A DNA stretch of 64,000 nt from positions 1 through 64,000 of the IMG/VR virus record IMGVR_UViG_3300048625_000152. The stretch is one strand, 5' to 3'. The translations under genes were made by a program, and so were the position numbers. Below are positions 1 to 64,000 of the stretch, in pieces (within the stretch, counting starts at the first letter, position 1; each line of letters opens with the position of its first letter). Origin of the DNA: a virus. The notes under the pieces were generated by a model that was not told where the DNA came from, searched no databases, and worked only from the letters and a program-made list of their open reading frames with translations.

Positions 1-82
1 GTAGTGTGCATGGTGCCGAGTTGGTTTGCTAAACCGATCTACTGCGAAAGCGGTAACAGTTCGATTCTGTTTCTATCCTCCA
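1..82 (+). tRNA. tRNA-Ser(GCT), 5' end outside window
   Basis: Anticodon arm TTGGT/ACCGA encloses loop TTGCTAA (anticodon GCT). A long variable arm (CTACTGCGAAAGCGGTA) is typical of Ser. The T-arm is CAG-TTCGATT-CTG and the gene ends in an encoded CCA at 80-82. The 5' acceptor strand lies before the window. Confidence 0.8.
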
Positions 83-90
83 AGTTTTAT

Positions 91-165
91 GCGGGTAAGG
101 TGTTTACGGATACACACTAGTCTTCCAAACTTGAATAGTCGGATCGTTACCGACTACCCGCTCCA
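91..165 (+). tRNA. tRNA-Gly(TCC)
   Basis: Acceptor GCGGGTA pairs with TACCCGC; loop CTTCCAA gives anticodon TCC; CCA is encoded. The anticodon stem has one T-T mismatch. A second Gly(TCC) lies at 18355. Confidence 0.85.
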
Positions 166-172
166 AGTTTAT

Positions 173-248
173 GCCGTGGTAGCTCTCTGGGTAGGGCACC
201 TCACTGTCGATGAGACCTAGGCGGGTTCGATTCCCGTCCACGGCGCCA
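173..248 (+). tRNA. tRNA-Asp(GTC)
   Basis: Acceptor GCCGTGG/CCACGGC is perfect; loop CTGTCGA gives anticodon GTC; T-arm CGGG-TTCGATT-CCCG; encoded CCA at 246-248. Confidence 0.9.
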
Positions 249-250
249 GT

Positions 251-469
251 TTTGTAAGTGTCAGCAAGAGAAAGTCACGCTGTTAATGGTATGTTCGAAC
301 TACCTAAACAGTAGAAGGCAAGCGGGTTCGACTCCCGGTTGATCGCTTAAATGGGATCGACGCAGATGGTTGCCACGCTGGACAAGTATTCCTAGTGACA
401 GACTGCCCCCGTCCGGACTAGTTAATTCGGGTGAAGCGTTGAGATAACAGCGGCTCAACTACTTACAAA
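251..469 (+). ncRNA. structured noncoding RNA between tRNAs, closed by a 9-bp stem
   Basis: TTTGTAAGT (251-259) is perfectly complementary to ACTTACAAA (461-469). Inside are a T-arm-like hairpin CGGG-TTCGACT-CCCG around 324-338 and a 6-bp hairpin GTTGAG/CTCAAC around 439-460. No ORF and no normal tRNA fold is seen. It lies between tRNA-Asp and tRNA-Ile, so it would be cut out of the same precursor. Its function is unknown; a degenerate tRNA plus spacer is the alternative. Confidence 0.4.
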
Positions 470-478
470 TTCAATTTT

Positions 479-552
479 AGCCGGTTAGTTAAATGGTATA
501 ACGGACGCTTGATAAGCGTTTATCGCAAGTTCAATTCTTGCACTGGCTACCA
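479..552 (+). tRNA. tRNA-Ile(GAT)
   Basis: Acceptor AGCCGGT/ACTGGCT; anticodon stem GACGC/GCGTT with loop TTGATAA (GAT); T-arm GCAAG-TTCAATT-CTTGC; encoded CCA. Confidence 0.9.
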
Positions 553-559
553 AAATTTA

Positions 560-588
560 TTGACAAGCATGTGCGTGTCATATATAAT
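560..588 (+). promoter_or_regulatory. sigma70-type promoter for tRNA genes
   Basis: TTGACA (560-565), 17-base spacer, TATAAT (583-588): a perfect consensus. It lies just upstream of tRNA-Asn, so the downstream tRNAs can be transcribed by the host holoenzyme early in infection. Confidence 0.85.
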
Positions 589-596
589 AGTGTTAT

Positions 597-672
597 TGGC
601 ATATAGCTCAGTTGGTAGAGCGCTTGACTGTTAATCAAGATGTCCCTGGTTCGAGCCCAGGTTTGCCAGCCA
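597..672 (+). tRNA. tRNA-Asn(GTT)
   Basis: Anticodon stem CTTGA/TCAAG with loop CTGTTAA (GTT); D-arm AGCTCAGTTGGTAGAGC; T-arm CCTGG-TTCGAGC-CCAGG; encoded CCA. It starts about 9 bases after the -10 of the promoter at 560. Confidence 0.92.
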
Positions 673-678
673 AATTTC

Positions 679-752
679 GCCCCATTAGTTAAATGGTAGA
701 ACACCGGTTTTGTAATCCGGGGACAGCAGTTCGATTCTGTTATGGGGCACCA
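679..752 (+). tRNA. tRNA-Thr(TGT)
   Basis: Acceptor GCCCCAT/ATGGGGC perfect; loop TTTGTAA gives TGT; encoded CCA. A second Thr tRNA (GGT) is at 7190. Confidence 0.9.
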
Positions 753-759
753 AAGTTAT

Positions 760-833
760 AGCGGGTAGGGCGGCCACCACTCCAGTCTCATAAGCTCGGA
801 GCATCGCAAGTTCGAATCTTGCACCCGCATCCA
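760..833 (+). tRNA. tRNA with CAT anticodon (Met, fMet or Ile2)
   Basis: Loop CTCATAA gives CAT; T-arm GCAAG-TTCGAAT-CTTGC; acceptor GCGGGT/ACCCGC with an A-A mismatch at the first pair; encoded CCA. The anticodon stem is imperfect. Sequence alone does not separate Met from lysidine-modified Ile2. Confidence 0.75.
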
Positions 834-837
834 AATT

Positions 838-913
838 GGGGATGTAGCTCAGTTGGGAGAGCAACTGCTTTGCAAGCAGAAGGTCAGGGGTTCGAACCCC
901 CTCTTCTCCACCA
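838..913 (+). tRNA. tRNA-Ala(TGC)
   Basis: Acceptor GGGGATG pairs with CTTCTCC; loop TTTGCAA gives TGC; T-arm AGGGG-TTCGAAC-CCCCT; encoded CCA at 911-913. Confidence 0.92.
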
Positions 914-928
914 AGTTTTTAGGTCACT

Positions 929-1528
929 GTGAAATACACTATAATAGAAGATTGCAGCCCATTCTACATTCGATTTGAGTGTGATGGAATTGCAGAAGTA
1001 ATTGATAAGTCATTGAAGTATGTCAAGGACATGCAATTCACTGATGGGTTTCAACCTTATAGGTATTCACTGGACCAAGTTGCAGACATAATGTTAAGTG
1101 TTCCGATGCGGCAAGAACTTAAATTAAATTACTCTAGGGTAATGATGTTTGTAACGCAGCCCGGTTACTACTACAGGGCTCACAAAGATGGTATGAACCA
1201 TCGTTACAGTATAAACTACACTGCTAAGATACTAGATGGCGAATGTAGGACCAGCTGGTACGCAGATGAAGATTTGAGTGGTTATGCCATTGATAACTTG
1301 CCTACTAAGGTTAGTAGAGAGTGCGATGGATTTGACAAAAGCAAGCACACACCAATAAAGAGCATGGTTGCTTTGCCCGGTGAGTGCATATTGTTTAACA
1401 CGGAAATATTTCACGACTTTGACAACAGTACTTCAAAAAATGAACGCATGGTGTTGACCTTAAGGGATGCTGATCCCGGAGAAGTTTATTTTGAAGACGT
1501 TAGACAACGTTTATTTGATATTCACTGA
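929..1528 (+). CDS. 2-oxoglutarate/Fe(II) dioxygenase-like protein
   Basis: A 199-residue protein with the facial triad of 2OG-Fe(II) oxygenases: H85-x-D87 in AHKDG, distal H162 in IFHDFDN, and R173 in NERMVLTLR, which would bind the 2-oxoglutarate carboxylate. The layout resembles aspartyl/prolyl hydroxylase-type enzymes. Start is GTG at 929 with a weak AGG upstream; the first ATG would remove the N-terminal 34 residues. The gene sits alone between tRNAs. The substrate is not evident. Three other phage genes here carry the same triad (13789, 21754, 49020). Confidence 0.65.
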   Translation: MKYTIIEDCSPFYIRFECDGIAEVIDKSLKYVKDMQFTDGFQPYRYSLDQVADIMLSVPMRQELKLNYSRVMMFVTQPGYYYRAHKDGMNHRYSINYTAKILDGECRTSWYADEDLSGYAIDNLPTKVSRECDGFDKSKHTPIKSMVALPGECILFNTEIFHDFDNSTSKNERMVLTLRDADPGEVYFEDVRQRLFDIH

Positions 1529-1627
1529 ACCAGCAGTAAACTGGAATGTATAGTAGACGAGAATTAGTGTACTGCTATATGTCTGACACGGACTTGAGTG
1601 GGAAGCCCACAGTGTAAACAAAACATT

Positions 1628-1704
<77 letters not shown>

Positions 1705-1708
1705 ATTT

Positions 1709-1783
1709 GCGTCTGTAGTACAATGGAAAGTACACTAGGCTACGAACTTAGGAATGGTGGTTCGATTCCATCCAGACGCACCA
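1709..1783 (+). tRNA. tRNA-Arg(ACG)
   Basis: Acceptor GCGTCTG/CAGACGC; loop CTACGAA gives ACG, which needs A34-to-I editing by host TadA to read all CGN wobble partners; encoded CCA. Confidence 0.9.
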
Positions 1784-1801
1784 ATCAACAAAGGAAATAC
1801 A

Positions 1802-2230
1802 ATGTCAGCATTCAAAGTATTGCGCGGTGAGCGCATTAACGGAATCTTTCTAGGCAACGACAGCTGGGCATTGGTATTCCGTACAGTTAGCGGCAAGTAT
1901 TTTCGTTTTGATACACAGAACGATTGTTGCAACAGCGTGTGGTTCAATCACATCAATGGTGCTACTATCCTAGGTGAAGGTAACAGCTTTGATCTATTGC
2001 GTGGCGCATTGGTGACTGAAACAGAAGACAAAGGCTGGGGCGATAATCGCGAAGAAGACGGATACGAAGTAGTTCAAGACGGGTTCTGGACTATCAAAAC
2101 CGACCGCGGCTACATTGACATTGAAGTGCGTAACAGCCACAATGGCTACTATGGCGGATCAGTTAAGCACATTGAAGACTTTGAGCTTGACCAAATTGAA
2201 GGCTTAAAGCAAGTTACGGAAGATTTTTAA
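1802..2230 (+). CDS. hypothetical protein (DUF7448-like)
   Basis: 142 residues from ATG 1802, preceded by AAAGGA; the longer reading from 1754 would run through tRNA-Arg and is rejected. The centre (VWFNHINGATILGEG) looks like a small all-beta phage family (DUF7448-type) of unknown role. No membrane segment or catalytic motif is visible. It lies directly behind two tRNAs and 10 bases ahead of the omega-like gene, so the two are probably co-transcribed. Confidence 0.7.
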   Translation: MSAFKVLRGERINGIFLGNDSWALVFRTVSGKYFRFDTQNDCCNSVWFNHINGATILGEGNSFDLLRGALVTETEDKGWGDNREEDGYEVVQDGFWTIKTDRGYIDIEVRNSHNGYYGGSVKHIEDFELDQIEGLKQVTEDF

Positions 2231-2240
2231 AAGGGTAGTT

Positions 2241-2450
2241 ATGTCAAATAGTAGAAACACTTCAGCAGCAGCAGTAGACCAAGTTGGTAATCGTTTTGAT
2301 CTAGTGCTTATTGCAAGCGCACGAGCACGTGAACTCAAGCGAGGACATGCTGCAAAAGTAAGTGGCGCTGGTGGCATCACTGCAACAGTGTTGAAAGAAA
2401 TTGAAGAAGGAAAAATTGGCCGCGAGTACTTGAAAAAGTTGCGCGACTAA
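2241..2450 (+). CDS. rpoZ: RNA polymerase omega subunit homologue
   Basis: A 69-residue protein matching bacterial omega. Residues 16-34 (VGNRFDLVLIASARARELK) correspond to the omega core motif GNRFDLVLxAxRRARQ, followed by TVLKEIEEGKI, matching the TVxALREIEEGLI helix. Omega binds the beta-prime C-terminus and helps assemble RNA polymerase. A phage copy could replace host omega or recruit phage factors to the enzyme. The host C-terminal tail is missing, which omega tolerates. Start ATG 2241, with GGG at 2233-2235 as a weak ribosome site. Confidence 0.85.
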   Translation: MSNSRNTSAAAVDQVGNRFDLVLIASARARELKRGHAAKVSGAGGITATVLKEIEEGKIGREYLKKLRD

Positions 2451-2457
2451 GAGTTAT

Positions 2458-2532
2458 GGAGTCGTTAGTTTAGTGGCAAAACCGCGGGTTGTGATTCCGC
2501 TATCACGGGTTCGATTCCCGTACTTCTCCCCA
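2458..2532 (+). tRNA. tRNA-His(GTG)
   Basis: Loop TTGTGAT gives GTG. An extra 5' G (2458) faces C73 (2529), the G-1:C73 identity pair of tRNA-His. T-arm ACGGG-TTCGATT-CCCGT; encoded CCA. The acceptor has two weak pairs. Confidence 0.85.
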
Positions 2533-2631
2533 GAGCCTCGCCTTTGCTAGCGGCGTATAATAGGATAAATTGTTAGCACACAGACCCCGTCTTTGGGCGA
2601 TCGGACGTTAAACGGTTGTCCACCAATTTGG

Positions 2632-2663
2632 TATAACGTTGGCACAATCAAGCCAACGTTATA
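2632..2663 (+). promoter_or_regulatory. 12-bp hairpin upstream of HNH gene
   Basis: TATAACGTTGGC (2632-2643) and GCCAACGTTATA (2652-2663) form a perfect 12-bp stem with an 8-base loop. It overlaps the late promoter at 2660. It could block early read-through or act as a terminator for the tRNA transcript, though no U-run follows. Confidence 0.55.
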
Positions 2664-2667
2664 AATA
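2660..2667 (+). promoter_or_regulatory. T4-type late promoter
   Basis: Exact TATAAATA, the T4 gp55-type late -10 element, 21 bases upstream of the HNH start codon and followed by AAGGAG. Confidence 0.7.
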
Positions 2668-2687
2668 CAATTAAGGAGAATAACACT

Positions 2688-3089
2688 ATGTTATGCTTAA
2701 ATTGTAAAAAAGAAATCATACCAAGATATTCAACACAAGAGAGAGTTTATTGTAATCACGCATGCCAGAGTCAGCATAAATCTAGTATGGTATTAGCAGA
2801 AAATAAAAAACTTATTGTTGATGGGCAAATAACAAATCGGCCAACAATATACAGTGTGTTAATGAGTTTATTTGGTAACAAGTGTTCCACTTGCGGAATA
2901 TCCGAATGGGCCAGTCGTCCAATTAAGTGTCAAGTGGACCACATAAACGGTGACTCAAGTAATAATAAACTAGATAATCTAAGATTATTATGTCCTAACT
3001 GCCATAGTCAAACAGATACATTTGCTGGTAGAAATAAAGGTAAAAATGTCGGTAGATGGACATTAAACAACTTGGAAAAATATAGATAA
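2688..3089 (+). CDS. HNH homing endonuclease
   Basis: 133 residues. C3-x2-C6 and C22-x3-C26 form an N-terminal zinc site; C66-x2-C69 and C102-x2-C105 form the zinc site of the HNH fold. Catalytic pattern is D84-H85 (QVDHINGD), N97 and H106 (CPNCHSQ). AAGGAG stands 9 bases before ATG. Free-standing HNH genes of this kind spread between phage genomes by cutting near their own site; placement inside a tRNA array fits. Its AT-rich codon use differs from its neighbours. Confidence 0.88.
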   Translation: MLCLNCKKEIIPRYSTQERVYCNHACQSQHKSSMVLAENKKLIVDGQITNRPTIYSVLMSLFGNKCSTCGISEWASRPIKCQVDHINGDSSNNKLDNLRLLCPNCHSQTDTFAGRNKGKNVGRWTLNNLEKYR

Positions 3090-3093
3090 TTGT

Positions 3094-3171
3094 TGGGGTT
3101 TAGCTTAGTTTGGCCTAAAGCACTAGTCTTTGAAATTAGTATCATCGGTTCGAATCCGATAACCCCTGCCA
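3094..3171 (+). tRNA. tRNA-Gln(TTG)
   Basis: Acceptor GGGGTT/AACCCC preceded by a 5' T as in bacterial tRNA-Gln; loop CTTTGAA gives TTG; T-arm ATCGG-TTCGAAT-CCGAT; encoded CCA. Confidence 0.88.
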
Positions 3172-3175
3172 GTCA

Positions 3176-3205
3176 TTAGTGGTTCGATTCCACTATCCTC
3201 TGCCA
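3176..3205 (+). pseudogene. tRNA 3' fragment (T-arm, acceptor strand, CCA)
   Basis: AGTGG-TTCGATT-CCACT is a perfect T-arm, followed by a 3' acceptor-like strand ATCCTCTG and CCA, but no D-arm, anticodon arm or 5' acceptor lies upstream (tRNA-Gln ends 5 bases before). It looks like a truncated tRNA or recombination scar. Confidence 0.6.
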
Positions 3206-3377
3206 GAATTTCATATCCTGTACAAAAGGCAAATCTTGCTTTTCAGGATAATCTCGTGTAAAATGTTTAACACAAGAGAAGCTCTTAGCATTGGAATAAG
3301 TTCCGTTGCCGAGTTTAAGTAATTCATCGAATCCAGGATTGGGTTTGCTCATACTGTATTTAACACAAGGAAACAAA

Positions 3378-3881
3378 ATGCCCTGGATCCAAAACGTAGC
3401 ACGTAGCGATGTCACTAAAGGGTTTCACATAAACCCCGGTGATAACGCTATGTTGATTCAAATTGTTGACTGCGGGAGCGAGTGTCCTACCCCCCTTTAC
3501 AAGTTTAGAGAAGTTCATCAATTTGAGTTCCTCGATGTAGAGGAAAAGGACTACGTTCTTGAAGAAGAAATGCGTTGCAGTCACGAGCAAGCTGCGGAGC
3601 TAGTTCGTTTGTTGCAACATGCACTAGAGAATCGCATGAACGTGATTGTTCACTGCCATGCCGGTGTTTGCCGCAGTGGTGCAGTTTGTGAAGTTGGGGT
3701 CATGCTTGGGTTTGATGACACTGAAGCATTTCGTGCTCCTAACTTGCTAGTCAAGCATCGCATGATGAAGCATCTGGGATGGACATACGATGAGAACGAA
3801 GAGCCAACAATCAATGGTCAACCATACCAATACAGCGCAGGTGGTATCATTTTACCCCCAAGCCACGAAGGTGATATCTAA
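3378..3881 (+). CDS. dual-specificity/tyrosine phosphatase-like protein
   Basis: 167 residues from ATG 3378, preceded by CAAGGAAAC. The P-loop VHCHAGVCRSG (91-101) fits HCx5R(S/T): nucleophile C93, phosphate-binding R99. Several acidic residues upstream (around DVEEKDY) could hold the general acid. The family removes phosphate from proteins, RNA 5' ends or lipids; the target here is unknown. Its stop codon overlaps the next start by one base, so the two are translationally coupled. Confidence 0.78.
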   Translation: MPWIQNVARSDVTKGFHINPGDNAMLIQIVDCGSECPTPLYKFREVHQFEFLDVEEKDYVLEEEMRCSHEQAAELVRLLQHALENRMNVIVHCHAGVCRSGAVCEVGVMLGFDDTEAFRAPNLLVKHRMMKHLGWTYDENEEPTINGQPYQYSAGGIILPPSHEGDI

Positions 3882-4222
3882 TGCACAAAGTCTACGTTGA
3901 CGTTCCGTACGAGTACAACTATGTGTACCGGATTGCCCAAGGTGAGGCCACTGGTCCAGAAGTACTATCAAGGGACTTTGGGGTAAAGTTTGCGTTCATT
4001 TGTAACGCGGCACAGAGATTCAGCAACCCCGAAGGACTTGGGGCAGTGGGCAATACAGGTGATGCTCACGTGGTATGGCTTGAGTCAGAAAAAGACGAAT
4101 TGTTCTTTCTAATCAAGACAGGATTTACTAAGTTAAATAAAGATGTAGTTGAACTATTCTTGAAAGCAAGATTAGAAGCTATGCGATTAAAAGAGAAAAA
4201 TGAATATGAAACGTGTAATTGA
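3881..4222 (+). CDS. hypothetical protein
   Basis: 113 residues, start ATG sharing its A with the phosphatase stop. No family is recognised. The C-terminal third (ELFLKARLEAMRLKEKNEY) is a charged helix. It overlaps the release-factor ORF by 17 bases, so three genes (phosphatase, this one, RF-like) form one coupled unit. Confidence 0.65.
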   Translation: MHKVYVDVPYEYNYVYRIAQGEATGPEVLSRDFGVKFAFICNAAQRFSNPEGLGAVGNTGDAHVVWLESEKDELFFLIKTGFTKLNKDVVELFLKARLEAMRLKEKNEYETCN

Positions 4223-4877
4223 AGTCCGTGCCGCAGAAGGTGGCGAAGACAGTAAACTATTTGTAAAAGACTTGGCGCAAGCCTACATTAAATTTGCACA
4301 CAGCAAGGGCTGAACTAGCCGCCTGATAAATGAGTATCTTGGCGAAGTTCATATCTTAGTCGAGGGTGCTGATTTATCTGGCTTATACAACGAGCCAGGT
4401 GGACACCGAATACAGCGTGTACCACCAACTGAGCGAAAAGGACGAGTACATACTAGTACCGTTACTGTCGCTGTCGTTGATCCAAGTGTGCCGACCACTG
4501 CTATTCTTGACTCAGATCTGAAGATTGAATGGTACAGCGGAACAGGCGCAGGAGGACAACACCGTAACAAGCACCAAAACAGTGCCCGTGTTACGCACGT
4601 ACCTAGCGGCACAGTAGTAACAGCACAGTGCCGCAGTAGGGAAAATAGTTTGGCAGAAGCCATGCAAACTATTAGAGAAAGAGTTGACAAGATAACAAAA
4701 GACTGTTATAATAACAACTTAGCAAGCAACAGAAAGCAACAAGTTGGTTCAGGGATGCGAGGAGACAAAATTCGCACATACCGCTTTCAAGACGATACAG
4801 TTAAAGATCACGTAAGTGACAAGACTGCAAGCGTTAAGAAAGTGTTAGCTGGCAACTTTGACTTACTTTGGAATTAA
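4206..4877 (+). CDS. RF1-type peptide chain release factor, short form, interrupted by in-frame UGA
   Basis: One reading frame from ATG 4206 to TAA 4877 gives about 223 residues with one TGA at 4311-4313 (codon 36). Before it: MKRVIEVRAAEGGEDSKL, matching RF domain 2; after it: PGGHRIQRVPPTERKGRVHT, with the stop-recognition tripeptide P-P-T (PxT, RF1 class, UAA/UAG), then GTGAGGQHRNKH with the catalytic GGQ. RF domain 1 is missing. The UGA takes the place of a Trp found in SKGW of RF1 proteins. Only the zero frame stays open past it, so read-through (Trp) rather than frameshifting would be needed. A nonsense mutation or sequencing error is the alternative. A GGQ-only product from GTG 4488 is also possible. 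Confidence 0.7.
4684..4712 (+). promoter_or_regulatory. internal sigma70-type promoter
   Basis: TTGACA (4684-4689), 17-base spacer, TATAAT (4707-4712), lying inside the release-factor gene. Downstream ACTTAGCAAGCAAC resembles the leaders of the 26-33 kb early promoters. It would transcribe the tRNA/ncRNA cluster at 4980-5958. Confidence 0.7.
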
Positions 4878-4979
4878 AAAGGAAAAATGTCATGAAACGT
4901 TCAGGTAAACGATAGTGTCATCCTAGACCCCCGTATGGTCCTGGATGGCACGTAAAAGAAAAGTAATTTACGAATCCAT

Positions 4980-5054
4980 CCACAGCAAACTTTGCTGGCG
5001 AAGTACCCGGCTCTTACCCGGGCTAACAGAGTTCGATTCTCTGGCTGTGGACCA
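4980..5054 (+). tRNA. tRNA-Lys(CTT)
   Basis: Acceptor CCACAGC/GCTGTGG perfect; anticodon stem CCCGG/CCGGG with loop CTCTTAC (CTT); T-arm CAGAG-TTCGATT-CTCTG; encoded CCA. Confidence 0.85.
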
Positions 5055-5057
5055 TAT

Positions 5058-5132
5058 GGGGGTATAACTTAGCGGCTAAAGTATCTGGCTTTTAACCAGA
5101 GAACCAGAGTTCGATTCTCTGTGCCCCTACCA
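5058..5132 (+). tRNA. tRNA-Lys(TTT)
   Basis: Loop CTTTTAA on stem TCTGG/CCAGA gives TTT; T-arm CAGAG-TTCGATT-CTCTG; acceptor GGGGGTA/TGCCCCT; CCA at 5130-5132 is also the first 3 bases of the long stem that follows. Confidence 0.88.
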
Positions 5133-5256
5133 TATCAAAGTACGCTAGTGCATTATAGTGAATCAGGTCGCTCCTGTGGAAGCTATAATTGTATCAATTG
5201 CCCTGGAGGGAAAGGTTGACGACTGCGGTTCGATTCCGTAGCGTACTTTGATATGG
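5130..5256 (+). ncRNA. tRNA-like structured RNA with 18-bp closing stem
   Basis: CCATATCAAAGTACGCTA (5130-5147) is perfectly complementary to the 18 bases at 5239-5256. A perfect T-arm (5224-5240, TGCGG-TTCGATT-CCGTA) abuts the 3' strand as in a tRNA, but the body is about 75 bases and instead of D and anticodon arms has hairpins CAGG/CCTG, ATTG/CAAT, CCCT/AGGG and a TTATAG/CTATAA stem. No CCA is encoded at the 3' end. No protein is encoded. It resembles a tRNA half joined to a novel domain. Confidence 0.6.
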
Positions 5257-5265
5257 TAAGGTCAT

Positions 5266-5343
5266 GGAAGTATAGCTCAGTTGGTTTAGAGCATCGGACT
5301 TTTAATCCGAGGGTCCTGGGTTCGAGCCCCAGTGCTTCTACCA
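5266..5343 (+). tRNA. tRNA-Lys(TTT), second copy
   Basis: Stem TCGGA/TCCGA with loop CTTTTAA (TTT); acceptor GGAAGTA/TGCTTCT; T-arm CTGGG-TTCGAGC-CCCAG; CCA 5341-5343. Body sequence differs from the Lys(TTT) at 5058, so it is not a recent duplication. Confidence 0.88.
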
Positions 5344-5440
5344 TATAAAAACATACTAGTCGGCGACTAAGCGTATTGCACGGTCTCTACGGAGTGAAAG
5401 GGTCAGTGGTTCGATTCCACATAGTGTGTTTCTATATGGT
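5340..5440 (+). ncRNA. tRNA-like structured RNA with long closing stem (second)
   Basis: ACCATATAAAAACATACT (5340-5357) pairs with AGTGTGTTTCTATATGGT (5423-5440) with one bulge and G-U pairs. A T-arm GTGG-TTCGATT-CCAC (5406-5420) lies next to the 3' strand. Interior hairpin AGTC-GGC-GACT. Same plan as the element at 5130: it begins in the CCA of the preceding tRNA and shares the ATATGG terminus. Confidence 0.55.
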
Positions 5441-5442
5441 AA

Positions 5443-5576
5443 CAATGAAGACGACATGGAAAGATAGTGCAAAGATATACTGTTGGTCTGGTTCGAAACA
5501 GAGTAAACCAGTTTTATATTGAGCGTAGCACAACCCGCAGCGCACGGGTAGTTAGTGGGTTCGAATCCCATCATTG
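5443..5576 (+). ncRNA. tRNA-like structured RNA (third)
   Basis: CAATGA (5443-5448) pairs with TCATTG (5571-5576). T-arm GTGGG-TTCGAAT-CCCAT at 5555-5571, a 5-base variable region, and an anticodon-like arm ACCCG-CAGCGCA-CGGGT (loop would read GCG but lacks T33). The first 85 bases are not tRNA-like. It may be a degenerate tRNA-Arg with an insertion or a third member of the local RNA family. Confidence 0.45.
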
Positions 5577-5663
5577 AAACTGTAACCCCGTCGGCATGTG
5601 TGTCCACCGTGCATTAACCGACATAAAATAAAGCCAGGACGAATGCTGTCGTTAACGGTGGAG

Positions 5664-5782
5664 CCTATATAGAAGTATTCTTGGCATAAGTCAAAGCGGG
5701 AGAAGAAGCCTAGTATCTGCAGATGCGAAAGTTTCAGAGCTTGACTCCTCCTATGCCTGCATTTGAGAGTGCTTCTATATGG
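5664..5782 (+). ncRNA. structured RNA with long closing stem (fourth)
   Basis: CCTATATAGAAGTATTCT (5664-5681) pairs with AGAGTGCTTCTATATGG (5766-5782) with one bulge and G-U pairs. The terminus CTATATGG is shared with the elements at 5130 and 5340. No T-arm is seen. The interior has GGGAG/CTCCT pairing. No CDS fits. Confidence 0.45.
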
Positions 5783-5882
5783 TATGGTGTAATGCGAATG
5801 CACGGGATCGCCACATAAGTCTTTGAACGAGCGGTGGAACAAGGTTCAGGTGTGGTAGGAACCCACAATGCCATTTAAATTT

Positions 5883-5958
5883 GCCTTTATAGCTCAGTTG
5901 GTAGAGCAGAGGATTGAAAATCCTTGTGTCACTGGTTCGAATCCGGTTAGAGGCACCA
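5883..5958 (+). tRNA. tRNA-Phe(GAA)
   Basis: Acceptor GCCTTTA/TAGAGGC; stem GAGGA/TCCTT with loop TTGAAAA (GAA); D-arm AGCTCAGTTGGTAGAGC; encoded CCA. Confidence 0.9.
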
Positions 5959-5974
5959 TAATACAGGAGCCATA

Positions 5975-7183
5975 ATGGCAAAGTTTTCTGAGAAGTTCTT
6001 TTGCCCAGCACCGTGGACAATGATGTACTATCACGCCAACTCTCCTAGTCCGTGTCATTACATCAAGAACTTAGAGTCTGGCATGACACCCGCTGAGTAT
6101 ATCAACAGTGATTGGCTCAAGCAGATGAAGACAGATATGCTGAGTGGCACTGCCCCAACTGCATGTGGCGGCTGCAAGACAAAAGAAGACATGGGGCTAA
6201 AAAGCACACGCGGCGCAATTTGGAATTACTATAATGTAGGCCCAGAACCCGAGTACGAAGATCAATGGTTTGCAAATAAATTTACAGCCGACACACCGAC
6301 AGTACCGGGCCGCATTGAACTTAGATTTAGTAATCTGTGTAACATGAAATGCAGAATGTGCGATGAAACATCTAGCTCTAGCTTTGCAGCAGAAAAGATT
6401 CAGCACAACATTAAACCAGATAAAGAAGGTAGCCACATTGAGTACAGTGTGATACCTATTACAAAAATTGAAAGCAATTCTATTGAGGGTCTTAAGGACC
6501 CTGCCTTCTTGGCCTCAGTATGGAAAGTATGCTTAACGGGTGGGGAACCATTCTTAATAAAAGAATATTACGACTACCTTGATTATCTAATAGATAACGG
6601 ATTCAACAAAGAAATTAACCTAGAGCTATACACCAATTGCAGTGTGTATAACCCATTGTTTGTTGACCGTCTTAGTAAATTTAAAACAGTGCAGATGGTA
6701 ATGAGCATTGACGCAGTGGGTAAATCGGCAGAATATATTCGCAGCGGAACAGATTGGCCAAAAGTTGAAAGTAACGTACTTAGACTTAACCAACTTCAAT
6801 CGCCGTTTAAGATGGAAGTTACAACAGCAATATCTGCATATAGTTTAATGGATTTTGCAGAAACAGCAACGTTCCTGATGCGGCTATATAACGAAAACAA
6901 CACCATTGGCGTGAAGTGCTATAACGTAACTTCTCCGCCAGGCATGAACTTTAACAACTTGCCTAATCAACTGCGGGGCCGGGCAATTGAGCAAATTAAC
7001 AAAGCAGTTGAAATACTAACTGCACCAAATTATGTAGTATTGGTTACTGAGCTACTAAATGTGAAACAAGCGTTATCAACATTAACGCCAAATATGCCAT
7101 CTGCATTCTTTGACTATACAAAGAAGTATGATGTTATTAGGGGCGAATCGTTTACAGACGTATTCTCTATACAAACAAAATAA
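5975..7183 (+). CDS. radical SAM protein (twitch/SPASM-like)
   Basis: 402 residues. C122-x3-C126-x2-C129 (CNMKCRMC) is the radical SAM [4Fe-4S] motif, followed by the glycine-rich SAM-binding LTGGEP around residue 190. The N-terminal 70 residues carry extra cysteines (C10, C64, C67 in CGGC) that could hold a second cluster. Family members use a 5'-deoxyadenosyl radical to modify peptides, RNA or small molecules; the substrate is not evident. CAGGAG precedes ATG 5975. It follows tRNA-Phe directly. A second radical SAM protein is at 14378, and IscU at 61801 could supply its cluster. Confidence 0.85.
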   Translation: MAKFSEKFFCPAPWTMMYYHANSPSPCHYIKNLESGMTPAEYINSDWLKQMKTDMLSGTAPTACGGCKTKEDMGLKSTRGAIWNYYNVGPEPEYEDQWFANKFTADTPTVPGRIELRFSNLCNMKCRMCDETSSSSFAAEKIQHNIKPDKEGSHIEYSVIPITKIESNSIEGLKDPAFLASVWKVCLTGGEPFLIKEYYDYLDYLIDNGFNKEINLELYTNCSVYNPLFVDRLSKFKTVQMVMSIDAVGKSAEYIRSGTDWPKVESNVLRLNQLQSPFKMEVTTAISAYSLMDFAETATFLMRLYNENNTIGVKCYNVTSPPGMNFNNLPNQLRGRAIEQINKAVEILTAPNYVVLVTELLNVKQALSTLTPNMPSAFFDYTKKYDVIRGESFTDVFSIQTK

Positions 7184-7189
7184 ACACCT

Positions 7190-7263
7190 GCTCTCATAGG
7201 TAAATGGTATATCGGCGCTGTGGTATAGCGCAGTCCTAAGTTCGATTCTTAGTGGGAGCACCA
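7190..7263 (+). tRNA. tRNA-Thr(GGT)
   Basis: Acceptor GCTCTCA/TGGGAGC; stem GCGCT/AGCGC with loop GTGGTAT (GGT); T-arm CTAAG-TTCGATT-CTTAG; encoded CCA. Confidence 0.8.
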
Positions 7264-7278
7264 TAAGATAAGTATCTG

Positions 7279-8175
7279 ATGCAAAACAATTTTTTATCTT
7301 GTACACATCCTATTATTTGTGCGCCAATGAATAGAGTGTCCGACGTTAAGTTGGCTCTCGCGGTTCACAACGCAGGCTGTCTGCCAAGCCTGGTAGTACA
7401 CAATTATATTGAGTCTCGATTGACTCTTGACGTAACAAAGATTGTGTCGGAGATGAAAGAATTCACTGAGCAATCTGGGTCTCGTGATTTTATTCTTGCA
7501 CTGCGATCGGATTTTTTATTAAAAGATACAACGCTGGTTGAAGCTATTCTAAAATACCATCCAAATTACTTGGAATTGTTTGATGATGTAGACTTAACAA
7601 ACATTCGTTTAACAAATATCATTAAACTTTTTAGAAAATATAAAATTAAGATAATCTACAAAGTATTGAGCACACGCCCTATTGGGGACTTAGTTAATTA
7701 CATTGATGCAATTGATATAAAGGGACCAGATGCTGCGTCCCGTGTTGCAGACGTGTCAATTAGTCTAGTGGATAGAATCAAGCAACTAAAATCGACCCAC
7801 AGCAATCTAAATATTATCGCATCGGGCGGCGTAACGTCGGCACAAGATATACAAGACTGCTTGGATGCAGGAGCATGTGCAGTTGGGTTGGGAACAATAT
7901 TTGCAGTATCAGAAGAATCATCTATTTCAACTGAAACCAAACTGAAAATGATCGAATCGTCATTTGATCAAGTAAAGAATATTGGCGAAGCTCATCAAAA
8001 TGCTTTGGTATTTTCTTCAGAGCCTGACGTAGATGGTAATCACACAATGGGACTAGAACTGGGAATCAAGAGTCCGACTGCTGGGCATGTATTTGCGGGC
8101 AAAGCAATTGATTACATTAGTTCAATTAAGACAGTACAAACTATTGTATCAGAGTTAACTGGGGTTGCCCGATGA
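7279..8175 (+). CDS. nitronate monooxygenase-like FMN TIM-barrel protein
   Basis: 298 residues. N-terminal PIICAPMNRVSD and LALAVHNAGCLPSL match the FMN-binding opening of nitronate monooxygenase/2-nitropropane dioxygenase (PIxxAPMxGVS...AxAVSNAGGLG). IASGGV and GLGTIFAVSEES match the phosphate-binding end of that family. Such enzymes oxidise nitronates; related barrels include IMP dehydrogenase and enoyl reductases, so the substrate is uncertain. The stop overlaps the next start (ATGA), giving translational coupling. Confidence 0.7.
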   Translation: MQNNFLSCTHPIICAPMNRVSDVKLALAVHNAGCLPSLVVHNYIESRLTLDVTKIVSEMKEFTEQSGSRDFILALRSDFLLKDTTLVEAILKYHPNYLELFDDVDLTNIRLTNIIKLFRKYKIKIIYKVLSTRPIGDLVNYIDAIDIKGPDAASRVADVSISLVDRIKQLKSTHSNLNIIASGGVTSAQDIQDCLDAGACAVGLGTIFAVSEESSISTETKLKMIESSFDQVKNIGEAHQNALVFSSEPDVDGNHTMGLELGIKSPTAGHVFAGKAIDYISSIKTVQTIVSELTGVAR

Positions 8176-9011
8176 CGCAGAAGCCAGCTGATGTAACTAT
8201 TTGTTATTTTGGAGGTAGTGGCGGATTCTTTTGTTTGTACCTGTTGCTACTCAGCGGCCAATATAAGTGTTGCTTCGAAAACGGAACAATCAACGTACAC
8301 AAAACAAAGTCCACGCAATGGAATATACAAAATGTTTCGGCGTGGAAAGACAACGAAATATGGCCTAATAATAGTGGCACACGGGCAACTAGTTTTGATG
8401 TTAGTAAAGTATTTTTTCTCTGCAACCCAATACCGATAACGCAAAAACCTGGACCGCAGGATAACATACTTGCCAAGTATCCGGGAAAGAAAATCTTGTT
8501 ATACACAGACCTAGCAACACAGTGGCATTTAACAAAAACCAAACGTGCATATTGGTTCCAACCAGGTCAGCAGCTAAACGGCCACGGCCCAAATTGGCAA
8601 ACACCCGAGTATCGTGAAGAACAAGTGCTTATATGGTACAACAACATTAAACAAGCCAATTGGCCCTTGATCACAAAGGCCGATGATTTTTATTCACTCC
8701 CGCAAGCAATACAAGACAAGTGTATAACTGAGCACAGTATGTGGGAAGTGTTGGATATTGGAAAATTTGATAATGAGGATTACCGCCCTCCTGGTGTAAT
8801 CTATAACGGAGATCTTGTGTATAAGAAAGTGGTAGACGTTATTCCCGAAATGGACATAGTGGTTAAACTACAAGACTTAATAAAAACTCAAGGCCGTGTG
8901 TTGTTTGATCAGCTGGGTATAACTACTAATATTGAAGTGCAAAAGTTTATAATTCAGTATCTGTCATTGCATACTGTTGAGCAGCGGAAATTCCTATTAG
9001 GTAAACTCTAA
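8172..9011 (+). CDS. hypothetical protein, sulfotransferase-like P-loop start
   Basis: 279 residues. The N-terminus YFGGSGGFFCLYLLLLSG (12-29) looks like the phosphosulfate-binding loop and first helix of sulfotransferase-type P-loop proteins. No clear 3'-phosphate motif is seen, so the assignment is weak. Coupled to the flavoprotein upstream through ATGA. The protein at 40222 has a similar opening (YFPWGAAGNLVRN) and could be a distant relative. The 3' end overlaps the convergent gene by 15 bases. Confidence 0.55.
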   Translation: MTQKPADVTICYFGGSGGFFCLYLLLLSGQYKCCFENGTINVHKTKSTQWNIQNVSAWKDNEIWPNNSGTRATSFDVSKVFFLCNPIPITQKPGPQDNILAKYPGKKILLYTDLATQWHLTKTKRAYWFQPGQQLNGHGPNWQTPEYREEQVLIWYNNIKQANWPLITKADDFYSLPQAIQDKCITEHSMWEVLDIGKFDNEDYRPPGVIYNGDLVYKKVVDVIPEMDIVVKLQDLIKTQGRVLFDQLGITTNIEVQKFIIQYLSLHTVEQRKFLLGKL

Positions 9012-9701
9012 TAGATTAGAATTGTCTGGCACTGCGAGAGTGGATACAGCTGGTCTGGACAAAAACTTAGTTAACACCTTGAGATTTACATAGACGGTGT
9101 CTTTAGTGAAGTCGGGAGACGAGTGATTAAACAACACATTTGTGTAATCGATTGCGCTACGCCAGTGGTGTGCAACTAATAACGGTTCTGCATAGTACAT
9201 CCAAAATTCTATATCGTTTAGAGTCTTTTCATCAGCAGTGATTAATTGATTGTGCTTTAGGTATTCGAAACTATATACGAAGCCCTCATATATTGGATCG
9301 ATAAGTATACTTAACAGAAAGGCAGAAGATTTTTTGCCTATGCTTAATATTTTGTTTTTCGGATATGCAGATTCATATGCACGTTGATTGATCGATTCTT
9401 GGTCCCACGCACTATCTACGTAGTACATTGCACGTTTGTTGTTCACAGTTTGTAACGCAACGGTTGGACCATACACCCCGTGGAGATATGTGCTACCCAT
9501 TGGTAGTGTAGTATTTTTTGGGATAAATGGCAGTTGTTGTCTACGGAAACTGTCTACTAGAATTTGGCTAGATAGTGTGGAGTTATCATCAATGACAATT
9601 GACGAATTGTTTGCTACAATGTTAGCAACGGCTACATCTAATTCGTCCTTCATGCTGCCAACAAGGCGTCCCGGAGAAGTGAAGTGTGCTGTGTAACCCA
9701 T
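8997..9701 (-). CDS. hypothetical protein, possible degenerate PP-loop relative
   Basis: 234 residues on the minus strand. The segment SSIVIDDNSTLSSQILVDSF (33-52) resembles the PP-loop region of the minus-strand protein at 12577 (LLTISSGIDSQSVLHSF), but the SGGxDS pyrophosphate loop is lost, so it would not bind ATP in the usual way. The order with the two PP-loop genes that follow suggests an inactive partner. A late promoter (TATAAATA, minus) sits 6 bases before ATG. Family membership is inference. Confidence 0.5.
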   Translation of the reverse strand: MGYTAHFTSPGRLVGSMKDELDVAVANIVANNSSIVIDDNSTLSSQILVDSFRRQQLPFIPKNTTLPMGSTYLHGVYGPTVALQTVNNKRAMYYVDSAWDQESINQRAYESAYPKNKILSIGKKSSAFLLSILIDPIYEGFVYSFEYLKHNQLITADEKTLNDIEFWMYYAEPLLVAHHWRSAIDYTNVLFNHSSPDFTKDTVYVNLKVLTKFLSRPAVSTLAVPDNSNLLEFT

Positions 9702-9707
9702 TTAATA

Positions 9708-9715
9708 TATTTATA
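9708..9715 (-). promoter_or_regulatory. T4-type late promoter (minus strand)
   Basis: On the minus strand this reads TATAAATA, 6 bases before the start codon at 9701, so the transcript would have almost no leader. Confidence 0.6.
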
Positions 9716-9723
9716 AACCACAC

Positions 9724-10932
9724 ATGATCAATGTAAAATTAGGATATTACTTATGCAACGGAATCTCATTTGATTCTAAGATCGCAGCGTGTGTACACTC
9801 GGTGCAGCACAACAATGCACCAGTTACCTGGACCTTCAATGATCGAGAATTTAACCAGTACGATTGGACCCGAGAGCCTGAACAGACTCTCGATCAGCTG
9901 TACGATCTTAGATCTAAGCAAATAAGAGAACAGTACGACTATGTTATATTGAGTTATAGCGGCGGATCAGACAGCCACAATATCTTAATGAGCTTTATCC
10001 GACAAGGGTTGCATATAGATGAGATTGTAGTGAACACTACAGAAAAAGCCAGTGCTAAGTTCACTGAGTTAGATAAGAATAATCTAGATCCCCGTAATGC
10101 AGCAGCGGAACATGTGTTCCAAACTCTGCCGAGACTGAGAGAAATACAAGACCAGATTCCCAGGACTAAGATTAGTGTAATGGATCTGTCTGATCATTTG
10201 TTTGAAAGTTTTTCAAAGGCAGATGATGCAAGTTGGGTGCTAGAAAAACGTGAAAGTTTAAACCCAGCAGGGGTGACGAGATTTAATTATCTCCACTTTG
10301 ATCAATTACGTAAGCAGTTTGATAAAGATAAGAAAATTGCATTAGTACTAGGGATCGAAAAGCCTCGAGTGTTTATTAGATATGGCCAATTGATACTGCG
10401 GTTCATTGACAGAGCTGCAAACATCGTCACAGTAGCAGAACACATTAAAGAATACACAAACAGCACAGTGGAGTTTTTCTACTGGAGTCCCGACGCAGTA
10501 CCTATTATTATCAAGCAAGCGCATACTATTAAGCGATGGCTTGAAGCTAACCCGGATAAGCAGCATCTATGGGACGTCGACACACTAACACCCGAGATGA
10601 TTAGATTAGTACACGAACGGATCTACCGTCCGCTACTGTACTCTACATGGAACAACAGTTGGTGGCAATCGAATAAAGCAGTTAACGACTGGACAAGCGA
10701 GTTTGATCAGTGGTTTAAAGATGGCTACAGCGATACCCGTGCGTATCGTGTATGGGCTGAAGGCATTGATTATGTGCGTAATATTTTACATCCATACATA
10801 AACACCACTCATCTGGTAGACGGCCAAACTGATGGACTTGAGATATTTGTCAAAGAGTACTCAATTGGCCCAGTAAAAAATCTCTGCCCAGAGTTGAAGA
10901 ATAAACTGTACAATCGCTTGCGAAATAAATAA
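9724..10932 (+). CDS. PP-loop ATPase, asparagine-synthetase-like
   Basis: 402 residues. SYSGGSDS (77-84) is the PP-loop SGGxDS of N-type ATP pyrophosphatases (asparagine synthetase, QueC, TilS). These adenylate a carbonyl or carboxylate and release pyrophosphate. No glutaminase domain is present. The paralogue at 11469 shares the N-terminal YYxCNGIxF opening, EPEQTLDxLYD and REQYDYxILSYSGGSD. Substrate unknown; amidation or thiolation of a metabolite, peptide or tRNA are options. Confidence 0.75.
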   Translation: MINVKLGYYLCNGISFDSKIAACVHSVQHNNAPVTWTFNDREFNQYDWTREPEQTLDQLYDLRSKQIREQYDYVILSYSGGSDSHNILMSFIRQGLHIDEIVVNTTEKASAKFTELDKNNLDPRNAAAEHVFQTLPRLREIQDQIPRTKISVMDLSDHLFESFSKADDASWVLEKRESLNPAGVTRFNYLHFDQLRKQFDKDKKIALVLGIEKPRVFIRYGQLILRFIDRAANIVTVAEHIKEYTNSTVEFFYWSPDAVPIIIKQAHTIKRWLEANPDKQHLWDVDTLTPEMIRLVHERIYRPLLYSTWNNSWWQSNKAVNDWTSEFDQWFKDGYSDTRAYRVWAEGIDYVRNILHPYINTTHLVDGQTDGLEIFVKEYSIGPVKNLCPELKNKLYNRLRNK

Positions 10933-10946
10933 CTATAGTGTATAAT
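10918..10946 (+). promoter_or_regulatory. sigma70-type promoter
   Basis: TTGCGA (10918-10923), 17-base spacer, TATAAT (10941-10946). It drives the small ORF at 10966 and the tRNAs beyond. Confidence 0.6.
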
Positions 10947-10965
10947 ACACAGAAGGGACGATGCA

Positions 10966-11106
10966 ATGAAGCCTAAAGAGACTATCGAAAAAGCATACAG
11001 CAACGTTCCAAAAGAAGTTGTGAATCCAATAGACCTAAGTTGGATTCCAGAGTTTAGAGGTGTTAGATATTACTGGATCCGTCTAGTAAGGTTTTTCACT
11101 AGATAA
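10966..11106 (+). CDS. small hypothetical protein
   Basis: 46 residues (begins MKPKETIEKAYSNVP), preceded by AGAAGGGACG 8-18 bases upstream and a promoter 20 bases before. Pro and aromatic rich, ending in RLVRFFTR. No family recognised. An ATG five bases upstream stops at once. Confidence 0.55.
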   Translation: MKPKETIEKAYSNVPKEVVNPIDLSWIPEFRGVRYYWIRLVRFFTR

Positions 11107-11112
11107 GAATAC

Positions 11113-11200
11113 GGAGCGTTGGCCGACCGGTTAAGGCAGCGGCTTGCTAAGCCGTCATTTCGAAAGAGGTGAGTAGGTTCGATTCCTACACGCTCCGCCA
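11113..11200 (+). tRNA. tRNA-Ser(GCT), second copy
   Basis: Acceptor GGAGCGT/ACGCTCC perfect; loop TTGCTAA (GCT); long variable arm; encoded CCA. The sequence differs from the Ser tRNA at the window start. Confidence 0.92.
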
Positions 11201-11218
11201 GTGATAAGTAAGTATAAT

Positions 11219-11294
11219 GCGGATGTAGCTCAGCTGGTAGAGCACAACGTTGCCAACGTCGAGGTCGTCGGTTCGAACCCGATCATCCGCTCCA
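11219..11294 (+). tRNA. tRNA-Gly(GCC)
   Basis: Acceptor GCGGATG/CATCCGC; loop TTGCCAA (GCC); D-arm AGCTCAGCTGGTAGAGC; encoded CCA. Confidence 0.88.
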
Positions 11295-11299
11295 TAAAT

Positions 11300-11376
11300 G
11301 GCTCTCTAGTTCCAATTGGCAGAACATCGGATTCCAAATCCGAGTGTTGGGGGTTCGAATCCCTCGGGGGTCGCCA
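11300..11376 (+). tRNA. tRNA-Trp(CCA)
   Basis: Stem TCGGA/TCCGA with loop TTCCAAA (CCA); T-arm GGGGG-TTCGAAT-CCCTC; acceptor paired by several G-U; encoded CCA. It is the natural near-cognate reader of the UGA in the RF-like gene. Confidence 0.85.
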
Positions 11377-11380
11377 ATTT

Positions 11381-11455
11381 CGGTCTTTGGTGAAATGGAT
11401 ATCATCTCTGTCTTCGAAACAGAGGGTGGGAGTTCGATCCTCTCAAGACCGGCCA
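11381..11455 (+). tRNA. tRNA-Arg(TCG)
   Basis: Acceptor CGGTCTT/AAGACCG perfect; stem TCTGT/ACAGA with loop CTTCGAA (TCG); encoded CCA. Confidence 0.9.
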
Positions 11456-11468
11456 CATAAGTACATAA

Positions 11469-12617
11469 ATGATAGATAAAGATCTAAGCTATTACACCTG
11501 CAATGGGATAGAGTTTTCCTCAAAGGTTAATGCTTGCATATATTCCCAGACAGTTAACAAGCCAGTTGAATGGATGTTTCACAACGATGTGTACTCAGCA
11601 TATCCGTGGCAAATTGAGCCAGAGCAGACACTAGACGAACTCTACGACGCCCGAGCTAGACAACTTCGCGAACAGTACGACTACTTGATTCTCAGCTACA
11701 GCGGCGGCTCGGATACAAATAATATTCTTGAAAGTTTTATTAGGCAGGATCTGCACATAGATGAGATTGTTACTAATCACATTACTAAAGCAACTGAAAA
11801 ATTCACAATCATCGATCCTAGTAACAAGTTAGCTTCTAACTTTGCAGCAGAACATCAACTGCAAGCGATTCCACGTTTGCAATACATTTATGATAAGTTG
11901 CCTAAAACTAAGATTACAGTCCTGGATGTAAGTGACGTAGTCTTGAATTCAATGAGCCAGTTCGACGATGTTGAATGGGTACACGAGCGCAATGATTATC
12001 TGTCAATTGGGCAACTGTTTAGATACAATTATTTTCATTTTGCTGAATTGAAAAAGCAATTTGATAAAGACAAGAAGGTTGCAATCATCGTCGGGGTAGA
12101 TAAGCCACGAACAGTAATTTCGCCAAATGATGAGTTTGTGTTATACTTCACAGATGCGACTGCTAATATTGCAAGTGTCAATGACTTTAACACAGAATAC
12201 TCGAATATTAAAACAGAGTTGTTCTACTGGTCCAAGGACACGGCACCACTAATTTGCAAGCAAGCACACGTGGTTAAACATTGGCTAGAAGCCAATCCTG
12301 TGAGACAACGTATGTGGCGCAACGTAACTAAAGAAATGGTTCGCTTGTACCACGAAAGATTTTTACGCAATATCTTATACACTACATGGGATGACACATG
12401 GTTCCAAGCTGACAAAGGTACTAGTTACTGGAACAGTGAGTTTGACGCATGGTTCCACAACGACCCCACCTTGTCTAGAGAGTTAACACAATGGAAACGT
12501 GGGCTTGAGTACGTGGCACAGAGTGCCGGGGACTACATCGAATACAAAAACGGTGTCGCAGACGGACTAAAAGGGTTTAAGCATTCGTATTTTGTTGGTC
12601 GGATGCGTAACGTTTAA
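11469..12617 (+). CDS. PP-loop ATPase, asparagine-synthetase-like (paralogue)
   Basis: 382 residues, paralogous to the protein at 9724 along its length; PP-loop SYSGGSDT at 76-83. FDKDKKVAIIVGVDKPR matches FDKDKKIALVLGIEKPR of the paralogue. It starts 13 bases after tRNA-Arg with no obvious ribosome site. The 3' end overlaps the convergent minus gene by 41 bases. Two close but clearly diverged copies suggest different substrates rather than dosage. Confidence 0.75.
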   Translation: MIDKDLSYYTCNGIEFSSKVNACIYSQTVNKPVEWMFHNDVYSAYPWQIEPEQTLDELYDARARQLREQYDYLILSYSGGSDTNNILESFIRQDLHIDEIVTNHITKATEKFTIIDPSNKLASNFAAEHQLQAIPRLQYIYDKLPKTKITVLDVSDVVLNSMSQFDDVEWVHERNDYLSIGQLFRYNYFHFAELKKQFDKDKKVAIIVGVDKPRTVISPNDEFVLYFTDATANIASVNDFNTEYSNIKTELFYWSKDTAPLICKQAHVVKHWLEANPVRQRMWRNVTKEMVRLYHERFLRNILYTTWDDTWFQADKGTSYWNSEFDAWFHNDPTLSRELTQWKRGLEYVAQSAGDYIEYKNGVADGLKGFKHSYFVGRMRNV

Positions 12618-13479
12618 CTCCGCCCCCGATGTTGCCCATATGGTCTAGCAGTTCTGTAAATGGAATTGCTAGCGAATGAGATACAGTATCAAATGGTCGA
12701 CGAATAAATGGCATACGTTCAGATCCGTTATACTTCGGGAAGTACATGAGTTCGTCCTTCCAGTATTGACCATAGATAAATGGCTTTACATAAAAGTCCC
12801 AGTTGTCTCCGCGATAGACATTAAACATACGCTTAGATAGTCCGTTAGCATTGTATAATTGGCCAGCCGTTGCAACAGCTCTGTACACCGGATCGTTTAA
12901 AAAACTATACATGAATTCGGTGGTGTCGCCAAAGAAGATGTTGCGCCCAGATCGCTTTGCTAATTCAAATGCACGTGGCTTTTCGATTTCGCAATAGTGG
13001 AGCCCCATGTGATAGTACGGAACGCCGTTGTTAACTAACACTTGTGGGTCGTGGATAATTTGCACTACATCTGCAGAGTCCGGTAGTAGACTTATAAACC
13101 GTTTACTAAGCAAAAAGAATCGATGGATGCCGGTAGCTTCATCTTCGGCAATTAGTTCATCAGCAAGTGCTAGCGGATCAAGATCTACAATGCGAGTTTT
13201 GATTCCGTACTTTTTGTCGACTAACTGAAGATTGCGATATTCGTGATCATTGTATCCGGGAAGGTACATAAATGCAGTTTCAATTGGTATGCCTTGTGTA
13301 ACAAAACTATGTAACACACTTTGGCTGTCAATTCCTGAGCTAATGGTTAGCAACAGTTTATTGGATTGGCTAGCTAAATCTCGAGCATGGCGATCGCTTT
13401 CTTCACGCATGTTGCCCACCGTGCGTGTGCAAGCAGGGATGTCAATGTAAAATTTATTATTTGAAAAACCGTATAGCAT
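12577..13479 (-). CDS. PP-loop ATPase-like protein (third, minus strand)
   Basis: 300 residues. LLTISSGIDSQSVLHSF contains the loop SSGIDS (47-52), a slightly altered SGGxDS with the key Ser, Gly, Asp and Ser kept. It lacks the longer N-terminal part of the plus-strand paralogues. A late promoter (minus AATAAATA) lies 8 bases upstream of ATG, so it is expressed late while its neighbours point the other way. Confidence 0.68.
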   Translation of the reverse strand: MLYGFSNNKFYIDIPACTRTVGNMREESDRHARDLASQSNKLLLTISSGIDSQSVLHSFVTQGIPIETAFMYLPGYNDHEYRNLQLVDKKYGIKTRIVDLDPLALADELIAEDEATGIHRFFLLSKRFISLLPDSADVVQIIHDPQVLVNNGVPYYHMGLHYCEIEKPRAFELAKRSGRNIFFGDTTEFMYSFLNDPVYRAVATAGQLYNANGLSKRMFNVYRGDNWDFYVKPFIYGQYWKDELMYFPKYNGSERMPFIRRPFDTVSHSLAIPFTELLDHMGNIGGGVKRYASDQQNTNA

Positions 13480-13487
13480 TTGTTCAA

Positions 13488-13495
13488 TATTTATT
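13488..13495 (-). promoter_or_regulatory. T4-type late promoter (minus strand)
   Basis: Minus strand reads AATAAATA, 8 bases before the start codon at 13479, giving a near-leaderless transcript. Confidence 0.6.
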
Positions 13496-13522
13496 GACTT
13501 ATCTACTAGCAGTCTGTATAAT
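13494..13522 (+). promoter_or_regulatory. sigma70-type promoter
   Basis: TTGACT (13494-13499), 17-base spacer, TATAAT (13517-13522), overlapping the divergent late promoter. No CDS follows for 250 bases. Confidence 0.75.
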
Positions 13523-13523
13523 A

Positions 13524-13788
13524 CAAACTGTTCATAAAAGAGTTAGCCATGAGCAGGGCAGCTTTCTGTTACCAGTGGTAGGCGTAGTATCAATAATCTT
13601 GCAATTAGTGGCCTGTGTTTAAGTATCGGGAACCCCCGAGGCAACAAAACGATTTTAAAATTGAGAACCGTTTCGAGCCCACAACGTGTGGTCTAGGTAG
13701 GCATTCGCAAGATGCTGCTTGATCTAGATCATGGTTGCCCATCTGATCAATGGGGACCAAGTGGTCCGCGGTTGAAAAACAGAATTAC
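13524..13788 (+). ncRNA. promoter-driven noncoding stretch, structured
   Basis: Downstream of a good promoter, only a 10-codon ORF is present. Perfect short hairpins occur: CCACA-ACG-TGTGG, GCAT-TCGCAAG-ATGC and GGACC-AAGT-GGTCC, plus AAACG/CGTTT around 13650-13675 and the palindrome TGATCTAGATCA. It is either a small RNA or a structured leader of the oxygenase/radical SAM pair at 13789-15553. Confidence 0.4.
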
Positions 13789-14385
13789 ATGGCTAACCCT
13801 TTTATGAATACATTAACGTTTCAAACCCCAGTGCGTATAGTTAATAACTGGGATAAAACAGCTCAAGTGGCAAAGCACTGCATTGATCTAGTAAAGAGTC
13901 AATCAACTGGTATTACTAGGGAATACAAATACAGTGATTACGGATATCACTATGAGCTAGGATCATCGGGCACAGTTAGTCACATTACTAATGGTAGTGC
14001 AGAATGGTATTCAGTAACAGGCAAGCTAATTGAATCTACCATGCGCTTTTTGCCAATGATGCTAGATGATCTTGCAGAGCTTGGTCCTACTTTTGCTAGC
14101 ATTAACTACATGGTAGGCGATGGTGCAGAGCATAAGGATCACGAAAGTCAGCAAACTGGGTTTAATTATTTCTTCGCTGATTGTGACAGCACTACCTACG
14201 CAAGAAACGCAGACATCTGCGAATCCTATCGTAGTGTAAAAGACACAGGATGGATCCTTGATATCCAACAACTACACAGCATCTCAAATACAAACGAACG
14301 AATTTGGTTTAACCTTAGATTTGGTAAACCCTTTGCCTATTGCAGAGATTGGTTTGCAGATCATTTGGTATTAACTTATGAATAA
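13789..14385 (+). CDS. 2OG-Fe(II) oxygenase-like protein
   Basis: 198 residues from ATG 13789; an upstream ATG at 13750 lies inside the GGACC hairpin and lacks a ribosome site. Metal triad H115-x-D117 (AEHKDHES) and H163 (LHSISNTNER), with R171 as the likely 2-oxoglutarate anchor. The 3' end overlaps the next gene by 8 bases. Coupling with a radical SAM enzyme suggests both act on one substrate, for example a ribosomally made peptide or a sugar. Confidence 0.6.
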   Translation: MANPFMNTLTFQTPVRIVNNWDKTAQVAKHCIDLVKSQSTGITREYKYSDYGYHYELGSSGTVSHITNGSAEWYSVTGKLIESTMRFLPMMLDDLAELGPTFASINYMVGDGAEHKDHESQQTGFNYFFADCDSTTYARNADICESYRSVKDTGWILDIQQLHSISNTNERIWFNLRFGKPFAYCRDWFADHLVLTYE

Positions 14386-15553
14386 AATTATCTCAATTGA
14401 GCCTGCAATCGATCCAGTTAACCGTCCCACATTTTTGTTGGACTGGGAATTGACAATGAAGTGCAATTTGGATTGCGACTACTGCTCAACTGGCATTGAG
14501 TATGGTGGCCACGACAATAGCACAGCGCATCCTCCTAAAGACGAATGCTTAAAGACCATTGACTTCATGTTTGCTTATGCAGACAAGTACATGCAGCTAA
14601 AGCCTAAATGGCAGCGCATGGTTGTTCTTAATGTCTACGGCGGCGAAAGCATCTTTCATCCAGACATTGTTGAGATCCTTGAACAGGTTCGTGCAAGACA
14701 CACATACGAATGGCCATTAACTGTTACATGCACAAGTAATGCAGTGGCTGGCAAGAATCTTTGGGAAAAGGTTGCAAACTTAATTGATGAGTTTACAGTT
14801 AGTTTTCACAGCAGTGCATTGCCTAAACAGAGACAGCAAGTACTAGACAACATACTTTATAATAAGGCCATCGGCAGGCGCCAAAAGGTGGTGTTTGTGA
14901 TGCACAACGATCCTGTTTTGTGGGATATTAGCCAACAAGCTATCGAGTTTTGCAAGACACACAGTGTTGACTATGTAGTTAAAGCAAACGACACTCCTAC
15001 ACCACAGTGGCAATATAACAAAGAACAGTTTATTTACTTTCAAGATTACTACAAGTCGCGTACCCCTGCTAAGAGTAGAGATGCGCTAACAAAGGCATTA
15101 GATGCAGTGTCAACAGACACAGTTGGCATGGGTAAGGTAGGTCGTGGTTGTTGTGGTGGTCGAAAGCTATGCACTAACCAAGACTTACAACACCCAACAG
15201 CCTTTGTGCCACATGCAGATTTCATGGGATGGAGTTGTAGTGTTAATTGGTACTTCTTGTACATTAAACAGATCAATGGCGATGTGTACACAAACAAGGA
15301 TTGCCGTATGCGCTTTAACGGCACAGTTGGTCCAATTGGTAATTTGTCAAATGGTAATCTTATACTAGAACAAGTGCAGAAAAACATTGACAACAAAGCC
15401 ATGCCTGTTATACAATGTGCTAGAACAAGATGTATATGCGGTTACTGTGCCCCAAAAGCACAAGACCCAAAAGATTTTGAAGCTATTATGGATAAACACA
15501 TAGTTGACAAGCAAGTCAAATTTGTTTATAATAACAGCTTAGATGATAAGTAA
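14378..15553 (+). CDS. radical SAM protein with SPASM-like C-terminus
   Basis: 391 residues. C29-x3-C33-x2-C36 (CNLDCDYC) is the SAM cluster motif; VYGGES follows as the SAM-binding glycine motif. A C-terminal cysteine cluster (CARTRCICGYC, plus CCGG near residue 257) is typical of auxiliary Fe-S clusters in SPASM/twitch proteins that modify peptides. It overlaps the oxygenase gene by 8 bases. Distinct from the radical SAM protein at 5975. Confidence 0.83.
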   Translation: MNKIISIEPAIDPVNRPTFLLDWELTMKCNLDCDYCSTGIEYGGHDNSTAHPPKDECLKTIDFMFAYADKYMQLKPKWQRMVVLNVYGGESIFHPDIVEILEQVRARHTYEWPLTVTCTSNAVAGKNLWEKVANLIDEFTVSFHSSALPKQRQQVLDNILYNKAIGRRQKVVFVMHNDPVLWDISQQAIEFCKTHSVDYVVKANDTPTPQWQYNKEQFIYFQDYYKSRTPAKSRDALTKALDAVSTDTVGMGKVGRGCCGGRKLCTNQDLQHPTAFVPHADFMGWSCSVNWYFLYIKQINGDVYTNKDCRMRFNGTVGPIGNLSNGNLILEQVQKNIDNKAMPVIQCARTRCICGYCAPKAQDPKDFEAIMDKHIVDKQVKFVYNNSLDDK

Positions 15554-15564
15554 TTTATCACAAT

Positions 15565-15648
15565 GCGTAAGTGGTGGAATGGTATACACTCTGGTCTTAG
15601 AAGCCAGCGCCGCGAGGATTGAGAGTTCGAGTCTCTCCTTACGCACCA
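15565..15648 (+). tRNA. tRNA-Leu(TAG)
   Basis: Acceptor GCGTAAG/CTTACGC perfect; stem CTGGT/GCCAG with loop CTTAGAA (TAG); long variable arm as in Leu; encoded CCA. Confidence 0.92.
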
Positions 15649-15677
15649 TTTATTATTTTAAGTTTTTCTAAAAGTAC

Positions 15678-15706
15678 TTGACACTTAATGAAACTCTTGT
15701 TATAAT
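15678..15706 (+). promoter_or_regulatory. sigma70-type promoter of noncoding operon (P1)
   Basis: TTGACA (15678-15683), 17-base spacer, TATAAT (15701-15706): perfect consensus and spacing. A hairpin and boxA-like element follow within 30 bases. Confidence 0.85.
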
Positions 15707-15713
15707 AGATACA

Positions 15714-15745
15714 TGTTAAGCAATTAACAAACGTTCTTTAAAAAT
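15714..15745 (+). promoter_or_regulatory. rrn-like boxB hairpin and boxA element (first)
   Basis: GTTAA-GCAA-TTAAC (15714-15727) is a 5-bp hairpin with a GNRA loop. It is followed by GTTCTTTAAAAAT (15733-15745), very close to the NusB/S10-binding boxA of rRNA leaders (TGCTCTTTAACA in E. coli). The order promoter, hairpin, boxA is that of rrn leaders, implying host Nus antitermination on this transcript. Confidence 0.6.
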
Positions 15746-16031
15746 TTGTTTTGATGTAAAGTAAACAGGCCTACCACGCTATTAGGTTGCGTGAGTCTTG
15801 TTGAAAATTTGGTCCAGAAAGAAAGCTGGGCACTCTTGTGTAGTTTGTAAGAGACTACAGTGGCGTCTAACACCTATGAGTTAGAAACGATCTATTCCAC
15901 GTAGCAATACGCAGGAAGAAGGATTGCAATAAAGTAGAGTAACGCTCCGCTGGTTGCATGAGGGTCAACCAAAAGACGCAAGTCTTACCCGTAGCCTTGT
16001 AAGCAGGCGAAAGAGGCATCAAAATAAATTT
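15742..16031 (+). ncRNA. structured noncoding RNA 1, closed by 15-bp stem
   Basis: AAATTTGTTTTGATG (15742-15756) pairs with CATCAAAATAAATTT (16017-16031), 15 bp with one G-U. The interior is dense with hairpins: CACGC/GCGTG, CTAAC/GTTAG, CGTA-GCAA-TACG, GGTTG/CAACC, GAC-GCAA-GTC, GCCT/AGGC. No ORF is credible. The long terminal stem resembles the RNase III processing stems of pre-rRNA. No known RNA family is recognised; not 5S, 16S, tmRNA or RNase P by eye. Confidence 0.6.
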
Positions 16032-16042
16032 CTAAATAACTG

Positions 16043-16071
16043 TTGACAGCAAATGAAAAGTTTGCTACAAT
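16043..16071 (+). promoter_or_regulatory. sigma70-type promoter of noncoding operon (P2)
   Basis: TTGACA (16043-16048), 17-base spacer, TACAAT (16066-16071), again followed by hairpin and boxA. Confidence 0.8.
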
Positions 16072-16080
16072 AGCAGCTTA

Positions 16081-16116
16081 GTTAGTGATAGTGCTAACAA
16101 GCAAGTTCTTTAAAAT
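16081..16116 (+). promoter_or_regulatory. rrn-like hairpin and boxA element (second)
   Basis: GTTAGT/GCTAAC hairpin (16081-16098) then GTTCTTTAAAAT (16105-16116). It repeats the arrangement of the first leader 370 bases upstream, which makes chance unlikely. Confidence 0.6.
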
Positions 16117-16132
16117 AGATACGTATAAGAAG

Positions 16133-16245
16133 TTCTTATACACATGCACATAAAGGCGTAGGCCACGCTGATATGGTTGGATCATAGCTCGGGCTATTGC
16201 CCGGGTCGCAGGTTCGAATCCTGTGAGTGTGCAGTTGTATAAGAA
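16133..16245 (+). ncRNA. tRNA-like structured RNA 2 with long closing stem
   Basis: TTCTTATACACATGCAC (16133-16149) pairs with the 19 bases at 16227-16245 with a small internal loop. A perfect T-arm GCAGG-TTCGAAT-CCTGT (16208-16224) adjoins the 3' strand, and CGGG-CTATTG-CCCG makes an anticodon-like hairpin, but the D region is abnormal and no CCA is encoded. The 5' strand can instead pair with GTATAAGAA (16123-16131), so two folds compete. Confidence 0.5.
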
Positions 16246-16719
16246 TTTGGGGCAGTTTAATGTCCTGCAAAGAGTATGGTTCGCCCAGCTTGATGCGAAG
16301 AATAACTGTGGTGACACAGCCAAAGGAGGTATGCCTACATAACTCCGCTAGCAATAGTTCGTTTAGACAAGCCTGCTCACTCCTGTGAGGGAGCGATCAC
16401 TCAGCGACGGGTGGTTGTAACAGTGACGCAAAGTGCATAGGGAAGAACGTTTGCTTACAAGCCTGAGATTGCATCAAGGGGAACTTGAGTAGATGGAAAG
16501 TAACAGGTGGTGCTGACTTCTATGCGAAACCAACTTTGTTAATTGGTATGAGAAAGGGTAGTGTATTGGTTCGAAGGGTTGCACCTAAGAGCTCGTATGC
16601 AGTTTTAGTGGTTGGTGGACGTAGTAATACGAACATTGGTCGCAAAAGACGACTGAGTAGCTCGCAAGGCAAAAGGTACGTGGTGTGTTGTATTGTGTAT
16701 TCCAAAAGAGTATGCAGCA
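16246..16719 (+). ncRNA. structured noncoding RNA 3 (extent uncertain)
   Basis: Continues the transcript from P2. Perfect hairpins with stable loops include CTGTG-GTGA-CACAG, TCAAG-GGGAA-CTTGA and CTCA/TGAG. The only ORF (16485-16724) has no ribosome site and an unlikely protein sequence. No known RNA is recognised. Confidence 0.4.
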
Positions 16720-16837
16720 ACTGAGTCAGCACATCGCAGTAGGTTGATATAGTTCATTGGTAGAACGTCTGTCTCTTAAACAGAATGCGGCGGGTTCAAT
16801 TCCCGCTATCATTACAAAACGCAAAGACTGACTCGGT
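16720..16837 (+). other. processing-type stem around tRNA
   Basis: ACTGAGTCAG (16720-16729) and CTGACTCGGT (16828-16837) are complementary with one G-U and enclose the tRNA at 16743. This is the stem-around-tRNA layout of rrn spacers. Confidence 0.45.
16743..16814 (+). tRNA. tRNA-Lys(CTT)-like, no encoded CCA
   Basis: Stem TCTGT/ACAGA with loop CTCTTAA (CTT); T-arm GCGGG-TTCAATT-CCCGC; D-arm AGTTCATTGGTAGAAC; acceptor with one mismatch. It ends ACA rather than CCA, unlike almost every other tRNA here, so it needs host CCA addition or is decaying. Confidence 0.65.
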
Positions 16838-17149
16838 CATATGTGAAAAGCATCTAATACTTAGGGCGCAAGCTAACTAAGTCAGACGTAACTCGCAAGG
16901 TGAAATCTGTTTATGCAGGAAGTTTCGTAGCTACTTAGCGGTGGTGAATGGCTCTAAAGGTCAACGGGATAGAAAGCGTAGAATAGCATATGGCGACAAG
17001 ACTACTGCCTGTCTTTAAAAACGGCGATGCTGACAGCAGACTAGACTACTATGCAAGTAGGGTTTAGTGGAAGTCGGAAGAAAGCGGTCTCGCAAGGATC
17101 GTAATAATGTCCGAGGTGTTGTTGGGAGAGATGTATTCTCAGTCCTCCA
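16838..17149 (+). ncRNA. structured noncoding RNA 4 (extent uncertain)
   Basis: ACTTAG...CTAAGT encloses GC-GCAA-GC (16859-16882), a GNRA-capped hairpin. CTACT-ATGCA-AGTAG and TCGGA/TCCGA stems follow. C-GCAA-G caps recur near 16892 and 17093. No ORF. It belongs to the same long transcript. Confidence 0.4.
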
Positions 17150-17236
17150 CTTATATGCAAACACATTATCTAACCTGGAGTGCGGTCACAGGGCATCGTA
17201 AGGTGTGGTAGCCGTGTTAGTGTGTTTACATATAAG
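17150..17236 (+). ncRNA. structured noncoding RNA 5, closed by 16-bp stem
   Basis: CTTATATGCAAACACA (17150-17165) pairs with TGTGTTTACATATAAG (17221-17236) with one mismatch. The interior has a CGG/CCG, CAC/GTG stem. It lies 6 bases before tRNA-Cys. Confidence 0.5.
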
Positions 17237-17242
17237 ATTTAT

Positions 17243-17318
17243 GGACGGTTGGCAGAGCGTTTATGCGCCGGATTGCAAACTCGGTATAAGGTAGGTTAAA
17301 CTCCTACACCGTCCTCCA
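17243..17318 (+). tRNA. tRNA-Cys(GCA)
   Basis: Acceptor GGACGGT/ACCGTCC perfect; loop TTGCAAA (GCA); T-arm GTAGG-TTAAACT-CCTAC, with TTAAA in place of the usual TTCGA; encoded CCA. The anticodon stem has one mismatch. Confidence 0.8.
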
Positions 17319-17616
17319 TTTTTGCTAGTTTCTCAAAACTAGCTGTAGCGTGTGGAGATGAGAGATTGCACATCTAGTTAGCACTTGAAACGCTTACTGG
17401 AATATACAATCGTGATCCAGTGCTCCGAGATGAAATGGCATTAAGTTGCTTGTTTATTGATGCTCGGCAATATTGGTATCCTCTGCTTGTTGTATTTTGC
17501 TTTAGAAAAAGGTTGCCTTGAAAATCGACTCTATCTAATGTACATTGCACATTGTCCCGCAATTGACTTGCCATACGTTACCCCCCTATTAAATTCAAAC
17601 AGAAAGGAACTCGATT
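17319..17616 (+). other. 298-base gap, no gene seen
   Basis: Contains CTAGTTTTGAG-type inverted bases directly after tRNA-Cys (TAGTTTCTCAAAACTA, 17325-17340), which may end the noncoding transcript. No promoter or credible ORF is seen; AGAAAGGAA near 17601 is the ribosome site for the next CDS. Confidence 0.4.
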
Positions 17617-18183
17617 ATGAAATTTACACTTCGCAAAGCAAACGCCCTACAAAACACAATCCAGGAACACATCAAGACGATCGACATCGCATTGACAGTT
17701 TCCCTTAACGAGTTCCAAAGCACCACTTCGGTGCTGACTACAGCACGTGACGCACTGGTCCGCAATGATGCCAAGCGCACACAGTTGACTCGAGCATTGT
17801 ACGGCATCCGTGCAAAGGTTGGTCGCGCCAACACAGAAGCTGGTGTTGCAGACTTGCTGACAGACGCAGCATTCATTGACAAGCGTCTGGGCTTCTTGAA
17901 AGGCCTAACTGAAAGCAAGGTAGTTGAAGCTACAGAAGTCATTGAAGGCAAGCTAGAGAAGCTTCGTACACAGGACAAAAATAGCCGCATTTACGGTTAC
18001 AACGACACAGTTGATACTGGCGTGCTTGAAGCAGGCCAGATTGAAGGTTACAAAGCAGAAATGCGTGACCTGAAGAAACAAAAACAAAGCATCAACGATC
18101 GGGTGTTGGAACTCAATGTTCAGACATCAATTGAGTTGGATGCAGACACAGTTTCTTTGCTACAAGCAGAGCAACTGGTATAA
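17617..18183 (+). CDS. hypothetical coiled-coil protein
   Basis: 188 residues, preceded by AGAAAGGAACTCGATT. Mostly helical with heptad-like spacing; residues 140-165 (GYKAEMRDLKKQKQSINDR) are strongly charged. No domain recognised. Its codon use is richer in G+C than the flanking RNA region. The stop codon TAA is part of a TATAAATA late promoter for the tRNA behind it. Confidence 0.7.
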   Translation: MKFTLRKANALQNTIQEHIKTIDIALTVSLNEFQSTTSVLTTARDALVRNDAKRTQLTRALYGIRAKVGRANTEAGVADLLTDAAFIDKRLGFLKGLTESKVVEATEVIEGKLEKLRTQDKNSRIYGYNDTVDTGVLEAGQIEGYKAEMRDLKKQKQSINDRVLELNVQTSIELDADTVSLLQAEQLV

Positions 18184-18186
18184 ATA
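18179..18186 (+). promoter_or_regulatory. T4-type late promoter ahead of tRNA
   Basis: Exact TATAAATA. T4 late transcription starts about 5-6 bases after the element, which falls at 18191-18192, the 5' end of the tRNA itself. Confidence 0.55.
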
Positions 18187-18190
18187 TTGA

Positions 18191-18265
18191 AGCAGAGTAG
18201 AGAAATGGTATCTCACCAGGCTCATAACCTGGAGACAGTTGGTTCGATTCCGGCCTTTGCAACCA
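18191..18265 (+). tRNA. tRNA with CAT anticodon (Met, fMet or Ile2)
   Basis: Stem CCAGG/CCTGG with loop CTCATAA (CAT); D-arm GAGA-AATGGTA-TCTC; encoded CCA. The first acceptor pair is A1-A72 mismatched, a feature seen in initiator tRNAs, but the three consecutive G-C anticodon pairs of fMet are incomplete. Confidence 0.8.
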
Positions 18266-18271
18266 ATACAT

Positions 18272-18346
18272 GCCTTGTTAGCTCAGGGGTAGAGCGTCTC
18301 CTTTACACGGAGAGGGTCGGCGGTTCGAAACCGTCACAAGGTACCA
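18272..18346 (+). tRNA. tRNA-Val(TAC)
   Basis: Acceptor GCCTTGT/ACAAGGT; stem TCTCC/GGAGA with loop TTTACAC (TAC); encoded CCA. Confidence 0.9.
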
Positions 18347-18354
18347 AAGGAAAT

Positions 18355-18428
18355 GCGGGATTAGTTTAATGGTAAAACGAGATCCTTCCAAGTTCAAGTC
18401 AGCGGTTCGATTCCGCTATCCCGCTCCA
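18355..18428 (+). tRNA. tRNA-Gly(TCC), second copy
   Basis: Acceptor GCGGGAT/ATCCCGC perfect; loop CTTCCAA (TCC); T-arm AGCGG-TTCGATT-CCGCT; encoded CCA. Confidence 0.87.
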
Positions 18429-18436
18429 TAACATTA

Positions 18437-18456
18437 CCCCGCCTTGTGCGGGGTTT
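18437..18456 (+). terminator. rho-independent terminator-like hairpin after tRNAs
   Basis: CCCCGC-CTTGT-GCGGGG then TTT. The T-run is short. The GGGG arm is the only ribosome-site-like sequence before the dCMP deaminase start 10 bases on, so the hairpin may also control its translation. Confidence 0.6.
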
Positions 18457-18463
18457 GCCATTT

Positions 18464-18919
18464 ATGAAAACAAAATATCAACAACTATATATGGACTGGG
18501 CACATCGTGCAGCTGAACTAAGTCATGCACGTAGGCTCAAGGTAGGGGCAGTTATTGTCAAAGACGATGTGGTTATTTACGGATACAATGGCATGCCGGC
18601 GGGATGGGATAACAACTGTGAAGAACATCCCAAGGTTGTTAACAAACAAACCTATGCCATTGAAGAAGATACAACTAGATTAGTAACACGACCTGAGGTA
18701 TTACATGCTGAATCAAACGCTATTGCAAAACTGGCGAAGTCTCCTAACGTTGGCAACGGGGCTGACTTATTTGTTACTCACAGTCCTTGTATCCACTGTG
18801 CCAAGCTCATTTTTCAGTCAGGCATTCGTCGTGTATTTTATGGTGCAAACTATCGCGATGATGCAGGAGTCCAATTCCTAAGGAGTTCGGGCATAACAGT
18901 TACACAAATTGAAGAATAA
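18464..18919 (+). CDS. deoxycytidylate deaminase-like protein
   Basis: 151 residues from ATG 18464; the longer frame from 18446 would start within the terminator hairpin. Zinc-dependent deaminase motifs: H81-A-E83 (LHAESNAI) with catalytic Glu, and C109-x2-C112 (HSPCIHCAK). The family converts dCMP to dUMP for dTTP synthesis, as in T4. A TTCG-looped terminator ends the gene. Confidence 0.88.
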   Translation: MKTKYQQLYMDWAHRAAELSHARRLKVGAVIVKDDVVIYGYNGMPAGWDNNCEEHPKVVNKQTYAIEEDTTRLVTRPEVLHAESNAIAKLAKSPNVGNGADLFVTHSPCIHCAKLIFQSGIRRVFYGANYRDDAGVQFLRSSGITVTQIEE

Positions 18920-18921
18920 CT

Positions 18922-18944
18922 AGCCCACTTCGGTGGGCTTTTTC
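18922..18944 (+). terminator. rho-independent terminator
   Basis: AGCCCAC-TTCG-GTGGGCT, then TTTTCT: a perfect 7-bp stem with a UUCG tetraloop. Confidence 0.88.
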
Positions 18945-18973
18945 TTGACTATACTTTCATGCTCTGCTATAAT
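18945..18973 (+). promoter_or_regulatory. sigma70-type promoter
   Basis: TTGACT (18945-18950), 17-base spacer, TATAAT (18968-18973), starting right after the terminator and serving the small gene at 19005. Confidence 0.8.
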
Positions 18974-19004
18974 AGTAGTTCAACTAACCCAATGGAATAC
19001 TTTA

Positions 19005-19166
19005 ATGTTTGAATCAATTGAAATCCGCAAAGCAGCAAACGGCTTTATCCTTATCGTGCATACCGAAGACGAAACAAAAGAATTTGTGTACGATACTGAA
19101 CGCAAGCTGATGCGATCTCTTAAATCGCAGCTGGGTCAAAAGATCACAGCCGACGACCAAGATTAA
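19005..19166 (+). CDS. small hypothetical protein
   Basis: 53 residues from ATG 19005 (MFESIEIRKAANGFILIVHT); the upstream extension would run into the promoter. A short beta/alpha domain with an acidic tail. Own promoter and no operon partner suggest early expression. It converges on the sugar-nucleotide gene with a 4-base overlap. No family recognised. Confidence 0.6.
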   Translation: MFESIEIRKAANGFILIVHTEDETKEFVYDTERKLMRSLKSQLGQKITADDQD

Positions 19167-19918
19167 TCTCTACGCTCAATATCTTCTTCGGTGCAGTGTT
19201 TGCCGTATTGTATCTCTACAATGCGACACGGTGCAGTAAACGGATTGTGCAATTGATGCCATCCGTCTTTGGGTATATGGATACTCATGTGTTCGCTTAA
19301 TTGTTGAGCTGGCATATGGTATCCATTTTCCATTTGCTGCTCGGCAATACATTGTCCTTCGCTAACGTGCCAATATTCTGCACGGTGCTGATGCCTTTGT
19401 AGACTGAGACTTTGCCCTGGATTGATGGTTAGTTCTTTAACCTTGGTACCCGGTACATCATGCAGGACTCGGTAGTAACCCCATGGGCGTTCAGTTTTAG
19501 GTGCTTTCCATTCTTGTAGAATCCAGCTTGAACTGTTGGCCTTATTCTCACCACCAACACCAAACACAAACTCTACACCGGTAACTGACATTTCGGGAAT
19601 GTTGTCTTGTGTTCTATCTCCACCATTGGCAAAGATGATTTCATCGTTAGGATATTGTGCTTTAAACTCTTCTAGCAACTTAATGGCACTACCGTCGCTG
19701 TCATCCCAATAAGTGGTTTGATTAACATACTTGATCTTGCTTACAATAGCATACCGTTCGTCCCAAGGCATAAATGCTGCACCCTTTTTACGTTGTAGCC
19801 AATCGTCACTGTTTAGTCCAACGACTAAGATATCGCCGAGTTGACTTGCTGCTTTAAGATAGGCAATATGCCCACTATGGATAGGATCAAACCCACCGGT
19901 TACAATTACAATTTTCAT
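19163..19918 (-). CDS. cytidylyltransferase (RfaE/TagD-like) fused to cupin domain
   Basis: 251 residues. N-terminal VTGGFDPIHSGH (6-17) has the HxGH nucleotidyltransferase motif of RfaE/TagD-type enzymes, with SIDW-like GLNSDDWLQRKKG after it. The C-terminal 110 residues (RPWGYYRVL, then LQRHQHRAEYWHV) are a sugar-isomerase type II cupin with His metal ligands. It would activate a sugar phosphate as a nucleotide-sugar and act in LPS-like sugar synthesis. Late promoter 5 bases before ATG. It is divergent from the sugar operon at 20016. Confidence 0.82.
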   Translation of the reverse strand: MKIVIVTGGFDPIHSGHIAYLKAASQLGDILVVGLNSDDWLQRKKGAAFMPWDERYAIVSKIKYVNQTTYWDDSDGSAIKLLEEFKAQYPNDEIIFANGGDRTQDNIPEMSVTGVEFVFGVGGENKANSSSWILQEWKAPKTERPWGYYRVLHDVPGTKVKELTINPGQSLSLQRHQHRAEYWHVSEGQCIAEQQMENGYHMPAQQLSEHMSIHIPKDGWHQLHNPFTAPCRIVEIQYGKHCTEEDIERRD

Positions 19919-19923
19919 ACAAA

Positions 19924-19931
19924 TATTTATT
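19924..19931 (-). promoter_or_regulatory. T4-type late promoter (minus strand)
   Basis: Minus strand reads AATAAATA; five bases separate TAAATA from the start codon at 19918, so the message would be leaderless. Confidence 0.6.
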
Positions 19932-19982
19932 CGGTGGTCTTGCTCTTGCTTTTAAAAGTTGACTCTTGTAAAATAGCTAAAA

Positions 19983-19988
19983 TAAATA
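19983..19988 (+). promoter_or_regulatory. T4-type late promoter of the sugar operon
   Basis: AATAAATAC 28 bases before the TTG start, leaving room for the GGAGA ribosome site. A TTGACT at 19959 suggests an additional weak sigma70 promoter. Confidence 0.5.
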
Positions 19989-20015
19989 CATTATCAACTA
20001 TCATTGGAGAATTAC

Positions 20016-21047
20016 TTGTCAAAGACCGTACTTATCACCGGCGGAGCCGGTTTCATTGCTCATCACGTTATTGAGCGCATCCTAAAAACTACAGATTGGA
20101 ATATTGTTAGCTTAGATCGTTTAGACTATTCGGGCAATCTAAACCGTTTGCATGACATGATGGAAGAGATTGCACCGGACCAGCGTAAACGCCTACGCAT
20201 TGTGTGGCATGATCTTAAAGCAGAGATTAATCCATTGACTACTAGTATGATTGGTGATGTGAACATTGTGTTGCACTTGGCTGCTGGTTCACACGTGGAT
20301 CGTTCTATTGAATTCCCTATGGAGTTTGTAATGGATAACGTTGTGGGCACAACCAATCTCTTGCAGTATGCCCGCACTCTGCCAAATCTTGATCGCTTTG
20401 TATATTTCTCAACAGACGAAGTGTTTGGTCCAGCACCAAACGGCGTTAGCTACAAAGAATACGATCGCTACAATAGCACCAACCCATACTCTGCAAGTAA
20501 GGCCGCAGCTGAGGAAATTTGTGTTGCATTTGAAAACACTTACAAACTTCCTATCGTAGTTACACACACTATGAACGTGTTTGGCGAACGTCAGCATCCT
20601 GAGAAGTTTATCCCAATGGTAATACAAAAAGCCCGCGACGGTGAAGTAGTAACAGTTCATAGCGACCCAAGCAAGACCATTGCAGGGTCACGTCACTATA
20701 TCCATGCCAAGGATGTAGCAGATGGCTTAATGTTTATCCTTGAAAATCTCAAAGACTATACGCACACAGGTGATTATGGTGGTGCTAAATGTCCTAAGTT
20801 TAATCTTGTTGGACCAGAAGAAATTGATAACCTTACCCTTGCTAAAATGATTGCAGCAGCAGTTGGTAACGAGTTGGTGTACGAAATGACTGACTTCCAC
20901 AGCAGCCGCCCTGGGCACGATCTACGTTATGCACTTGATGGCGGATTACTAGCAGAGCTAGGATGGACTCCTAAGATCAAACTTAGCGAACGTGTTAAGG
21001 AAGTAGTTGAGTGGACCTTAGCAAATAACCGCTGGTTGCGTAAATGA
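20016..21047 (+). CDS. NAD-dependent sugar-nucleotide dehydratase/epimerase (dTDP-glucose 4,6-dehydratase-like)
   Basis: 343 residues. LITGGAGFIAHH is the Rossmann GxxGxxG motif; NPYSASKAAAE carries the catalytic Tyr-x3-Lys. FSTDEVFG matches the S/T-D-E segment of RmlB-type dehydratases. TTG at 20016 is chosen because GGAGA stands 6 bases upstream; the in-frame TTG at 20004 lies before that site. First gene of a coupled operon of sugar and glycosyl-transfer genes running to 26553. Confidence 0.87.
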   Translation: MSKTVLITGGAGFIAHHVIERILKTTDWNIVSLDRLDYSGNLNRLHDMMEEIAPDQRKRLRIVWHDLKAEINPLTTSMIGDVNIVLHLAAGSHVDRSIEFPMEFVMDNVVGTTNLLQYARTLPNLDRFVYFSTDEVFGPAPNGVSYKEYDRYNSTNPYSASKAAAEEICVAFENTYKLPIVVTHTMNVFGERQHPEKFIPMVIQKARDGEVVTVHSDPSKTIAGSRHYIHAKDVADGLMFILENLKDYTHTGDYGGAKCPKFNLVGPEEIDNLTLAKMIAAAVGNELVYEMTDFHSSRPGHDLRYALDGGLLAELGWTPKIKLSERVKEVVEWTLANNRWLRK

Positions 21048-21754
21048 AACACTGCTTTATTGTAACCAGCGCAGTTAACAGCCGCTTTGGGGTATACTCT
21101 CCAATTGAGCGGCTAGAGCAAACAGTGACTACCGTTGCTAGTATTCGCAAGCATGTTCCGGATGCTAAGATTGTTATTATGGAGGTAACAGGAGTTCCTG
21201 TTACAGCAGAACAGACTGCAATCTTGTCTAGCGTATGCGATGTGTTCTTGGACTTCACAGATGAAGCAGAGGTTCAGAAACTTTATCACAGTACAGACAA
21301 CTGGGATGTGGTAAAGAATGGTACTGAGATCATGTGCTTCGGTCAAGCACTGAAATTGCTTAAAGAAGACGGCGAGTTTGCGGGCATTGATCGTATCCAC
21401 AAGATGTCGGGTCGTTACGTAATCAATGACTTGTTTGATCCTGAGTTATACAAAACTGAAGCAGACAAAATCATTATCGGGCGTAAGCATAAGAGTCAAT
21501 TCCCTGTTGAGGTAACGCAGCAGCCTTGGCAATACATGGCACGACTATGGTCGTGGCCTATTGCACTACTAGACGAAGTCATTAGCGTATACGACTACAG
21601 TTTTGCACACTTCAACGAACGAGTTACAAATGGTGGCTACACAGACATTGAGCATGTGCTTGCTAAATTCCTCAACCCTGCTCATGTAGTGGAAGTAGAT
21701 CAAGTTGGCGTAGAAGGGGCCATTGCACCTAACGGTTCATATATTAAAAACTAA
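21044..21754 (+). CDS. glycosyltransferase-like/LPS-type hypothetical protein
   Basis: 236 residues, overlapping the dehydratase stop by 4 bases (ATGA). Sequence opening HCFIVTSAVNSRFGVYSP and the middle (IHKMSGRYVINDLF) resemble uncharacterised proteins of capsule/LPS clusters with a GT-A-like fold. No clear DxD motif. The role is inferred from the operon. Confidence 0.55.
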   Translation: MKHCFIVTSAVNSRFGVYSPIERLEQTVTTVASIRKHVPDAKIVIMEVTGVPVTAEQTAILSSVCDVFLDFTDEAEVQKLYHSTDNWDVVKNGTEIMCFGQALKLLKEDGEFAGIDRIHKMSGRYVINDLFDPELYKTEADKIIIGRKHKSQFPVEVTQQPWQYMARLWSWPIALLDEVISVYDYSFAHFNERVTNGGYTDIEHVLAKFLNPAHVVEVDQVGVEGAIAPNGSYIKN

Positions 21755-22533
21755 TGATAAACAATCACAACTGGAATCAAATCCAGAGAAATTTTCTAAA
21801 TGCCAAGCCGTTTAACTATGCAGTAATTGACGACTTCTTTACAGATGATGTTGCTAAACAATTGGTTGCAGAATTTCCATCGTACGACAGTGCAGTATGG
21901 AACGCCCACTATCACAATGCACTTGAAGATAAGAAAGCATGTAATCGTTGGGACAACTTTCCTGCAACCACATACAAGGCATTTTCCTACCTAACTGGTG
22001 AGGCATTTACGTTCTATCTACAACAGATATTAAGCGATCCTAACCTTGCAGCAGATGCTGGCCTACACGGCGGCGGATGGCACGCCCACACTAAGGGTGG
22101 CAAGAACAACATCCACTTGGACTATAGTATTCATCCCAAATTGGAATTACAACGCAAGCTCAACATCATCATTTACATCAGTCCTGAATGGGATACTGCA
22201 TGGGGCGGCGGCCTAGAGATTTGGGATCACAACGAAGAAACTGGTGGCCCTAGACAATGTGTAACTACTGTTGAAAATCGTTTTAACAGGGCTGTAATTT
22301 TTGATACCACACAAAATTCATGGCACGGTTTACCAAAAGAACTCAACTGCCCAGATGGCAGTATTCGTTGTAGCCTAGCAGCATATTATGTTACTGAGCC
22401 ATTGACAAACGCAGACCCACGCGGTAAAGCATTATTTGCACCGTACGGCGACCAAGTAAACGATCCAGATGTGATCGAACTAATTAAAAAACGTAGCAAC
22501 GTTACAAACGCACCCGGAGTTTACAAATCATGA
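21754..22533 (+). CDS. 2OG-Fe(II) oxygenase (prolyl 4-hydroxylase-like)
   Basis: 259 residues. H121-x-D123 (NIHLDYS), H191 (NSWHGLP) and R205 (SIRCSLAAYY) form the complete 2OG-Fe(II) site; GGGLEIWD is the typical strand between. Related proteins accompany glycosyltransferases in marine and freshwater phage and bacterial surface clusters. One-base overlap with the previous stop and 4-base overlap with the next start. Confidence 0.82.
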   Translation: MINNHNWNQIQRNFLNAKPFNYAVIDDFFTDDVAKQLVAEFPSYDSAVWNAHYHNALEDKKACNRWDNFPATTYKAFSYLTGEAFTFYLQQILSDPNLAADAGLHGGGWHAHTKGGKNNIHLDYSIHPKLELQRKLNIIIYISPEWDTAWGGGLEIWDHNEETGGPRQCVTTVENRFNRAVIFDTTQNSWHGLPKELNCPDGSIRCSLAAYYVTEPLTNADPRGKALFAPYGDQVNDPDVIELIKKRSNVTNAPGVYKS

Positions 22534-23252
22534 TTAAATTTTATTTACACGTACCGGAATTAACTGGTTGGCAATCAGTTCTAGTTGAGATGCTAGAGAA
22601 AATGGACAACAGCGGCTTAATCAATCGCGCAGACGAAATCATCTTCTGCTTAAACGGCGTTAAGAGTAATATGGAAATGTTCTTGTTGCCCATCCTTAAC
22701 TCTAATCCTAAATTTACAGCAGTGCAAGTCCATGGTGATGCCACTAAGTGGGAATGGCCTACTATCAATAAAATCAAGCAGGATGCTGATTCTAGTGAAG
22801 ACGAGTACACAATTGGTTACGCACACCTTAAAGGACTCAGCAGAGAAAATGTTGCAGACCAAAAGGCTGCGGATTGGCGCAACTATCTAACATACTGGGC
22901 AATCGAGCAATGGGAAAAATCTCTCGACGAATTGTCTAAAGGGGTTGACGTAGTTGGAGTTAACTGGTTAGACCATCCGTTTCCCCACTTCTCGGGCAAC
23001 TTTTGGTGGACAACCAATAACTACATCCGTCGCTTGCGTAAATTGTCAGACCCTGCTACAATTGAGTGGGGCAAGGAAAGTTTATACTTGCCGGGAGTTA
23101 AACTAGATCCGGGTAACTTTAGATTTGAGCACGAGGCATGGATTGGCAGTGGAAAACCTCTGCAAGTAACCATACACTCAAGTCACGGTAAGGGAGACCC
23201 TAGCTTCCACTACAACAACGAATATCCTTCTTCTAACTACAGAACCGAATAA
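22530..23252 (+). CDS. glycosyltransferase-like protein
   Basis: 240 residues. PHFSGNFWWTTNNYIRRLRK is a hallmark of a small family that accompanies glycosyltransferases, where the segment lies near the acceptor site. Start overlaps the oxygenase stop (ATGA). Catalytic residues cannot be assigned. Confidence 0.6.
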   Translation: MIKFYLHVPELTGWQSVLVEMLEKMDNSGLINRADEIIFCLNGVKSNMEMFLLPILNSNPKFTAVQVHGDATKWEWPTINKIKQDADSSEDEYTIGYAHLKGLSRENVADQKAADWRNYLTYWAIEQWEKSLDELSKGVDVVGVNWLDHPFPHFSGNFWWTTNNYIRRLRKLSDPATIEWGKESLYLPGVKLDPGNFRFEHEAWIGSGKPLQVTIHSSHGKGDPSFHYNNEYPSSNYRTE

Positions 23253-24478
23253 TGACATCTTGCAAATCAATTGATGCCTGTCTCGCTTGCGGCAGTAGCC
23301 ATCTAACGCTTGAACTAGACCTAGGAACCCAAGCTCTCGCAAACAACTGTATTGATAATTTACAAGTTGATGAGCCAAAGTTCCCGTTGGCAGTTAACAG
23401 ATGCGAGCACTGCAATCATTTGCAATTGACTCACGCAGTTGACCCTGCACTAATTTACACACACTATCTCTACGTAAGCGGAACAAGTAAAACTGGGCGC
23501 GATCACTTTGAGTGGTTCTCTAAGTTTGCAGTTGAGTACATGGGTAACTATCCAATGACGGTATTGGATATTGGTTGCAATGACGGTACACAATTGGATT
23601 ACTTCAAACAGTTGGGATTGAGAACTACCGGTGTTGACCCTGCTGAAAACCTGTATCCTGTTAGCAGCAAGAATCACAATATCTACTGCGACTTCTTTAG
23701 CTCAACGTTAACTGAACAACTATCTAAGGACGAAATATTCTTTGACATCATTACAGCGCAGAACAGCTTTGCTCACAATCCGGATCCACTAACTTACATG
23801 AAGAACATCAAGAGATTGATGCGTAATGGCAGCAAGTTCTTTATCCAGACAAGCCAAGCTGATATGGTTGTAAACAACGAGTTTGATACTATCTATCACG
23901 AGCATGTAAACTTCTATAACATCAACAGCATGAATGAGTTGTGCAAACGTGCTGGACTGTATCTAGAGGATGTGGTCAAGTGCCCTATCCATGGCACAAG
24001 CTATATCTTTATTGTTAGCAAAGACAAACAACGTCCCGGGCACATCAAGAACTTGATTGCAAGCGAAGCCAGTAAAGGACTGCTAACAGCAGACACTTAC
24101 AACCGTTGGGCGTTTAATGCTAAAGAGCTAGTAGAAGAATTAGTCGGGAGTGTTGAAGTATACGTAGAAAAGTACGGCTATAGAGCTATTGGATATGGAG
24201 CAGCAGCCAAAGGCAATACTCTGCTACAGTTTAGTGGACTCGAGCTGGAAGCCATCATTGATGACAATCCTCTGAAGCAAGGTCTGTACAGCCCCGGTGC
24301 AAATATTCCTATTGTGCCAATTGACTACTTGGATCAGTTCGGCGAAGATGATACAATTATCTTTATACCGCTGGCATGGAATTTCTACGAAGAGATTCGC
24401 ACCCGTATTCAACAGAAGCGTAACAATCGCGGAGACCGATATGTTAAATATTTCCCCAAAGTGGAGATAGAACAATGA
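23252..24478 (+). CDS. SAM-dependent C-methyltransferase (NDP-hexose type)
   Basis: 408 residues. N-terminal zinc-binding cysteines (CLACG, then CEHCNH) followed by VLDIGCNDGTQL, the SAM-binding motif I, and a C-terminal domain ending before FPKVEIEQ. This three-part layout (Methyltransf_13, Methyltransf_25-like, Methyltransf_14) is that of sugar C-methyltransferases such as TylC3. IYHEHVNFYN is the catalytic His segment. It would methylate the keto-sugar made upstream. Confidence 0.85.
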   Translation: MTSCKSIDACLACGSSHLTLELDLGTQALANNCIDNLQVDEPKFPLAVNRCEHCNHLQLTHAVDPALIYTHYLYVSGTSKTGRDHFEWFSKFAVEYMGNYPMTVLDIGCNDGTQLDYFKQLGLRTTGVDPAENLYPVSSKNHNIYCDFFSSTLTEQLSKDEIFFDIITAQNSFAHNPDPLTYMKNIKRLMRNGSKFFIQTSQADMVVNNEFDTIYHEHVNFYNINSMNELCKRAGLYLEDVVKCPIHGTSYIFIVSKDKQRPGHIKNLIASEASKGLLTADTYNRWAFNAKELVEELVGSVEVYVEKYGYRAIGYGAAAKGNTLLQFSGLELEAIIDDNPLKQGLYSPGANIPIVPIDYLDQFGEDDTIIFIPLAWNFYEEIRTRIQQKRNNRGDRYVKYFPKVEIEQ

Positions 24479-25362
24479 AACTAGAAGTGCCGATTGGGAT
24501 CCTACTGCGCCGCCGAGCAGCACTCGGTGATGTGATTATTACCACAGGAGTTGTGCGTGAACTAAAAAACATGTACGGTGACAACTGTGTGATTGATGTG
24601 CATACTGAGTATCCACAAGTGTTCAAACACAATCCTCATGTGCGTAATGTGATCCACACAGACACCGAAGTTGATGCAGCAGTATACGATGTGTTCTATA
24701 ACTTAGATGACACATACGAGTATAACCCGGATGGTCATTTTGTTGACAATTACTTCTATCGTGTGTTTGGTAACACAAACATGGACAAGAGTATGGAATT
24801 ATTCATCGGAGATGCGCAAGTTGCAGAAGTTGATAAACTTGTTGCATCAATTGACAGTCCATTTGTTGTAATTCATATGCGCCGTTGGCACTGGGAATTG
24901 AAAAACATTGCAGTGGAAGTGTGGATAGACGTTATTAACAAAATCCTTGCAGCAGATCCTTCTGTTAAGATTGTGTGTACAGGTGGCCCAACTGATTATG
25001 CACCCGAAGGTAATCCTAGAGTCATTGATGCTAGAGGCCTTGACGCAGGATCAACGTGTTACCTAATGGATAGTGCCAAGTGCTTTGTAGGCATTGACTC
25101 AGCACCATTCCACATTGCTGGAGCAAGTGAAACACACATTGTGGCATTACTAAGCCACATGTATCCAGACCGTGTGCTGCCATTCCGAAACGGAGTAATG
25201 GGAGATAACTGCACAGTCATTCAAGCCAGTGTGCCATGTGTTGGATGTCATGCTAGACAACAACGCCCAGTTCGACAAATTGTATGCGAGCGCAGCGACT
25301 ACGCTTGTAATAAATTATGGGATATTGCTGCAATCGTGGACGCAGTAGTTAAACAATTATGA
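24475..25362 (+). CDS. glycosyltransferase family 9-like (heptosyltransferase)
   Basis: 295 residues. LLRRRAALGDVIITTGVVREL is split here by its start LRRRAALGDVI, the family 9 opening; GIDSAPFHIAGAS and CTGGPTDY match donor-site segments of ADP-heptose:LPS transferases. It transfers a sugar from a nucleotide donor to a surface glycan or virion glycan. Overlaps both neighbours by 4 bases. Confidence 0.8.
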   Translation: MKLEVPIGILLRRRAALGDVIITTGVVRELKNMYGDNCVIDVHTEYPQVFKHNPHVRNVIHTDTEVDAAVYDVFYNLDDTYEYNPDGHFVDNYFYRVFGNTNMDKSMELFIGDAQVAEVDKLVASIDSPFVVIHMRRWHWELKNIAVEVWIDVINKILAADPSVKIVCTGGPTDYAPEGNPRVIDARGLDAGSTCYLMDSAKCFVGIDSAPFHIAGASETHIVALLSHMYPDRVLPFRNGVMGDNCTVIQASVPCVGCHARQQRPVRQIVCERSDYACNKLWDIAAIVDAVVKQL

Positions 25363-25733
25363 TCGTGTCTATTCCGGTCAGTATCGGCGAACTACTTGAC
25401 AAGATTACAATTCTCCAGATCAAAAGTGAGCGTATCAAGGATGCAACTAAGTTGGAAAATGTTAAGACTGAACTGTATCATCTCTATGTATCGCTAAATG
25501 AACTATCACTACCTGACGTAGATAGTCATGTGGCTGAACTAAAAGCCATTAACAATGAGCTGTGGGACATCGAAGACTTTAAACGTGCATGTGAAAAGAA
25601 GCAGTTGTTTAACGACGAGTTTGTTAATGCAGCTAGGCAGGTGTATCTTAAAAACGACAAACGTGCAGCTATTAAGAAAGCAATCAACACCATCTGCGGT
25701 AGCAGCATTACTGAAGAGAAGAGTTATGAGTAA
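25359..25733 (+). CDS. DUF6165-like protein of glycan clusters
   Basis: 124 residues. IPVSIGELLDKITILQIKSE is the signature opening of a small helical family common in LPS biosynthesis loci. No enzymatic motif. The gene overlaps the next by 8 bases. Confidence 0.7.
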   Translation: MIVSIPVSIGELLDKITILQIKSERIKDATKLENVKTELYHLYVSLNELSLPDVDSHVAELKAINNELWDIEDFKRACEKKQLFNDEFVNAARQVYLKNDKRAAIKKAINTICGSSITEEKSYE

Positions 25734-26553
25734 AAGCATCACGTTAGTCACGGTGGAAACCATGTACCACGACTTAGCTCGTCGTGCATTAGAGGAAACT
25801 CTTAAACACATTGACGTTAAGGAAGTTGTAGTATTCAGTGACAGGGAGATCCTACCCGGCAGCACAACAGTGCTTACCAAGCCTATTAAGAGCTTTAGGG
25901 ACTACAACGAGATTATGCTTAAAAACATGTGGCCGTTCATTGACACTGACCATATCTTGTTTGCACAGTGGGATGCAATGGCATACGACGGTACCAAGTG
26001 GTCCGATCAGTTTCTTGAGTATGATTACATTGGTGCAGTTTGGCCATGGGCTCCCGAAGGCCAAAACATGGGTAACGGTGGGTTCTCTCTACGCTCACGT
26101 AAACTCTTATTGGCCTGCAAGGATCCTGCAATTCAGTTGCACGAACAACGTAAGTTCATTGAAGAAGACGCAGTCCAGTGTGTTGACCATAAGCAGCTCT
26201 TAGAAAGCAAGTACGGTATTAAATTTGCTCCAACCGAATTGGCACAGCAGTTTAGTCACGAGATACAAGAAGGCTCATATGAATACAAACCGGGATTTGG
26301 ATTTCACGGACAATGGAATGTGGTTAAGTTGGCTGACTTGGACGTAGTTGATTATTTTATTCCTAGGATGGACTACAAAGGGTGGAACATACATAAATGG
26401 CATCATTTCTTGTACGAGCTAGGTGAACGTGCAGAAGCACACCACCATATGCCGTTTGTGATGCAGCAGATTACACAACACAGTCCTGAGCTGGTGCTCC
26501 CGGTAATGGAATGGCTTGCAAGACATAGCAAATTCTGGGCCGCAGCAACATAA
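25726..26553 (+). CDS. DUF5672-type glycosyltransferase-like protein
   Basis: 275 residues from ATG 25726 (the longer frame from 25555 would run through the upstream gene). LVTVETMYHDLARRALEETL and FAQWDAMAYDG...WPWAPEG...NGGFSLRSRK match DUF5672 proteins of glycan clusters; the WDAM/NGGFSLR segments are typical GT-A acceptor motifs. Last gene of the operon. Confidence 0.7.
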   Translation: MSKSITLVTVETMYHDLARRALEETLKHIDVKEVVVFSDREILPGSTTVLTKPIKSFRDYNEIMLKNMWPFIDTDHILFAQWDAMAYDGTKWSDQFLEYDYIGAVWPWAPEGQNMGNGGFSLRSRKLLLACKDPAIQLHEQRKFIEEDAVQCVDHKQLLESKYGIKFAPTELAQQFSHEIQEGSYEYKPGFGFHGQWNVVKLADLDVVDYFIPRMDYKGWNIHKWHHFLYELGERAEAHHHMPFVMQQITQHSPELVLPVMEWLARHSKFWAAAT

Positions 26554-26559
26554 TTTTGG

Positions 26560-26588
26560 TTGCCCAATAAAGGCCCTTTTGCTATAAT
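26560..26588 (+). promoter_or_regulatory. early promoter of the conserved local family
   Basis: TTGCCC (26560-26565), 17-base spacer, TATAAT (26583-26588). Leader carries GCAGCAAACAGGG. Confidence 0.75.
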
Positions 26589-26618
26589 ACATGTATTGCA
26601 GCAAACAGGGCTTTTTCA

Positions 26619-26768
26619 ATGAAGTACACGCTAATCACTAGCAAGGGCAAAGTTTACACTTTCTTCTTGAAATCTGTTGCAGACACGTACCAGCAAGCGT
26701 ATGGTGGTGTTGTTTTTACACAACAAGTATTAGACTCAATTTGCCCGAAAATGGCAGAAGCAGTATAA
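26619..26768 (+). CDS. small hypothetical protein
   Basis: 49 residues (starts MKYTLITSKGKVYTFFL), first gene behind an early promoter. Ribosome site GGG is weak. The next promoter overlaps its 3' end, so it is a single-gene unit. No family. Confidence 0.55.
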   Translation: MKYTLITSKGKVYTFFLKSVADTYQQAYGGVVFTQQVLDSICPKMAEAV

Positions 26769-26769
26769 T
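26741..26769 (+). promoter_or_regulatory. early promoter of the conserved local family
   Basis: TTGCCC (26741-26746), then GAAAATG in the 17-base spacer, TATAAT (26764-26769), leader ACATAGCAAGCAAAACAGGAG. Confidence 0.8.
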
Positions 26770-26799
26770 AGATACATAGCAAGCAAAACAGGAGTTGGT

Positions 26800-27081
26800 A
26801 TGAAGCAATCTTACACCATGTACATCTACAAACTGGATCGTCGTTGCAAAACTGGCGAACGTTTGGTTAGTACCACTGTTTGGCACCGCGACGAAGCAGG
26901 CATCAAGCGCGAAGTTGCTGAGCTCTTGCTTTCGGGAATGTATACTGTAGATCAGTATCGTATCGAGTATGTTTCTACTACTAAAGTAGTAAAGAACTTG
27001 ATGACTGGCAAGGATGTGGAAATTGCACATGACACTCCTTGGTGCTGCAACCCTGCTAGCGAAACTTATTGGAGCATGTAA
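26800..27081 (+). CDS. small hypothetical protein
   Basis: 93 residues, strong ribosome site CAGGAG 6 bases before ATG. Alpha/beta, with CC near the C-terminus (TPWCCNP). No family recognised. Single-gene unit between two promoters of the same family. Confidence 0.65.
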   Translation: MKQSYTMYIYKLDRRCKTGERLVSTTVWHRDEAGIKREVAELLLSGMYTVDQYRIEYVSTTKVVKNLMTGKDVEIAHDTPWCCNPASETYWSM

Positions 27082-27087
27082 TTTCGG

Positions 27088-27116
27088 TTGACCCGAAATG
27101 AAATCCATCGTATAAT
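27088..27116 (+). promoter_or_regulatory. early promoter of the conserved local family
   Basis: TTGACC (27088-27093), CGAAATG at the start of a 17-base spacer, TATAAT (27111-27116). Confidence 0.8.
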
Positions 27117-27145
27117 ACACACTTAAACAGCAAAAAGGAAAAAGC

Positions 27146-28174
27146 ATGTCAAACAGTTTTGTTCGTATCCGCAGCGGCGCCTATCGTACCACTGATGTCT
27201 CAGGTCAAACATTTGAGCTTGTAGAGCAGTTTAAGACCAGCGCCAAAGGTGGTTACGTTACTGTTAAAAATGGTGGTGCTTTTCCTGGCTTTCCGGAAGA
27301 CATTCGCATCAAGGTCACTGGTCCGTTTGATTACGAGTTTGTGACTGAAGGTGATGCAGGCGTTGCCGCAGTGCAAGCCCATGCAGAGGTAGTTGTAGAA
27401 TCTGATGAGGAAGCAATTACACGTATCCGCGAGCGCTTTGAAATCTTGCACGAGATGACTAAGGCTGCAACCAACGGCGACATTCGTGCTATGATTGTTA
27501 GCGGCCCTCCTGGCGTTGGTAAGAGCTACGGTGTTGAGCAAGAAATTGAAAAGGCAACACTGCTAGATCAAATTGCAGGCAATCGTCTCCGTGCAGAAGT
27601 TGTTAAGGGCTCTGCTACCCCAATCGGCTTGTACCAAACTCTGTACAAGTACAGTGACGCAAATTGTGTGCTGGTGTTTGATGACTGCGACGGCATCTTG
27701 CTTGATGACGTGTCGCTTAACTTGCTGAAAGGTGCATTGGACTCGGGCAAGAAGCGTAAGATTTCTTGGTTGAGCGAGTCAAGTGCTCTGCGCCGCGAAG
27801 GTATCCCAGACAGCTTTAACTTCAACGGTTCTGTGATTTTTATCACCAACTTGAAGTTTGACACTATGAAGAGCCAGAAGCTCCGTGATCACCTTGATGC
27901 ACTGCAATCACGCTGTCATTATCTGGACTTGACACTGGATACCATGCGTGACAAGATGCTTCGCATCCGTCAAATTGCAGCAGATGGCGAGTTGTTTGCA
28001 GACTACGAGTTTGATCAGATTGCCCAAGATGAGATCATTGATTTCATGGACGCTAACAAGAACAAGTTGCGTGAAATGAGTTTGCGCATGGCTCTTAAGA
28101 TTGCAGACTTGCGCAAGAGCTTTCCTAATAACTGGACTGCAATGGCTCGTACCACTTGCATGAAGCCTAACTAA
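27146..28174 (+). CDS. AAA-family ATPase
   Basis: 342 residues. Walker A GPPGVGKS near residue 119, Walker B VLVFDDCDGIL near 178, then a sensor-1-like VIFITNLKFD. N-terminal 90 residues are a separate small beta domain. Phage AAA proteins of this kind remodel protein complexes; the partner is unknown. AAAAGGA precedes ATG. It heads a polycistronic run of very small genes to 29043. Confidence 0.85.
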   Translation: MSNSFVRIRSGAYRTTDVSGQTFELVEQFKTSAKGGYVTVKNGGAFPGFPEDIRIKVTGPFDYEFVTEGDAGVAAVQAHAEVVVESDEEAITRIRERFEILHEMTKAATNGDIRAMIVSGPPGVGKSYGVEQEIEKATLLDQIAGNRLRAEVVKGSATPIGLYQTLYKYSDANCVLVFDDCDGILLDDVSLNLLKGALDSGKKRKISWLSESSALRREGIPDSFNFNGSVIFITNLKFDTMKSQKLRDHLDALQSRCHYLDLTLDTMRDKMLRIRQIAADGELFADYEFDQIAQDEIIDFMDANKNKLREMSLRMALKIADLRKSFPNNWTAMARTTCMKPN

Positions 28175-28183
28175 GGAGTTATA

Positions 28184-28282
28184 ATGAGTAAAGATCTTGG
28201 GTGGATTGCAGTTATAGTGTTAGCTATTTGCGGACACCCGGGCTTTGCGGTGTTGTTGGCTTTTCTTTTATTGTTGTCTTAA
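28184..28282 (+). CDS. tiny membrane protein
   Basis: 32 residues, AAGGAG 5 bases upstream. Almost entirely hydrophobic (WIAVIVLAICG, VLLAFLLLLS): one membrane span. Confidence 0.5.
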   Translation: MSKDLGWIAVIVLAICGHPGFAVLLAFLLLLS

Positions 28283-28290
28283 GGATTTTT

Positions 28291-28407
28291 ATGTATCAAA
28301 TTTGGGATGGTGATTTGTTTTTGTTTAACGTGGAAACAGCAGACGAGGCTTTTGAGCAAAGCGAAGCTGGTTTTCAAATTGAACTAGAGGCATACTACGG
28401 TGCGTAA
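28291..28407 (+). CDS. small acidic hypothetical protein
   Basis: 38 residues from ATG 28291 behind AAGGA. Acidic, ends ELEAYYGA. Its 3' end overlaps the next GTG start by 8 bases. Confidence 0.5.
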   Translation: MYQIWDGDLFLFNVETADEAFEQSEAGFQIELEAYYGA

Positions 28408-28555
28408 TCTAGTCATTGCACGTTTACAAGAGTGTGCCCACAATGGCATCATTTGTGACAGCTACGGCGAAGAGTTTCCTGTTGCAAAATTAGAGCAAAT
28501 GTCCAATGCAGACTTGCTGGCATTGTTTGAAGACATAATTGGATTCAACGGATAA
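28400..28555 (+). CDS. small hypothetical protein, paralogue of 28885
   Basis: 51 residues from GTG 28400, inside the previous gene's end, with AGAGG upstream. Layout (R)xLVIxRxxE...EEFxVAxLEQ...LLxLFEDIIGFNG parallels the protein at 28885 (LVINRMREL...LLTILEDLIWLHG). Confidence 0.5.
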   Translation: MRNLVIARLQECAHNGIICDSYGEEFPVAKLEQMSNADLLALFEDIIGFNG

Positions 28556-28559
28556 CACA

Positions 28560-28715
28560 ATGGATAAATTTGAACAAATTGGTAAGCTGGCTCAAGCGGC
28601 AGCATTGATTCAAGAAGTAGTTGGTCATGCACACCCTGATTTCCGTGCAGAACTGCAAACCATGGCTGATGATATTGCTAACATTGCTGACGATATTGAA
28701 TTGGAAGAAGATTAA
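28560..28715 (+). CDS. small acidic helical protein
   Basis: 51 residues, start 4 bases after the previous stop, no strong ribosome site so likely coupled. Helical, with acidic tail IADDIELEED. Confidence 0.5.
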   Translation: MDKFEQIGKLAQAAALIQEVVGHAHPDFRAELQTMADDIANIADDIELEED

Positions 28716-28717
28716 TC

Positions 28718-28885
28718 ATGTTTTGTCCAAATTGCGGTAAGCAACACATTCAGCCCAACCCAACTACAAATGGCGGCGAGCTTTATGTAGCTGAGGAAAT
28801 GGAAGGCTGCACAGAATTTTACGATGCAGCAGAGCCATTCAAGTGTGCCGATTGTGAAACACAGTTCTATTTAGGAGAACAATGA
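28718..28885 (+). CDS. small zinc-ribbon protein
   Basis: 55 residues. C3-x2-C6 (CPNCGK) and a second CxxC (CADCET) make a zinc ribbon. Stop and next start overlap as TGATG. Confidence 0.65.
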   Translation: MFCPNCGKQHIQPNPTTNGGELYVAEEMEGCTEFYDAAEPFKCADCETQFYLGEQ

Positions 28886-29043
28886 TGCGTGAACTAGTAA
28901 TTAACCGAATGAGAGAGTTGGTAGGCGGCGAAGACGAATTTGTAGATAGCCATGGTGCAGATCATGTGTTTGCAGAGTTTGATTCAAAGTCTGACGAATA
29001 TCTGCTAACCATACTTGAAGATTTGATTTGGCTTCACGGGTAA
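28885..29043 (+). CDS. small hypothetical protein, paralogue of 28400
   Basis: 52 residues, coupled to the zinc-ribbon gene through TGATG. Acidic; see the paralogue at 28400. Confidence 0.5.
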   Translation: MRELVINRMRELVGGEDEFVDSHGADHVFAEFDSKSDEYLLTILEDLIWLHG

Positions 29044-29098
29044 CCCCGCAGTGTGCGTAGGGGCAACGTCAATAAGACCCCTCCGATAAGGAATTAAA

Positions 29099-29323
29099 AT
29101 GATTTTGTGGGACGCAGAAACAAGGTTGTATCTCTTTACAGAAAAAGAGTTTGAGCAACTACCTGATGGCATTGAGCTAGAATCCATTAGCGGCAAAGCC
29201 AAGATCAAAGGACAAGACACAATCGATATGGATACACGATTTGGATACCTAGCAGTCGGCATGCGAAATCCATTTGAACACGAACATCGGGACTTGTTCC
29301 TCTTGTTCACATTAGCGGAGTAA
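29099..29323 (+). CDS. hypothetical protein
   Basis: 74 residues, AAGGAA 5 bases before ATG; LPDGIELESISGKAKI suggests a small beta domain. Preceded by a GGGG/CCCC hairpin (29058-29080). No family. Confidence 0.6.
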   Translation: MILWDAETRLYLFTEKEFEQLPDGIELESISGKAKIKGQDTIDMDTRFGYLAVGMRNPFEHEHRDLFLLFTLAE

Positions 29324-29326
29324 ACG

Positions 29327-29770
29327 ATGAAATCATGGGATATTGAGAATGAAGATGATGACGTTGAGTGGGGCGGGTTCGATCGGAGCCCAGTCAAATC
29401 AAAGTTTGAAAAGTTTGCTGTTGAGGCAATGGAAGAACTTGAAGCAAATGGTATGGCCGACCTCTTGTTGCTCAAGAACGACAAATTGCGTGAGTGGTGG
29501 AAGGCGCACAAAGAAGCCGAAGCCAGGAAACTTGCAGCTCGATTGGAAAAAGAGCGTGTTGCCCGTGTAAGAGAAGAAGCACTAGCTAAACTGTCCACAG
29601 AAGAGCGTAAGGTGTTGGGAATCTCTACTGGTACTCGCAGAACTCGGACCAGGAAGTCTAGCAGCGACCAGTGGGCAGTGACAATGGACACGCACGGTGG
29701 AATAACAATGGTTACTCCGGAGATTCTGGATCGTATGTGGAACGGTGAAGATGGTGAGGGATTAGCATGA
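29327..29770 (+). CDS. hypothetical coiled-coil protein
   Basis: 147 residues. Residues 50-95 form a charged coiled coil (KAHKEAEARKLAARLEKER). Ends overlap the next gene by 4 bases. LSTEERKVLGIS resembles LTPTERAALGIK at the end of the lipoprotein at 35689. Confidence 0.6.
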   Translation: MKSWDIENEDDDVEWGGFDRSPVKSKFEKFAVEAMEELEANGMADLLLLKNDKLREWWKAHKEAEARKLAARLEKERVARVREEALAKLSTEERKVLGISTGTRRTRTRKSSSDQWAVTMDTHGGITMVTPEILDRMWNGEDGEGLA

Positions 29771-30003
29771 GTGAACGAGCAAGAGAGTATTTCAACACAT
29801 ATCCATGCAAGAATGAGCCAAAGTATTTCACGCTTTTTGGCTACTTGTTCTCTGTCACGTGGGCAGAAGATTGTTGGACTTGGATTACTGATCGAGAAAA
29901 CGAAAAGACCAGTTACTTTCATATTGGCCGAGTACGCAATATGAAGGGCCAGACCATGTATGAGTTGGTGATCTGGCGATTTTTAATGATGTGGGGCAAA
30001 TAA
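29767..30003 (+). CDS. hypothetical protein
   Basis: 78 residues, rich in aromatic residues (WAEDCWTWITDRE), coupled by ATGA to the gene upstream. No family. Confidence 0.55.
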   Translation: MSERAREYFNTYPCKNEPKYFTLFGYLFSVTWAEDCWTWITDRENEKTSYFHIGRVRNMKGQTMYELVIWRFLMMWGK

Positions 30004-30012
30004 GGAAACACT

Positions 30013-30537
30013 ATGAAAACAACTAAACAATGGTTATCACAAGTCAAAGCAGACCCAGCAAAACTCAAGCAGTGGCTTGAACGTCAGTACATTGGCGAAT
30101 ACTTGGCAGCAGAGCGCATTGCTGATCTCGCACACGAACAACGTGCTACCCGATACGGCCGAGTGCTGGAAAACATTGCAATCGATGAGCTTACCCACTC
30201 TAAGTGGGTTGGTAAGTTGCTAACCGATCGTGGCATGACTTTGCCCGAAGTTTCAATGAAGGACACACGTTATTGGGAACCTATCCTGGATAACTTGCAC
30301 TCTTTTGAAGAGATTGCAGGGGCAGGACATCACGCCGAAACCATGCGCTTGCTTCGTATCCGAGCACTAGCAGCAGATGAAGAAATTGCACAAGACATTC
30401 GCGATGTGTTTGCAAAGATTCTGCCCGATGAAGAATTCCACGCCAAAGCGTTTGCAGCAATGAGCACAGAGGATGCAATCGAAAGCACCCGTGAGCTGCA
30501 CAACATGGGCTTGGAAATGTTGGGACTGGAAGTTTAA
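30013..30537 (+). CDS. ferritin-like diiron protein
   Basis: 174 residues, AAGGAA before ATG. Two helix pairs carry diiron-type ligands: E34 in LAAERI, E59-x2-H62 (DELTH), then AGHHAE and DEEFHAKAF (ExxH). This is the four-helix arrangement of ferritin/rubrerythrin-like proteins, which store iron or detoxify peroxide. Possible link to the phage's iron enzymes. Last gene before the next early promoter. Confidence 0.75.
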   Translation: MKTTKQWLSQVKADPAKLKQWLERQYIGEYLAAERIADLAHEQRATRYGRVLENIAIDELTHSKWVGKLLTDRGMTLPEVSMKDTRYWEPILDNLHSFEEIAGAGHHAETMRLLRIRALAADEEIAQDIRDVFAKILPDEEFHAKAFAAMSTEDAIESTRELHNMGLEMLGLEV

Positions 30538-30567
30538 AAAGTAGTACTAGAGTATTAGATATTTTGG

Positions 30568-30596
30568 TTGCTCGAAAATGGTCCTTTTGCTATAAT
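30568..30596 (+). promoter_or_regulatory. early promoter of the conserved local family
   Basis: TTGCTC (30568-30573), GAAAATG in the 17-base spacer, TATAAT (30591-30596), leader ACATAGCAAGAAGGG. Confidence 0.8.
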
Positions 30597-30621
30597 ATAC
30601 ACATAGCAAGAAGGGCCAGCA

Positions 30622-30909
30622 ATGCGTGTAGAAACCAAAGTTAAAATCATTATTTGGACTGTAACATTAGTTACTACTTTTGTTGTAGGCTTCTTAATGC
30701 TGCTAATGATTAACGAAGTATTTGGCACAGAAACCCCAGTTGGCGAGCCCTACTTGGCGTCTTATAGCTACTGCGCCGTTACTACACACGGTGTCAAGGG
30801 CCAAAGCTGGTGCAGCCAGTACAAAACAGGGCACGAAATGCGCCAAAAAACCCACATAAAAGGCCTGTTTTTTGACGGCACAGGCGATCATTTGGTTGTC
30901 CAGAAATGA
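30622..30909 (+). CDS. small membrane-anchored protein
   Basis: 95 residues with one N-terminal span (IIWTVTLVTTFVVGFLMLLM) and a hydrophilic C-terminus with two Cys (YCAV, SWCSQY) that would lie outside the membrane. No family. Confidence 0.6.
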   Translation: MRVETKVKIIIWTVTLVTTFVVGFLMLLMINEVFGTETPVGEPYLASYSYCAVTTHGVKGQSWCSQYKTGHEMRQKTHIKGLFFDGTGDHLVVQK

Positions 30910-30924
30910 TTTTGGTTGTATAAT
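30896..30924 (+). promoter_or_regulatory. early promoter of the conserved local family
   Basis: TTGTCC (30896-30901), AGAAATG in the 17-base spacer, TATAAT (30919-30924), leader ACATAGCAAGCAAACAACAGG. Confidence 0.8.
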
Positions 30925-30957
30925 AACTACATAGCAAGCAAACAACAGGAGCAGAAA

Positions 30958-31374
30958 ATGACAACTACTACACAACGTGATCCAAAGTGGGACAAGCGCA
31001 TGGAAGTTCAAGCACAGCACATTCGCTGGCGCGAACAGTTTTACGGTGTGAAGTTTAACCTGTTCCAAAAGGCTTATGCTCACTTCCGCATGTTCTTTGT
31101 TAACAAAGACACCATCATTGGGGCTAACTGCACGTTGGCTACCTATGTGCATGACTACAAGACAGTTGATGGCTTGCGCGAAGCAATTGGTGACACTGAC
31201 AAGCGCAAAGCATACTTCCATGCTTTAACAGACGCTGGCAAGTTTGCTGCTTGGGCCATCCGTGTACCGTTCCTGTTGGTTGCACTGGCATTTGTTATTG
31301 TGCGCGAAGTGGCTGACTTGTGCGTAACAGGCATCCAAAAAGTGACACAAATGTTGCCTGGTTCAATTGACTAA
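30958..31374 (+). CDS. hypothetical membrane protein
   Basis: 138 residues from ATG 30958 (ACAGGAG upstream). A basic N-terminal half and one span near residue 105 (VPFLLVALAFVIV). The frame start at 30916 would overlap the promoter and is rejected. Confidence 0.6.
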   Translation: MTTTTQRDPKWDKRMEVQAQHIRWREQFYGVKFNLFQKAYAHFRMFFVNKDTIIGANCTLATYVHDYKTVDGLREAIGDTDKRKAYFHALTDAGKFAAWAIRVPFLLVALAFVIVREVADLCVTGIQKVTQMLPGSID

Positions 31375-31395
31375 TACAGTAAGTAAAGGAACATT

Positions 31396-31569
31396 ATGCA
31401 AGCCTGCGTAAACGCCCTGATTATGTTGAGCCCAATCCTGTTGATGGGACTGGCAATCATTGCTTATAACATCTTTGTTCCGGGTCAAAGCCGCGAAGAT
31501 GCAATTGAAGAACAGTGTTCACGAATTGAAGCCAAGTGGGCTCGTATGGCCAAGGAAGGTAAACTGTAA
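31396..31569 (+). CDS. small membrane protein
   Basis: 57 residues, AAAGGA before ATG. One span (LIMLSPILLMGLAIIAYNIF) and a charged cytoplasmic tail. Overlaps the next start by one base. Confidence 0.55.
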   Translation: MQACVNALIMLSPILLMGLAIIAYNIFVPGQSREDAIEEQCSRIEAKWARMAKEGKL

Positions 31570-31697
31570 TGTATATCGAAATGACAGCCTTTGCTATTCC
31601 AACTTTCATTATCACAATTTTTAAAGTGTGTGCAATGATTGTGGGTGTTTGGCTAGCCCTTGCACTGATTGTTGGCATGTTCTATCCCAGCAACTGA
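31569..31697 (+). CDS. tiny membrane protein
   Basis: 42 residues, start sharing a base with the upstream stop. Two short hydrophobic stretches (AIPTFIITIFKV; VGVWLALALIVGMF). Confidence 0.5.
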   Translation: MYIEMTAFAIPTFIITIFKVCAMIVGVWLALALIVGMFYPSN

Positions 31698-31706
31698 GGA
31701 GTTGGC

Positions 31707-31976
31707 GTGTTTAAACTTAAAGTTGGTGATGTTTGTAAACTCAATGAAGTCATTCCTGGCATTCATAAATGCGATGATTGGAAGACCGGTTTATATCGTG
31801 TAACAAACATCTGGGCTCTAGGCTGCGTTGGCAAAGATCGAGAAGATCCGCGCCGCCAAAGCTATAAGTTTGAGAAAATCAAAAAAGATGGCACAGTGTA
31901 TAAAAGTTTCAACAACGGATATCGCTGCCAAGCATGGGACAAATTTATTGACGAAGGTCGAGTGGAGATTGTATGA
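31707..31976 (+). CDS. hypothetical protein
   Basis: 89 residues from GTG 31707, preceded by GAGGAG. Basic, with a small beta-barrel-like opening (FKLKVGDVCKL). Overlaps the next gene by 4 bases. Confidence 0.6.
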   Translation: MFKLKVGDVCKLNEVIPGIHKCDDWKTGLYRVTNIWALGCVGKDREDPRRQSYKFEKIKKDGTVYKSFNNGYRCQAWDKFIDEGRVEIV

Positions 31977-32302
31977 TTACTGCAAAAGAAGCCAAAGAAC
32001 TGTATGACCAAAGTGGTCAAGAAGTTGAAGACTACTTGAAGCACAGCGTTGAGCAAAGAGTGAAAAAAGCTGCCGAAGGTGGCAAGCGTAATGTGTTTAT
32101 CCATCTGGGTAGCGTGGAGCAGTTTGAGTACCTACATCACACAACTACACCTTTACAACAAGCAGTGGTAGACAAACTCAAAACATTGGGTTATTGTGCT
32201 GTTATTAAGTTAGACGGGGACAAATATGTTCCACGAGGTCTAGCAGACGACAACGGCAACGGCCCCACAATTCAAAACTACGGCATTCAGATTAGTTGGT
32301 AA
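31973..32302 (+). CDS. hypothetical protein
   Basis: 109 residues coupled by ATGA to the gene upstream. Mixed alpha/beta; similar short proteins occur in myovirus early regions, but no family is recognised. Confidence 0.6.
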   Translation: MITAKEAKELYDQSGQEVEDYLKHSVEQRVKKAAEGGKRNVFIHLGSVEQFEYLHHTTTPLQQAVVDKLKTLGYCAVIKLDGDKYVPRGLADDNGNGPTIQNYGIQISW

Positions 32303-32304
32303 CC

Positions 32305-32493
32305 ATGCGCGGGCAAACAGCACAATATAATTGCCGAACGTGTTATAATTTGTTTACAGCACGTACAGCAGACCGCAAACGCGGTTGGGCACAGTTCTGT
32401 AGTAAGGCCTGCAAACAAGTAACGCAGGAAGAAGCAAAGAAAATTTGGAAGGTACTGAAAAATGGCGGGTTACGATTTAGTTCTCAAAGTTAA
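32305..32493 (+). CDS. small zinc-finger protein
   Basis: 62 residues from ATG 32305. C-x2-C (NCRTCYN) and C-x3-C (FCSKACKQ) form a TRASH/MYM-like zinc site. Overlaps the following gene by 32 bases in another frame. Confidence 0.5.
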   Translation: MRGQTAQYNCRTCYNLFTARTADRKRGWAQFCSKACKQVTQEEAKKIWKVLKNGGLRFSSQS

Positions 32494-32821
32494 GCGTCTC
32501 GAAGATACCCTGCACAAGATGGGTATGCGTTGGGGACACGACAAGCACGGCGGACAATGGGGCGGCGAGTACGGAGATCGAGTTGGCGTATTTCCGCGTG
32601 ATGAAGAACTGCCCATGTACGCACGTGACGCTATGTTGTTTAGCGGAACCATTGAACAGTTACAAGTGTGGATTACTGGCATTGAATGGGCTCGTGGCTA
32701 CGACATGCTCAACAAAGTTAGCGACGAAAAGAAACGTGCCCGCAAAGAACAAGATCGTCGCAACGAAAACATGATGCGCCGCCTTAAAAACGAAGAAGTA
32801 CTCGGGAAAGGCCACGCTTGA
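32462..32821 (+). CDS. hypothetical protein
   Basis: 119 residues. Trp/Gly-rich middle and a very basic C-terminal helix (SDEKKRARKEQDRRNENMMR) suggest nucleic-acid or protein binding. It ends at the next early promoter. Confidence 0.6.
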   Translation: MAGYDLVLKVKRLEDTLHKMGMRWGHDKHGGQWGGEYGDRVGVFPRDEELPMYARDAMLFSGTIEQLQVWITGIEWARGYDMLNKVSDEKKRARKEQDRRNENMMRRLKNEEVLGKGHA

Positions 32822-32846
32822 CCCGAAATGATTTTGGTGTTATAAT
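32818..32846 (+). promoter_or_regulatory. early promoter of the conserved local family
   Basis: TTGACC (32818-32823), CGAAATG in the 17-base spacer, TATAAT (32841-32846), leader ACATAGCAGCAAAAGG. Confidence 0.8.
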
Positions 32847-32872
32847 AACTACATAGCAGCAAAAGGTACCCG

Positions 32873-33139
32873 ATGATTAACGAAGCAATGTTCCGCAATC
32901 GCAGTCAGTTTAACGAGTTCACTATGAGCCTGCGCCGTATGTGCGAAGTTACTGGTCCAACTCGTGTGCAGTTGCGTAATGGGGTCATTACTACTTTAGT
33001 ATACAAGCCTGCCAACGAGAAGCGGGACGAAGAAGCCATGTTTCACACCCCAAGTTGGTCGTTGGTTTGGTACCCAGATGGGTCCAGCTGCAAAAACGCA
33101 GATCTTGACATTGTGCGCATGGGCATTGACATTCAATGA
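32873..33139 (+). CDS. hypothetical protein
   Basis: 88 residues, AAAAGGTACCCG before ATG. PSWSLVWYPDGSSCKNADLD suggests a compact beta domain. Single-gene unit between two promoters. Confidence 0.6.
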   Translation: MINEAMFRNRSQFNEFTMSLRRMCEVTGPTRVQLRNGVITTLVYKPANEKRDEEAMFHTPSWSLVWYPDGSSCKNADLDIVRMGIDIQ

Positions 33140-33154
33140 AAACGGTGTTATAAT
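33126..33154 (+). promoter_or_regulatory. early promoter of the conserved local family
   Basis: TTGACA (33126-33131), 17-base spacer, TATAAT (33149-33154), leader ACATAGACAGCAACAAAGG. Its -35 lies in the 3' end of the previous gene. Confidence 0.8.
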
Positions 33155-33183
33155 ATACACATAGACAGCAACAAAGGACATAT

Positions 33184-34317
33184 ATGAAAAAGTTTCTAGC
33201 AGCATTCGCGTTTGGTTTGATGGCAATTGCCGCTCAAGCTGAGGCAACATTTGATCAGATCCAAGGACTGATCCAGCAGCAACAATATGCCGCAGCAGCA
33301 CAAGGACTGGAAGTGATTATCCAAAATCATCCCAAGTCAGCTAAAGCATTTTATGCAATGGCGCAAGCACAAGCAGGTCTTGGCAATCAAGAAAAAGCAC
33401 AAAAGGCGCTTAACATTGCAACAGGGCTGAACCCTGCGTTGGACTTTGCGCCGGCATCTAGTGTTGCAAGTTTGAAGGAAGCAATTACTCCGCAAACTAA
33501 GAAGATTGAGTCGATTGAGGAATCGCATACTGTGCGAAACGTTATGTTGCTCTTGCTGATTGGGGTAGTGGGCTTCGCTATTTGGTATGCACACAAAGAA
33601 ATGCAACGTAAAGCAAACCAAGACGCACAAGACAAAATTGATGCTGAGAAGCGTGAAGCTCTTCGTCAAGAACGTGAAGCTATACGCAAGCGTGAACACA
33701 TGGAAATGCTTGCCAAGCAAGATGAAGAACGCAAAGCTGAACTGGCCGCAGAAGCAGCATTGAAGGCTCACAAGAACTACGGACACGAACGTTTCGATCC
33801 TGCTAACCCTGACAAGTTGAAAACAGTTAAGCAGTTCAAAGAAGAAAAACTTGCAGAAGAAATGGTAGCTAAGGCCCGTGCAGAAGCAGCAGAAGCCCGA
33901 GCTCGTGCAGATGCCGCAGAAGCAAGGGGTCGCGGATACTACACCCCAGCTCAAGCAGTGCAGCCAACTCAGACAGTGGTGCATACTAGCTCGGGTAGCA
34001 ACGACATGCTGACTGGTGTGTTGATTGGTAACATGTTGAGCAACAGTGGTCACCACCATGACACTGAGCGCACTGTGATCCGTGAAACTGTGCGTGAAGT
34101 TCCTGCTCCTAGCAAGTCTAGCACATGGGATGACACTACTATCCGTGAAGAAAAGTCTAGCACATGGGACACACCTGCACCATCACGCAGCTCTAGCTGG
34201 GACGACAGTTCAAGCAAGAGTAGCTCAAGCTGGTCTAGTTCAAGCAGCGACTCTAGCTCAAGCTGGAGCAGCAGTGATAGTTCTAGCAGCAGCGACAGTT
34301 CATCAAGCTGGGATTAA
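33184..34317 (+). CDS. exported TPR-like membrane protein with Ser-rich tail
   Basis: 377 residues. Signal peptide MKKFLAAFAFGLMAIAAQA, a TPR-like helix pair (residues 25-80), one span near 120 (VMLLLLIGVVGFAIWYAH), a long charged coiled coil (130-250) and a C-terminal low-complexity region of Ser/Trp/Asp repeats. It would sit in the inner membrane with the coiled coil inside. Possibly a scaffold for envelope remodelling. ACAAAGGAC precedes ATG. Confidence 0.7.
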   Translation: MKKFLAAFAFGLMAIAAQAEATFDQIQGLIQQQQYAAAAQGLEVIIQNHPKSAKAFYAMAQAQAGLGNQEKAQKALNIATGLNPALDFAPASSVASLKEAITPQTKKIESIEESHTVRNVMLLLLIGVVGFAIWYAHKEMQRKANQDAQDKIDAEKREALRQEREAIRKREHMEMLAKQDEERKAELAAEAALKAHKNYGHERFDPANPDKLKTVKQFKEEKLAEEMVAKARAEAAEARARADAAEARGRGYYTPAQAVQPTQTVVHTSSGSNDMLTGVLIGNMLSNSGHHHDTERTVIRETVREVPAPSKSSTWDDTTIREEKSSTWDTPAPSRSSSWDDSSSKSSSSWSSSSSDSSSSWSSSDSSSSSDSSSSWD

Positions 34318-34319
34318 TT

Positions 34320-34460
34320 ATGTGGTTTGCCGACCTTTTTATGATTACAATGACGTTTGTAATGTTGATTGGACTGTTCTTCATGTTTGATGAAGTTATC
34401 CTTAAAGGTTATTTTGCAACAAAACTTCGTAAACGGTTTAACGTAGAGGACTTGAAATGA
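34320..34460 (+). CDS. small membrane protein
   Basis: 46 residues, two bases after the previous stop. One span (MITMTFVMLIGLFFMF) and a basic tail. Overlaps the next gene (ATGA). Confidence 0.5.
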   Translation: MWFADLFMITMTFVMLIGLFFMFDEVILKGYFATKLRKRFNVEDLK

Positions 34461-34687
34461 CCCAAACAATTTACGGACTAACATGCGACTATGGTGATGG
34501 TAGTGCTGGTATGCGTTGGTATCGCAACAAAGCAATCGTTGATGCCAAACTAGATGAAGACAGTCCGGACTGGGATGAGATGATGTATGGCAACGAAGGT
34601 ACACCTAGCATGGTGCTAACTTTCCCGGCAGACTTAGATCTCGAGCAGTGTGGATTTAGGTTTGATGACGAGGATGATGATTTATGA
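34457..34687 (+). CDS. hypothetical acidic protein
   Basis: 76 residues, highly acidic C-terminus (FDDEDDDL). Coupled on both sides by ATGA overlaps. No family. Confidence 0.55.
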   Translation: MTQTIYGLTCDYGDGSAGMRWYRNKAIVDAKLDEDSPDWDEMMYGNEGTPSMVLTFPADLDLEQCGFRFDDEDDDL

Positions 34688-34800
34688 TTTTAATCGTAGA
34701 GTTTTTAATGGCATGTGGCTTAGTAGCGATTGTGGGTAGTTTAATCTACACTGGTTACAAAGCAGGTAAAGCAAGTTCAACAACGGATAAAAAGGAATAA
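34684..34800 (+). CDS. tiny membrane protein
   Basis: 38 residues; one span (IVEFLMACGLVAIVGSLIY) and a basic tail. Confidence 0.5.
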   Translation: MILIVEFLMACGLVAIVGSLIYTGYKAGKASSTTDKKE

Positions 34801-34805
34801 TCCAA

Positions 34806-35657
34806 ATGTTTTCAATCGTATTTTTCTTCTTGCTGGCAGTAGTTGCATCTGCCGCAATTCATGTGTTCTTGCAACGCAAAACTCTTGCTAATGTAGCAGG
34901 CATCGCAATTTTTGCTGCTGGTGTGGTATATAGTGCATTCACTATCGTGCCAGCGGGTCATGTAGGTGTACAGATCACACTCGGCGAAGTTAATCAAACC
35001 GTGCTGAATGAGGGTGCTCAGTTTGTTAATCCAATTTCAGATGTTAAGCATGTTGATGTTCGACTTCAACGTGCTAACTTGAATAACGCAAGTGCTGGCA
35101 CTAAAAACACTCAACAAGTGCATACAGACATCGTGGTCAACTATCGCTTGACACCAAACAAGGTGCCGCACATTTACAAAGAGTTTGGTCTTGATGTAGA
35201 CACCAAGGTGCTCGGTCCAGCAATCAACGAATCGTTTAAGTCCGCAGTTGGGCATTATACCAGTGAAGAACTGATTACCAAACGTGATGCAGTTAATGCA
35301 GACATTGTGGCTCGACTGAGCGAAAAGCTAGCACCATTTAACATTGTGGTCAACAACGTGAGCTTGGTTAACTTTGGGTTCAGTAAAGCGTTCCAAGATT
35401 CTATTGAAGCCAAAGTGATTGCAGAACAGGCCAAACTGCGAGCAGATCAAGACTACGAACGTATTCAAGTTGAAGCCAAGTCACGGATTGCACAGGCTAA
35501 AGGTGAAGCTGAAGCTATTCAGATTCAAGCAAGTGCTATTCAACACCAAGGCGGTGACAACTATGTTAAGTTGCAATGGATTGAAAAGTGGAATGGCAAA
35601 ATGCCCGACACTGTGGTAAACGGTGGCAAGGACATGATGCTTAACTTGGGCAAATAA
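34806..35657 (+). CDS. prohibitin/SPFH (band 7) family protein
   Basis: 283 residues. N-terminal hydrophobic segments (1-50), then the SPFH core: VPAGHVGVQITLGEV, GAQFVNPISDVKHVDVR, and a helical C-terminal stalk (KVIAEQAKLRADQDYERIQVE) typical of prohibitins. These form ring or cage assemblies at the membrane. A phage copy could protect or remodel the inner membrane. AAGGAAT upstream of ATG; a terminator follows. Confidence 0.88.
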   Translation: MFSIVFFFLLAVVASAAIHVFLQRKTLANVAGIAIFAAGVVYSAFTIVPAGHVGVQITLGEVNQTVLNEGAQFVNPISDVKHVDVRLQRANLNNASAGTKNTQQVHTDIVVNYRLTPNKVPHIYKEFGLDVDTKVLGPAINESFKSAVGHYTSEELITKRDAVNADIVARLSEKLAPFNIVVNNVSLVNFGFSKAFQDSIEAKVIAEQAKLRADQDYERIQVEAKSRIAQAKGEAEAIQIQASAIQHQGGDNYVKLQWIEKWNGKMPDTVVNGGKDMMLNLGK

Positions 35658-35659
35658 TG

Positions 35660-35679
35660 AAAGGGCTTCAGCCCTTTTT
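35660..35679 (+). terminator. rho-independent terminator
   Basis: AAAGGGC-TTCA-GCCCTTT followed by TT, right after the prohibitin-like gene. Confidence 0.8.
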
Positions 35680-35688
35680 GGAGTTAAC

Positions 35689-36057
35689 ATGAAAAAAGTA
35701 ATTTGTATTTTAGCGGCAGTATTGTTAGTGGGTTGCAGCGAGCGCACAGATGATCAAGCAAAAGAAATGCTTGCAAATCCTGCAATCAACTTAGTTGGCA
35801 TTTACGAAGGCTGCGAAGTTAAGTATGTGGACCGTGGTTACCAAAGCAAGAGTTTCTACATTGCCAAGTGTGGTAATACCACTACATTCACTCGCAACTA
35901 TACCGAGCAGTCGGGTAAGACCACAGTGTTTCGTCGCAGCACAGTAATCACACAAGAGATCGAAAAGTTGCAGGCAGAAAAGGCCGGAGCAGAAGCAAAA
36001 GAACGAGCGCTTGAAAAGTTAACACCGACTGAACGTGCAGCATTGGGGATCAAATGA
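35689..36057 (+). CDS. lipoprotein
   Basis: 122 residues. Signal peptide with lipobox LLVGC; Cys16 would be lipidated and the mature protein anchored in the envelope. The C-terminal helix ends LTPTERAALGIK. Such phage lipoproteins can act in superinfection exclusion, but no match is recognised. Overlaps the next start by 4 bases. Confidence 0.75.
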   Translation: MKKVICILAAVLLVGCSERTDDQAKEMLANPAINLVGIYEGCEVKYVDRGYQSKSFYIAKCGNTTTFTRNYTEQSGKTTVFRRSTVITQEIEKLQAEKAGAEAKERALEKLTPTERAALGIK

Positions 36058-36320
36058 ACGAGCGAATTCAAGAACTTGCCAAGCAGGCTGGCATCAGTAT
36101 TCTTTGGGAATATGACGGGTACGATGGTCATGCTGTTGTAGCAAACTTGAAGGACATTGAAAAGTTCGCCGAGTTGATTGCTCTAGACTGTATGAAACTT
36201 TGTGCAGAGGTTAAAGAAGACTTATTTACTATCGAAGATAATGATAAGCGTGATCTAGCAGAAATGGCTGCTACGTTTTGCTACGAAGCAATCAAAAGTG
36301 AATTTGGAGTTGAAGAATGA
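36054..36320 (+). CDS. hypothetical protein
   Basis: 88 residues. IQELAKQAGI...KFAELIALDCMKLC is the pattern of a small phage family of unknown role. Coupled by ATGA to both neighbours. Confidence 0.6.
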   Translation: MNERIQELAKQAGISILWEYDGYDGHAVVANLKDIEKFAELIALDCMKLCAEVKEDLFTIEDNDKRDLAEMAATFCYEAIKSEFGVEE

Positions 36321-36625
36321 TTTACAAAGAATTTTTTCAAGATGCAAAAGTTGCAGTCAAAAACATTTCGCGCTACATGTGGGACAGCATTAAGGATATT
36401 TCCAAGATTGTTGGATATATAATGTTGGTTATACTGGTGTGTTTTGTTGTTGGTACACTTGCATTTCAGTTTCCGTGGGTCACCGCTACGGTAGTGGTTA
36501 TCGCGGCCATCAGCTCCTTGTTCTGGATAGAACTAGAAACTGTTAGGTTTGTTCGCGAAAAAGAACAGCTCGAGCAAGAGTGGCGAGATGAAAAGAACAA
36601 GCCAGCACACGGAGATACTAAATGA
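36317..36625 (+). CDS. membrane protein, two spans
   Basis: 102 residues with two hydrophobic segments (IMLVILVCFVVGTLAF; VTATVVVIAAISSLFWI) and a basic C-terminal helix. Coupled by ATGA. Confidence 0.6.
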   Translation: MIYKEFFQDAKVAVKNISRYMWDSIKDISKIVGYIMLVILVCFVVGTLAFQFPWVTATVVVIAAISSLFWIELETVRFVREKEQLEQEWRDEKNKPAHGDTK

Positions 36626-36822
36626 AGTTATTTGGACGCTCGGGCGGTTACTATATTTTTTGGACAGGCTTTGTTTACCTTTGGGTGGGCCTGTTGAACA
36701 TCTACTACAAGTTCTGCCCAACAGAACTAATTCAAATGCTGTGGATCGTATCTTTGATACTGCCACTAACAGTTAAACCTGTTGCTCGGTATTTTAACAT
36801 GAAATTATTCTGGGAGGAATGA
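36622..36822 (+). CDS. small membrane protein
   Basis: 66 residues with hydrophobic aromatic-rich segments (IFWTGFVYLWVGLLNIYY; LIQMLWIVSLILPL). Confidence 0.55.
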   Translation: MKLFGRSGGYYIFWTGFVYLWVGLLNIYYKFCPTELIQMLWIVSLILPLTVKPVARYFNMKLFWEE

Positions 36823-36823
36823 T

Positions 36824-36982
36824 ATGGACGATGATATGAAGTGGTTTATGATCGCTATGGTTTTTGTTATGGGTGTTCCATTTGCGGGTCTTGCATATTC
36901 TGATTATCAAAAAAGTCAGTGTAAGCTAGCAGGCATTGCTGCACACATGCCAACAGACGATATTGCAAAGGTGTGTAAATGA
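36824..36982 (+). CDS. small membrane protein
   Basis: 52 residues, GGGAGGAAT 5 bases before ATG. One span (FMIAMVFVMGVPFAGLAY), then CKLAG...VCK. Confidence 0.55.
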   Translation: MDDDMKWFMIAMVFVMGVPFAGLAYSDYQKSQCKLAGIAAHMPTDDIAKVCK

Positions 36983-37149
36983 ATAAGTTTCAACTTTGGT
37001 ACACACAGTACAGTAGCGAAATCACATGGTTCATTATTGGCGTATGTTTGATGTCGTGTATTGCCAATCTCTCATTGCACAATTACGGCAACGCAGCACT
37101 AGATGCGTTCTTTGTAGTAGTAAACTACATGTTCTGGAGTCGCCGCTAA
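36979..37149 (+). CDS. small membrane protein
   Basis: 56 residues, ATGA overlap upstream. Hydrophobic centre (WFIIGVCLMSCIANLSL). Confidence 0.55.
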   Translation: MNKFQLWYTQYSSEITWFIIGVCLMSCIANLSLHNYGNAALDAFFVVVNYMFWSRR

Positions 37150-37150
37150 T

Positions 37151-37441
37151 ATGAGTAACGAAACAGCAAAGTTCTTAAACTCGCGACGCCGCCACAAGAC
37201 GGATGTTACTATTGCTAGGCAGTTACGTATTGCCAAGCAGAGTTCTAGCTATAATCCCAAGTTGGATAAGCAGCCTCATCGACTTGCTAAACATCGTGCC
37301 ATGGACTGTGGTACGCCTGGATGCTTGATGTGTGGGAATCCACGACGCAATGAGTGGAATAAGAAAGAACGCAGGACTGCACAAGAACGCAGACTGATGC
37401 AAGACCTAGACTCTGGTGCGCATAACAGTGATACAGAGTAA
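37151..37441 (+). CDS. small basic Cys-motif protein
   Basis: 96 residues, strongly basic. CGTPGCLMCGNPRRNEW carries a Cys-x4-Cys-x2-Cys motif seen in a widespread small phage family of unknown function, possibly zinc and nucleic-acid binding. Last gene of the unit. Confidence 0.65.
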   Translation: MSNETAKFLNSRRRHKTDVTIARQLRIAKQSSSYNPKLDKQPHRLAKHRAMDCGTPGCLMCGNPRRNEWNKKERRTAQERRLMQDLDSGAHNSDTE

Positions 37442-37448
37442 GAGTAAG

Positions 37449-37468
37449 AGCCCCGCAAGGGGCTTTTT
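37449..37468 (+). terminator. rho-independent terminator
   Basis: AGCCCC-GCAA-GGGGCT followed by TTTT. Confidence 0.88.
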
Positions 37469-37518
37469 AATGGTTAAATGTGCCTCGTAAAAATTATTTG
37501 TTCCTGCTACAATGCACT

Positions 37519-38709
37519 ATGAAAAAATACGATACAGTTGAAGATTACATTGAAGTTATTTCTGGCTACCGTGACGTTGTCACTGGCAAGCCCAAAAGTT
37601 CGTGGATGTTTAGCTTTGATCCGATTATCAATCTAGCAAGATACGATGTCAGTGTGCTGACCAGCATGTGCGAAGCCACACATACAGCTAAGCCACTAAC
37701 TGAACGACAGGGCGAACTGGCTTGTAAGATCCTTCTTAAATACCAACGGCAACTTGCAGCAAAGGGCGTTGATGTAAGTCCTGTCGAGCGGCCAGTGTGG
37801 AGAAATAAATTACGTAAGATGGATTACACCAAGTCCCTTACTATTAAGGATGACACTATTGTTCTACAATTTCCATACTCAACTGACTTGATTGAACGGT
37901 TACGTGCTTTTAGGAAAGATAGTCAGGGCCGATGCGTATTTGACAAAGAAAAGAAGCAATGGCATATTGCCCTAACAGAATACAATCTAAACTATTGTCA
38001 TGCGTGGGCTGCATCCAATGGATTCACAATAGGCGATGAAGTGGTAGAGTTGACTGGCAAGATTGAGCAGGTTGAACAACAGCCATATGCGATTGAGTTG
38101 TTTTGCAACGGTACATCTCTAGACATTAGAAACTGCCCAGACAGCCTGCGCGAATATATTGAAACTAAACTAGGTGGATTTGCATTTGATAATCTGCTAC
38201 GTCTAGTAGATGCCTCTAGCGATTTAGGGTACTCCATTGATGAAGACTTGAGCCAAGCTGTGATCCAAGAGTGGGGTACACGATTCCTGCGCATTGCAAG
38301 TCACCGCGAAGTTAAGATTAACAGTGATGTAGGCATCGACGAAGATCATTTAGCTAGTGTCTTAGATTATGCAGTAAAGGTCGGGCGCTTGCCAGTGGTA
38401 ATTTATGAGCCAGACTTGAGTGTTCGTCTGCTCCAACGATTAAAGGAATTGTACCCAGAAGAACAAATCATTGACGTTGGTAATAGCAAAAGCGTACAAG
38501 AACGTATAACACCCGAGACAAAGTTCATATATACAGTTAAGCCCATTAAAGACCTTGAACACATTCCCATGCTCATTAGCACATCGGGGATGATCTTCGG
38601 TGGCGACAAACAAACCATGTTACAAAGATCCAGTAAGGTAGTATATACCGCAGCAGATGTGTATACTAAAGGCAATACCGGAAAGAAAGTTATTAAAATT
38701 GCAGGCTAA
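37519..38709 (+). CDS. HARP-like protein paired with UvsW
   Basis: 396 residues from ATG 37519. Residues about 110-165 (IVLQFPYSTDLIERLRAF, then FDKEKKQWHIAL) resemble the HARP domain of SMARCAL1-type annealing helicases. The rest is unassigned and contains no helicase motifs. It overlaps the UvsW-like gene by about 11 bases, so a separate HARP subunit for that helicase is plausible but unproven. A TACAAT at 37508 may be a weak -10. Confidence 0.55.
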   Translation: MKKYDTVEDYIEVISGYRDVVTGKPKSSWMFSFDPIINLARYDVSVLTSMCEATHTAKPLTERQGELACKILLKYQRQLAAKGVDVSPVERPVWRNKLRKMDYTKSLTIKDDTIVLQFPYSTDLIERLRAFRKDSQGRCVFDKEKKQWHIALTEYNLNYCHAWAASNGFTIGDEVVELTGKIEQVEQQPYAIELFCNGTSLDIRNCPDSLREYIETKLGGFAFDNLLRLVDASSDLGYSIDEDLSQAVIQEWGTRFLRIASHREVKINSDVGIDEDHLASVLDYAVKVGRLPVVIYEPDLSVRLLQRLKELYPEEQIIDVGNSKSVQERITPETKFIYTVKPIKDLEHIPMLISTSGMIFGGDKQTMLQRSSKVVYTAADVYTKGNTGKKVIKIAG

Positions 38710-40225
38710 ATTAATTATCAAAGACGAAGTTAACGTAAAGATTGAAGGCGTTGACGTAGGGGTTAGGAAGAAACTTGTAGACAAGTTCAAATACGAAATC
38801 CCTGGTGCGCGGTATCAGCCGAGCGTTCGCTTGGGCAGATGGGACGGCAAAGTCAGTTACTTCCAATTAGGTGGCAGCAGCTACATTAACCTGTTGCCCG
38901 AAATCTTGCCTGTGCTTGATGCAGCAGGTTACGACATTGAAATTGACGATCGTCGCACATACTCCAATACTATTGTTTTTGACGAGTTTAAAGAAGACAC
39001 GTTTGCACACAAGACATGGCCTGTTGGGCACCCAGCAGCTGGTCAGCCTGTTATGTTCCGTGACTATCAAGTTGGTATTATCAACAACTTTTTGCAGAAT
39101 CCCCAGGCATTGCAAGAGATTGCCACAGGCGCAGGTAAGACTATTATGACCGCGGCGTTATCGTTGAGTGCTGAGAAGTATGGTAAGAGCGTGGTTATTG
39201 TTCCTAACAAGGACTTGGTGCGCCAAACAGAGCTAGACTACATTAACTTGGGCCTAGACGTTGGCGTTTACTTTGGTGATCGTAAGGAAGTTGGTCGCAC
39301 TCATACTATCTGCACATGGCAGAGCTTAAACATTCTAATGAAGAACAGCGAAGGCCGCAGCGGCGAAGATGAACCGGCTAGCCATCGCTTACTAAAGGAT
39401 CCAACAGACTATATCATTGACGATCTCGTTGACGGAGTGGCATTGGTTATGGTAGACGAAGTACACATGGCTAAAGCAGATGCGTTAAAGACTTTGTTGA
39501 CAAGTGTGTTTGCCCATGTGCCTATTCGTTGGGGCCTAACTGGCACAGTACCTAAAGAAGAGTATGCAGCAGTGTCAATCTTCTGTAGCCTTGGTCCAGT
39601 AGTTGGCAAGCTAAGTGCAAGTGAATTGCAAGAAGCTGGACATTTGGCTATGTGTCACGTTAACGTTGTGCAGCTAATTGATCACGTAGAATATACAGAC
39701 TACCAAAGCGAACTAAAGTACTTGACTACTACAGCGGCACGTATTGCATATATTGCCAAGCTAGTAGACAAGATTAAAGAGGGCGGTAATACCCTTGTTC
39801 TAGTTGACCGCATTGAAACTGGCAAGATGCTGCAAGCGGAACTGAGCGGATTGTTTAGTTTACTAAGCGACAAGCCGGACGTGATGTTTGTCAATGGATC
39901 TACTAAAGCAAAGGATCGGAAAGATGAATATGACGATGTTGCAACAGCAACTAACAAGATTATTGTGGCGACTTATGGCGTGGCCGCAGTGGGTATTAAT
40001 ATTCCTAGGATTTTTAATCTGGTTCTTATGGAGCCCGGAAAGAGCTTTGTGCGGGTTATACAAAGTATTGGGCGAGGCATTAGAAAAGCGGAAGACAAAG
40101 ACCACGTAGAGATTTGGGATGTGACTAGTACCTGCAAGTTTTCTAAACGTCACTTAACAGCACGTAAGAAATTCTATAAAGATGCCAACTACCCATTTAC
40201 AGTAGAGAAGATTGACTGGCAATGA
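38699..40225 (+). CDS. uvsW: UvsW-like DNA/RNA helicase
   Basis: About 508 residues from TTG 38699 (in-frame ATG 38657 is an alternative without ribosome site). ARYQPSVRLGRWDGKVSYF is the UvsW N-terminal double-psi-like segment; Walker A ATGAGKT, DEVH box (VDEVHMAKAD), motif III LTGTVP and motif VI QSIGRGIRK follow in SF2 order. UvsW unwinds branched DNA and R-loops and ends origin-dependent replication in T4. Confidence 0.9.
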   Translation: MQAKLIIKDEVNVKIEGVDVGVRKKLVDKFKYEIPGARYQPSVRLGRWDGKVSYFQLGGSSYINLLPEILPVLDAAGYDIEIDDRRTYSNTIVFDEFKEDTFAHKTWPVGHPAAGQPVMFRDYQVGIINNFLQNPQALQEIATGAGKTIMTAALSLSAEKYGKSVVIVPNKDLVRQTELDYINLGLDVGVYFGDRKEVGRTHTICTWQSLNILMKNSEGRSGEDEPASHRLLKDPTDYIIDDLVDGVALVMVDEVHMAKADALKTLLTSVFAHVPIRWGLTGTVPKEEYAAVSIFCSLGPVVGKLSASELQEAGHLAMCHVNVVQLIDHVEYTDYQSELKYLTTTAARIAYIAKLVDKIKEGGNTLVLVDRIETGKMLQAELSGLFSLLSDKPDVMFVNGSTKAKDRKDEYDDVATATNKIIVATYGVAAVGINIPRIFNLVLMEPGKSFVRVIQSIGRGIRKAEDKDHVEIWDVTSTCKFSKRHLTARKKFYKDANYPFTVEKIDWQ

Positions 40226-40998
40226 AGGGAGTGATCCTTTACTTTCCGTGGGGCGCTGCTGGTAATCTTGTTCGTAACATAATTACCATTGACCCGCGCT
40301 TTGACTTCTTTGACGACAAGGAGTTTAGAGATTCTTACCCCACATCCGCTGACAGGTACAACTGGTTATTGGAATATTATCAACGACCAATGGCGCCTGG
40401 CCTGTGGCTACAGCGAGAGTGGAGTATTAGACAAAAGTTGCACACCTGCTATTATACTAACAATCAAATTGAGTTCTGGAATCCTGACGCACTAGTTGCA
40501 TACGACTGTCATGGACAGGAGCATGAAATTGACACGATCCTTTCTAACCAACACCTGCGATGTTATGACAGACATCGCATTGCCACAGGCGAGCGTACAG
40601 AACAACTAAGCCCGTGGTGTCTGCAAGACTGCAACCATGTGTTTCTCTTGCCTAACAACACTAAACTGATAGCTGAAATATATAACAGCAAAAATCCCTC
40701 ACTAAACCAACTGAACGGTGGCCTGCAGGAGAAACAAATAGCAGCCTTAGGTGCCATAACTGCCATGTCTAATCGTCTTAGTAGTCTAGTAGACCCGCTA
40801 ATCACCAATGGCAGTAATGTAAACATTTACACAGCAGACACGCTATACGCTGCAAACGGATACAATACTATCAATGACATAGTGACAAATTTACATTTAG
40901 AAGTCACGCTGCACCAGATTAAGACTTTGCACTCGATATGGTTGCAAAGTACTAAAGAAGTGTACTATAATTATTTTAACAGAGAGCTTACCACATGA
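40222..40998 (+). CDS. hypothetical protein, P-loop-like opening
   Basis: 258 residues. YFPWGAAGNLVRNIITID recalls the phosphate-binding start of sulfotransferase-like P-loop proteins and the protein at 8172. No further motif. Overlaps UvsW and the next gene by 4 bases each. Confidence 0.5.
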   Translation: MKGVILYFPWGAAGNLVRNIITIDPRFDFFDDKEFRDSYPTSADRYNWLLEYYQRPMAPGLWLQREWSIRQKLHTCYYTNNQIEFWNPDALVAYDCHGQEHEIDTILSNQHLRCYDRHRIATGERTEQLSPWCLQDCNHVFLLPNNTKLIAEIYNSKNPSLNQLNGGLQEKQIAALGAITAMSNRLSSLVDPLITNGSNVNIYTADTLYAANGYNTINDIVTNLHLEVTLHQIKTLHSIWLQSTKEVYYNYFNRELTT

Positions 40999-41498
40999 GA
41001 ATATTAACGCTGGATAATACAGCATACGACCTTAACGAAATCCCCGATGAAGTTGAGGACTTGCGATTCGCAGTACTTGACAACAGCGATAACAAGAACC
41101 CAGATTACTTCTACATTCCCTTAATCTTTTTGGAATCATTTAATAGTCCCGCCCTTGTACTAAAAATTGGAGACAGCGTTATTAAGATGCCGGTAGATTG
41201 GCAACTGCTGATTGGCGAACCAGACCTAGGCGACCTAGAGGTTGTGCCACTTACTAGCATTAACGATAGGGGATTTAAGGTATTTTGCTTTAATCCACTA
41301 AGCAGCTTTAAGCCTGAATTTAAGTCTGTTGAGATTGTGGATATCTATCAAGATGTTAAATGGTACTTTCCTAAACTTAAACCCGGGCAGATGCTAGCAG
41401 TACCTCTAGACTCGGGAACAGAGAAACCCTTATGCGCTTACTTTGTAAAAGACATCAGTCGCCAAAGTGAGGTAGTTGATTACAGTAAGGCCTGGTGA
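40995..41498 (+). CDS. hypothetical protein
   Basis: 167 residues, all-beta pattern, no family recognised. Located in the UvsW operon and coupled by overlaps on both sides. Confidence 0.6.
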   Translation: MRILTLDNTAYDLNEIPDEVEDLRFAVLDNSDNKNPDYFYIPLIFLESFNSPALVLKIGDSVIKMPVDWQLLIGEPDLGDLEVVPLTSINDRGFKVFCFNPLSSFKPEFKSVEIVDIYQDVKWYFPKLKPGQMLAVPLDSGTEKPLCAYFVKDISRQSEVVDYSKAW

Positions 41499-41647
41499 TG
41501 GGAAATTACACAGAACCACAAATTTTTGAAACAATGAATAGACTCGCGAGAATCTATTTGGAAAGCTACCCAGACGACAAGGAAGGACTGGAACGTTTCT
41601 TGCGCTGGGCACACTTACAATATGGATACAAGTATGGGACAGCTTAA
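41498..41647 (+). CDS. small hypothetical protein
   Basis: 49 residues (MGNYTEPQIFETMNRLARIY). The start shares one base with the upstream stop; the 3' end overlaps the next gene by 26 bases. Helical. Confidence 0.5.
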   Translation: MGNYTEPQIFETMNRLARIYLESYPDDKEGLERFLRWAHLQYGYKYGTA

Positions 41648-41909
41648 ACCTGGAGCCACTTACGTTTACGAAAGCCCCGATGGTGGTCAAACAACCTATG
41701 CTAGAGAAGTAGGCACTAACGAGCGTGTGATGATTGGGCAAAGTTACACAGCCAGGAGCAAATGGGACGAAATCCAAGAGGATAAACTGTGGGGCAACAT
41801 TCGCCGCAAGGCAAAGACCCATCCCGGTTTGCAAGAAGAGCTAGATCGTGTTATAATGTTCTATCGACTACTTGAAGACAGCAACGAAGTTATGTGGCAT
41901 CCAGTATGA
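41622..41909 (+). CDS. hypothetical protein
   Basis: 95 residues. LKPGATYVYESPDGGQTTYARE is a beta hairpin pattern seen in several myovirus small proteins. ATG 41634 is an alternative start. Confidence 0.6.
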   Translation: MDTSMGQLKPGATYVYESPDGGQTTYAREVGTNERVMIGQSYTARSKWDEIQEDKLWGNIRRKAKTHPGLQEELDRVIMFYRLLEDSNEVMWHPV

Positions 41910-42103
41910 TAAAATATCAATACCATTATGTATCCAGCCTTATTAGAGAAACTGATTCCATTGGGTCGTGGGTAAACACCACTGCTGAGTTAAACGAGCT
42001 TGGCGCAGAGGGATGGGACGTGGTTACTATAACACCGGATTCCTCTAATGTGGTTGGATCGTTTTTAAACATAGTACTCCGGAGACCCTATATAGATGAG
42101 TGA
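41906..42103 (+). CDS. DUF4177-like small protein
   Basis: 65 residues. YQYHYVSSL...LNELGAEGWDVVTITP matches DUF4177-type proteins (alpha/beta, unknown role). ATG 41906 overlaps the previous stop. Confidence 0.6.
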   Translation: MIKYQYHYVSSLIRETDSIGSWVNTTAELNELGAEGWDVVTITPDSSNVVGSFLNIVLRRPYIDE

Positions 42104-42563
42104 TAAACTAAACATTTCAAATGAGATGGCACAGTTTGATAACAAGAACCGTGACTTCTATGATAGCCTAAGCGAAGATGAAAAGAAAAAGTTTAGCCCA
42201 TTCCTAATGATTCGCTGGGGCGCCACAGTAGAAGGCAGTGCAGACATGCAGGCCTATTACTTGATGAGCTTGAATGAGAAGTTAAATAAACAGTTCTTCG
42301 ATGTAAGCACAAGTGAGCACAAAAAGCTACAGTGGCTACTGGCCACTACAGTTAGTCCGGGATTGGGCAAGCAGTATCACAAGTGGCTAGCAGGCAAGAA
42401 GAAAGAAAGCAACAACAAAGCAGTTAAATTTCTTAGAGGAATTTACCCGCACTTGAAAGAAGATGAAATTGAGCTACTCGGACGACTTAACAGTAAAGAC
42501 GATCTTAAACGACTGGCTAAAGAGCACGGATGGGATGACAAGCGAATCAAAGCAGACCTATAA
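42096..42563 (+). CDS. possible clamp-loader small subunit (gp62-like)
   Basis: 155 residues, helical. The pattern YYLMSLNEKLNKQFF, LQWLLATT, KQYHKWLAGKKK and DEIELLGRLN resembles the conserved string of T4-like gp62 proteins, whose job with gp44 is to load the sliding clamp. Similarity is by pattern only and gp44 is not in the window. Confidence 0.45.
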   Translation: MSDKLNISNEMAQFDNKNRDFYDSLSEDEKKKFSPFLMIRWGATVEGSADMQAYYLMSLNEKLNKQFFDVSTSEHKKLQWLLATTVSPGLGKQYHKWLAGKKKESNNKAVKFLRGIYPHLKEDEIELLGRLNSKDDLKRLAKEHGWDDKRIKADL

Positions 42564-43236
42564 ATGTCAGTATTGTGGCAAATCATTTGCTAAGGAATCT
42601 ACTCTAGCAAGTCACGCCTGCGAACAAAAGCGCAGAGCACAGCAACAAAACGAAACTGGCGTACAGTTAGGCTTTAAAGCATACCTGCGATTTTATCAAA
42701 CAACACAAGGTGCAGGCAAGATCAAAACATACGAAGACTTTGCTGGTAGCCCATACTACACAGCATTTGTTAAGTTTGGTAGACACCTAGTGGGTATACG
42801 TGCAGTTAACCCACTGGTATTCATTGACTGGTTGCTTAAAAACAATAAGAAGTTAGACTACTGGACCAAGGATGCGTTTTATGCAGAGTGGTTGGCAGAG
42901 TACATGAAAAAAGAGAACCCGCAAGACGCACTAGAGCGGGCATTAAAGGAAATAACAAGTTATGCAGAGGATCATCCAGAACTTAAAAACGGCTATAGAG
43001 ACTATTTCAGATACGCTAATGGTAATAGGATCTGTCATCATATTAGCACCGGTCGTATTAGTCCTTGGGTTGTCTTTAATTGTGAGAGCGGGGTTGCCTT
43101 TCTTGATACGTTATCTAATGAACAAGTGGAAATAATTTTGCCTGCCATTGACCCCGATTACTGGCAGAAGAAGTTTAGAGATTACCCAGAAGACGTAACG
43201 TGGGTTAAATCGATTATGGAAGCAGCGGGACTATGA
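42535..43236 (+). CDS. C2H2 zinc-finger protein
   Basis: 233 residues from ATG 42535. C2H2-like finger CQYCGKSFAKESTLASHAC at residues 10-28 (last ligand H or C). The remaining 200 residues (KAYLRFYQTTQGAGKIKTYED...) belong to a phage family of unknown role. Overlaps the gp62-like gene by 29 bases. Confidence 0.65.
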   Translation: MTSESKQTYKCQYCGKSFAKESTLASHACEQKRRAQQQNETGVQLGFKAYLRFYQTTQGAGKIKTYEDFAGSPYYTAFVKFGRHLVGIRAVNPLVFIDWLLKNNKKLDYWTKDAFYAEWLAEYMKKENPQDALERALKEITSYAEDHPELKNGYRDYFRYANGNRICHHISTGRISPWVVFNCESGVAFLDTLSNEQVEIILPAIDPDYWQKKFRDYPEDVTWVKSIMEAAGL

Positions 43237-43811
43237 TTTTCAAAAGTGACGTAGACATCGACTTTGGCGATCGCAACAGAGCGTTGGCATTGCTAAAGCA
43301 CACACCAGCAGCCATTATCCGTGACGGCAAGTTAATCAAGCATAATACAGGTATCTACGTAACCGACGTACCCGAGGATCCATTTATGTGCGTTGCAGGC
43401 ATTGATCACAAAGCAGCAGAAGATCGCGGCTATGCCAAGCTAGACTTTTTGAATGTGTCTTTATATACGCAGATAAAGAGTGAACAACATTTGCAAGAAC
43501 TATTAGCAATTGAGCCAGACTGGGCAGCGTTATATGATCCGGAGTTTTGTGCAAAGCTAATACATATTGGCGCACATTACGATACGCTAATTAAGATGCC
43601 AGAAGCAGTGAATACTATTCCGCGTATGGCCATGTTTCTAGCATTGATTCGCCCTGCTAAACGGCATTTGATCGGAAAAACTTGGAAGGAAGTTGCTGAA
43701 ACAGTATGGGAACCTGACGCCAATGGGGCATACGCATTTAAAAAAAGTCATTCGATTGCTTATAGTCATCTTGTAGTTGTGCATATGAACCTTTTGGTGA
43801 ACAGAGTGTGA
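43233..43811 (+). CDS. miniature DnaE-like (DNA polymerase III alpha palm) protein
   Basis: 192 residues. DVDIDFGDR (6-14) matches the catalytic DxD of DnaE (PDxDxDF), GYAKLDFLN (67-74) matches LVKFDFLG with the third catalytic Asp at D71, and AFKKSHSIAYSHLVVVHMNL matches FNKSHAAAYALVAYQT. HNTGIYV corresponds to KHAGGVVI. All three catalytic aspartates are kept, while PHP, thumb and C-terminal domains are absent. It could be a relic, a regulator or a reduced polymerase/nucleotidyltransferase. Overlaps the zinc-finger gene by 4 bases. Confidence 0.65.
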   Translation: MIFKSDVDIDFGDRNRALALLKHTPAAIIRDGKLIKHNTGIYVTDVPEDPFMCVAGIDHKAAEDRGYAKLDFLNVSLYTQIKSEQHLQELLAIEPDWAALYDPEFCAKLIHIGAHYDTLIKMPEAVNTIPRMAMFLALIRPAKRHLIGKTWKEVAETVWEPDANGAYAFKKSHSIAYSHLVVVHMNLLVNRV

Positions 43812-43824
43812 TTTTTTAATAAAG

Positions 43825-43832
43825 TATAAATA
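43825..43832 (+). promoter_or_regulatory. T4-type late promoter inside a hairpin
   Basis: TATAAATA lies within the inverted repeat AAAGTA-TAAA-TACTTT. The HNH gene at 2688 has the same late-promoter/hairpin combination. Confidence 0.65.
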
Positions 43833-43847
43833 CTTTAAAGGAATTAT

Positions 43848-44509
43848 ATGTCCCGTAAAGGTAAGCCTAATCTTAAAGGCAAACAAAACTATCCCCGAAA
43901 ATGTGAGCATTGCGATTATACGTCAAACAATCCGTCAATGTATCACTATCACAAAAAGACCCACAATTCTATCCCAGACGGAACTCTGTGTTGGCAAGGG
44001 TGCGGACAACCAGCTACGGTATTAAATACTCGCGGAAAATATACTTGCTTAACAAAAACACAGCACTGTCCGGAATATATTAAACAACATTCAGCCCGTA
44101 TAGCCGAGCAATGGGTCGGAGCAGACCAACGGAAACAAGAAACCAAGCTACGATTCTTAGAACATTGTTGCGGTGTGCCTGAAGTTTTACAAAAGATGTC
44201 CAACACCAAGCGAAAAAATTTGGTACCTTAGATCCAGATAAGGCAGCCGAGTTCCGACGTTATGCTCGTTTTATTAGACAGCGAGCTCAACGATGGGCCA
44301 AGGATCAAGGATATGTATTAGGCCAGCAGACCTATCATGTGGATCATAAATTAAGCATACTTGATGCATGGAAGGCAGGATTGTCGGAAGAGATTGTAAA
44401 CCATCCTGCTAATTTACAAATCATTGAGGCTAAGAAGAATTGCAGTAAAGGAGCTAATAGTACCCTTACTGTTGATGAGTTATTGTTATTAGCTCAAGCG
44501 TCTAACTAA
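43848..44509 (+). CDS. HNH homing endonuclease with -1 frameshift
   Basis: The first frame (43848-44231) gives 127 residues with zinc fingers (CEHCDY...YHYHKKTH). It ends just after CGA-AAA-AAT-TTG; shifting -1 there opens a frame from about 44222 to 44509 encoding FGTLDPDKAAEF...YHVDHKLSILDAW...HPANLQIIEAKKNCSKG, the HNH active site with H in VDHK and N in ANLQ. A-AAA-AAT is a -1 slippery heptamer, but a deletion or sequencing error in A6 would look the same. AAAGGAATTAT precedes ATG. Confidence 0.75.
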
Positions 44510-44860
44510 TGTAATACTACGGCGCTTTGAGCGCTTGCTAGCCATCTCTTTAAGGCTAGTCTGTGGACCTACTTTGATTTCCACATCTTTGCTATTCATA
44601 GTCTTAACGCAAGGCTTGAATACCACCCAGTCGGCTTTAAGAAACACGTTGATTGGGATTAATCTATTACTCTCCCACCACCATTGCTCACCTAGTTCCA
44701 GGAACTTGGCCTTTTGTTCTGGCGTTTTTAAGCTACCGAAGTCGTAGATCGTAGTGATTTGCTCATCTGCGTTCTGCACGATCCCGATATAATCGTTCCC
44801 ACCGTATACTAGATACGTTATAAAGGGATATTGTTCTAATAGCTGTTGTATTTGTTCCAC
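44489..44860 (-). CDS. hypothetical conserved phage protein
   Basis: 123 residues from GTG 44860 on the minus strand. LVYGGNDYIGIVQNADEQIT, WWWESNRLIPINVFLK and a basic tail SKRSKRRSITLV recall a conserved T4-like small protein of unknown role. It overlaps the HNH 3' end by 21 bases. Confidence 0.6.
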   Translation of the reverse strand: MEQIQQLLEQYPFITYLVYGGNDYIGIVQNADEQITTIYDFGSLKTPEQKAKFLELGEQWWWESNRLIPINVFLKADWVVFKPCVKTMNSKDVEIKVGPQTSLKEMASKRSKRRSITLVRRLS

Positions 44861-44870
44861 CGTGTTTCGC

Positions 44871-44876
44871 TAAATA
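44871..44876 (+). promoter_or_regulatory. T4-type late promoter
   Basis: CTAAATATG 19 bases before the virion-gene start at 44895. Confidence 0.55.
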
Positions 44877-44894
44877 TGTTAAAGATAATCTGAA

Positions 44895-45389
44895 ATGCAG
44901 ACTACCAAAATATATTTATATGATAACACGGTGACGGTTCAAATAATGGACCCAGCCATCTTCACAACAAGGAACAGACCTGTGTACAGTCGCCCTATTA
45001 AAGTCTATCAGGGTATAGACAACCCAATCCAAGTTTTAGTAAAGAACCAGGACCAGAAAGCTGCGAACATTGCAGGCTATGCAGTCCAGGCTGATATACA
45101 GGACCCAACAAATCAAGTAACAGTCAACAGTTATGCGGTTACATTCTCTAATGTGTCGCTGGGACAAGGTACCTTTACAATAGACAAGAATACTGTTAGC
45201 AGCTTAGAACAACGTTTTTACAAGCTAACATTCAAAACAATAAACTTAAACACCAATGCAGAAAAACCTGCGTATGTAGATGACAACTATGGCGCCCCAT
45301 TGGATCTACATGTATTGCCAGCATACTATTCTATCACAGAGCCAAGCCCGGATGTAGACAACAGCGTAATTGACGGCGGAGAAATTTAA
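44895..45389 (+). CDS. putative virion/baseplate or fibre-associated protein
   Basis: 164 residues, beta-rich. PIKVYQGIDNPIQVLVKNQD resembles N-terminal domains of phage upper baseplate proteins (BppU type). It lies directly before the tail-fibre gene under a late promoter, so a structural role is likely. Confidence 0.55.
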   Translation: MQTTKIYLYDNTVTVQIMDPAIFTTRNRPVYSRPIKVYQGIDNPIQVLVKNQDQKAANIAGYAVQADIQDPTNQVTVNSYAVTFSNVSLGQGTFTIDKNTVSSLEQRFYKLTFKTINLNTNAEKPAYVDDNYGAPLDLHVLPAYYSITEPSPDVDNSVIDGGEI

Positions 45390-45390
45390 A

Positions 45391-48300
45391 ATGACAGTAG
45401 CAAACGTAAACATTAGACAAGTATTATTAAAGCGTGGCAACACCGCAGCCAGTTCCACATATACTGGGCCAGTAGGGGAAGTTACTGTAGACACTACCCT
45501 TCGCGCAATTCGCGTTCATGACGGGGTAACCGCAGGTGGCTGGGTAATGCCTAGCTCCACATCATTGATTAATTTAGCAGCAAACGTATCAACATTGTCC
45601 AATGTAGTATCAACTATTACTGGATTGGATGCAGGATTCATCTCCAACATAAATGCCCTATATGCAAACGCATCATCCCAGGCAACGGCTATTACTTATC
45701 TAACCTCTAATGCAGCTACACAAAGCAATTCTATTGCAGTATTACAAGAAGCCGGGTACATCACTGTTGGAGATTTACTTGATGTACTGGGATCAGTTGA
45801 CGGAAATCTAATTCCGTCAACTGATGCAACTTATGATTTGGGTAGCCCGTCAAACCAGTGGCGTTCACTGTATGTTAGTGGAAATACCGTTAATATCGGT
45901 GGAGTGGCATTAAGCACGACCGGCGGCACATTGTACGTTGACGGGCAAGCGGTTGTGCCAAACGCAACTAACTACACTGATTCCAATGTGGCAGAATATC
46001 TTGCTAACTACGATGGTTCGATTAACTTCACAGCAAGCCCTGCAATTATTAGCGGAGTTGGTGAACTAACTACAGCTAATCTAACGGTACACAACTTTAC
46101 TCAAACCGGTAACAGTATTATTCTTGGCACAAGAACTATTGATGGTGACACTATCTTTAACGGTGATACTACTTTCAACGGTACAAAAATCAGTACTGGG
46201 TCACAGCTGATTACTGGCAACAGTGTCTTTATTGGTAATGTGACTCACAGTGGGTTTACCCAATTTAACGGTGGATTAGACATAACCGAAGGAGCTACGG
46301 TTCAGGGCAATTTAATTGTTAGTGGTACTACTCAGATGATCGGCGACACAACAACTGTAGGGAACACAACATTAACCGGGGATGTACATATCACTGGCAA
46401 TGTTGATACTACAGGGGCGGTTTCAAATTTTGGATTATCTACCTTTACTGGTAACATTAACGTTGATGGCGCTATGATTATTAATAATCAAATTAATGTT
46501 ACTGGAACTGGTACTATTGCATTTAACGATAGTACCGTTCAATCAAGCGCCGCAGCAAGCACCACTAATAACCTTGATCACATTACTGGTGCATTTAGTG
46601 TAGTTGGGACTTCAAAAATCCTTAACTTGTCTAGTGATGCAACTCCAACTAACACTCCTGGTACTATTGTAAGTCGTGGTGCATCAGGTAATATTGCCGT
46701 CGGCAATGTAACAGCTACAACTCTTAATACAACTAGCATTGGCGCCAATAGTAGTATTGCTGGCAGTTTAACTGTGTATGGCAATTTAAACGTAGTCGGT
46801 ACAACAGTAACAACTCAAGCAGTAGTGACCACAGTTGATACCAAGACTTTTACTATTGCGGCCAATGCAGTCAGCACCGTCGCAATGGATGGTGCAGCCT
46901 TCTTGATTGGAAACATTGGCGGGCAAGCTACAGCAGATTGGACGTACGATGACGGCCAACACGCATGGCGTAGTAATATTAGCGTAGTCCCATCAGAAGA
47001 TGATACGACCAATCTTGGAAGCGAATCTCGTAATTGGATGAATGTGTTTACGGGAAATATTAACGCATATCATAAACTGAATGTTGGATCTGGTGCACTA
47101 ACAAACTACAATACCGTGGCCCAGTTTACTGCTAACCTTAACAGTTGGAGCCAACTTGTTAATCAAAATTTGCACGCCGGAACAACTGCAAGTACTGATT
47201 GGGTCGCAGCAAACGACATTGGCAGTGACACCAACAACTACATTGACGTGGGCATTAACTCAAGTCAAAACACTGATCCATTGTACAGCATCCAGAAAGC
47301 CAACGATGGCTATATGTATGTCAACGGCGGTAACTTGACCATCGGTACACAATCAACTCAAACTGATGTGGTATTCTTCACTGATGGCACTACAGCAGAT
47401 CGCGAAGCTGGTCGTATTCACCAGAAGCGTTGGTTGATTGGCACGCCTGCAGACGACGGAGTAACTCGACTACAGGTTGGTGACAACATGAAGGTTGCTG
47501 GTACCATTACAGCAGGCAACATCACTATCATGGGCAACTTGGTTACTCCAAACACCACAGCAGTGTTGTTGACCGCAGCACAACCAAATGTAACAAGTCT
47601 TGGTACACTGACTAGTTTGGCAGTAGCAGGCAACGTTACAGCAGGCAACGTTAACGCAACAAACATAACCGCTATACAGTCTGGCCTAACAGCAGCTAAT
47701 GCAGCTATTGTAACAGCAAACAGTGCAGTTGTTGGCTATGTCAATGATCAAATCACATCAGTAAACGGTGCGTGGACAGCCAATGCCGCATCTCAAGAAA
47801 GTGAAATCACCGGACTACGTGCCAACATCACAGCAGCCAATGCAGCTATTGTAACCGCAAACAGTGCAGTGGTCAGCTATGTTAATTCGTTAGACTCTGC
47901 AATGACTAGTGCATGGACGGCCAACGCAGCAGCACAAGACACAGCAATCAGTGGACTACGTGCCAACATCACAGCAGCTAACGTAAACATTACAACATTG
48001 CAATCGCAAGTTTACACCAACTCAAACGTATCTGCGTATTTGCCAACCTATGCTGGCAACTTGGGCGGAACGCTAACTACAGCAGCACAAACTAACATCA
48101 CAAGTGTTGGTACATTGAGTGCATTGGCTGTAACCGGTAACGTCTTAACAGGCAATGTAAGCGGCACTAATGGAACATTTACAAACGTAGCTGGTACATT
48201 ATTGACCCCAGCACAGACAAACGTAACCTCGGTTGGCACGTTAACTGGGTTAACAGTTGCAGGCAACGTGAGTGCAGGCAACATCAGTTTAGCCGCTGCT

Positions 48301-48948
48301 GGCACAATGACATTGGCAGCAGGCACAGCCACTACTAGTCCGTTGAAGTTTACCGCTGGTTCTTTGTTGACTACAACAGTACCGGGTGCAATGAACTACG
48401 ATGGCAACGCATTGTATTTTACTCCAAGCGATGCCCAACGCAGTTTAGTGATATCCGAACAGTTGTTTGTTCTTAACGCAGATAGAACATACGTGCCAGG
48501 CAATGGTAATCAAACCAGTTTGTTCGGGCAAAGTGTTGGGGTAACCACTGCAACACGTTATCACTTTGCTATTAAAACAGCCGTAAGCCGCAGTGCAGGT
48601 GGGTCAAGCACTATGCGTTTAGGTTTTGCCGGAACAGCAGCTTTGGCTCGTGTTAACTTTTTTGCAGTGAGCGTTAACTCAGTAACAACTCCGGTAATGA
48701 ATAATACCAACATCACCAGTGGTTTTGCAACAGGATCGGCCGTTACGGCAAGTGGTGCAAATGGAACACCGAACATTATCGAAGTGTTTGGTACAATTGA
48801 TGTAACCACAGGCGGCACATTAATTCCACAAATTGGCTGGGGCGTGACTCCGGGAACTGTAACAGTACCAGCAGGTTCACTAATGCGTATCAACCCAATC
48901 AGTGCAACTGGTGGTAACACAGCAATTGGAACTTGGACAGTTGGATAA
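45391..48948 (+). CDS. tail fibre protein with repetitive beta-helix
   Basis: 1185 residues. N-terminal QVLLKRGNTAASSTYTGPVG and RAIRVHDG are the attachment motif of many myovirus fibres. The body has repeats such as NVTSVGTLTGLTVAGNVSAG, about every 25-40 residues, typical of triple beta-helical fibres, and the C-terminal 150 residues are a non-repetitive receptor-binding domain. No collagen-like or chaperone motif is seen. A strong terminator follows. Confidence 0.88.
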   Translation: MTVANVNIRQVLLKRGNTAASSTYTGPVGEVTVDTTLRAIRVHDGVTAGGWVMPSSTSLINLAANVSTLSNVVSTITGLDAGFISNINALYANASSQATAITYLTSNAATQSNSIAVLQEAGYITVGDLLDVLGSVDGNLIPSTDATYDLGSPSNQWRSLYVSGNTVNIGGVALSTTGGTLYVDGQAVVPNATNYTDSNVAEYLANYDGSINFTASPAIISGVGELTTANLTVHNFTQTGNSIILGTRTIDGDTIFNGDTTFNGTKISTGSQLITGNSVFIGNVTHSGFTQFNGGLDITEGATVQGNLIVSGTTQMIGDTTTVGNTTLTGDVHITGNVDTTGAVSNFGLSTFTGNINVDGAMIINNQINVTGTGTIAFNDSTVQSSAAASTTNNLDHITGAFSVVGTSKILNLSSDATPTNTPGTIVSRGASGNIAVGNVTATTLNTTSIGANSSIAGSLTVYGNLNVVGTTVTTQAVVTTVDTKTFTIAANAVSTVAMDGAAFLIGNIGGQATADWTYDDGQHAWRSNISVVPSEDDTTNLGSESRNWMNVFTGNINAYHKLNVGSGALTNYNTVAQFTANLNSWSQLVNQNLHAGTTASTDWVAANDIGSDTNNYIDVGINSSQNTDPLYSIQKANDGYMYVNGGNLTIGTQSTQTDVVFFTDGTTADREAGRIHQKRWLIGTPADDGVTRLQVGDNMKVAGTITAGNITIMGNLVTPNTTAVLLTAAQPNVTSLGTLTSLAVAGNVTAGNVNATNITAIQSGLTAANAAIVTANSAVVGYVNDQITSVNGAWTANAASQESEITGLRANITAANAAIVTANSAVVSYVNSLDSAMTSAWTANAAAQDTAISGLRANITAANVNITTLQSQVYTNSNVSAYLPTYAGNLGGTLTTAAQTNITSVGTLSALAVTGNVLTGNVSGTNGTFTNVAGTLLTPAQTNVTSVGTLTGLTVAGNVSAGNISLAAAGTMTLAAGTATTSPLKFTAGSLLTTTVPGAMNYDGNALYFTPSDAQRSLVISEQLFVLNADRTYVPGNGNQTSLFGQSVGVTTATRYHFAIKTAVSRSAGGSSTMRLGFAGTAALARVNFFAVSVNSVTTPVMNNTNITSGFATGSAVTASGANGTPNIIEVFGTIDVTTGGTLIPQIGWGVTPGTVTVPAGSLMRINPISATGGNTAIGTWTVG

Positions 48949-48961
48949 TATGGCATAAAAC

Positions 48962-48984
48962 AAAAAGGACTTTGGTCCTTTTTT
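48962..48984 (+). terminator. rho-independent terminator after fibre gene
   Basis: AAAAAGGAC-TTTG-GTCCTTTTT with continued T-run. Confidence 0.85.
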
Positions 48985-49019
48985 GTTGATTTAAGTTGTC
49001 ATTTAGTATAAACTACTAT

Positions 49020-49982
49020 ATGATTAAAGTTTTTGATTCAGCAATCGACGATACAACAGCCATTGAATTATGGAACAAGTATCGTCGATTTCGTTTTAGT
49101 TACTACTGGGCAGGTAACGTCAAGTCTTCCTTGAACCATTGGCATCATGGTATTGCTGATGGCGGACTAAACGGAGTAGATGACGTTTCACATAAGTTTT
49201 ACAATAAGCCCGGCTACGAATTAGAATCACAAGTTTGGGACGTTATCAAACGTGACATTATTGTAGAGCCATGTAAACTGTTACGATGTTACGTAAACGC
49301 ATATACGTTTGGCACCGAAGGTGCAATGCACACAGACAGCAACCGAGATGGGGAATACACAGTCATGCTCTATCTCAATAGAGAATGGCAAATGAACTGG
49401 GCAGGAGAAACCGTTATCCTTGATATAGAGGGTAAAGATATCCAGCAGTCAGTAATACCAAGATTTAGGCGCATTGTGAAATTCCCCTGCAACCAATTAC
49501 ATGCAGCCAGACCTGTTAGTAAGACTTGCAATGAGCTGAGAGAAGTGTTAGTATACAAGATACGTTTAGATTCTGCACCAGATATCATTGAAGCAAAATA
49601 CACAGCCTTGCTTAATCAAATTGGCGCAGATAAAACACAGCACGCCAAAGGCACACTAAAAAGTCATTTAATGGGCACGTATCAGATTCTGCAAAACAAA
49701 AAGCAAAACATTGATGTATGCCTAGCAGGATTGTTCCACAGTGTATATGGCACTAGTATCTTTACATACTCAAGTACATCCGATAGAGATGCAGTAAGAG
49801 CAGTGATTGGGGAAACGGCTGAACGCCTTGTGTGGTTGTTTTGTAACCTAGATCGACCCAAATGCTGGTCAGTGCAAGGCAATGTCTTGCCCACAAAAGA
49901 TGGCAGCAATATTACTGTTAGTGATGTAGAGCGAGAACAGTTGGCGCAAATTGAAGCAGCTAACTTAGAAGATCAACGATAA
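49020..49982 (+). CDS. 2OG-Fe(II) oxygenase fused to DUF6817-like domain
   Basis: 320 residues from ATG 49020. N-terminal half: H104-x-D106 (MHTDSN), H161 (NQLHAARP), R174 (ELREVLVY). C-terminal half: LKSHLMGTYQIL and AGLFHSVYGTS, the His-rich HD-like pattern of DUF6817, often fused to or next to oxygenases. Together this suggests a two-step modification of one substrate. Located just before primase and helicase, so it may be expressed with replication genes. Confidence 0.75.
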   Translation: MIKVFDSAIDDTTAIELWNKYRRFRFSYYWAGNVKSSLNHWHHGIADGGLNGVDDVSHKFYNKPGYELESQVWDVIKRDIIVEPCKLLRCYVNAYTFGTEGAMHTDSNRDGEYTVMLYLNREWQMNWAGETVILDIEGKDIQQSVIPRFRRIVKFPCNQLHAARPVSKTCNELREVLVYKIRLDSAPDIIEAKYTALLNQIGADKTQHAKGTLKSHLMGTYQILQNKKQNIDVCLAGLFHSVYGTSIFTYSSTSDRDAVRAVIGETAERLVWLFCNLDRPKCWSVQGNVLPTKDGSNITVSDVEREQLAQIEAANLEDQR

Positions 49983-51040
49983 TGTTTAATACCATCCAAG
50001 ACGCAGTGCGTCAAATACTTCCTGCTAAAAAGAAAACCAGTTCCAATGGCTGGATCAGTTTCAACGGCGTGTGTTGCACTCACAATGGCGAAAGCGCAGA
50101 CACACGGGGCAGAGGCGGCCTTGTAATGAACGCAGATGGCGGTACTAGCTATCACTGTTTTAACTGTGGGTTCAAAGCCAACTACACACCGGGTCGCCAC
50201 TTAAACTATAAATTTCGTAAGCTATTGGGTTGGCTCGGTGCAAGCGAGAACGAAGTAAAGCGTTTGGTTATTGACGCACTACGAGTTAAAGATCTGGTTG
50301 CACCCGAGACTATTAAAGAAGAGCGAGAAGAAGTTTCTTTTAAGGTACGGGCACTACCAGAGGATGCAGTGAGTTTCAAGGAGTGGGAGACATTCCTGCG
50401 TTTGCAAGACGACGATGAGCCTGTGCATCCACAATTTGCTAGTGCATTTAACTACATTTACAATCGTAAAATTGATTACAGCAGGTACGATTTCTACACT
50501 ACAGAGAACGAAGCATACAATTTGCACAAACGTGTAATTGTTCCATTTAAGTGGAAAGGACAGATAATTGGATACACAGCAAGAACATGGGACAACAACG
50601 TTAAGCCCAAGTACCACAACCACCATGAGCCTAATTTTGTCTTTAATATGGATGAGCAGCTGGATACTAGCAAGTTTGTTCTTGTTATGGAAGGTCCGTT
50701 TGATGCGATGTCTGTTGACGGTGTTGCTATTCTGGGCTCCGAATGTAATGAGACTCAAGCAGACATTATCGAATCTCTTGGTCGCGAAGCTATTGTAGTT
50801 CCAGACTTTGACATTAAAGAGGTTAAGGGCAAGATGGTGTGGGCTGGAGAAAAGTTAGTAGACCAAGCAATTGAATATGGCTGGTCTGTTAGTTTCCCAG
50901 TCTGGCGAGAACTGGTTAAAGACACTGCAAATGCAGTTGAATCATACGGCAAGCTATTTACTATGAAGAGTATCTTAGAGGGCAAGCAAACGAGCAGATT
51001 AAAGATTGAGCTTATGAAGCGCCGCATATATAATAGCTAA
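49982..51040 (+). CDS. 61: DNA primase (gp61-like)
   Basis: 352 residues. N-terminal zinc-binding CCTHN...CFNCGFK, Toprim core with VMEGPFDAMSV and IVVPDFD. T4 gp61 primes lagging-strand synthesis with gp41, the next gene. One-base overlap with the upstream stop. Confidence 0.9.
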   Translation: MFNTIQDAVRQILPAKKKTSSNGWISFNGVCCTHNGESADTRGRGGLVMNADGGTSYHCFNCGFKANYTPGRHLNYKFRKLLGWLGASENEVKRLVIDALRVKDLVAPETIKEEREEVSFKVRALPEDAVSFKEWETFLRLQDDDEPVHPQFASAFNYIYNRKIDYSRYDFYTTENEAYNLHKRVIVPFKWKGQIIGYTARTWDNNVKPKYHNHHEPNFVFNMDEQLDTSKFVLVMEGPFDAMSVDGVAILGSECNETQADIIESLGREAIVVPDFDIKEVKGKMVWAGEKLVDQAIEYGWSVSFPVWRELVKDTANAVESYGKLFTMKSILEGKQTSRLKIELMKRRIYNS

Positions 51041-51052
51041 CAGGAAAATTAC

Positions 51053-52498
51053 ATGGCAACAAAAGAATACAGTACCGATTTACAAAAACTATTTTTAGAA
51101 ATGATGTTACAGGATGCACAATCGTATGTGCGGGTAGCAAATATTTACAATCCTGACAACTTTGATCGTAGCATTAGAGCAGCAGCAGAATTTATCAAGA
51201 CACACAGTAATGACTTTAAAACATTACCAGGCTATGACCAGATTAAAGCAGTTACTGGAGTAGAACTCAAGGCGATTCCTGACGTAGGCGAAGGGCATAC
51301 TGAATGGTTCCTGACTGAGTTTGAACAATTTACTAAGCGCCAAGAACTAGAACGTGCTATCCTTAAAGCAGCGGACATGCTTGAGGCAGGAGACTTTGAT
51401 CCTGTAGAGAAACTGATCAAGGATGCAGTGCAGATCAGTTTGCAAAAAGACATGGGTACAGATTACTTTGCTGACCCAGCAGGTCGTATTAACAAATATT
51501 ACAACAGTGGCGGACAAGTAAGTACTGGATGGCCGCAACTGGATCGACTATTGTACGGCGGATTTAGCCGAGGCGAACTAAACATCTTTGCAGGCGGATC
51601 TGGCTCGGGCAAATCTCTTGTTATGATGAACATTGCCCTAAGCTGGTTGCAAGCAGGACTAAGTGGTGTATATGTTACGCTAGAATTGAGCGAAGAACTT
51701 ACATCATTGCGTACTGATGCTATGTTAACTGGCATGGGCACAAAAGACATTCGCAAGGACATTGATACCACAACACTTAAAGTTAAGCTGGTTAGCAAAA
51801 AGTCTGGGCAGTATCGCATTAAGGCATTACCAGCGCAGAGTAACGTTAACGACATTCGTGCTTACCTAAAGGAAGTGCAATTACAAACAGGCATCAAAGT
51901 TGACTTTGTAATGGTTGACTACCTTGACTTGGTTATGCCGGTATCAGTTAAAGTTAACCCTAACGACCAGTTTATTAAAGACAAGTATGTAGCAGAAGAG
52001 TTGCGTAACTTGGCAAAGGAACTGGGTATCTTGTTAGTTACAGCATCGCAGTTGAACCGTAGTGCGGTTGAAGAAGTTGAATTTGATCACAGTCACATTG
52101 CTGGCGGTATCTCTAAGATTAACACGGCTGACAACGTGTTTGGTATCTTTACTAGTCGTGCTATGAAAGAACGTGGCAAGTATCAAATACAGTGTATGAA
52201 GTCACGTAGTTCTACAGGTGTCGGGCAAAAGATCGATCTTGAGTACAACATTGAAACTATGCGTATCACTGACCCAGGCATTGACGAAAGCAGTGGCAAT
52301 GGCGGCCCACCTAGACTTGCTGGCATTATGAATCAGATTAAGAACAAACCAGCAGCGTCCGATGATGACGAAGGCCCCACTGAGTTTAAACGTGCAACAG
52401 GAACTCCAGCGTGGGAACAAGGCCCCAAGGTAACAGGCGAAGTACAAAGCAACAAGCTAAAGCAGATGTTAGCTGGGCTTAAAAGCAACAAAGAATAA
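51053..52498 (+). CDS. 41: replicative DNA helicase (gp41/DnaB-like)
   Basis: 481 residues. Walker A GGSGSGKS near residue 181; Walker B VMVDYLDLV; SQLNRSA as in DnaB H3/H4; arginine-finger region RGKYQIQCMKSRSS. Forms the hexameric 5'-3' helicase that works with the primase immediately upstream. AGGAAAATT precedes ATG. Confidence 0.93.
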   Translation: MATKEYSTDLQKLFLEMMLQDAQSYVRVANIYNPDNFDRSIRAAAEFIKTHSNDFKTLPGYDQIKAVTGVELKAIPDVGEGHTEWFLTEFEQFTKRQELERAILKAADMLEAGDFDPVEKLIKDAVQISLQKDMGTDYFADPAGRINKYYNSGGQVSTGWPQLDRLLYGGFSRGELNIFAGGSGSGKSLVMMNIALSWLQAGLSGVYVTLELSEELTSLRTDAMLTGMGTKDIRKDIDTTTLKVKLVSKKSGQYRIKALPAQSNVNDIRAYLKEVQLQTGIKVDFVMVDYLDLVMPVSVKVNPNDQFIKDKYVAEELRNLAKELGILLVTASQLNRSAVEEVEFDHSHIAGGISKINTADNVFGIFTSRAMKERGKYQIQCMKSRSSTGVGQKIDLEYNIETMRITDPGIDESSGNGGPPRLAGIMNQIKNKPAASDDDEGPTEFKRATGTPAWEQGPKVTGEVQSNKLKQMLAGLKSNKE

Positions 52499-52510
52499 TC
52501 AACTTCGTTA

Positions 52511-52533
52511 GTTGGCGATTCGCCAACTAAATA
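52511..52533 (+). promoter_or_regulatory. hairpin and late promoter between helicase and virion genes
   Basis: GTTGGCG-ATT-CGCCAAC (52511-52527) is a perfect 7-bp hairpin, immediately followed by TAAATATA (52528-52535). It would separate early helicase transcription from late structural genes. Confidence 0.65.
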
Positions 52534-52552
52534 TACTAAATTGGAGCAAATC

Positions 52553-52804
52553 TTGCAAAAACGTACTCGTAGTATCCTAGACGAACTTGCTAGTATCGGT
52601 GCACAAAAGGACAAAGAAAGCCTTATTGAAAGCCGTGCTAATAATGTGATCGCTAGTGCTATCAATTTAGTAAACTATATCAAGGAAAATTATGATGCTG
52701 AGACATCTGCTGAACTTGAGCGTAGGCTTCTAAACAGTATCCGTTCGCAGGATCCACAAAAATTCACACGTGGTGTACGGAGACTAAGAAACAATGAGAA
52801 TTAA
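52553..52804 (+). CDS. small hypothetical late protein
   Basis: 83 residues from TTG 52553, chosen because GGAG lies 6 bases upstream; TTG 52541 precedes that site. Helical and basic. Overlaps the next gene by 11 bases. Confidence 0.6.
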   Translation: MQKRTRSILDELASIGAQKDKESLIESRANNVIASAINLVNYIKENYDAETSAELERRLLNSIRSQDPQKFTRGVRRLRNNEN

Positions 52805-55220
52805 CAGCATCCTATCGGAAAATGTAAGAGCAAAGCAACGATTAATTGAAGATCCAAATTACAAGAAATTGTACAATCTCGGTCGCTTGCTTAAAGAAGC
52901 AGACCTAACACAAGATCAAGTCAAACAAGCATTTCAGCGTGTAGCCGACGGCGCAGCAGCAGGTGCAAACACAGAATTCTCTACAGACGATCAAGCAAGC
53001 AACCGTACCCTATTAGGTAAAGGCGTTGACGTTGCTGGTAAAGTATCTTCTGCATTTAAAGACGTTGGTAACTGGATTGGTAATTCTGGACCAGTTGCTG
53101 GCTTAGATGCAATGATCGACCAAGCGCAAAAAGAAATTATGTCAGCAGCAGGCGGCGACGCAGGCAAGGTGCAACAGGCGCTTGATTGGTACCGTGAATT
53201 AAGTAAAGTACCGGGCATGGCTCTTGCTATTAAAGCAATCGTAGTTGGTCTTGCGGGTTTAGCAGGTTCGGGCCTTGGCCCAGTTGGTATCGCAGCAGGA
53301 TTAACATTTGCTAACAAAATGTTGCAAGGTAACAAATTCTCTAGCGCAGTTGGTAGCGCATTAGCAACAGGCGGAACTGTAGCAGCTATGCACGTGGCAA
53401 AAGACTTATTAGCCGATGCACCAGATGCAGCAACTACAGAGCCGGATGCAGCAGCTGAGCCAGAAGCAAGCCAAGATTTACAATTACCTGACGCCGATGC
53501 AGCAATGAACGCACAAGCAGATGTAGATGCAGCACAGCAGTGGCTTGATGCAGATGAAGCGGGTAAAACAGCAATTGAGCAAGCTACTGGAATGCCAGCA
53601 GCGCAGTTACAAGATATTTCGGTTAGCAATAGCTTACAGCCAACTGGCGCTGGTAGTGTAGACATGGGCGGAGTTGATGCAGGCGAAGTAATTCAACACA
53701 CTGTAACAAAAGGTGAGTCACTGAGTCAGATTGCCAAAGCCAATGGTGTATCAGTAGAAGAATTACAAGCTGCTAACCCAGAGATCACTGATGTACACAA
53801 GATTGCAGTAGGACAAAATATCAATATCCCTGCAGAGACTGGCAGTAATGTTTATGCCAATGGGGTTGGCGCAGGTGGACCAACTGCGTCTAGCACAATG
53901 CCGCAAGCACAAGCCGACGAATTAAGTGGTCGAACATCAAACATAAGCGCAGCACAGCAAGCCGCAACACCAGTTGCAGAACCGTCTACAGATTTTGCAC
54001 AGCAAGCCCGCAACCAAGTTGAATTAAACAAAACGGTGCAGGATAAAGTAGACGCAGATTACGCAACTCAACAAGGTGCCCAAGGAAACTATGTACCAAC
54101 TAGTAATGCCTACATTGATCGTTTAAACAGAGCCGCAGCAAACGGTATCCGTTTACGTGAAAGCTACATTGATCGTGACATGACTATCCGTATGTGGGTC
54201 TTACGCGAAGGTATGGGCAAAGCACGTGGTGGCGTACAGATTACAGAATCTGGTCGTAAAGCTATTTTCCGTGCAATCGCTAAAGCAAGTTTAAACGAAG
54301 GTGCATTAGATAAGCTAAAGTCGTTTAACCAACAAGCTGGCGCAGCAATTGGTAAAGCAACAGCACCGCTAAAACGTATTGCCGCAGCTGGCGCAGACGC
54401 AGCAACTAACAATATCACTTACGATAAGCTAGACATGAATTGGCGTCGTGGCGCAAAGTTAGCAGCAGCCCCGACTGTAAACAGCGAAGACCTAGTTAAG
54501 TTTCTTAAAGACCAAGGTGTCAAGGATAACTTAATTAACAGCGTATTCGCCGACATGAATATCCCGCTTGACAAATCGTCACAGGCCGCAAACGCCACAA
54601 AGGGCGGATTCTTATCTAGTTTGCTAAAAGGCGCTGGCGCACAGCAAGCAGGTCAAGCAGTTGACTCGTACAATGCAGCAAGCACCGGCGGAGCAAAAGC
54701 ACCACCTGCAGATGCATCTAAAACAGCAGGCGCAGCGATGAACAATTTACGTTCGCAATATGCAGCAGCACAACAGCCAGCAGCCACACCTGCTCCGGCA
54801 GCAACAGCGCAAGCTACACCTGCTCCGGCAGCAACAGCGCAAGCTACACCCGCTCCTACCACAACTGCTCCAGCAGCAAAGCCAACCCCGGTAACTGGAT
54901 CAACTGGATTTGATTATGCGTCAGCAGCTAAGATGGCCGGAATTAAACCAGCAGCTCCTAAAGCAGCACCAAACTTTGGTCAGCAAATGGGCGGCTACGG
55001 TAAGACTACAACTACTGTAAACACAACTCCTACAGCAGCTAAGCCAGCAACACCAGCGCAACCAAAGCAACCTAAGGTTGTTTCGGGTGGTGCAACCCCT
55101 GCCGAAGTGGACGCTTACAACAAGAAAGTACAAGCCGCAGCAGCAGCACAACCAGCAATGGCTGAAAGCAAAATTGACATAGCCGAAACACTATGGCGTA
55201 AAATGAAGAGAATCAAATGA
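52794..55220 (+). CDS. large LysM-containing Ala-rich protein, probable virion component
   Basis: 808 residues. A Gly/Ala-rich hydrophobic segment around 150-180, a LysM domain near 300-350 (HTVTKGESLSQIAKANGVSV), then an Ala/Pro/Thr-rich C-terminal half with a tandem 10-residue repeat (TPAPAATAQA) from 30-base DNA repeats at 54787-54850. LysM binds peptidoglycan, so a virion or lysis-associated role is likely. Confidence 0.65.
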   Translation: MRINSILSENVRAKQRLIEDPNYKKLYNLGRLLKEADLTQDQVKQAFQRVADGAAAGANTEFSTDDQASNRTLLGKGVDVAGKVSSAFKDVGNWIGNSGPVAGLDAMIDQAQKEIMSAAGGDAGKVQQALDWYRELSKVPGMALAIKAIVVGLAGLAGSGLGPVGIAAGLTFANKMLQGNKFSSAVGSALATGGTVAAMHVAKDLLADAPDAATTEPDAAAEPEASQDLQLPDADAAMNAQADVDAAQQWLDADEAGKTAIEQATGMPAAQLQDISVSNSLQPTGAGSVDMGGVDAGEVIQHTVTKGESLSQIAKANGVSVEELQAANPEITDVHKIAVGQNINIPAETGSNVYANGVGAGGPTASSTMPQAQADELSGRTSNISAAQQAATPVAEPSTDFAQQARNQVELNKTVQDKVDADYATQQGAQGNYVPTSNAYIDRLNRAAANGIRLRESYIDRDMTIRMWVLREGMGKARGGVQITESGRKAIFRAIAKASLNEGALDKLKSFNQQAGAAIGKATAPLKRIAAAGADAATNNITYDKLDMNWRRGAKLAAAPTVNSEDLVKFLKDQGVKDNLINSVFADMNIPLDKSSQAANATKGGFLSSLLKGAGAQQAGQAVDSYNAASTGGAKAPPADASKTAGAAMNNLRSQYAAAQQPAATPAPAATAQATPAPAATAQATPAPTTTAPAAKPTPVTGSTGFDYASAAKMAGIKPAAPKAAPNFGQQMGGYGKTTTTVNTTPTAAKPATPAQPKQPKVVSGGATPAEVDAYNKKVQAAAAAQPAMAESKIDIAETLWRKMKRIK

Positions 55221-55975
55221 TGCATTTGTACGAAGGTGGAAACATTTTCGGGGATGGCGACATTCCCAAAGAGGCAGTACAGGGCATCATTGCCCATGTA
55301 CAAGCAGACCTACCTGCTGGGCTAAAGGCCATTGCTGACATTGGCTCAGCAGGCTTCAAAGTATCAGCAGGTGACATGGACTTGTTTTTAGATGCAGAGA
55401 CTGTAATGAAGAAGTTTGGTGCAGCAGATGAGAAGGCAGCTAAAGTAGCTCTAGCAGAGTTTATGATGGCTAAAGGCTACAAGGCCAAAATCTCAGGTCG
55501 CAACGTGCATATTGAAGTTCCTTACAAAACTGAAGCAGGCAATCGTGCAGCTCAAGTTGACTTAATGGTTATACCAGATGCTACCCGTGTAGCAGATTGG
55601 CACCAGCATGGCCCACGCGGCAGTTACGAAGATCCCAAGTTTAAAGCAGCGCAAATCTTTATTTTGTTAAACAGCATTGGTAAGCATCTTGGGCTTAAAG
55701 TAGATGCCTTTGCTGGCAACGTATTGCGCAGAGACAATAACGAAGTGGTAGCAAACAATAGAGATGCTGCCGCAAAAGTTTTGCTTAATCCCAAAGCAAA
55801 GGCAGCAGATTTAAACAGTGTAGGCACTATTATGGCCGCACTAACAAACGACCCAGATCGCGAAGGTAAACTAGCACAAGCCAGACAGGACCAATCCAAG
55901 GGATTACTAACATTACCCGAAGACGTTGCACCTGGTACAGCAACGTGGTTTAGAAAGTATAGCAGTTTACTATGA
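55217..55975 (+). CDS. pol-beta-type nucleotidyltransferase-like protein
   Basis: 252 residues. GSAGFKVSAGDMDLFL (43-58) fits hG[GS]x9-13Dh[DE] with D53 and D55 as metal ligands; QVDLMVIPD supplies the third Asp (D115). Pol-beta NTases add nucleotides to RNA, protein or antibiotics. Coupled with a second NTase-like and a ligase-like gene, all overlapping by 4 bases or fewer. Confidence 0.72.
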   Translation: MMHLYEGGNIFGDGDIPKEAVQGIIAHVQADLPAGLKAIADIGSAGFKVSAGDMDLFLDAETVMKKFGAADEKAAKVALAEFMMAKGYKAKISGRNVHIEVPYKTEAGNRAAQVDLMVIPDATRVADWHQHGPRGSYEDPKFKAAQIFILLNSIGKHLGLKVDAFAGNVLRRDNNEVVANNRDAAAKVLLNPKAKAADLNSVGTIMAALTNDPDREGKLAQARQDQSKGLLTLPEDVAPGTATWFRKYSSLL

Positions 55976-56988
55976 AAATTTTTGAAATTCTAAGAGAAGG
56001 TGGGTGGGACACTACCTTAACACAAAACACAGTCCTACATCCTAAAATTGTTGCTCCTGCGCTAGCAGTAGTTGACAAGTTTGTTATGGACTTTAACAAA
56101 TGGCTAGAGCCTAAGGGATTGGGCCCTGTACGCAGAGGCCGCCCTACAGGTAGCAGCGCACATCACGAAGCAGACACAGCAGAACAACCAGACAAGGTCT
56201 ACGGAGACATTGACTTACAAATGATCGGACCTGAGTTTGAAGGTGCAACATTTGCACAGTTTACAGGAAACTGGAACAAGCTAGCAGATCAGTTTGTTAA
56301 AGAAGGTCATGCTCCTTATGTGGACACAAGCGAAAGCAAACCCGGTCACCCTATTTTCCAAATTGGCGCAAACGATTACGTACAGATTGACTTTATGTGG
56401 CATCCCGAGCGTTTAGAGCAATGGGGCGCAGCCCGTGTTACTCCTGAGCGTGGGGTCAAGGGCTTGCTAACTGGCAACATGTTTAGTGTGCTAGGCGAGC
56501 TGTTGGATATTAGTATTCAACATGCGGGTGTGCAGCTAAAGGTTATTGACAATCAACACGTTCCGTTTAGTAAACAAAAGGGCACACAAGTTGTTACTAT
56601 CACAACTAACCCTAGCACCTATATCCTAGATTTGTTTAACTACGAAGCCCAACAACAAGGCGTGCAACCACGTATCGATTCATTGCTAAAGCAATTTCCA
56701 GGCAACGACTTAAATGATGTTAAAATTGCTAAACTAGTTAACGGCGTTAAGGGATTTGCCCGCAGCGCAGAAGCCAGTGGCATGATGGGACAAGGCGATT
56801 TTGCTAACTTCTCAAGCGCACAGGATTTTATACAGCAGTTTTGGCAACGTTACGAAGAAAAAGCCATGATTGATATCGCAGGCAAGAAACGCGACAAGGC
56901 ACAAACACCTGATGCTATTGCTAGAGCAGAACAAGACAGACAAAAGATCCAGCAGGGTCTTGACATGGTTAGAGGACTATTCGCATAA
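55972..56988 (+). CDS. second nucleotidyltransferase-like protein
   Basis: 338 residues. GRPTGSSAHHEADTAEQ then VYGDIDLQM (D79-x-D81) and YVQIDFMWHP (D140) form a pol-beta-like triad with a longer insertion. A distant paralogue of the upstream gene. The role is inferred from motif and cassette. Confidence 0.65.
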   Translation: MKIFEILREGGWDTTLTQNTVLHPKIVAPALAVVDKFVMDFNKWLEPKGLGPVRRGRPTGSSAHHEADTAEQPDKVYGDIDLQMIGPEFEGATFAQFTGNWNKLADQFVKEGHAPYVDTSESKPGHPIFQIGANDYVQIDFMWHPERLEQWGAARVTPERGVKGLLTGNMFSVLGELLDISIQHAGVQLKVIDNQHVPFSKQKGTQVVTITTNPSTYILDLFNYEAQQQGVQPRIDSLLKQFPGNDLNDVKIAKLVNGVKGFARSAEASGMMGQGDFANFSSAQDFIQQFWQRYEEKAMIDIAGKKRDKAQTPDAIARAEQDRQKIQQGLDMVRGLFA

Positions 56989-58106
56989 TGAAATTCAGCT
57001 TTATTAACATGCTGACTGAAGCAGCAGATCCACGTATTCCCCATCCAGAGGATGCTATCTTTGGACCCAATGGCAGTGCAGATGCTGCACGAGCTCTTGC
57101 AGGACTTAGGGGTGCTATTGCCCAAGCTGGTAATATGAGTATTAAATGGGATGGTGGTATTGCATTGTGGTTCGGTCGCAATGAACAAGGACAGTTAGTA
57201 GTAACTGACAAGTACATGCCAGACAAAGGTGTTCTAGCAACTAGCCCCGAGCAATGGCGTGAATACGATTTACAAAAGAAGTCGGGAACAACTCGTGATG
57301 ACTTATATGCAAAGCTAGCACAAATGTGGCCTGCATTAGATAAAGCAGTTGTTGGGCCAGGATGGTTCTTCGGTGACCTAATGTACAGCGAGCCACTAAC
57401 TCCTATCCATGGACGCTTTGTGTTTAAGGGCCCAACTGTTGAGTACCGTGTTCCCATTGAAAGTGAACTAGGACATTTAATTAACAGAACTATTGCAGGC
57501 ATTGTTGTACACGTACAGTCTGATTCCCCTGGTGGTACAAAAACGCCATGGAACGGCAACGGTTTGCGTAATATTCCAGGCGGTGTGGCTATTATTAACC
57601 CTACTTTAGGCATTAAGTTTAGCCTCAAAGAACCTGTGCAGCTTTCTAAAGCAGCAGATGCAGCAATCAAAAAGTGGGGCCCGATTGTGGACCAGTTCCT
57701 TGCTACACAGTCTGGAACAGCAAAAGCTCTGCTACAGCAATTCTTTAACAAGCGCATTACTAACCAGCCCGAAGGCAGGGATCTTGTTGAGTTCTTGAAA
57801 GCAAAAGCTAGCGGAAAGCAGTTTCAAATCCTAGTAGGCGATCAGGAAACTCCTGGTGCGTTGTATGCACAAAATGCAGAAGGCGGCCTAGACGAAAGTC
57901 CAGGTTACATAGGCCTTAAAGCAATATGGAACGCAATCTATGCGTTTAAAGTTAACCTAAGTCAACAGCTTGAATCTCAAGTTAAGGGACTAGAACAGTT
58001 TAGTGGTGGCCAACCCGGTGGCGAAGGATTTGTATTTCCGAGCCCAAATGGCCTGGTTAAAATTGTAAATCGTGGGCAGTTCGGCGCAGCGCATTTTAAC
58101 AAGTAA
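56988..58106 (+). CDS. DNA/RNA ligase-like nucleotidyltransferase
   Basis: 372 residues. SIKWDGGIALW (51-61) is ligase motif I KxDG with K53 as the putative AMP-binding lysine; GPGWFFGDLMY is motif III-like, EGFVFPSPNGLVKIV resembles motifs IV/V (EGFV, LVK). The protein differs from T4 DNA ligase and Rnl1/2 in length and spacing. It may seal ends made by the two nucleotidyltransferases. One-base overlap with the gene upstream. Confidence 0.65.
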   Translation: MKFSFINMLTEAADPRIPHPEDAIFGPNGSADAARALAGLRGAIAQAGNMSIKWDGGIALWFGRNEQGQLVVTDKYMPDKGVLATSPEQWREYDLQKKSGTTRDDLYAKLAQMWPALDKAVVGPGWFFGDLMYSEPLTPIHGRFVFKGPTVEYRVPIESELGHLINRTIAGIVVHVQSDSPGGTKTPWNGNGLRNIPGGVAIINPTLGIKFSLKEPVQLSKAADAAIKKWGPIVDQFLATQSGTAKALLQQFFNKRITNQPEGRDLVEFLKAKASGKQFQILVGDQETPGALYAQNAEGGLDESPGYIGLKAIWNAIYAFKVNLSQQLESQVKGLEQFSGGQPGGEGFVFPSPNGLVKIVNRGQFGAAHFNK

Positions 58107-58130
58107 ATAGCCAGTCTTTTTCTCAAAGAG

Positions 58131-58137
58131 ATAAATA
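58131..58137 (+). promoter_or_regulatory. T4-type late promoter
   Basis: ATAAATATT; an ATG starting an 11-codon ORF (58142-58177) stands five bases after TAAATA. Confidence 0.65.
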
Positions 58138-58179
58138 TTTACATGAGGCGTATAGCCCATTCATTAAAGGAAATTTAAA

Positions 58180-58578
58180 ATGGCATTAGGACAAGTAAAA
58201 GTAAACGGCAAAGCAGCCGCAGGTGCGTTCCAAGGTTACCAACCATTGGTTCTTAAAATTGCTGACAGCCAGTCTGGCTTCACAGCAGCAACAGGTGGTA
58301 CAAGTCAATCTGCACCATTGGTTGAAGGTGGCTACGACCAAGGTATCCGTGCAGTAGAAACATTGGGTTCTATCGTATGGGCAGGCGCACAAACTAACGC
58401 ATCTTTGTGTGTTATTGTTGATGCTGCTACATTCAACGCAGGCGCAGGTGCAACAACATCTGGTGCTTACGGTGCTTTGAAGGATGCAGTTGCATCTGCA
58501 ACAGGCATGGGTGCTGGTAACTTGACAGTTACTTCATCTAGCGTGTTGAACGGCGCTGGTACATTCACATTCGCTTAA
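58180..58578 (+). CDS. small structural protein (MALG family, first copy)
   Basis: 132 residues, AAAGGAAATTTAAA before ATG. Gly/Ala/Ser-rich beta protein starting MALGQVKVNG, shared with the protein at 58659. Own late promoter and terminator imply high-level production; capsid decoration, tail tube or fibre accessory are options. Confidence 0.7.
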   Translation: MALGQVKVNGKAAAGAFQGYQPLVLKIADSQSGFTAATGGTSQSAPLVEGGYDQGIRAVETLGSIVWAGAQTNASLCVIVDAATFNAGAGATTSGAYGALKDAVASATGMGAGNLTVTSSSVLNGAGTFTFA

Positions 58579-58598
58579 TATTTTAAGCAGTGAAAACA

Positions 58599-58622
58599 AA
58601 AAGGCTCTTAGGAGCCTTTTTT
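58599..58622 (+). terminator. rho-independent terminator
   Basis: AAAAGGCTC-TTAG-GAGCCTTTT followed by TT. Confidence 0.88.
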
Positions 58623-58632
58623 AATGGCTAAC

Positions 58633-58638
58633 TAAATA
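58633..58638 (+). promoter_or_regulatory. T4-type late promoter
   Basis: CTAAATATAG right after the terminator, 21 bases before ATG 58659, with TTGGAG between. Confidence 0.65.
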
Positions 58639-58658
58639 TAGTATATTGGAGATATAAC

Positions 58659-59102
58659 ATGGCCTTAGGCGCATTAAAAGTAAACGGCGATGCAACCGCA
58701 GTAGTTGCAACAGACATTGATAGTAACACAGACGGCTCAGCACGTACTGCCACTGGCATTATTGCACCTGGCATGAGTGGCCGCATCACTGCATATAAGA
58801 TTACAGGTGTTGGCGGGTATGCTGCAAGCAACTTAACTCTTGAAAGCGGCATTAACCGTACAACAGGTAACGTTGGTTTAGTATCGCAGATGCTCGGAGT
58901 GATTCAACAACGTAACACTGTTGTGGCATACCAAGTTGAAAGCGGCAGCAATCAACTAAGCGCATTAGTAGAACACAGTGCATGGACAGATGCAGAATTG
59001 CAAGCATATATTCGTGCAAACATTACACAACTTGGTGTATACGGTAACAGCACTGTGTCTAGCGTATCAGTTGCTAGTACAGGCGGCTTAAAGCTAGCAT
59101 AA
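58659..59102 (+). CDS. small structural protein (MALG family, second copy)
   Basis: 147 residues starting MALGALKVNG like the gene upstream. The C-terminus (WTDAELQAYIRANITQLG) is helical and may be a distinct module. Single-gene late unit with its own promoter and terminator. Confidence 0.7.
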   Translation: MALGALKVNGDATAVVATDIDSNTDGSARTATGIIAPGMSGRITAYKITGVGGYAASNLTLESGINRTTGNVGLVSQMLGVIQQRNTVVAYQVESGSNQLSALVEHSAWTDAELQAYIRANITQLGVYGNSTVSSVSVASTGGLKLA

Positions 59103-59121
59103 GAGTTAACACTCAGCAACG

Positions 59122-59146
59122 AAGGCAGTTTTATACTGCCTTTTTT
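59122..59146 (+). terminator. rho-independent terminator
   Basis: AAGGCAGT-TTTAT-ACTGCCTT followed by TTTT. Confidence 0.88.
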
Positions 59147-59154
59147 GTTGGACA

Positions 59155-59160
59155 TAAATA
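59155..59160 (+). promoter_or_regulatory. T4-type late promoter, leaderless
   Basis: ATAAATATC; five bases separate TAAATA from the ATG at 59166, so the predicted start site is at the ATG. Confidence 0.6.
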
Positions 59161-59165
59161 TCTAC

Positions 59166-59612
59166 ATGAACCGAGAACTACAGTTTTATACAGGATACAC
59201 ACTAGTGGACATTACTGCCACTGGTGTGACCCGCTATAGACCTGAGCAAGAGTTTGAAAGAAATCAGCAACGTAACTGGGAAACGGTATTGCAGACAATG
59301 GGTCTTAGAACTCAGCCTCTCATGATCAATGGTCCAATTTGCACAGAAAGTAATCTAGCAGATGGTTGGAACTTTGGGGAATACTACCAAGGGCGACATA
59401 AAATATGGGCCTGGACCTTTGCAATTGAGCACCAAGACGTTTTCCTAGTAGGAGACAATCCACAAGGTGGCCTAGAAACTGACTTTGAACAAATTCCTGT
59501 TGTAACCGGATTGGCAGAAACAGCTCGTTTTATGTTGCCTATCTTTTATCCGCATGGCGCGATAAAAAATGTGTACTTTAAAAACCTGGCAATAGACTTA
59601 AATAATATTTAA
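59166..59612 (+). CDS. hypothetical late protein
   Basis: 148 residues from ATG 59166 (TTG 59145 would precede the promoter). No family recognised; conserved-looking aromatic residues and a position among late virion genes suggest a structural or assembly role. Confidence 0.62.
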   Translation: MNRELQFYTGYTLVDITATGVTRYRPEQEFERNQQRNWETVLQTMGLRTQPLMINGPICTESNLADGWNFGEYYQGRHKIWAWTFAIEHQDVFLVGDNPQGGLETDFEQIPVVTGLAETARFMLPIFYPHGAIKNVYFKNLAIDLNNI

Positions 59613-59702
59613 TGCTACGGCACACACAGGCACTCTTTTATGGCACACACTTTGGCACACTCAACAGCATTGTTATCTGATTAACAAATAAGGAATATCG
59701 CA

Positions 59703-59960
59703 ATGGCGACGGAAATTGAAAAAGAGAATCTTGAAGCGCACGTAGAATTATGTGCTGAAAGGTATAAGAATTTGGACACTAAGCTAAACAGTCTTGATGA
59801 AAGAATGAGTCGCGTTGAGGATTTAATCGTGAGTATTAAAGAATCGCTTGCCGCTGCTCCTGACGCATCAAACAAAACAATTATCACTATTGGTACAGCA
59901 ATCATTGGCGTGTTGATCTCCGGTTTTGTTGTTGTGCTAGTTAACTTCGTCAACAAATGA
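59703..59960 (+). CDS. coiled-coil membrane protein, holin-like size
   Basis: 85 residues, AAGGAATATCGC before ATG. Coiled coil (LDTKLNSLDERMSRVEDLIV) then one span (IITIGTAIIGVLISGFVVVL). Size and layout resemble XhlA-type haemolysin/holin-associated proteins. The 90 bases upstream hold three TGGCACAC-like repeats (59618-59662). Confidence 0.6.
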   Translation: MATEIEKENLEAHVELCAERYKNLDTKLNSLDERMSRVEDLIVSIKESLAAAPDASNKTIITIGTAIIGVLISGFVVVLVNFVNK

Positions 59961-60169
59961 AAATTGTTGAACTATTAAATCACATTAGATTGTCCATCAC
60001 AAACGAAGAAGCGGATGTGTTGGGCAAATTTAATGAACACGAAATAATTAAACGGGCCGACCTGAACGAGCGCGAAATTCACATTGCAAATCAATTAGTC
60101 AACAAAGATGTATTGTTGAGAAAGAATCAAGATGGCCAAATCACGTACAAGAAAAAATCCCATAACTAA
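59957..60169 (+). CDS. small winged-helix-like protein
   Basis: 70 residues, ATGA overlap. NEHEIIKRADLNEREIHIANQLVNKD followed by a basic wing (RKNQDGQITYKKK), reported here as two pieces of a helix-turn-helix pattern. Binding partner unknown. Confidence 0.5.
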   Translation: MKIVELLNHIRLSITNEEADVLGKFNEHEIIKRADLNEREIHIANQLVNKDVLLRKNQDGQITYKKKSHN

Positions 60170-60659
60170 TGGGCAAATAGTCGAGGCAATGGTAGCAGTA
60201 GATTTAGCTGCACAATATGTCAAAACCTGGACTAAAAATGAAACTCAAAAACTAATAAAAAGCGAACCCTTGATCATCCCCACTAAGGATGGATGGCAAG
60301 TTGGTAAGCACTCTATAAAACAGTCAGCAGGTGTCTGGCAACTATTCAACGACTTCACTGAGTTGATGGCCACGTTTACTTGCAAACAATCCGCTGTGAC
60401 GTACTCGTTGCTATATCAAACTGGCCGCTTGAAGCAAGCACAGAATTTATACCGAAACGATACGACACTAAGTAAGTTAACACAGGATAAAATCTATTAC
60501 GTACACAACAGAAATCGAGCAATTAAGCGCGATGACATGTTTACAGTTGACGTATTAGATGCTAGAATAACAGATAATAGTATCATGTTAGATCTAGCTA
60601 AAATAGATCTTGAAAAAACTTTAAATCAGGCTAAATATCTAAAAGGTATCTGGGAATAA
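60132..60659 (+). CDS. hypothetical late protein
   Basis: 175 residues, overlapping the previous gene by 38 bases in another frame. Basic N-terminus, mostly helical. No family recognised. Confidence 0.62.
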   Translation: MAKSRTRKNPITNGQIVEAMVAVDLAAQYVKTWTKNETQKLIKSEPLIIPTKDGWQVGKHSIKQSAGVWQLFNDFTELMATFTCKQSAVTYSLLYQTGRLKQAQNLYRNDTTLSKLTQDKIYYVHNRNRAIKRDDMFTVDVLDARITDNSIMLDLAKIDLEKTLNQAKYLKGIWE

Positions 60660-60664
60660 CCACT

Positions 60665-61348
60665 ATGAGATTAAACGAAATGGGCGCTAAGCCAACCGCA
60701 AAACAAATGAACAAAGTCATGGAAAGCCGCTTTGGTTTCCAAGTTGACTATGCAAACTTAACCTTCAAGAAGGCTTACACGATGGCAACTGCTATCAGCG
60801 AAAGCCTAAACAAGATTAAGAGCACACACGGCGTTCACACCGCTGAAAAGAATCCATCTTACATGGAAATGCTTATGGTACGTGAGAGCCTACACAGCTG
60901 GATGCGTGACAACAAACAACAGTTGATCAACGAAAGCGAAATGGCCAAGTCTGAAGCTATCTTAGCTGCAAAAGACATGGTTGATAGCATCCAAGACATG
61001 TTGGAAAAAATCAGCAAAATGCAGAACGAGCAGTTGCCTGCATTGTTAGACACAATCCGTGACCAAATTGGCATTGAAAAAGCTGACGGCTTTAAGAGCG
61101 CAGTTAGCCCATTGCTAGGCAATTTGGCACAAACACTACAACAAGGTCGCGAAACTGCTGATTCAGCAGCACGTGGCTTAGCCGGCGAAGACATGGGCCA
61201 AGATATGGGCATGGGCGGCGCAGACTTAGGTCCAAGCATGGACGGCGGTCTTGACGGTGAAATGAGTGACATGGACCAAGGCGCAGACTTCGGTGCCAGC
61301 GATGCAGCAACTGGCGGTACAGCCGACTTAGGCAGAGAAGTACGCTAA
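60665..61348 (+). CDS. hypothetical late protein, possibly prohead core/scaffold
   Basis: 227 residues. Helical first 170 residues, then an acidic Gly/Asp/Met-rich tail (MGQDMGMGGADLGPSMD). Acidic helical proteins of this sort serve in prohead cores, but that is inference. Shares one base with the next start. Confidence 0.55.
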   Translation: MRLNEMGAKPTAKQMNKVMESRFGFQVDYANLTFKKAYTMATAISESLNKIKSTHGVHTAEKNPSYMEMLMVRESLHSWMRDNKQQLINESEMAKSEAILAAKDMVDSIQDMLEKISKMQNEQLPALLDTIRDQIGIEKADGFKSAVSPLLGNLAQTLQQGRETADSAARGLAGEDMGQDMGMGGADLGPSMDGGLDGEMSDMDQGADFGASDAATGGTADLGREVR

Positions 61349-61770
61349 TGCGATTCGCAGAAATTATTGTTGAAGACAGCGGCATAGGCGCAATGATCGA
61401 AGACGAGGCAGAAACTCGTGGAGATAGCGTCTTAGCCACAGCTCTTGAAGAATTACGTAATCGTGCTCACGGGCATTCAGTCCCTAAGGTACGTGTTGAC
61501 AGCTTAGTTAATCTAGTTAAGCGTTTACCAGGTGGTGAATCGTTTAACGCAGATGCACTAGAGTCTGCACGTAAGAGCAACGACACAATCAAAAACTTAA
61601 TCACAGATATTAAAGACGACGAAAACGGCGTTAAGTACGTTTACTTGGCTACATTTAGTGATGACGGTTTCGGTGATGAATCGACTCCTGGTGCAGAAGA
61701 CGGAGCACAAACTGCTCCTGAGAAAACTGTTAGCAGTATGGCTAACAGGGCACTAGGAAACCGTGGCTAA
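61348..61770 (+). CDS. hypothetical late protein
   Basis: 140 residues, acidic. DSGIGAMIEDEAETRGDSVL then a basic middle. Coupled to the gene upstream. No family. Confidence 0.6.
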   Translation: MRFAEIIVEDSGIGAMIEDEAETRGDSVLATALEELRNRAHGHSVPKVRVDSLVNLVKRLPGGESFNADALESARKSNDTIKNLITDIKDDENGVKYVYLATFSDDGFGDESTPGAEDGAQTAPEKTVSSMANRALGNRG

Positions 61771-61800
61771 ATCTGTTATAGTTGTCCATAAAGGACTTAT

Positions 61801-62193
61801 ATGGCATATTCAGACAAGGTAATTGATCACTATGAGAACCCACGTAATGTGGGTTCTTTTGCGAGTGAGGACAGCGATGTTGGCACTGGTATGGTTGGCG
61901 CACCCGCTTGTGGCGACGTAATGAAATTACAAATAAAGGTAGACTCGAATGGAATTATCACCGATGCACGTTTTAAGACTTATGGTTGCGGGAGTGCTAT
62001 TGCAAGCAGCTCATTGGTTACTGAGTGGGTTAAAGGAAAAAGTCTGTCCGAAGCAGCAAGCATCACAAACAGTGAGATCGCAGGCGAGCTAGCTCTACCA
62101 CCAGTTAAAATCCATTGTAGCATCTTAGCTGAGGATGCAATCAAAGCAGCAATTGAAAATTATCGAGCAAAGAATGATTCTAGTTTACAGTGA
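61801..62193 (+). CDS. iscU: Fe-S cluster assembly scaffold IscU
   Basis: 130 residues, full-length IscU. Cluster ligands C37 (PACGD, with D39), C63 (YGCGSAIASSS) and C106 (KIHCSILAEDA), plus H105; LPPVK (99-103) is the HscA chaperone-binding motif. It assembles [2Fe-2S]/[4Fe-4S] clusters with host IscS. The radical SAM enzymes of this phage are obvious clients. AAGGAC lies 8 bases before ATG. Overlaps the next gene by 20 bases. Confidence 0.93.
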   Translation: MAYSDKVIDHYENPRNVGSFASEDSDVGTGMVGAPACGDVMKLQIKVDSNGIITDARFKTYGCGSAIASSSLVTEWVKGKSLSEAASITNSEIAGELALPPVKIHCSILAEDAIKAAIENYRAKNDSSLQ

Positions 62194-63259
62194 TAGTCAG
62201 ATTATTGACTTAGAGTGGCTTCCAAAAATACAGTTCAACCGCCCATACACAATTTGTCACAGCATTGACGAATATGAAGCAGCACAAGTTGACACTAAGA
62301 TAGCATTTACTACACACCGACTACACTGTGACTTTGACACAGCCTACGTTGGATTCGAAGATAAGATAAACCGTTTAAGTTACATTAGTGATTTAGTTTT
62401 CACCTTTGAAAGCGAATTGCACAACTTCCATTGGCAAATTTGGGACCAATGTCATCATGACAATGTCTACTGGATGCTACCCGGTGCAGTAAACGACAGA
62501 GATGACATTAACAGTCACATCCTATGCTGGGGCGACTGGTTTAAAACAACTGCGAACATTTACAAAGCATTGCCCGACAAAGTAATGCACATCAACTACT
62601 CTGCTACCAAGCCCAAGTACTTCGATGCCTTGCTAGGCAGTCCCAAGCCACATAGAGACTTTGTGTTTAAGGCAGTTAACGATAACCAGTTAAATGACAA
62701 AGTTGTAATGACTTACGGTGGCGACTGGAAAGAAGGCGAATTCTATGCCAAGGATTATTTTATCTGGGAAGAAGGAACAACGCCAATTGGCCAAACCATT
62801 GGCACTGCCGACTGGGCAGACTATTGCGGGCAACGTGTACACCTAAGTCAGATCATTCCTATCAAGACATTCAACGAAACAGCATACAGTATCATTGCAG
62901 AAACTGACTTTGATAACACACTAAGCTGCTTCACCGAGAAGACAGCCAAGCCAATGATTGGTCGTCGACTGTTTATTGCCTTTACAGGTTACAAGTTTAT
63001 GCACAATCTACGTGCATTGGGCTTCAAAACATTTGATGGAGTAATTGACGAGTCTTATGACTTGATTAAAGACGATAACGAGCGTTATACTGCCGCATTT
63101 GAGCAGGTTAAGTGGCTTTGTGAGCAAGATCAAGATGTTATCTATGCCAAGATCAAGCCTATTGTTGAACATAACTTTCAACTGTTAATGACACGGGACT
63201 GGACTGAATGGCCAGCATCCCGTATCACTCAAGTAATTAACTCAACAATCGTTGGTTAA
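62174..63259 (+). CDS. glycosyltransferase-like protein
   Basis: 361 residues from ATG 62174, inside the end of iscU. FTEKTAKPMIGRRLFIAFTG resembles the donor-site helix of fucosyltransferase-type (GT10-like) proteins found in phage and bacterial glycan loci. Overlaps the convergent SGNH gene by 23 bases. Confidence 0.55.
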   Translation: MILVYSDSQIIDLEWLPKIQFNRPYTICHSIDEYEAAQVDTKIAFTTHRLHCDFDTAYVGFEDKINRLSYISDLVFTFESELHNFHWQIWDQCHHDNVYWMLPGAVNDRDDINSHILCWGDWFKTTANIYKALPDKVMHINYSATKPKYFDALLGSPKPHRDFVFKAVNDNQLNDKVVMTYGGDWKEGEFYAKDYFIWEEGTTPIGQTIGTADWADYCGQRVHLSQIIPIKTFNETAYSIIAETDFDNTLSCFTEKTAKPMIGRRLFIAFTGYKFMHNLRALGFKTFDGVIDESYDLIKDDNERYTAAFEQVKWLCEQDQDVIYAKIKPIVEHNFQLLMTRDWTEWPASRITQVINSTIVG

Positions 63260-63986
63260 CAATTCCGGCCCACGCAGCATGTGCAGCAGGGCCTGGATGA
63301 AACTTGTCATCCATAAAACTTCCCATACTCTTAGCTAATTCGTAGACCCCGTCTTTGGCATCGTTTGTAAAGATCCAGTTATCAAACTTGATTTCACGTA
63401 ACAGATGCTGAACTTCGGGGAATCCTGTAACACCAAAGTCGCCATTGGGGCTAATATTCTTACCATCAGTCCAGTAGTTTACATAACTCATAAACTTGTA
63501 CTTGATGCCCTTGCTCTCCAAGAAGCTTTGCAGCTTAACTATCTCCATTAAGTTGATCATTGCCAAGCTCAATTCACTAGATACCTTGTACTGCTCATAG
63601 AACATCTTATGTGCAACAGGATTCTTATACCATGTGCCCATCTGCCCACCGCTAAAGATGTAACCCAGCTTTTGGTTATCCATTCTGCGATAGAAACCGT
63701 AGCTGTCGTATAAGGCATTCCAGTCCGGATCAGTAACGTCGGTTAGGAAATCTAGTCTGCTCACACCACTCCACATAACCAACACTTGGTCATACGCACC
63801 AGGATTCTCTAAGACCTTGTGTATAACGCTGTCTGCGATATATTGATTGCCAGCCGCAGCTTCGGCAATAGTGGTAATGTCTAGGTCGGGATTGATTTCG
63901 TTTAGGTAACGGGGCCAACACGTATTGAGTCCGCCCGGTGTCTCGGGCCATTGGGTAAAGCTGCACCCACTTATAAGTAATTTCAT
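63237..63986 (-). CDS. SGNH/GDSL-type hydrolase-like protein
   Basis: 249 residues from ATG 63986 (TTG 63989 would add one residue). LLISGCSFT carries the nucleophile Ser of block I (GxSxT-like GCSFT), and DKFHPGPAAH is the catalytic D-x2-H of block V. Such enzymes deacylate lipids or sugars; phage versions often trim O-acetyl groups. Late promoter five bases upstream on the minus strand. Confidence 0.78.
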   Translation of the reverse strand: MKLLISGCSFTQWPETPGGLNTCWPRYLNEINPDLDITTIAEAAAGNQYIADSVIHKVLENPGAYDQVLVMWSGVSRLDFLTDVTDPDWNALYDSYGFYRRMDNQKLGYIFSGGQMGTWYKNPVAHKMFYEQYKVSSELSLAMINLMEIVKLQSFLESKGIKYKFMSYVNYWTDGKNISPNGDFGVTGFPEVQHLLREIKFDNWIFTNDAKDGVYELAKSMGSFMDDKFHPGPAAHAAWAGIVNQRLLS

Positions 63987-63991
63987 CAAAA

Positions 63992-63999
63992 TATTTATT
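63992..63999 (-). promoter_or_regulatory. T4-type late promoter (minus strand)
   Basis: Minus strand reads AATAAATA, with TAAATA ending five bases before the ATG. Confidence 0.6.
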
Positions 64000-64000
64000 G

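Follow-up and report, generated by a model that had tools for sequence, protein, structure and literature searches.

Features of this phage locus suggest that the phage relies on borrowed rRNA-type Nus antitermination when it transcribes long untranslated RNA and that the stems closing its RNAs serve in processing, a reading to which we assign a probability of roughly 0.7. The locus lies within a window of 64,000 nucleotides (the whole stretch of DNA that was analysed), which belongs to a 240,493-base viral record, and it consists of two leaders, each with a promoter, a hairpin and a boxA, together with a series of structured RNAs and tRNAs. Its features are as follows:

15678–15706, + strand: promoter 1, TTGACA-17-TATAAT, matching the consensus at 12/12 positions and kept in four lineages
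15714–15729, + strand: boxB-like hairpin 1, TGTTAA-GCAA-TTAACA, with a GNRA loop, identified from the sequence
15733–15743, + strand: boxA 1, exact GTTCTTTAAAA, identified from the sequence
15742–16031, + strand: RNA 'U', ∼290 nt, multibranched, with a 15–16 bp closing stem, based on its fold and on compensatory changes
16043–16071, + strand: promoter 2, TTGACA-17-TACAAT, matching the consensus at 11/12 positions
16076–16102, + strand: boxB-like hairpin 2, GCTTAGTTAG...CTAACAAGC, based on its fold, with the stem altered and the pairing retained in relatives
16105–16115, + strand: boxA 2, exact GTTCTTTAAAA, identified from the sequence
16123–16141, + strand: short hairpin whose 3' strand is also able to pair with 16237–16245, identified from the sequence
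16145–16233, + strand: tRNA-like domain, with a fold z of −6.45 and 10 of 41 pairs changed on both sides
16249–16680, + strand: GOLLD 5' domain, 72–99% identical to the 5' regions of other GOLLD loci and contiguous with the RF02032 match
16680–17145, + strand: GOLLD conserved 3' domain, RF02032 (cmscan, 196.1 bits, E 8.9e-54, full model 1–416)
16743–16815, + strand: tRNA-Lys(CTT) in the GOLLD linker (ARAGORN and Rfam scan)
17147–17238, + strand: stem-closed variable insert with the stem TTATATGCAAACACATTA / TAGTGTGTTTACATATAA, which recurs in many phages
17243–17318, + strand: tRNA-Cys(GCA) (ARAGORN and Rfam scan)

Both leaders are as the original prediction described them, with promoters starting at 15678 and 16043 and an exact boxA behind a hairpin at 15733 and 16105. 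This 11-mer occurs nowhere else in the entire viral record, and at relaxed boxA sites elsewhere in the 64-kb window the upstream promoter never scores above 9/12. Promoter-like sites taken together show no enrichment (8 versus 6.5 expected), so our case depends on the composite element and on how it is conserved. A third promoter with a perfect consensus (TTGACA-17-TATAAT, 15504–15532), located at the 3' end of a radical-SAM ORF and before a tRNA-Leu (15565), has no boxA. The predicted lack of a credible coding sequence was also borne out for the + strand; the longest + strand ORF at the locus encodes 79 aa and lies within GOLLD. No rRNA family was detected in the window by Rfam cmscan, so the locus does not encode rRNA, and no convincing terminator was found downstream of U or GOLLD. 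There are 27 tRNA calls in the 64-kb window, and a cytidine/deoxycytidylate deaminase-like protein (PF00383) is encoded near the tRNA array at window positions 18446–18919.

A promoter–hairpin–boxA leader of this type is present across many environmental phage contigs, which appears to be a new observation; no report of boxA linked to phage tRNA arrays was found in the literature searched, where coverage was partial. The pattern TTGACA-N15..18-TANAAT-N15..45-GTTCTTTAAAA matches at least 119 stretches among IMG/VR contigs, whereas a version in which boxA is scrambled matches 6, corresponding to an enrichment of about 20-fold or greater. Among the matches listed, the leader is positioned upstream of tRNAs, GOLLD and other stem-closed RNAs. 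A tRNA starts within 60 nt of boxA in 43 of 104 of these leaders, versus 42 of 312 random places in the same tRNA-rich loci, and ORFs of at least 100 codons are depleted downstream (17% versus 37%). The interval between the −10 element and boxA folds with p<=0.05 relative to shuffles in 104/133 of the matches listed, and a stem of at least 5 bp with a GNRA cap is found in 46 of the 117 non-redundant viral leaders among them, versus 0.4% expected. More than 20 different stem sequences are represented among these GNRA-capped hairpins, indicating that the leader hairpin is conserved via paired change.

These data bear on the idea that the motif is a mark of strong phage promoters, or a signal for RNA processing or stability, with Nus factors uninvolved. 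The hairpin may shield the 5' end and 11 bases is short; GTTCTTTAAAA is also AT-rich, making another role conceivable, a point that counts against our preferred reading. However, a scrambled boxA seldom occurs in this setting, boxA is missing from the remaining strong promoter-like sites around the locus, and the phage element matches rRNA leaders in its exact boxA, in the order of its parts and, nearly, in the distance from the promoter. We consider a promoter mark or stability signal to be quite improbable.

The comparison with 16S leaders proposed in the original prediction revealed that GTTCTTTAAAA is identical to the boxA of Burkholderiales and other proteobacterial 16S leaders. Bacterial rrn leaders have the order boxB–boxA–boxC. 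When the full pattern is sought in bacterial genomes, beta- and gammaproteobacterial rRNA leaders are among its locations. A 16S 5' motif follows within 900 nt in 33 of 119 bacterial matches, with a hairpin in 29 of those 33, and many more matches run into the contig end before any 16S could appear. In Burkholderiales leaders such as GTTCTTTAAAAATATACAGCCGATAAG and relatives, the 16S gene starts ∼150–215 nt further on where the contig continues. Parasutterella has CTTGA-GAAA-TCAAG followed by GTTCTTTAAAAATTT, and phage leaders similarly have GTTGA-GAAA-TCAAC followed by GTTCTTTAAAA. The full promoter–boxA pattern is present in only 2 of 150 Burkholderiales-order genomes because perfect hexamers are required; boxA with a downstream CGATAAG is found in 16 of 60, mostly in rRNA leaders. 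Judging from this comparison, the phage host is probably a betaproteobacterium. The same 11-mer is the boxA of the Legionella pneumophila Lens CRISPR array, where adding it to the array raised pre-crRNA about 10-fold (PMC7862264). The idea that rRNA-type leaders drive long structured RNAs thus draws strong support from the enrichment of the pattern, the GNRA stems, the rRNA boxA identity and the Legionella boxA.

The hairpin–boxA pair could instead be a phage nut-like site, used by a phage N-type protein for temporal control rather than for plain host rRNA antitermination. Lambdoid nut sites are likewise phage leader elements that pair boxA with a GNRA-type hairpin, and N proteins are too short and diverged to be searched for reliably. 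The GNRA-capped hairpins seen here are similar to lambdoid boxB loops, and the viral leaders have variable stems with conserved loops. In the phage element, however, the hairpin precedes boxA, as in rrn, whereas the nut order is boxA and then boxB. In addition, bacterial rRNA leaders contain the same hairpin–boxA pair, as in the Parasutterella example, and the element serves RNA genes rather than early mRNAs. We therefore regard a nut-like site as unlikely and favor host rRNA-type antitermination.

The original prediction recognised no known RNA family in this region, and here it was mistaken. An Rfam scan assigns most of the region to GOLLD, with a match at 196.1 bits exceeding the RF02032 gathering score of 150, and in a permissive scan of the region GOLLD and the tRNAs alone were above chance. 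The stem around a tRNA at 16720/16828 does exist and belongs to GOLLD, since it lies within the RF02032 alignment, as part of the GOLLD consensus. The identity of 16249–17145 as GOLLD, including the tRNA in its linker, is already known territory: GOLLD forms a 14-mer cage by cryo-EM with the linker inside, and some linkers contain tRNAs (PMC12286853). What GOLLD loci share with this one is a full-length 3'-domain match, a variable 5' domain, a linker tRNA and a phage tRNA array; what differs here is the rRNA-type leader, the tRNA-like stem-closed 5' cassette and the hypervariable stem-closed 3' insert.

GOLLD is present in 8 of 20 chosen leader loci. In an independent sample of 26 GOLLD loci, picked via a 5'-domain motif with boxA ignored in the selection, an exact boxA is located within 1 kb upstream in 14, and never downstream or antisense; it was not found upstream in the other 12, and 2 of the 26 have fewer than 400 bases upstream. 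GOLLD-like RNAs that are unannotated in the records are also present in two isolated alphaproteobacterial phages, Sinorhizobium phage Phosso (L338:1600-2545) and Caulobacter phage Magneto (L339), each with an intrinsic-terminator-like hairpin and T run close behind. Inspection by eye revealed no boxA leader ahead of either. Together with the 12 loci, these phages indicate that boxA does not belong to the function of GOLLD itself and that the leader is one way of expressing this RNA rather than a component of it.

A more conservative view is that this is an ordinary GOLLD–tRNA locus where boxA is a coincidence or a relic of captured host rRNA leader DNA, and the proximity of GOLLD to tRNAs is indeed typical and previously described (PMC12286853). 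A coincidental boxA is very unlikely given the scrambled-boxA, 26-locus GOLLD and GNRA-hairpin counts, and a relic is unlikely because the hairpins are maintained by paired changes across many phages. Overall, we consider this view highly improbable.

The first leader feeds RNA U, where 15742–15757 pairs with 16016–16031 to close a predicted multibranched structure of 12 helices. The inverted repeat predicted at 15742/16017 is real: the minimum free energy of U has a z of −4.84, and 0 of 200 shuffles folded equally well. In an alignment of four lineages, 98.9% of cells pair and 4 pairs are compensated on both sides, the set being 4 close sequences in which the relatives are 91–95% identical to the window. 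Pairing fell to 34–44% when the partners were slid, and the covariation score was matched by 5 of 500 shuffles. We found no matches to U in Rfam at E<1, none in GenBank phages, and no homologues beyond the four lineages in either a DNA scan of viral contigs or a profile search across all loci. Locus L134 has the leader and closing stem of U joined directly (...AAATTTGTTTTGA-ATCAAAATAAATTT...). This empty site indicates that U is an insertable or removable module. As an RNA with no Rfam match that is fed by an rRNA-type leader, U appears to be new.

The second leader is followed by a tRNA-like cassette (16121–16250) at the 5' end of GOLLD. The domain has a 7-bp acceptor, a D-like arm with an invariant AGGCC loop, an anticodon-like arm, a long variable arm and a canonical T arm, and no CCA. 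The inverted repeat predicted at 16133/16227 is real, and outside the cloverleaf-like fold a 13-bp stem (16130–16142 with 16236–16248) encloses the domain. Comparison with related phage contigs, a check named in the original prediction, thus revealed covariation both in U and in this domain, for which the alignment consists of 7 sequences. Of the tRNAs predicted in the unit, tRNA-Lys and tRNA-Cys stand, whereas the ARAGORN call at 16145–16232 is tRNA-like. We rejected 16145–16233 as a true tRNA: ARAGORN alone calls it, as tRNA-Pro, and cmscan found no match to the Rfam tRNA model. A covarying tRNA-like domain at the GOLLD 5' end appears to be new.

Different stem-closed inserts (L056, L058, L074, L119, L177) occupy the position between boxA and GOLLD in other phages. 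Several of these open with a short hairpin a:b in which strand b can also pair with another copy of a further downstream. The resulting a:b / b:c layout, also that of the hairpin at 16123–16141, is found in 23 of 110 viral leaders among the matches listed, versus 0.55 in shuffles, and co-transcriptional partner exchange would be its natural reading.

A hypervariable insert at the GOLLD 3' end also appears to be new. The predicted 17150/17221 inverted repeat is present (17150–17230), with an interior of ordinary stability (z −1.21). The stem TATATGNAAACACATT / AGTGTGTTTACATATA occurs in many phages with unrelated interiors, either immediately after GOLLD or after a leader. Interior identity is ∼0.35–0.6 versus relatives that are mostly 80–100% identical over GOLLD, and the sequence beyond the insert differs too. 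A target search with the interior gave no match in GenBank phages and, within the viral record, recovered nothing beyond the interior itself and some weak, short matches. The interior GCAGGAGGACAATGCCTCTGTA... is found in two different closing stems (L066 and L074), which suggests that interiors are exchanged among stems.

Several further features were observed in other phage loci. One phage tRNA array contains three promoter–hairpin–boxA leaders inside 1.3 kb (L118:5932-7239), and a group I intron match (L125:4941-5132) starts ∼155 nt past a boxA leader, upstream of a tRNA-Glu. Phage-borne tmRNA genes, with permuted or alpha- and beta-type Rfam matches, are present in related tRNA arrays (L093:754-1160, L162:5430-5863), and L060 also has a tmRNA call, with the tag ANDSVYALAA. 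A candidate family of stem-closed RNAs of ∼200–260 nt follows boxA leaders in five phage tRNA arrays (L088, L104, L122, L128, L162). Its pattern is GGGTTACC...GACGGA...GGCAGTAATGA...GACGGT, with conserved loops, variable hairpin stems and no Rfam match. In L088, L104 and L128, a second stem-closed RNA lies downstream of this candidate, with the closing stem ATTAGTT.../...AACTAAT and the inner pattern GTAACY...ATAAACGGTA...GTTGAG...GCAAATAGTGC.

In the mechanism that we propose, the strong sigma-70 promoters would produce transcripts that open with a hairpin (in leader 1, one with a GNRA cap) and the host rRNA boxA. Host NusB–S10(NusE)–NusA–NusG–SuhB would load on boxA to give a Rho-resistant RNA polymerase, which would then traverse ∼1.5 kb of structured, untranslated RNA: U, the tRNA-like cassette, GOLLD, the variable stem-closed insert and the tRNAs. 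The inverted-repeat stems would close each RNA in the manner of pre-rRNA leader–trailer helices, probably for folding, protection and release by RNase III and RNase P. In E.coli, 30S formation requires the leader–trailer helix itself, independently of RNase III (PMC10250234), and the stems here may therefore serve folding as much as cutting. A search of the phage record, which may be a fragment, found no NusB, RNase III or S10 genes.

The locus shares with a bacterial rrn operon a strong promoter, a hairpin, an identical boxA, inverted-repeat stems closing RNAs, and tRNAs in the transcript; it differs in being phage-borne and in carrying GOLLD, U, the tRNA-like domain and tRNAs rather than rRNA. 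As in pre-rRNA leader–trailer helices, complementary flanks close U and the tRNA-like domain, but these closing stems, at 13–16 bp, are shorter than rRNA stems. CRISPR arrays with an upstream boxA are known (Stringer et al., as cited in PMC7862264), and in these boxA (GTTCTTTAAAA in Legionella Lens) likewise stands before a long untranslated RNA; here the downstream genes are instead phage tRNAs and giant RNAs, accompanied by a boxB-like hairpin and closing stems. GOLLD, boxA and leader–trailer stems all have precedents. In the literature searched, coverage of which was incomplete, we found no account of phages combining them, of so broad a distribution of the leader, of U or of the exchangeable cassettes.

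More broadly, many large phages may use host-mimicking, Nus-dependent rRNA leaders to transcribe tRNAs and swappable stem-closed cassettes in fixed closing stems, with the cassettes attached to GOLLD at its 5' end, linker and 3' end being variable cargo carried or displayed by the cage. We offer this as a tentative possibility. GOLLD ranks among the largest known structured RNAs, and an rRNA-type leader provides a testable mechanism for its expression, as well as an explanation of how long untranslated RNAs could be produced by phages despite Rho. BoxA leaders also provide a search handle for unannotated structured RNAs in phage tRNA arrays, having led to U and at least one further candidate family, and the contents of the cage could be approached concretely through the variable cassettes fused to GOLLD.
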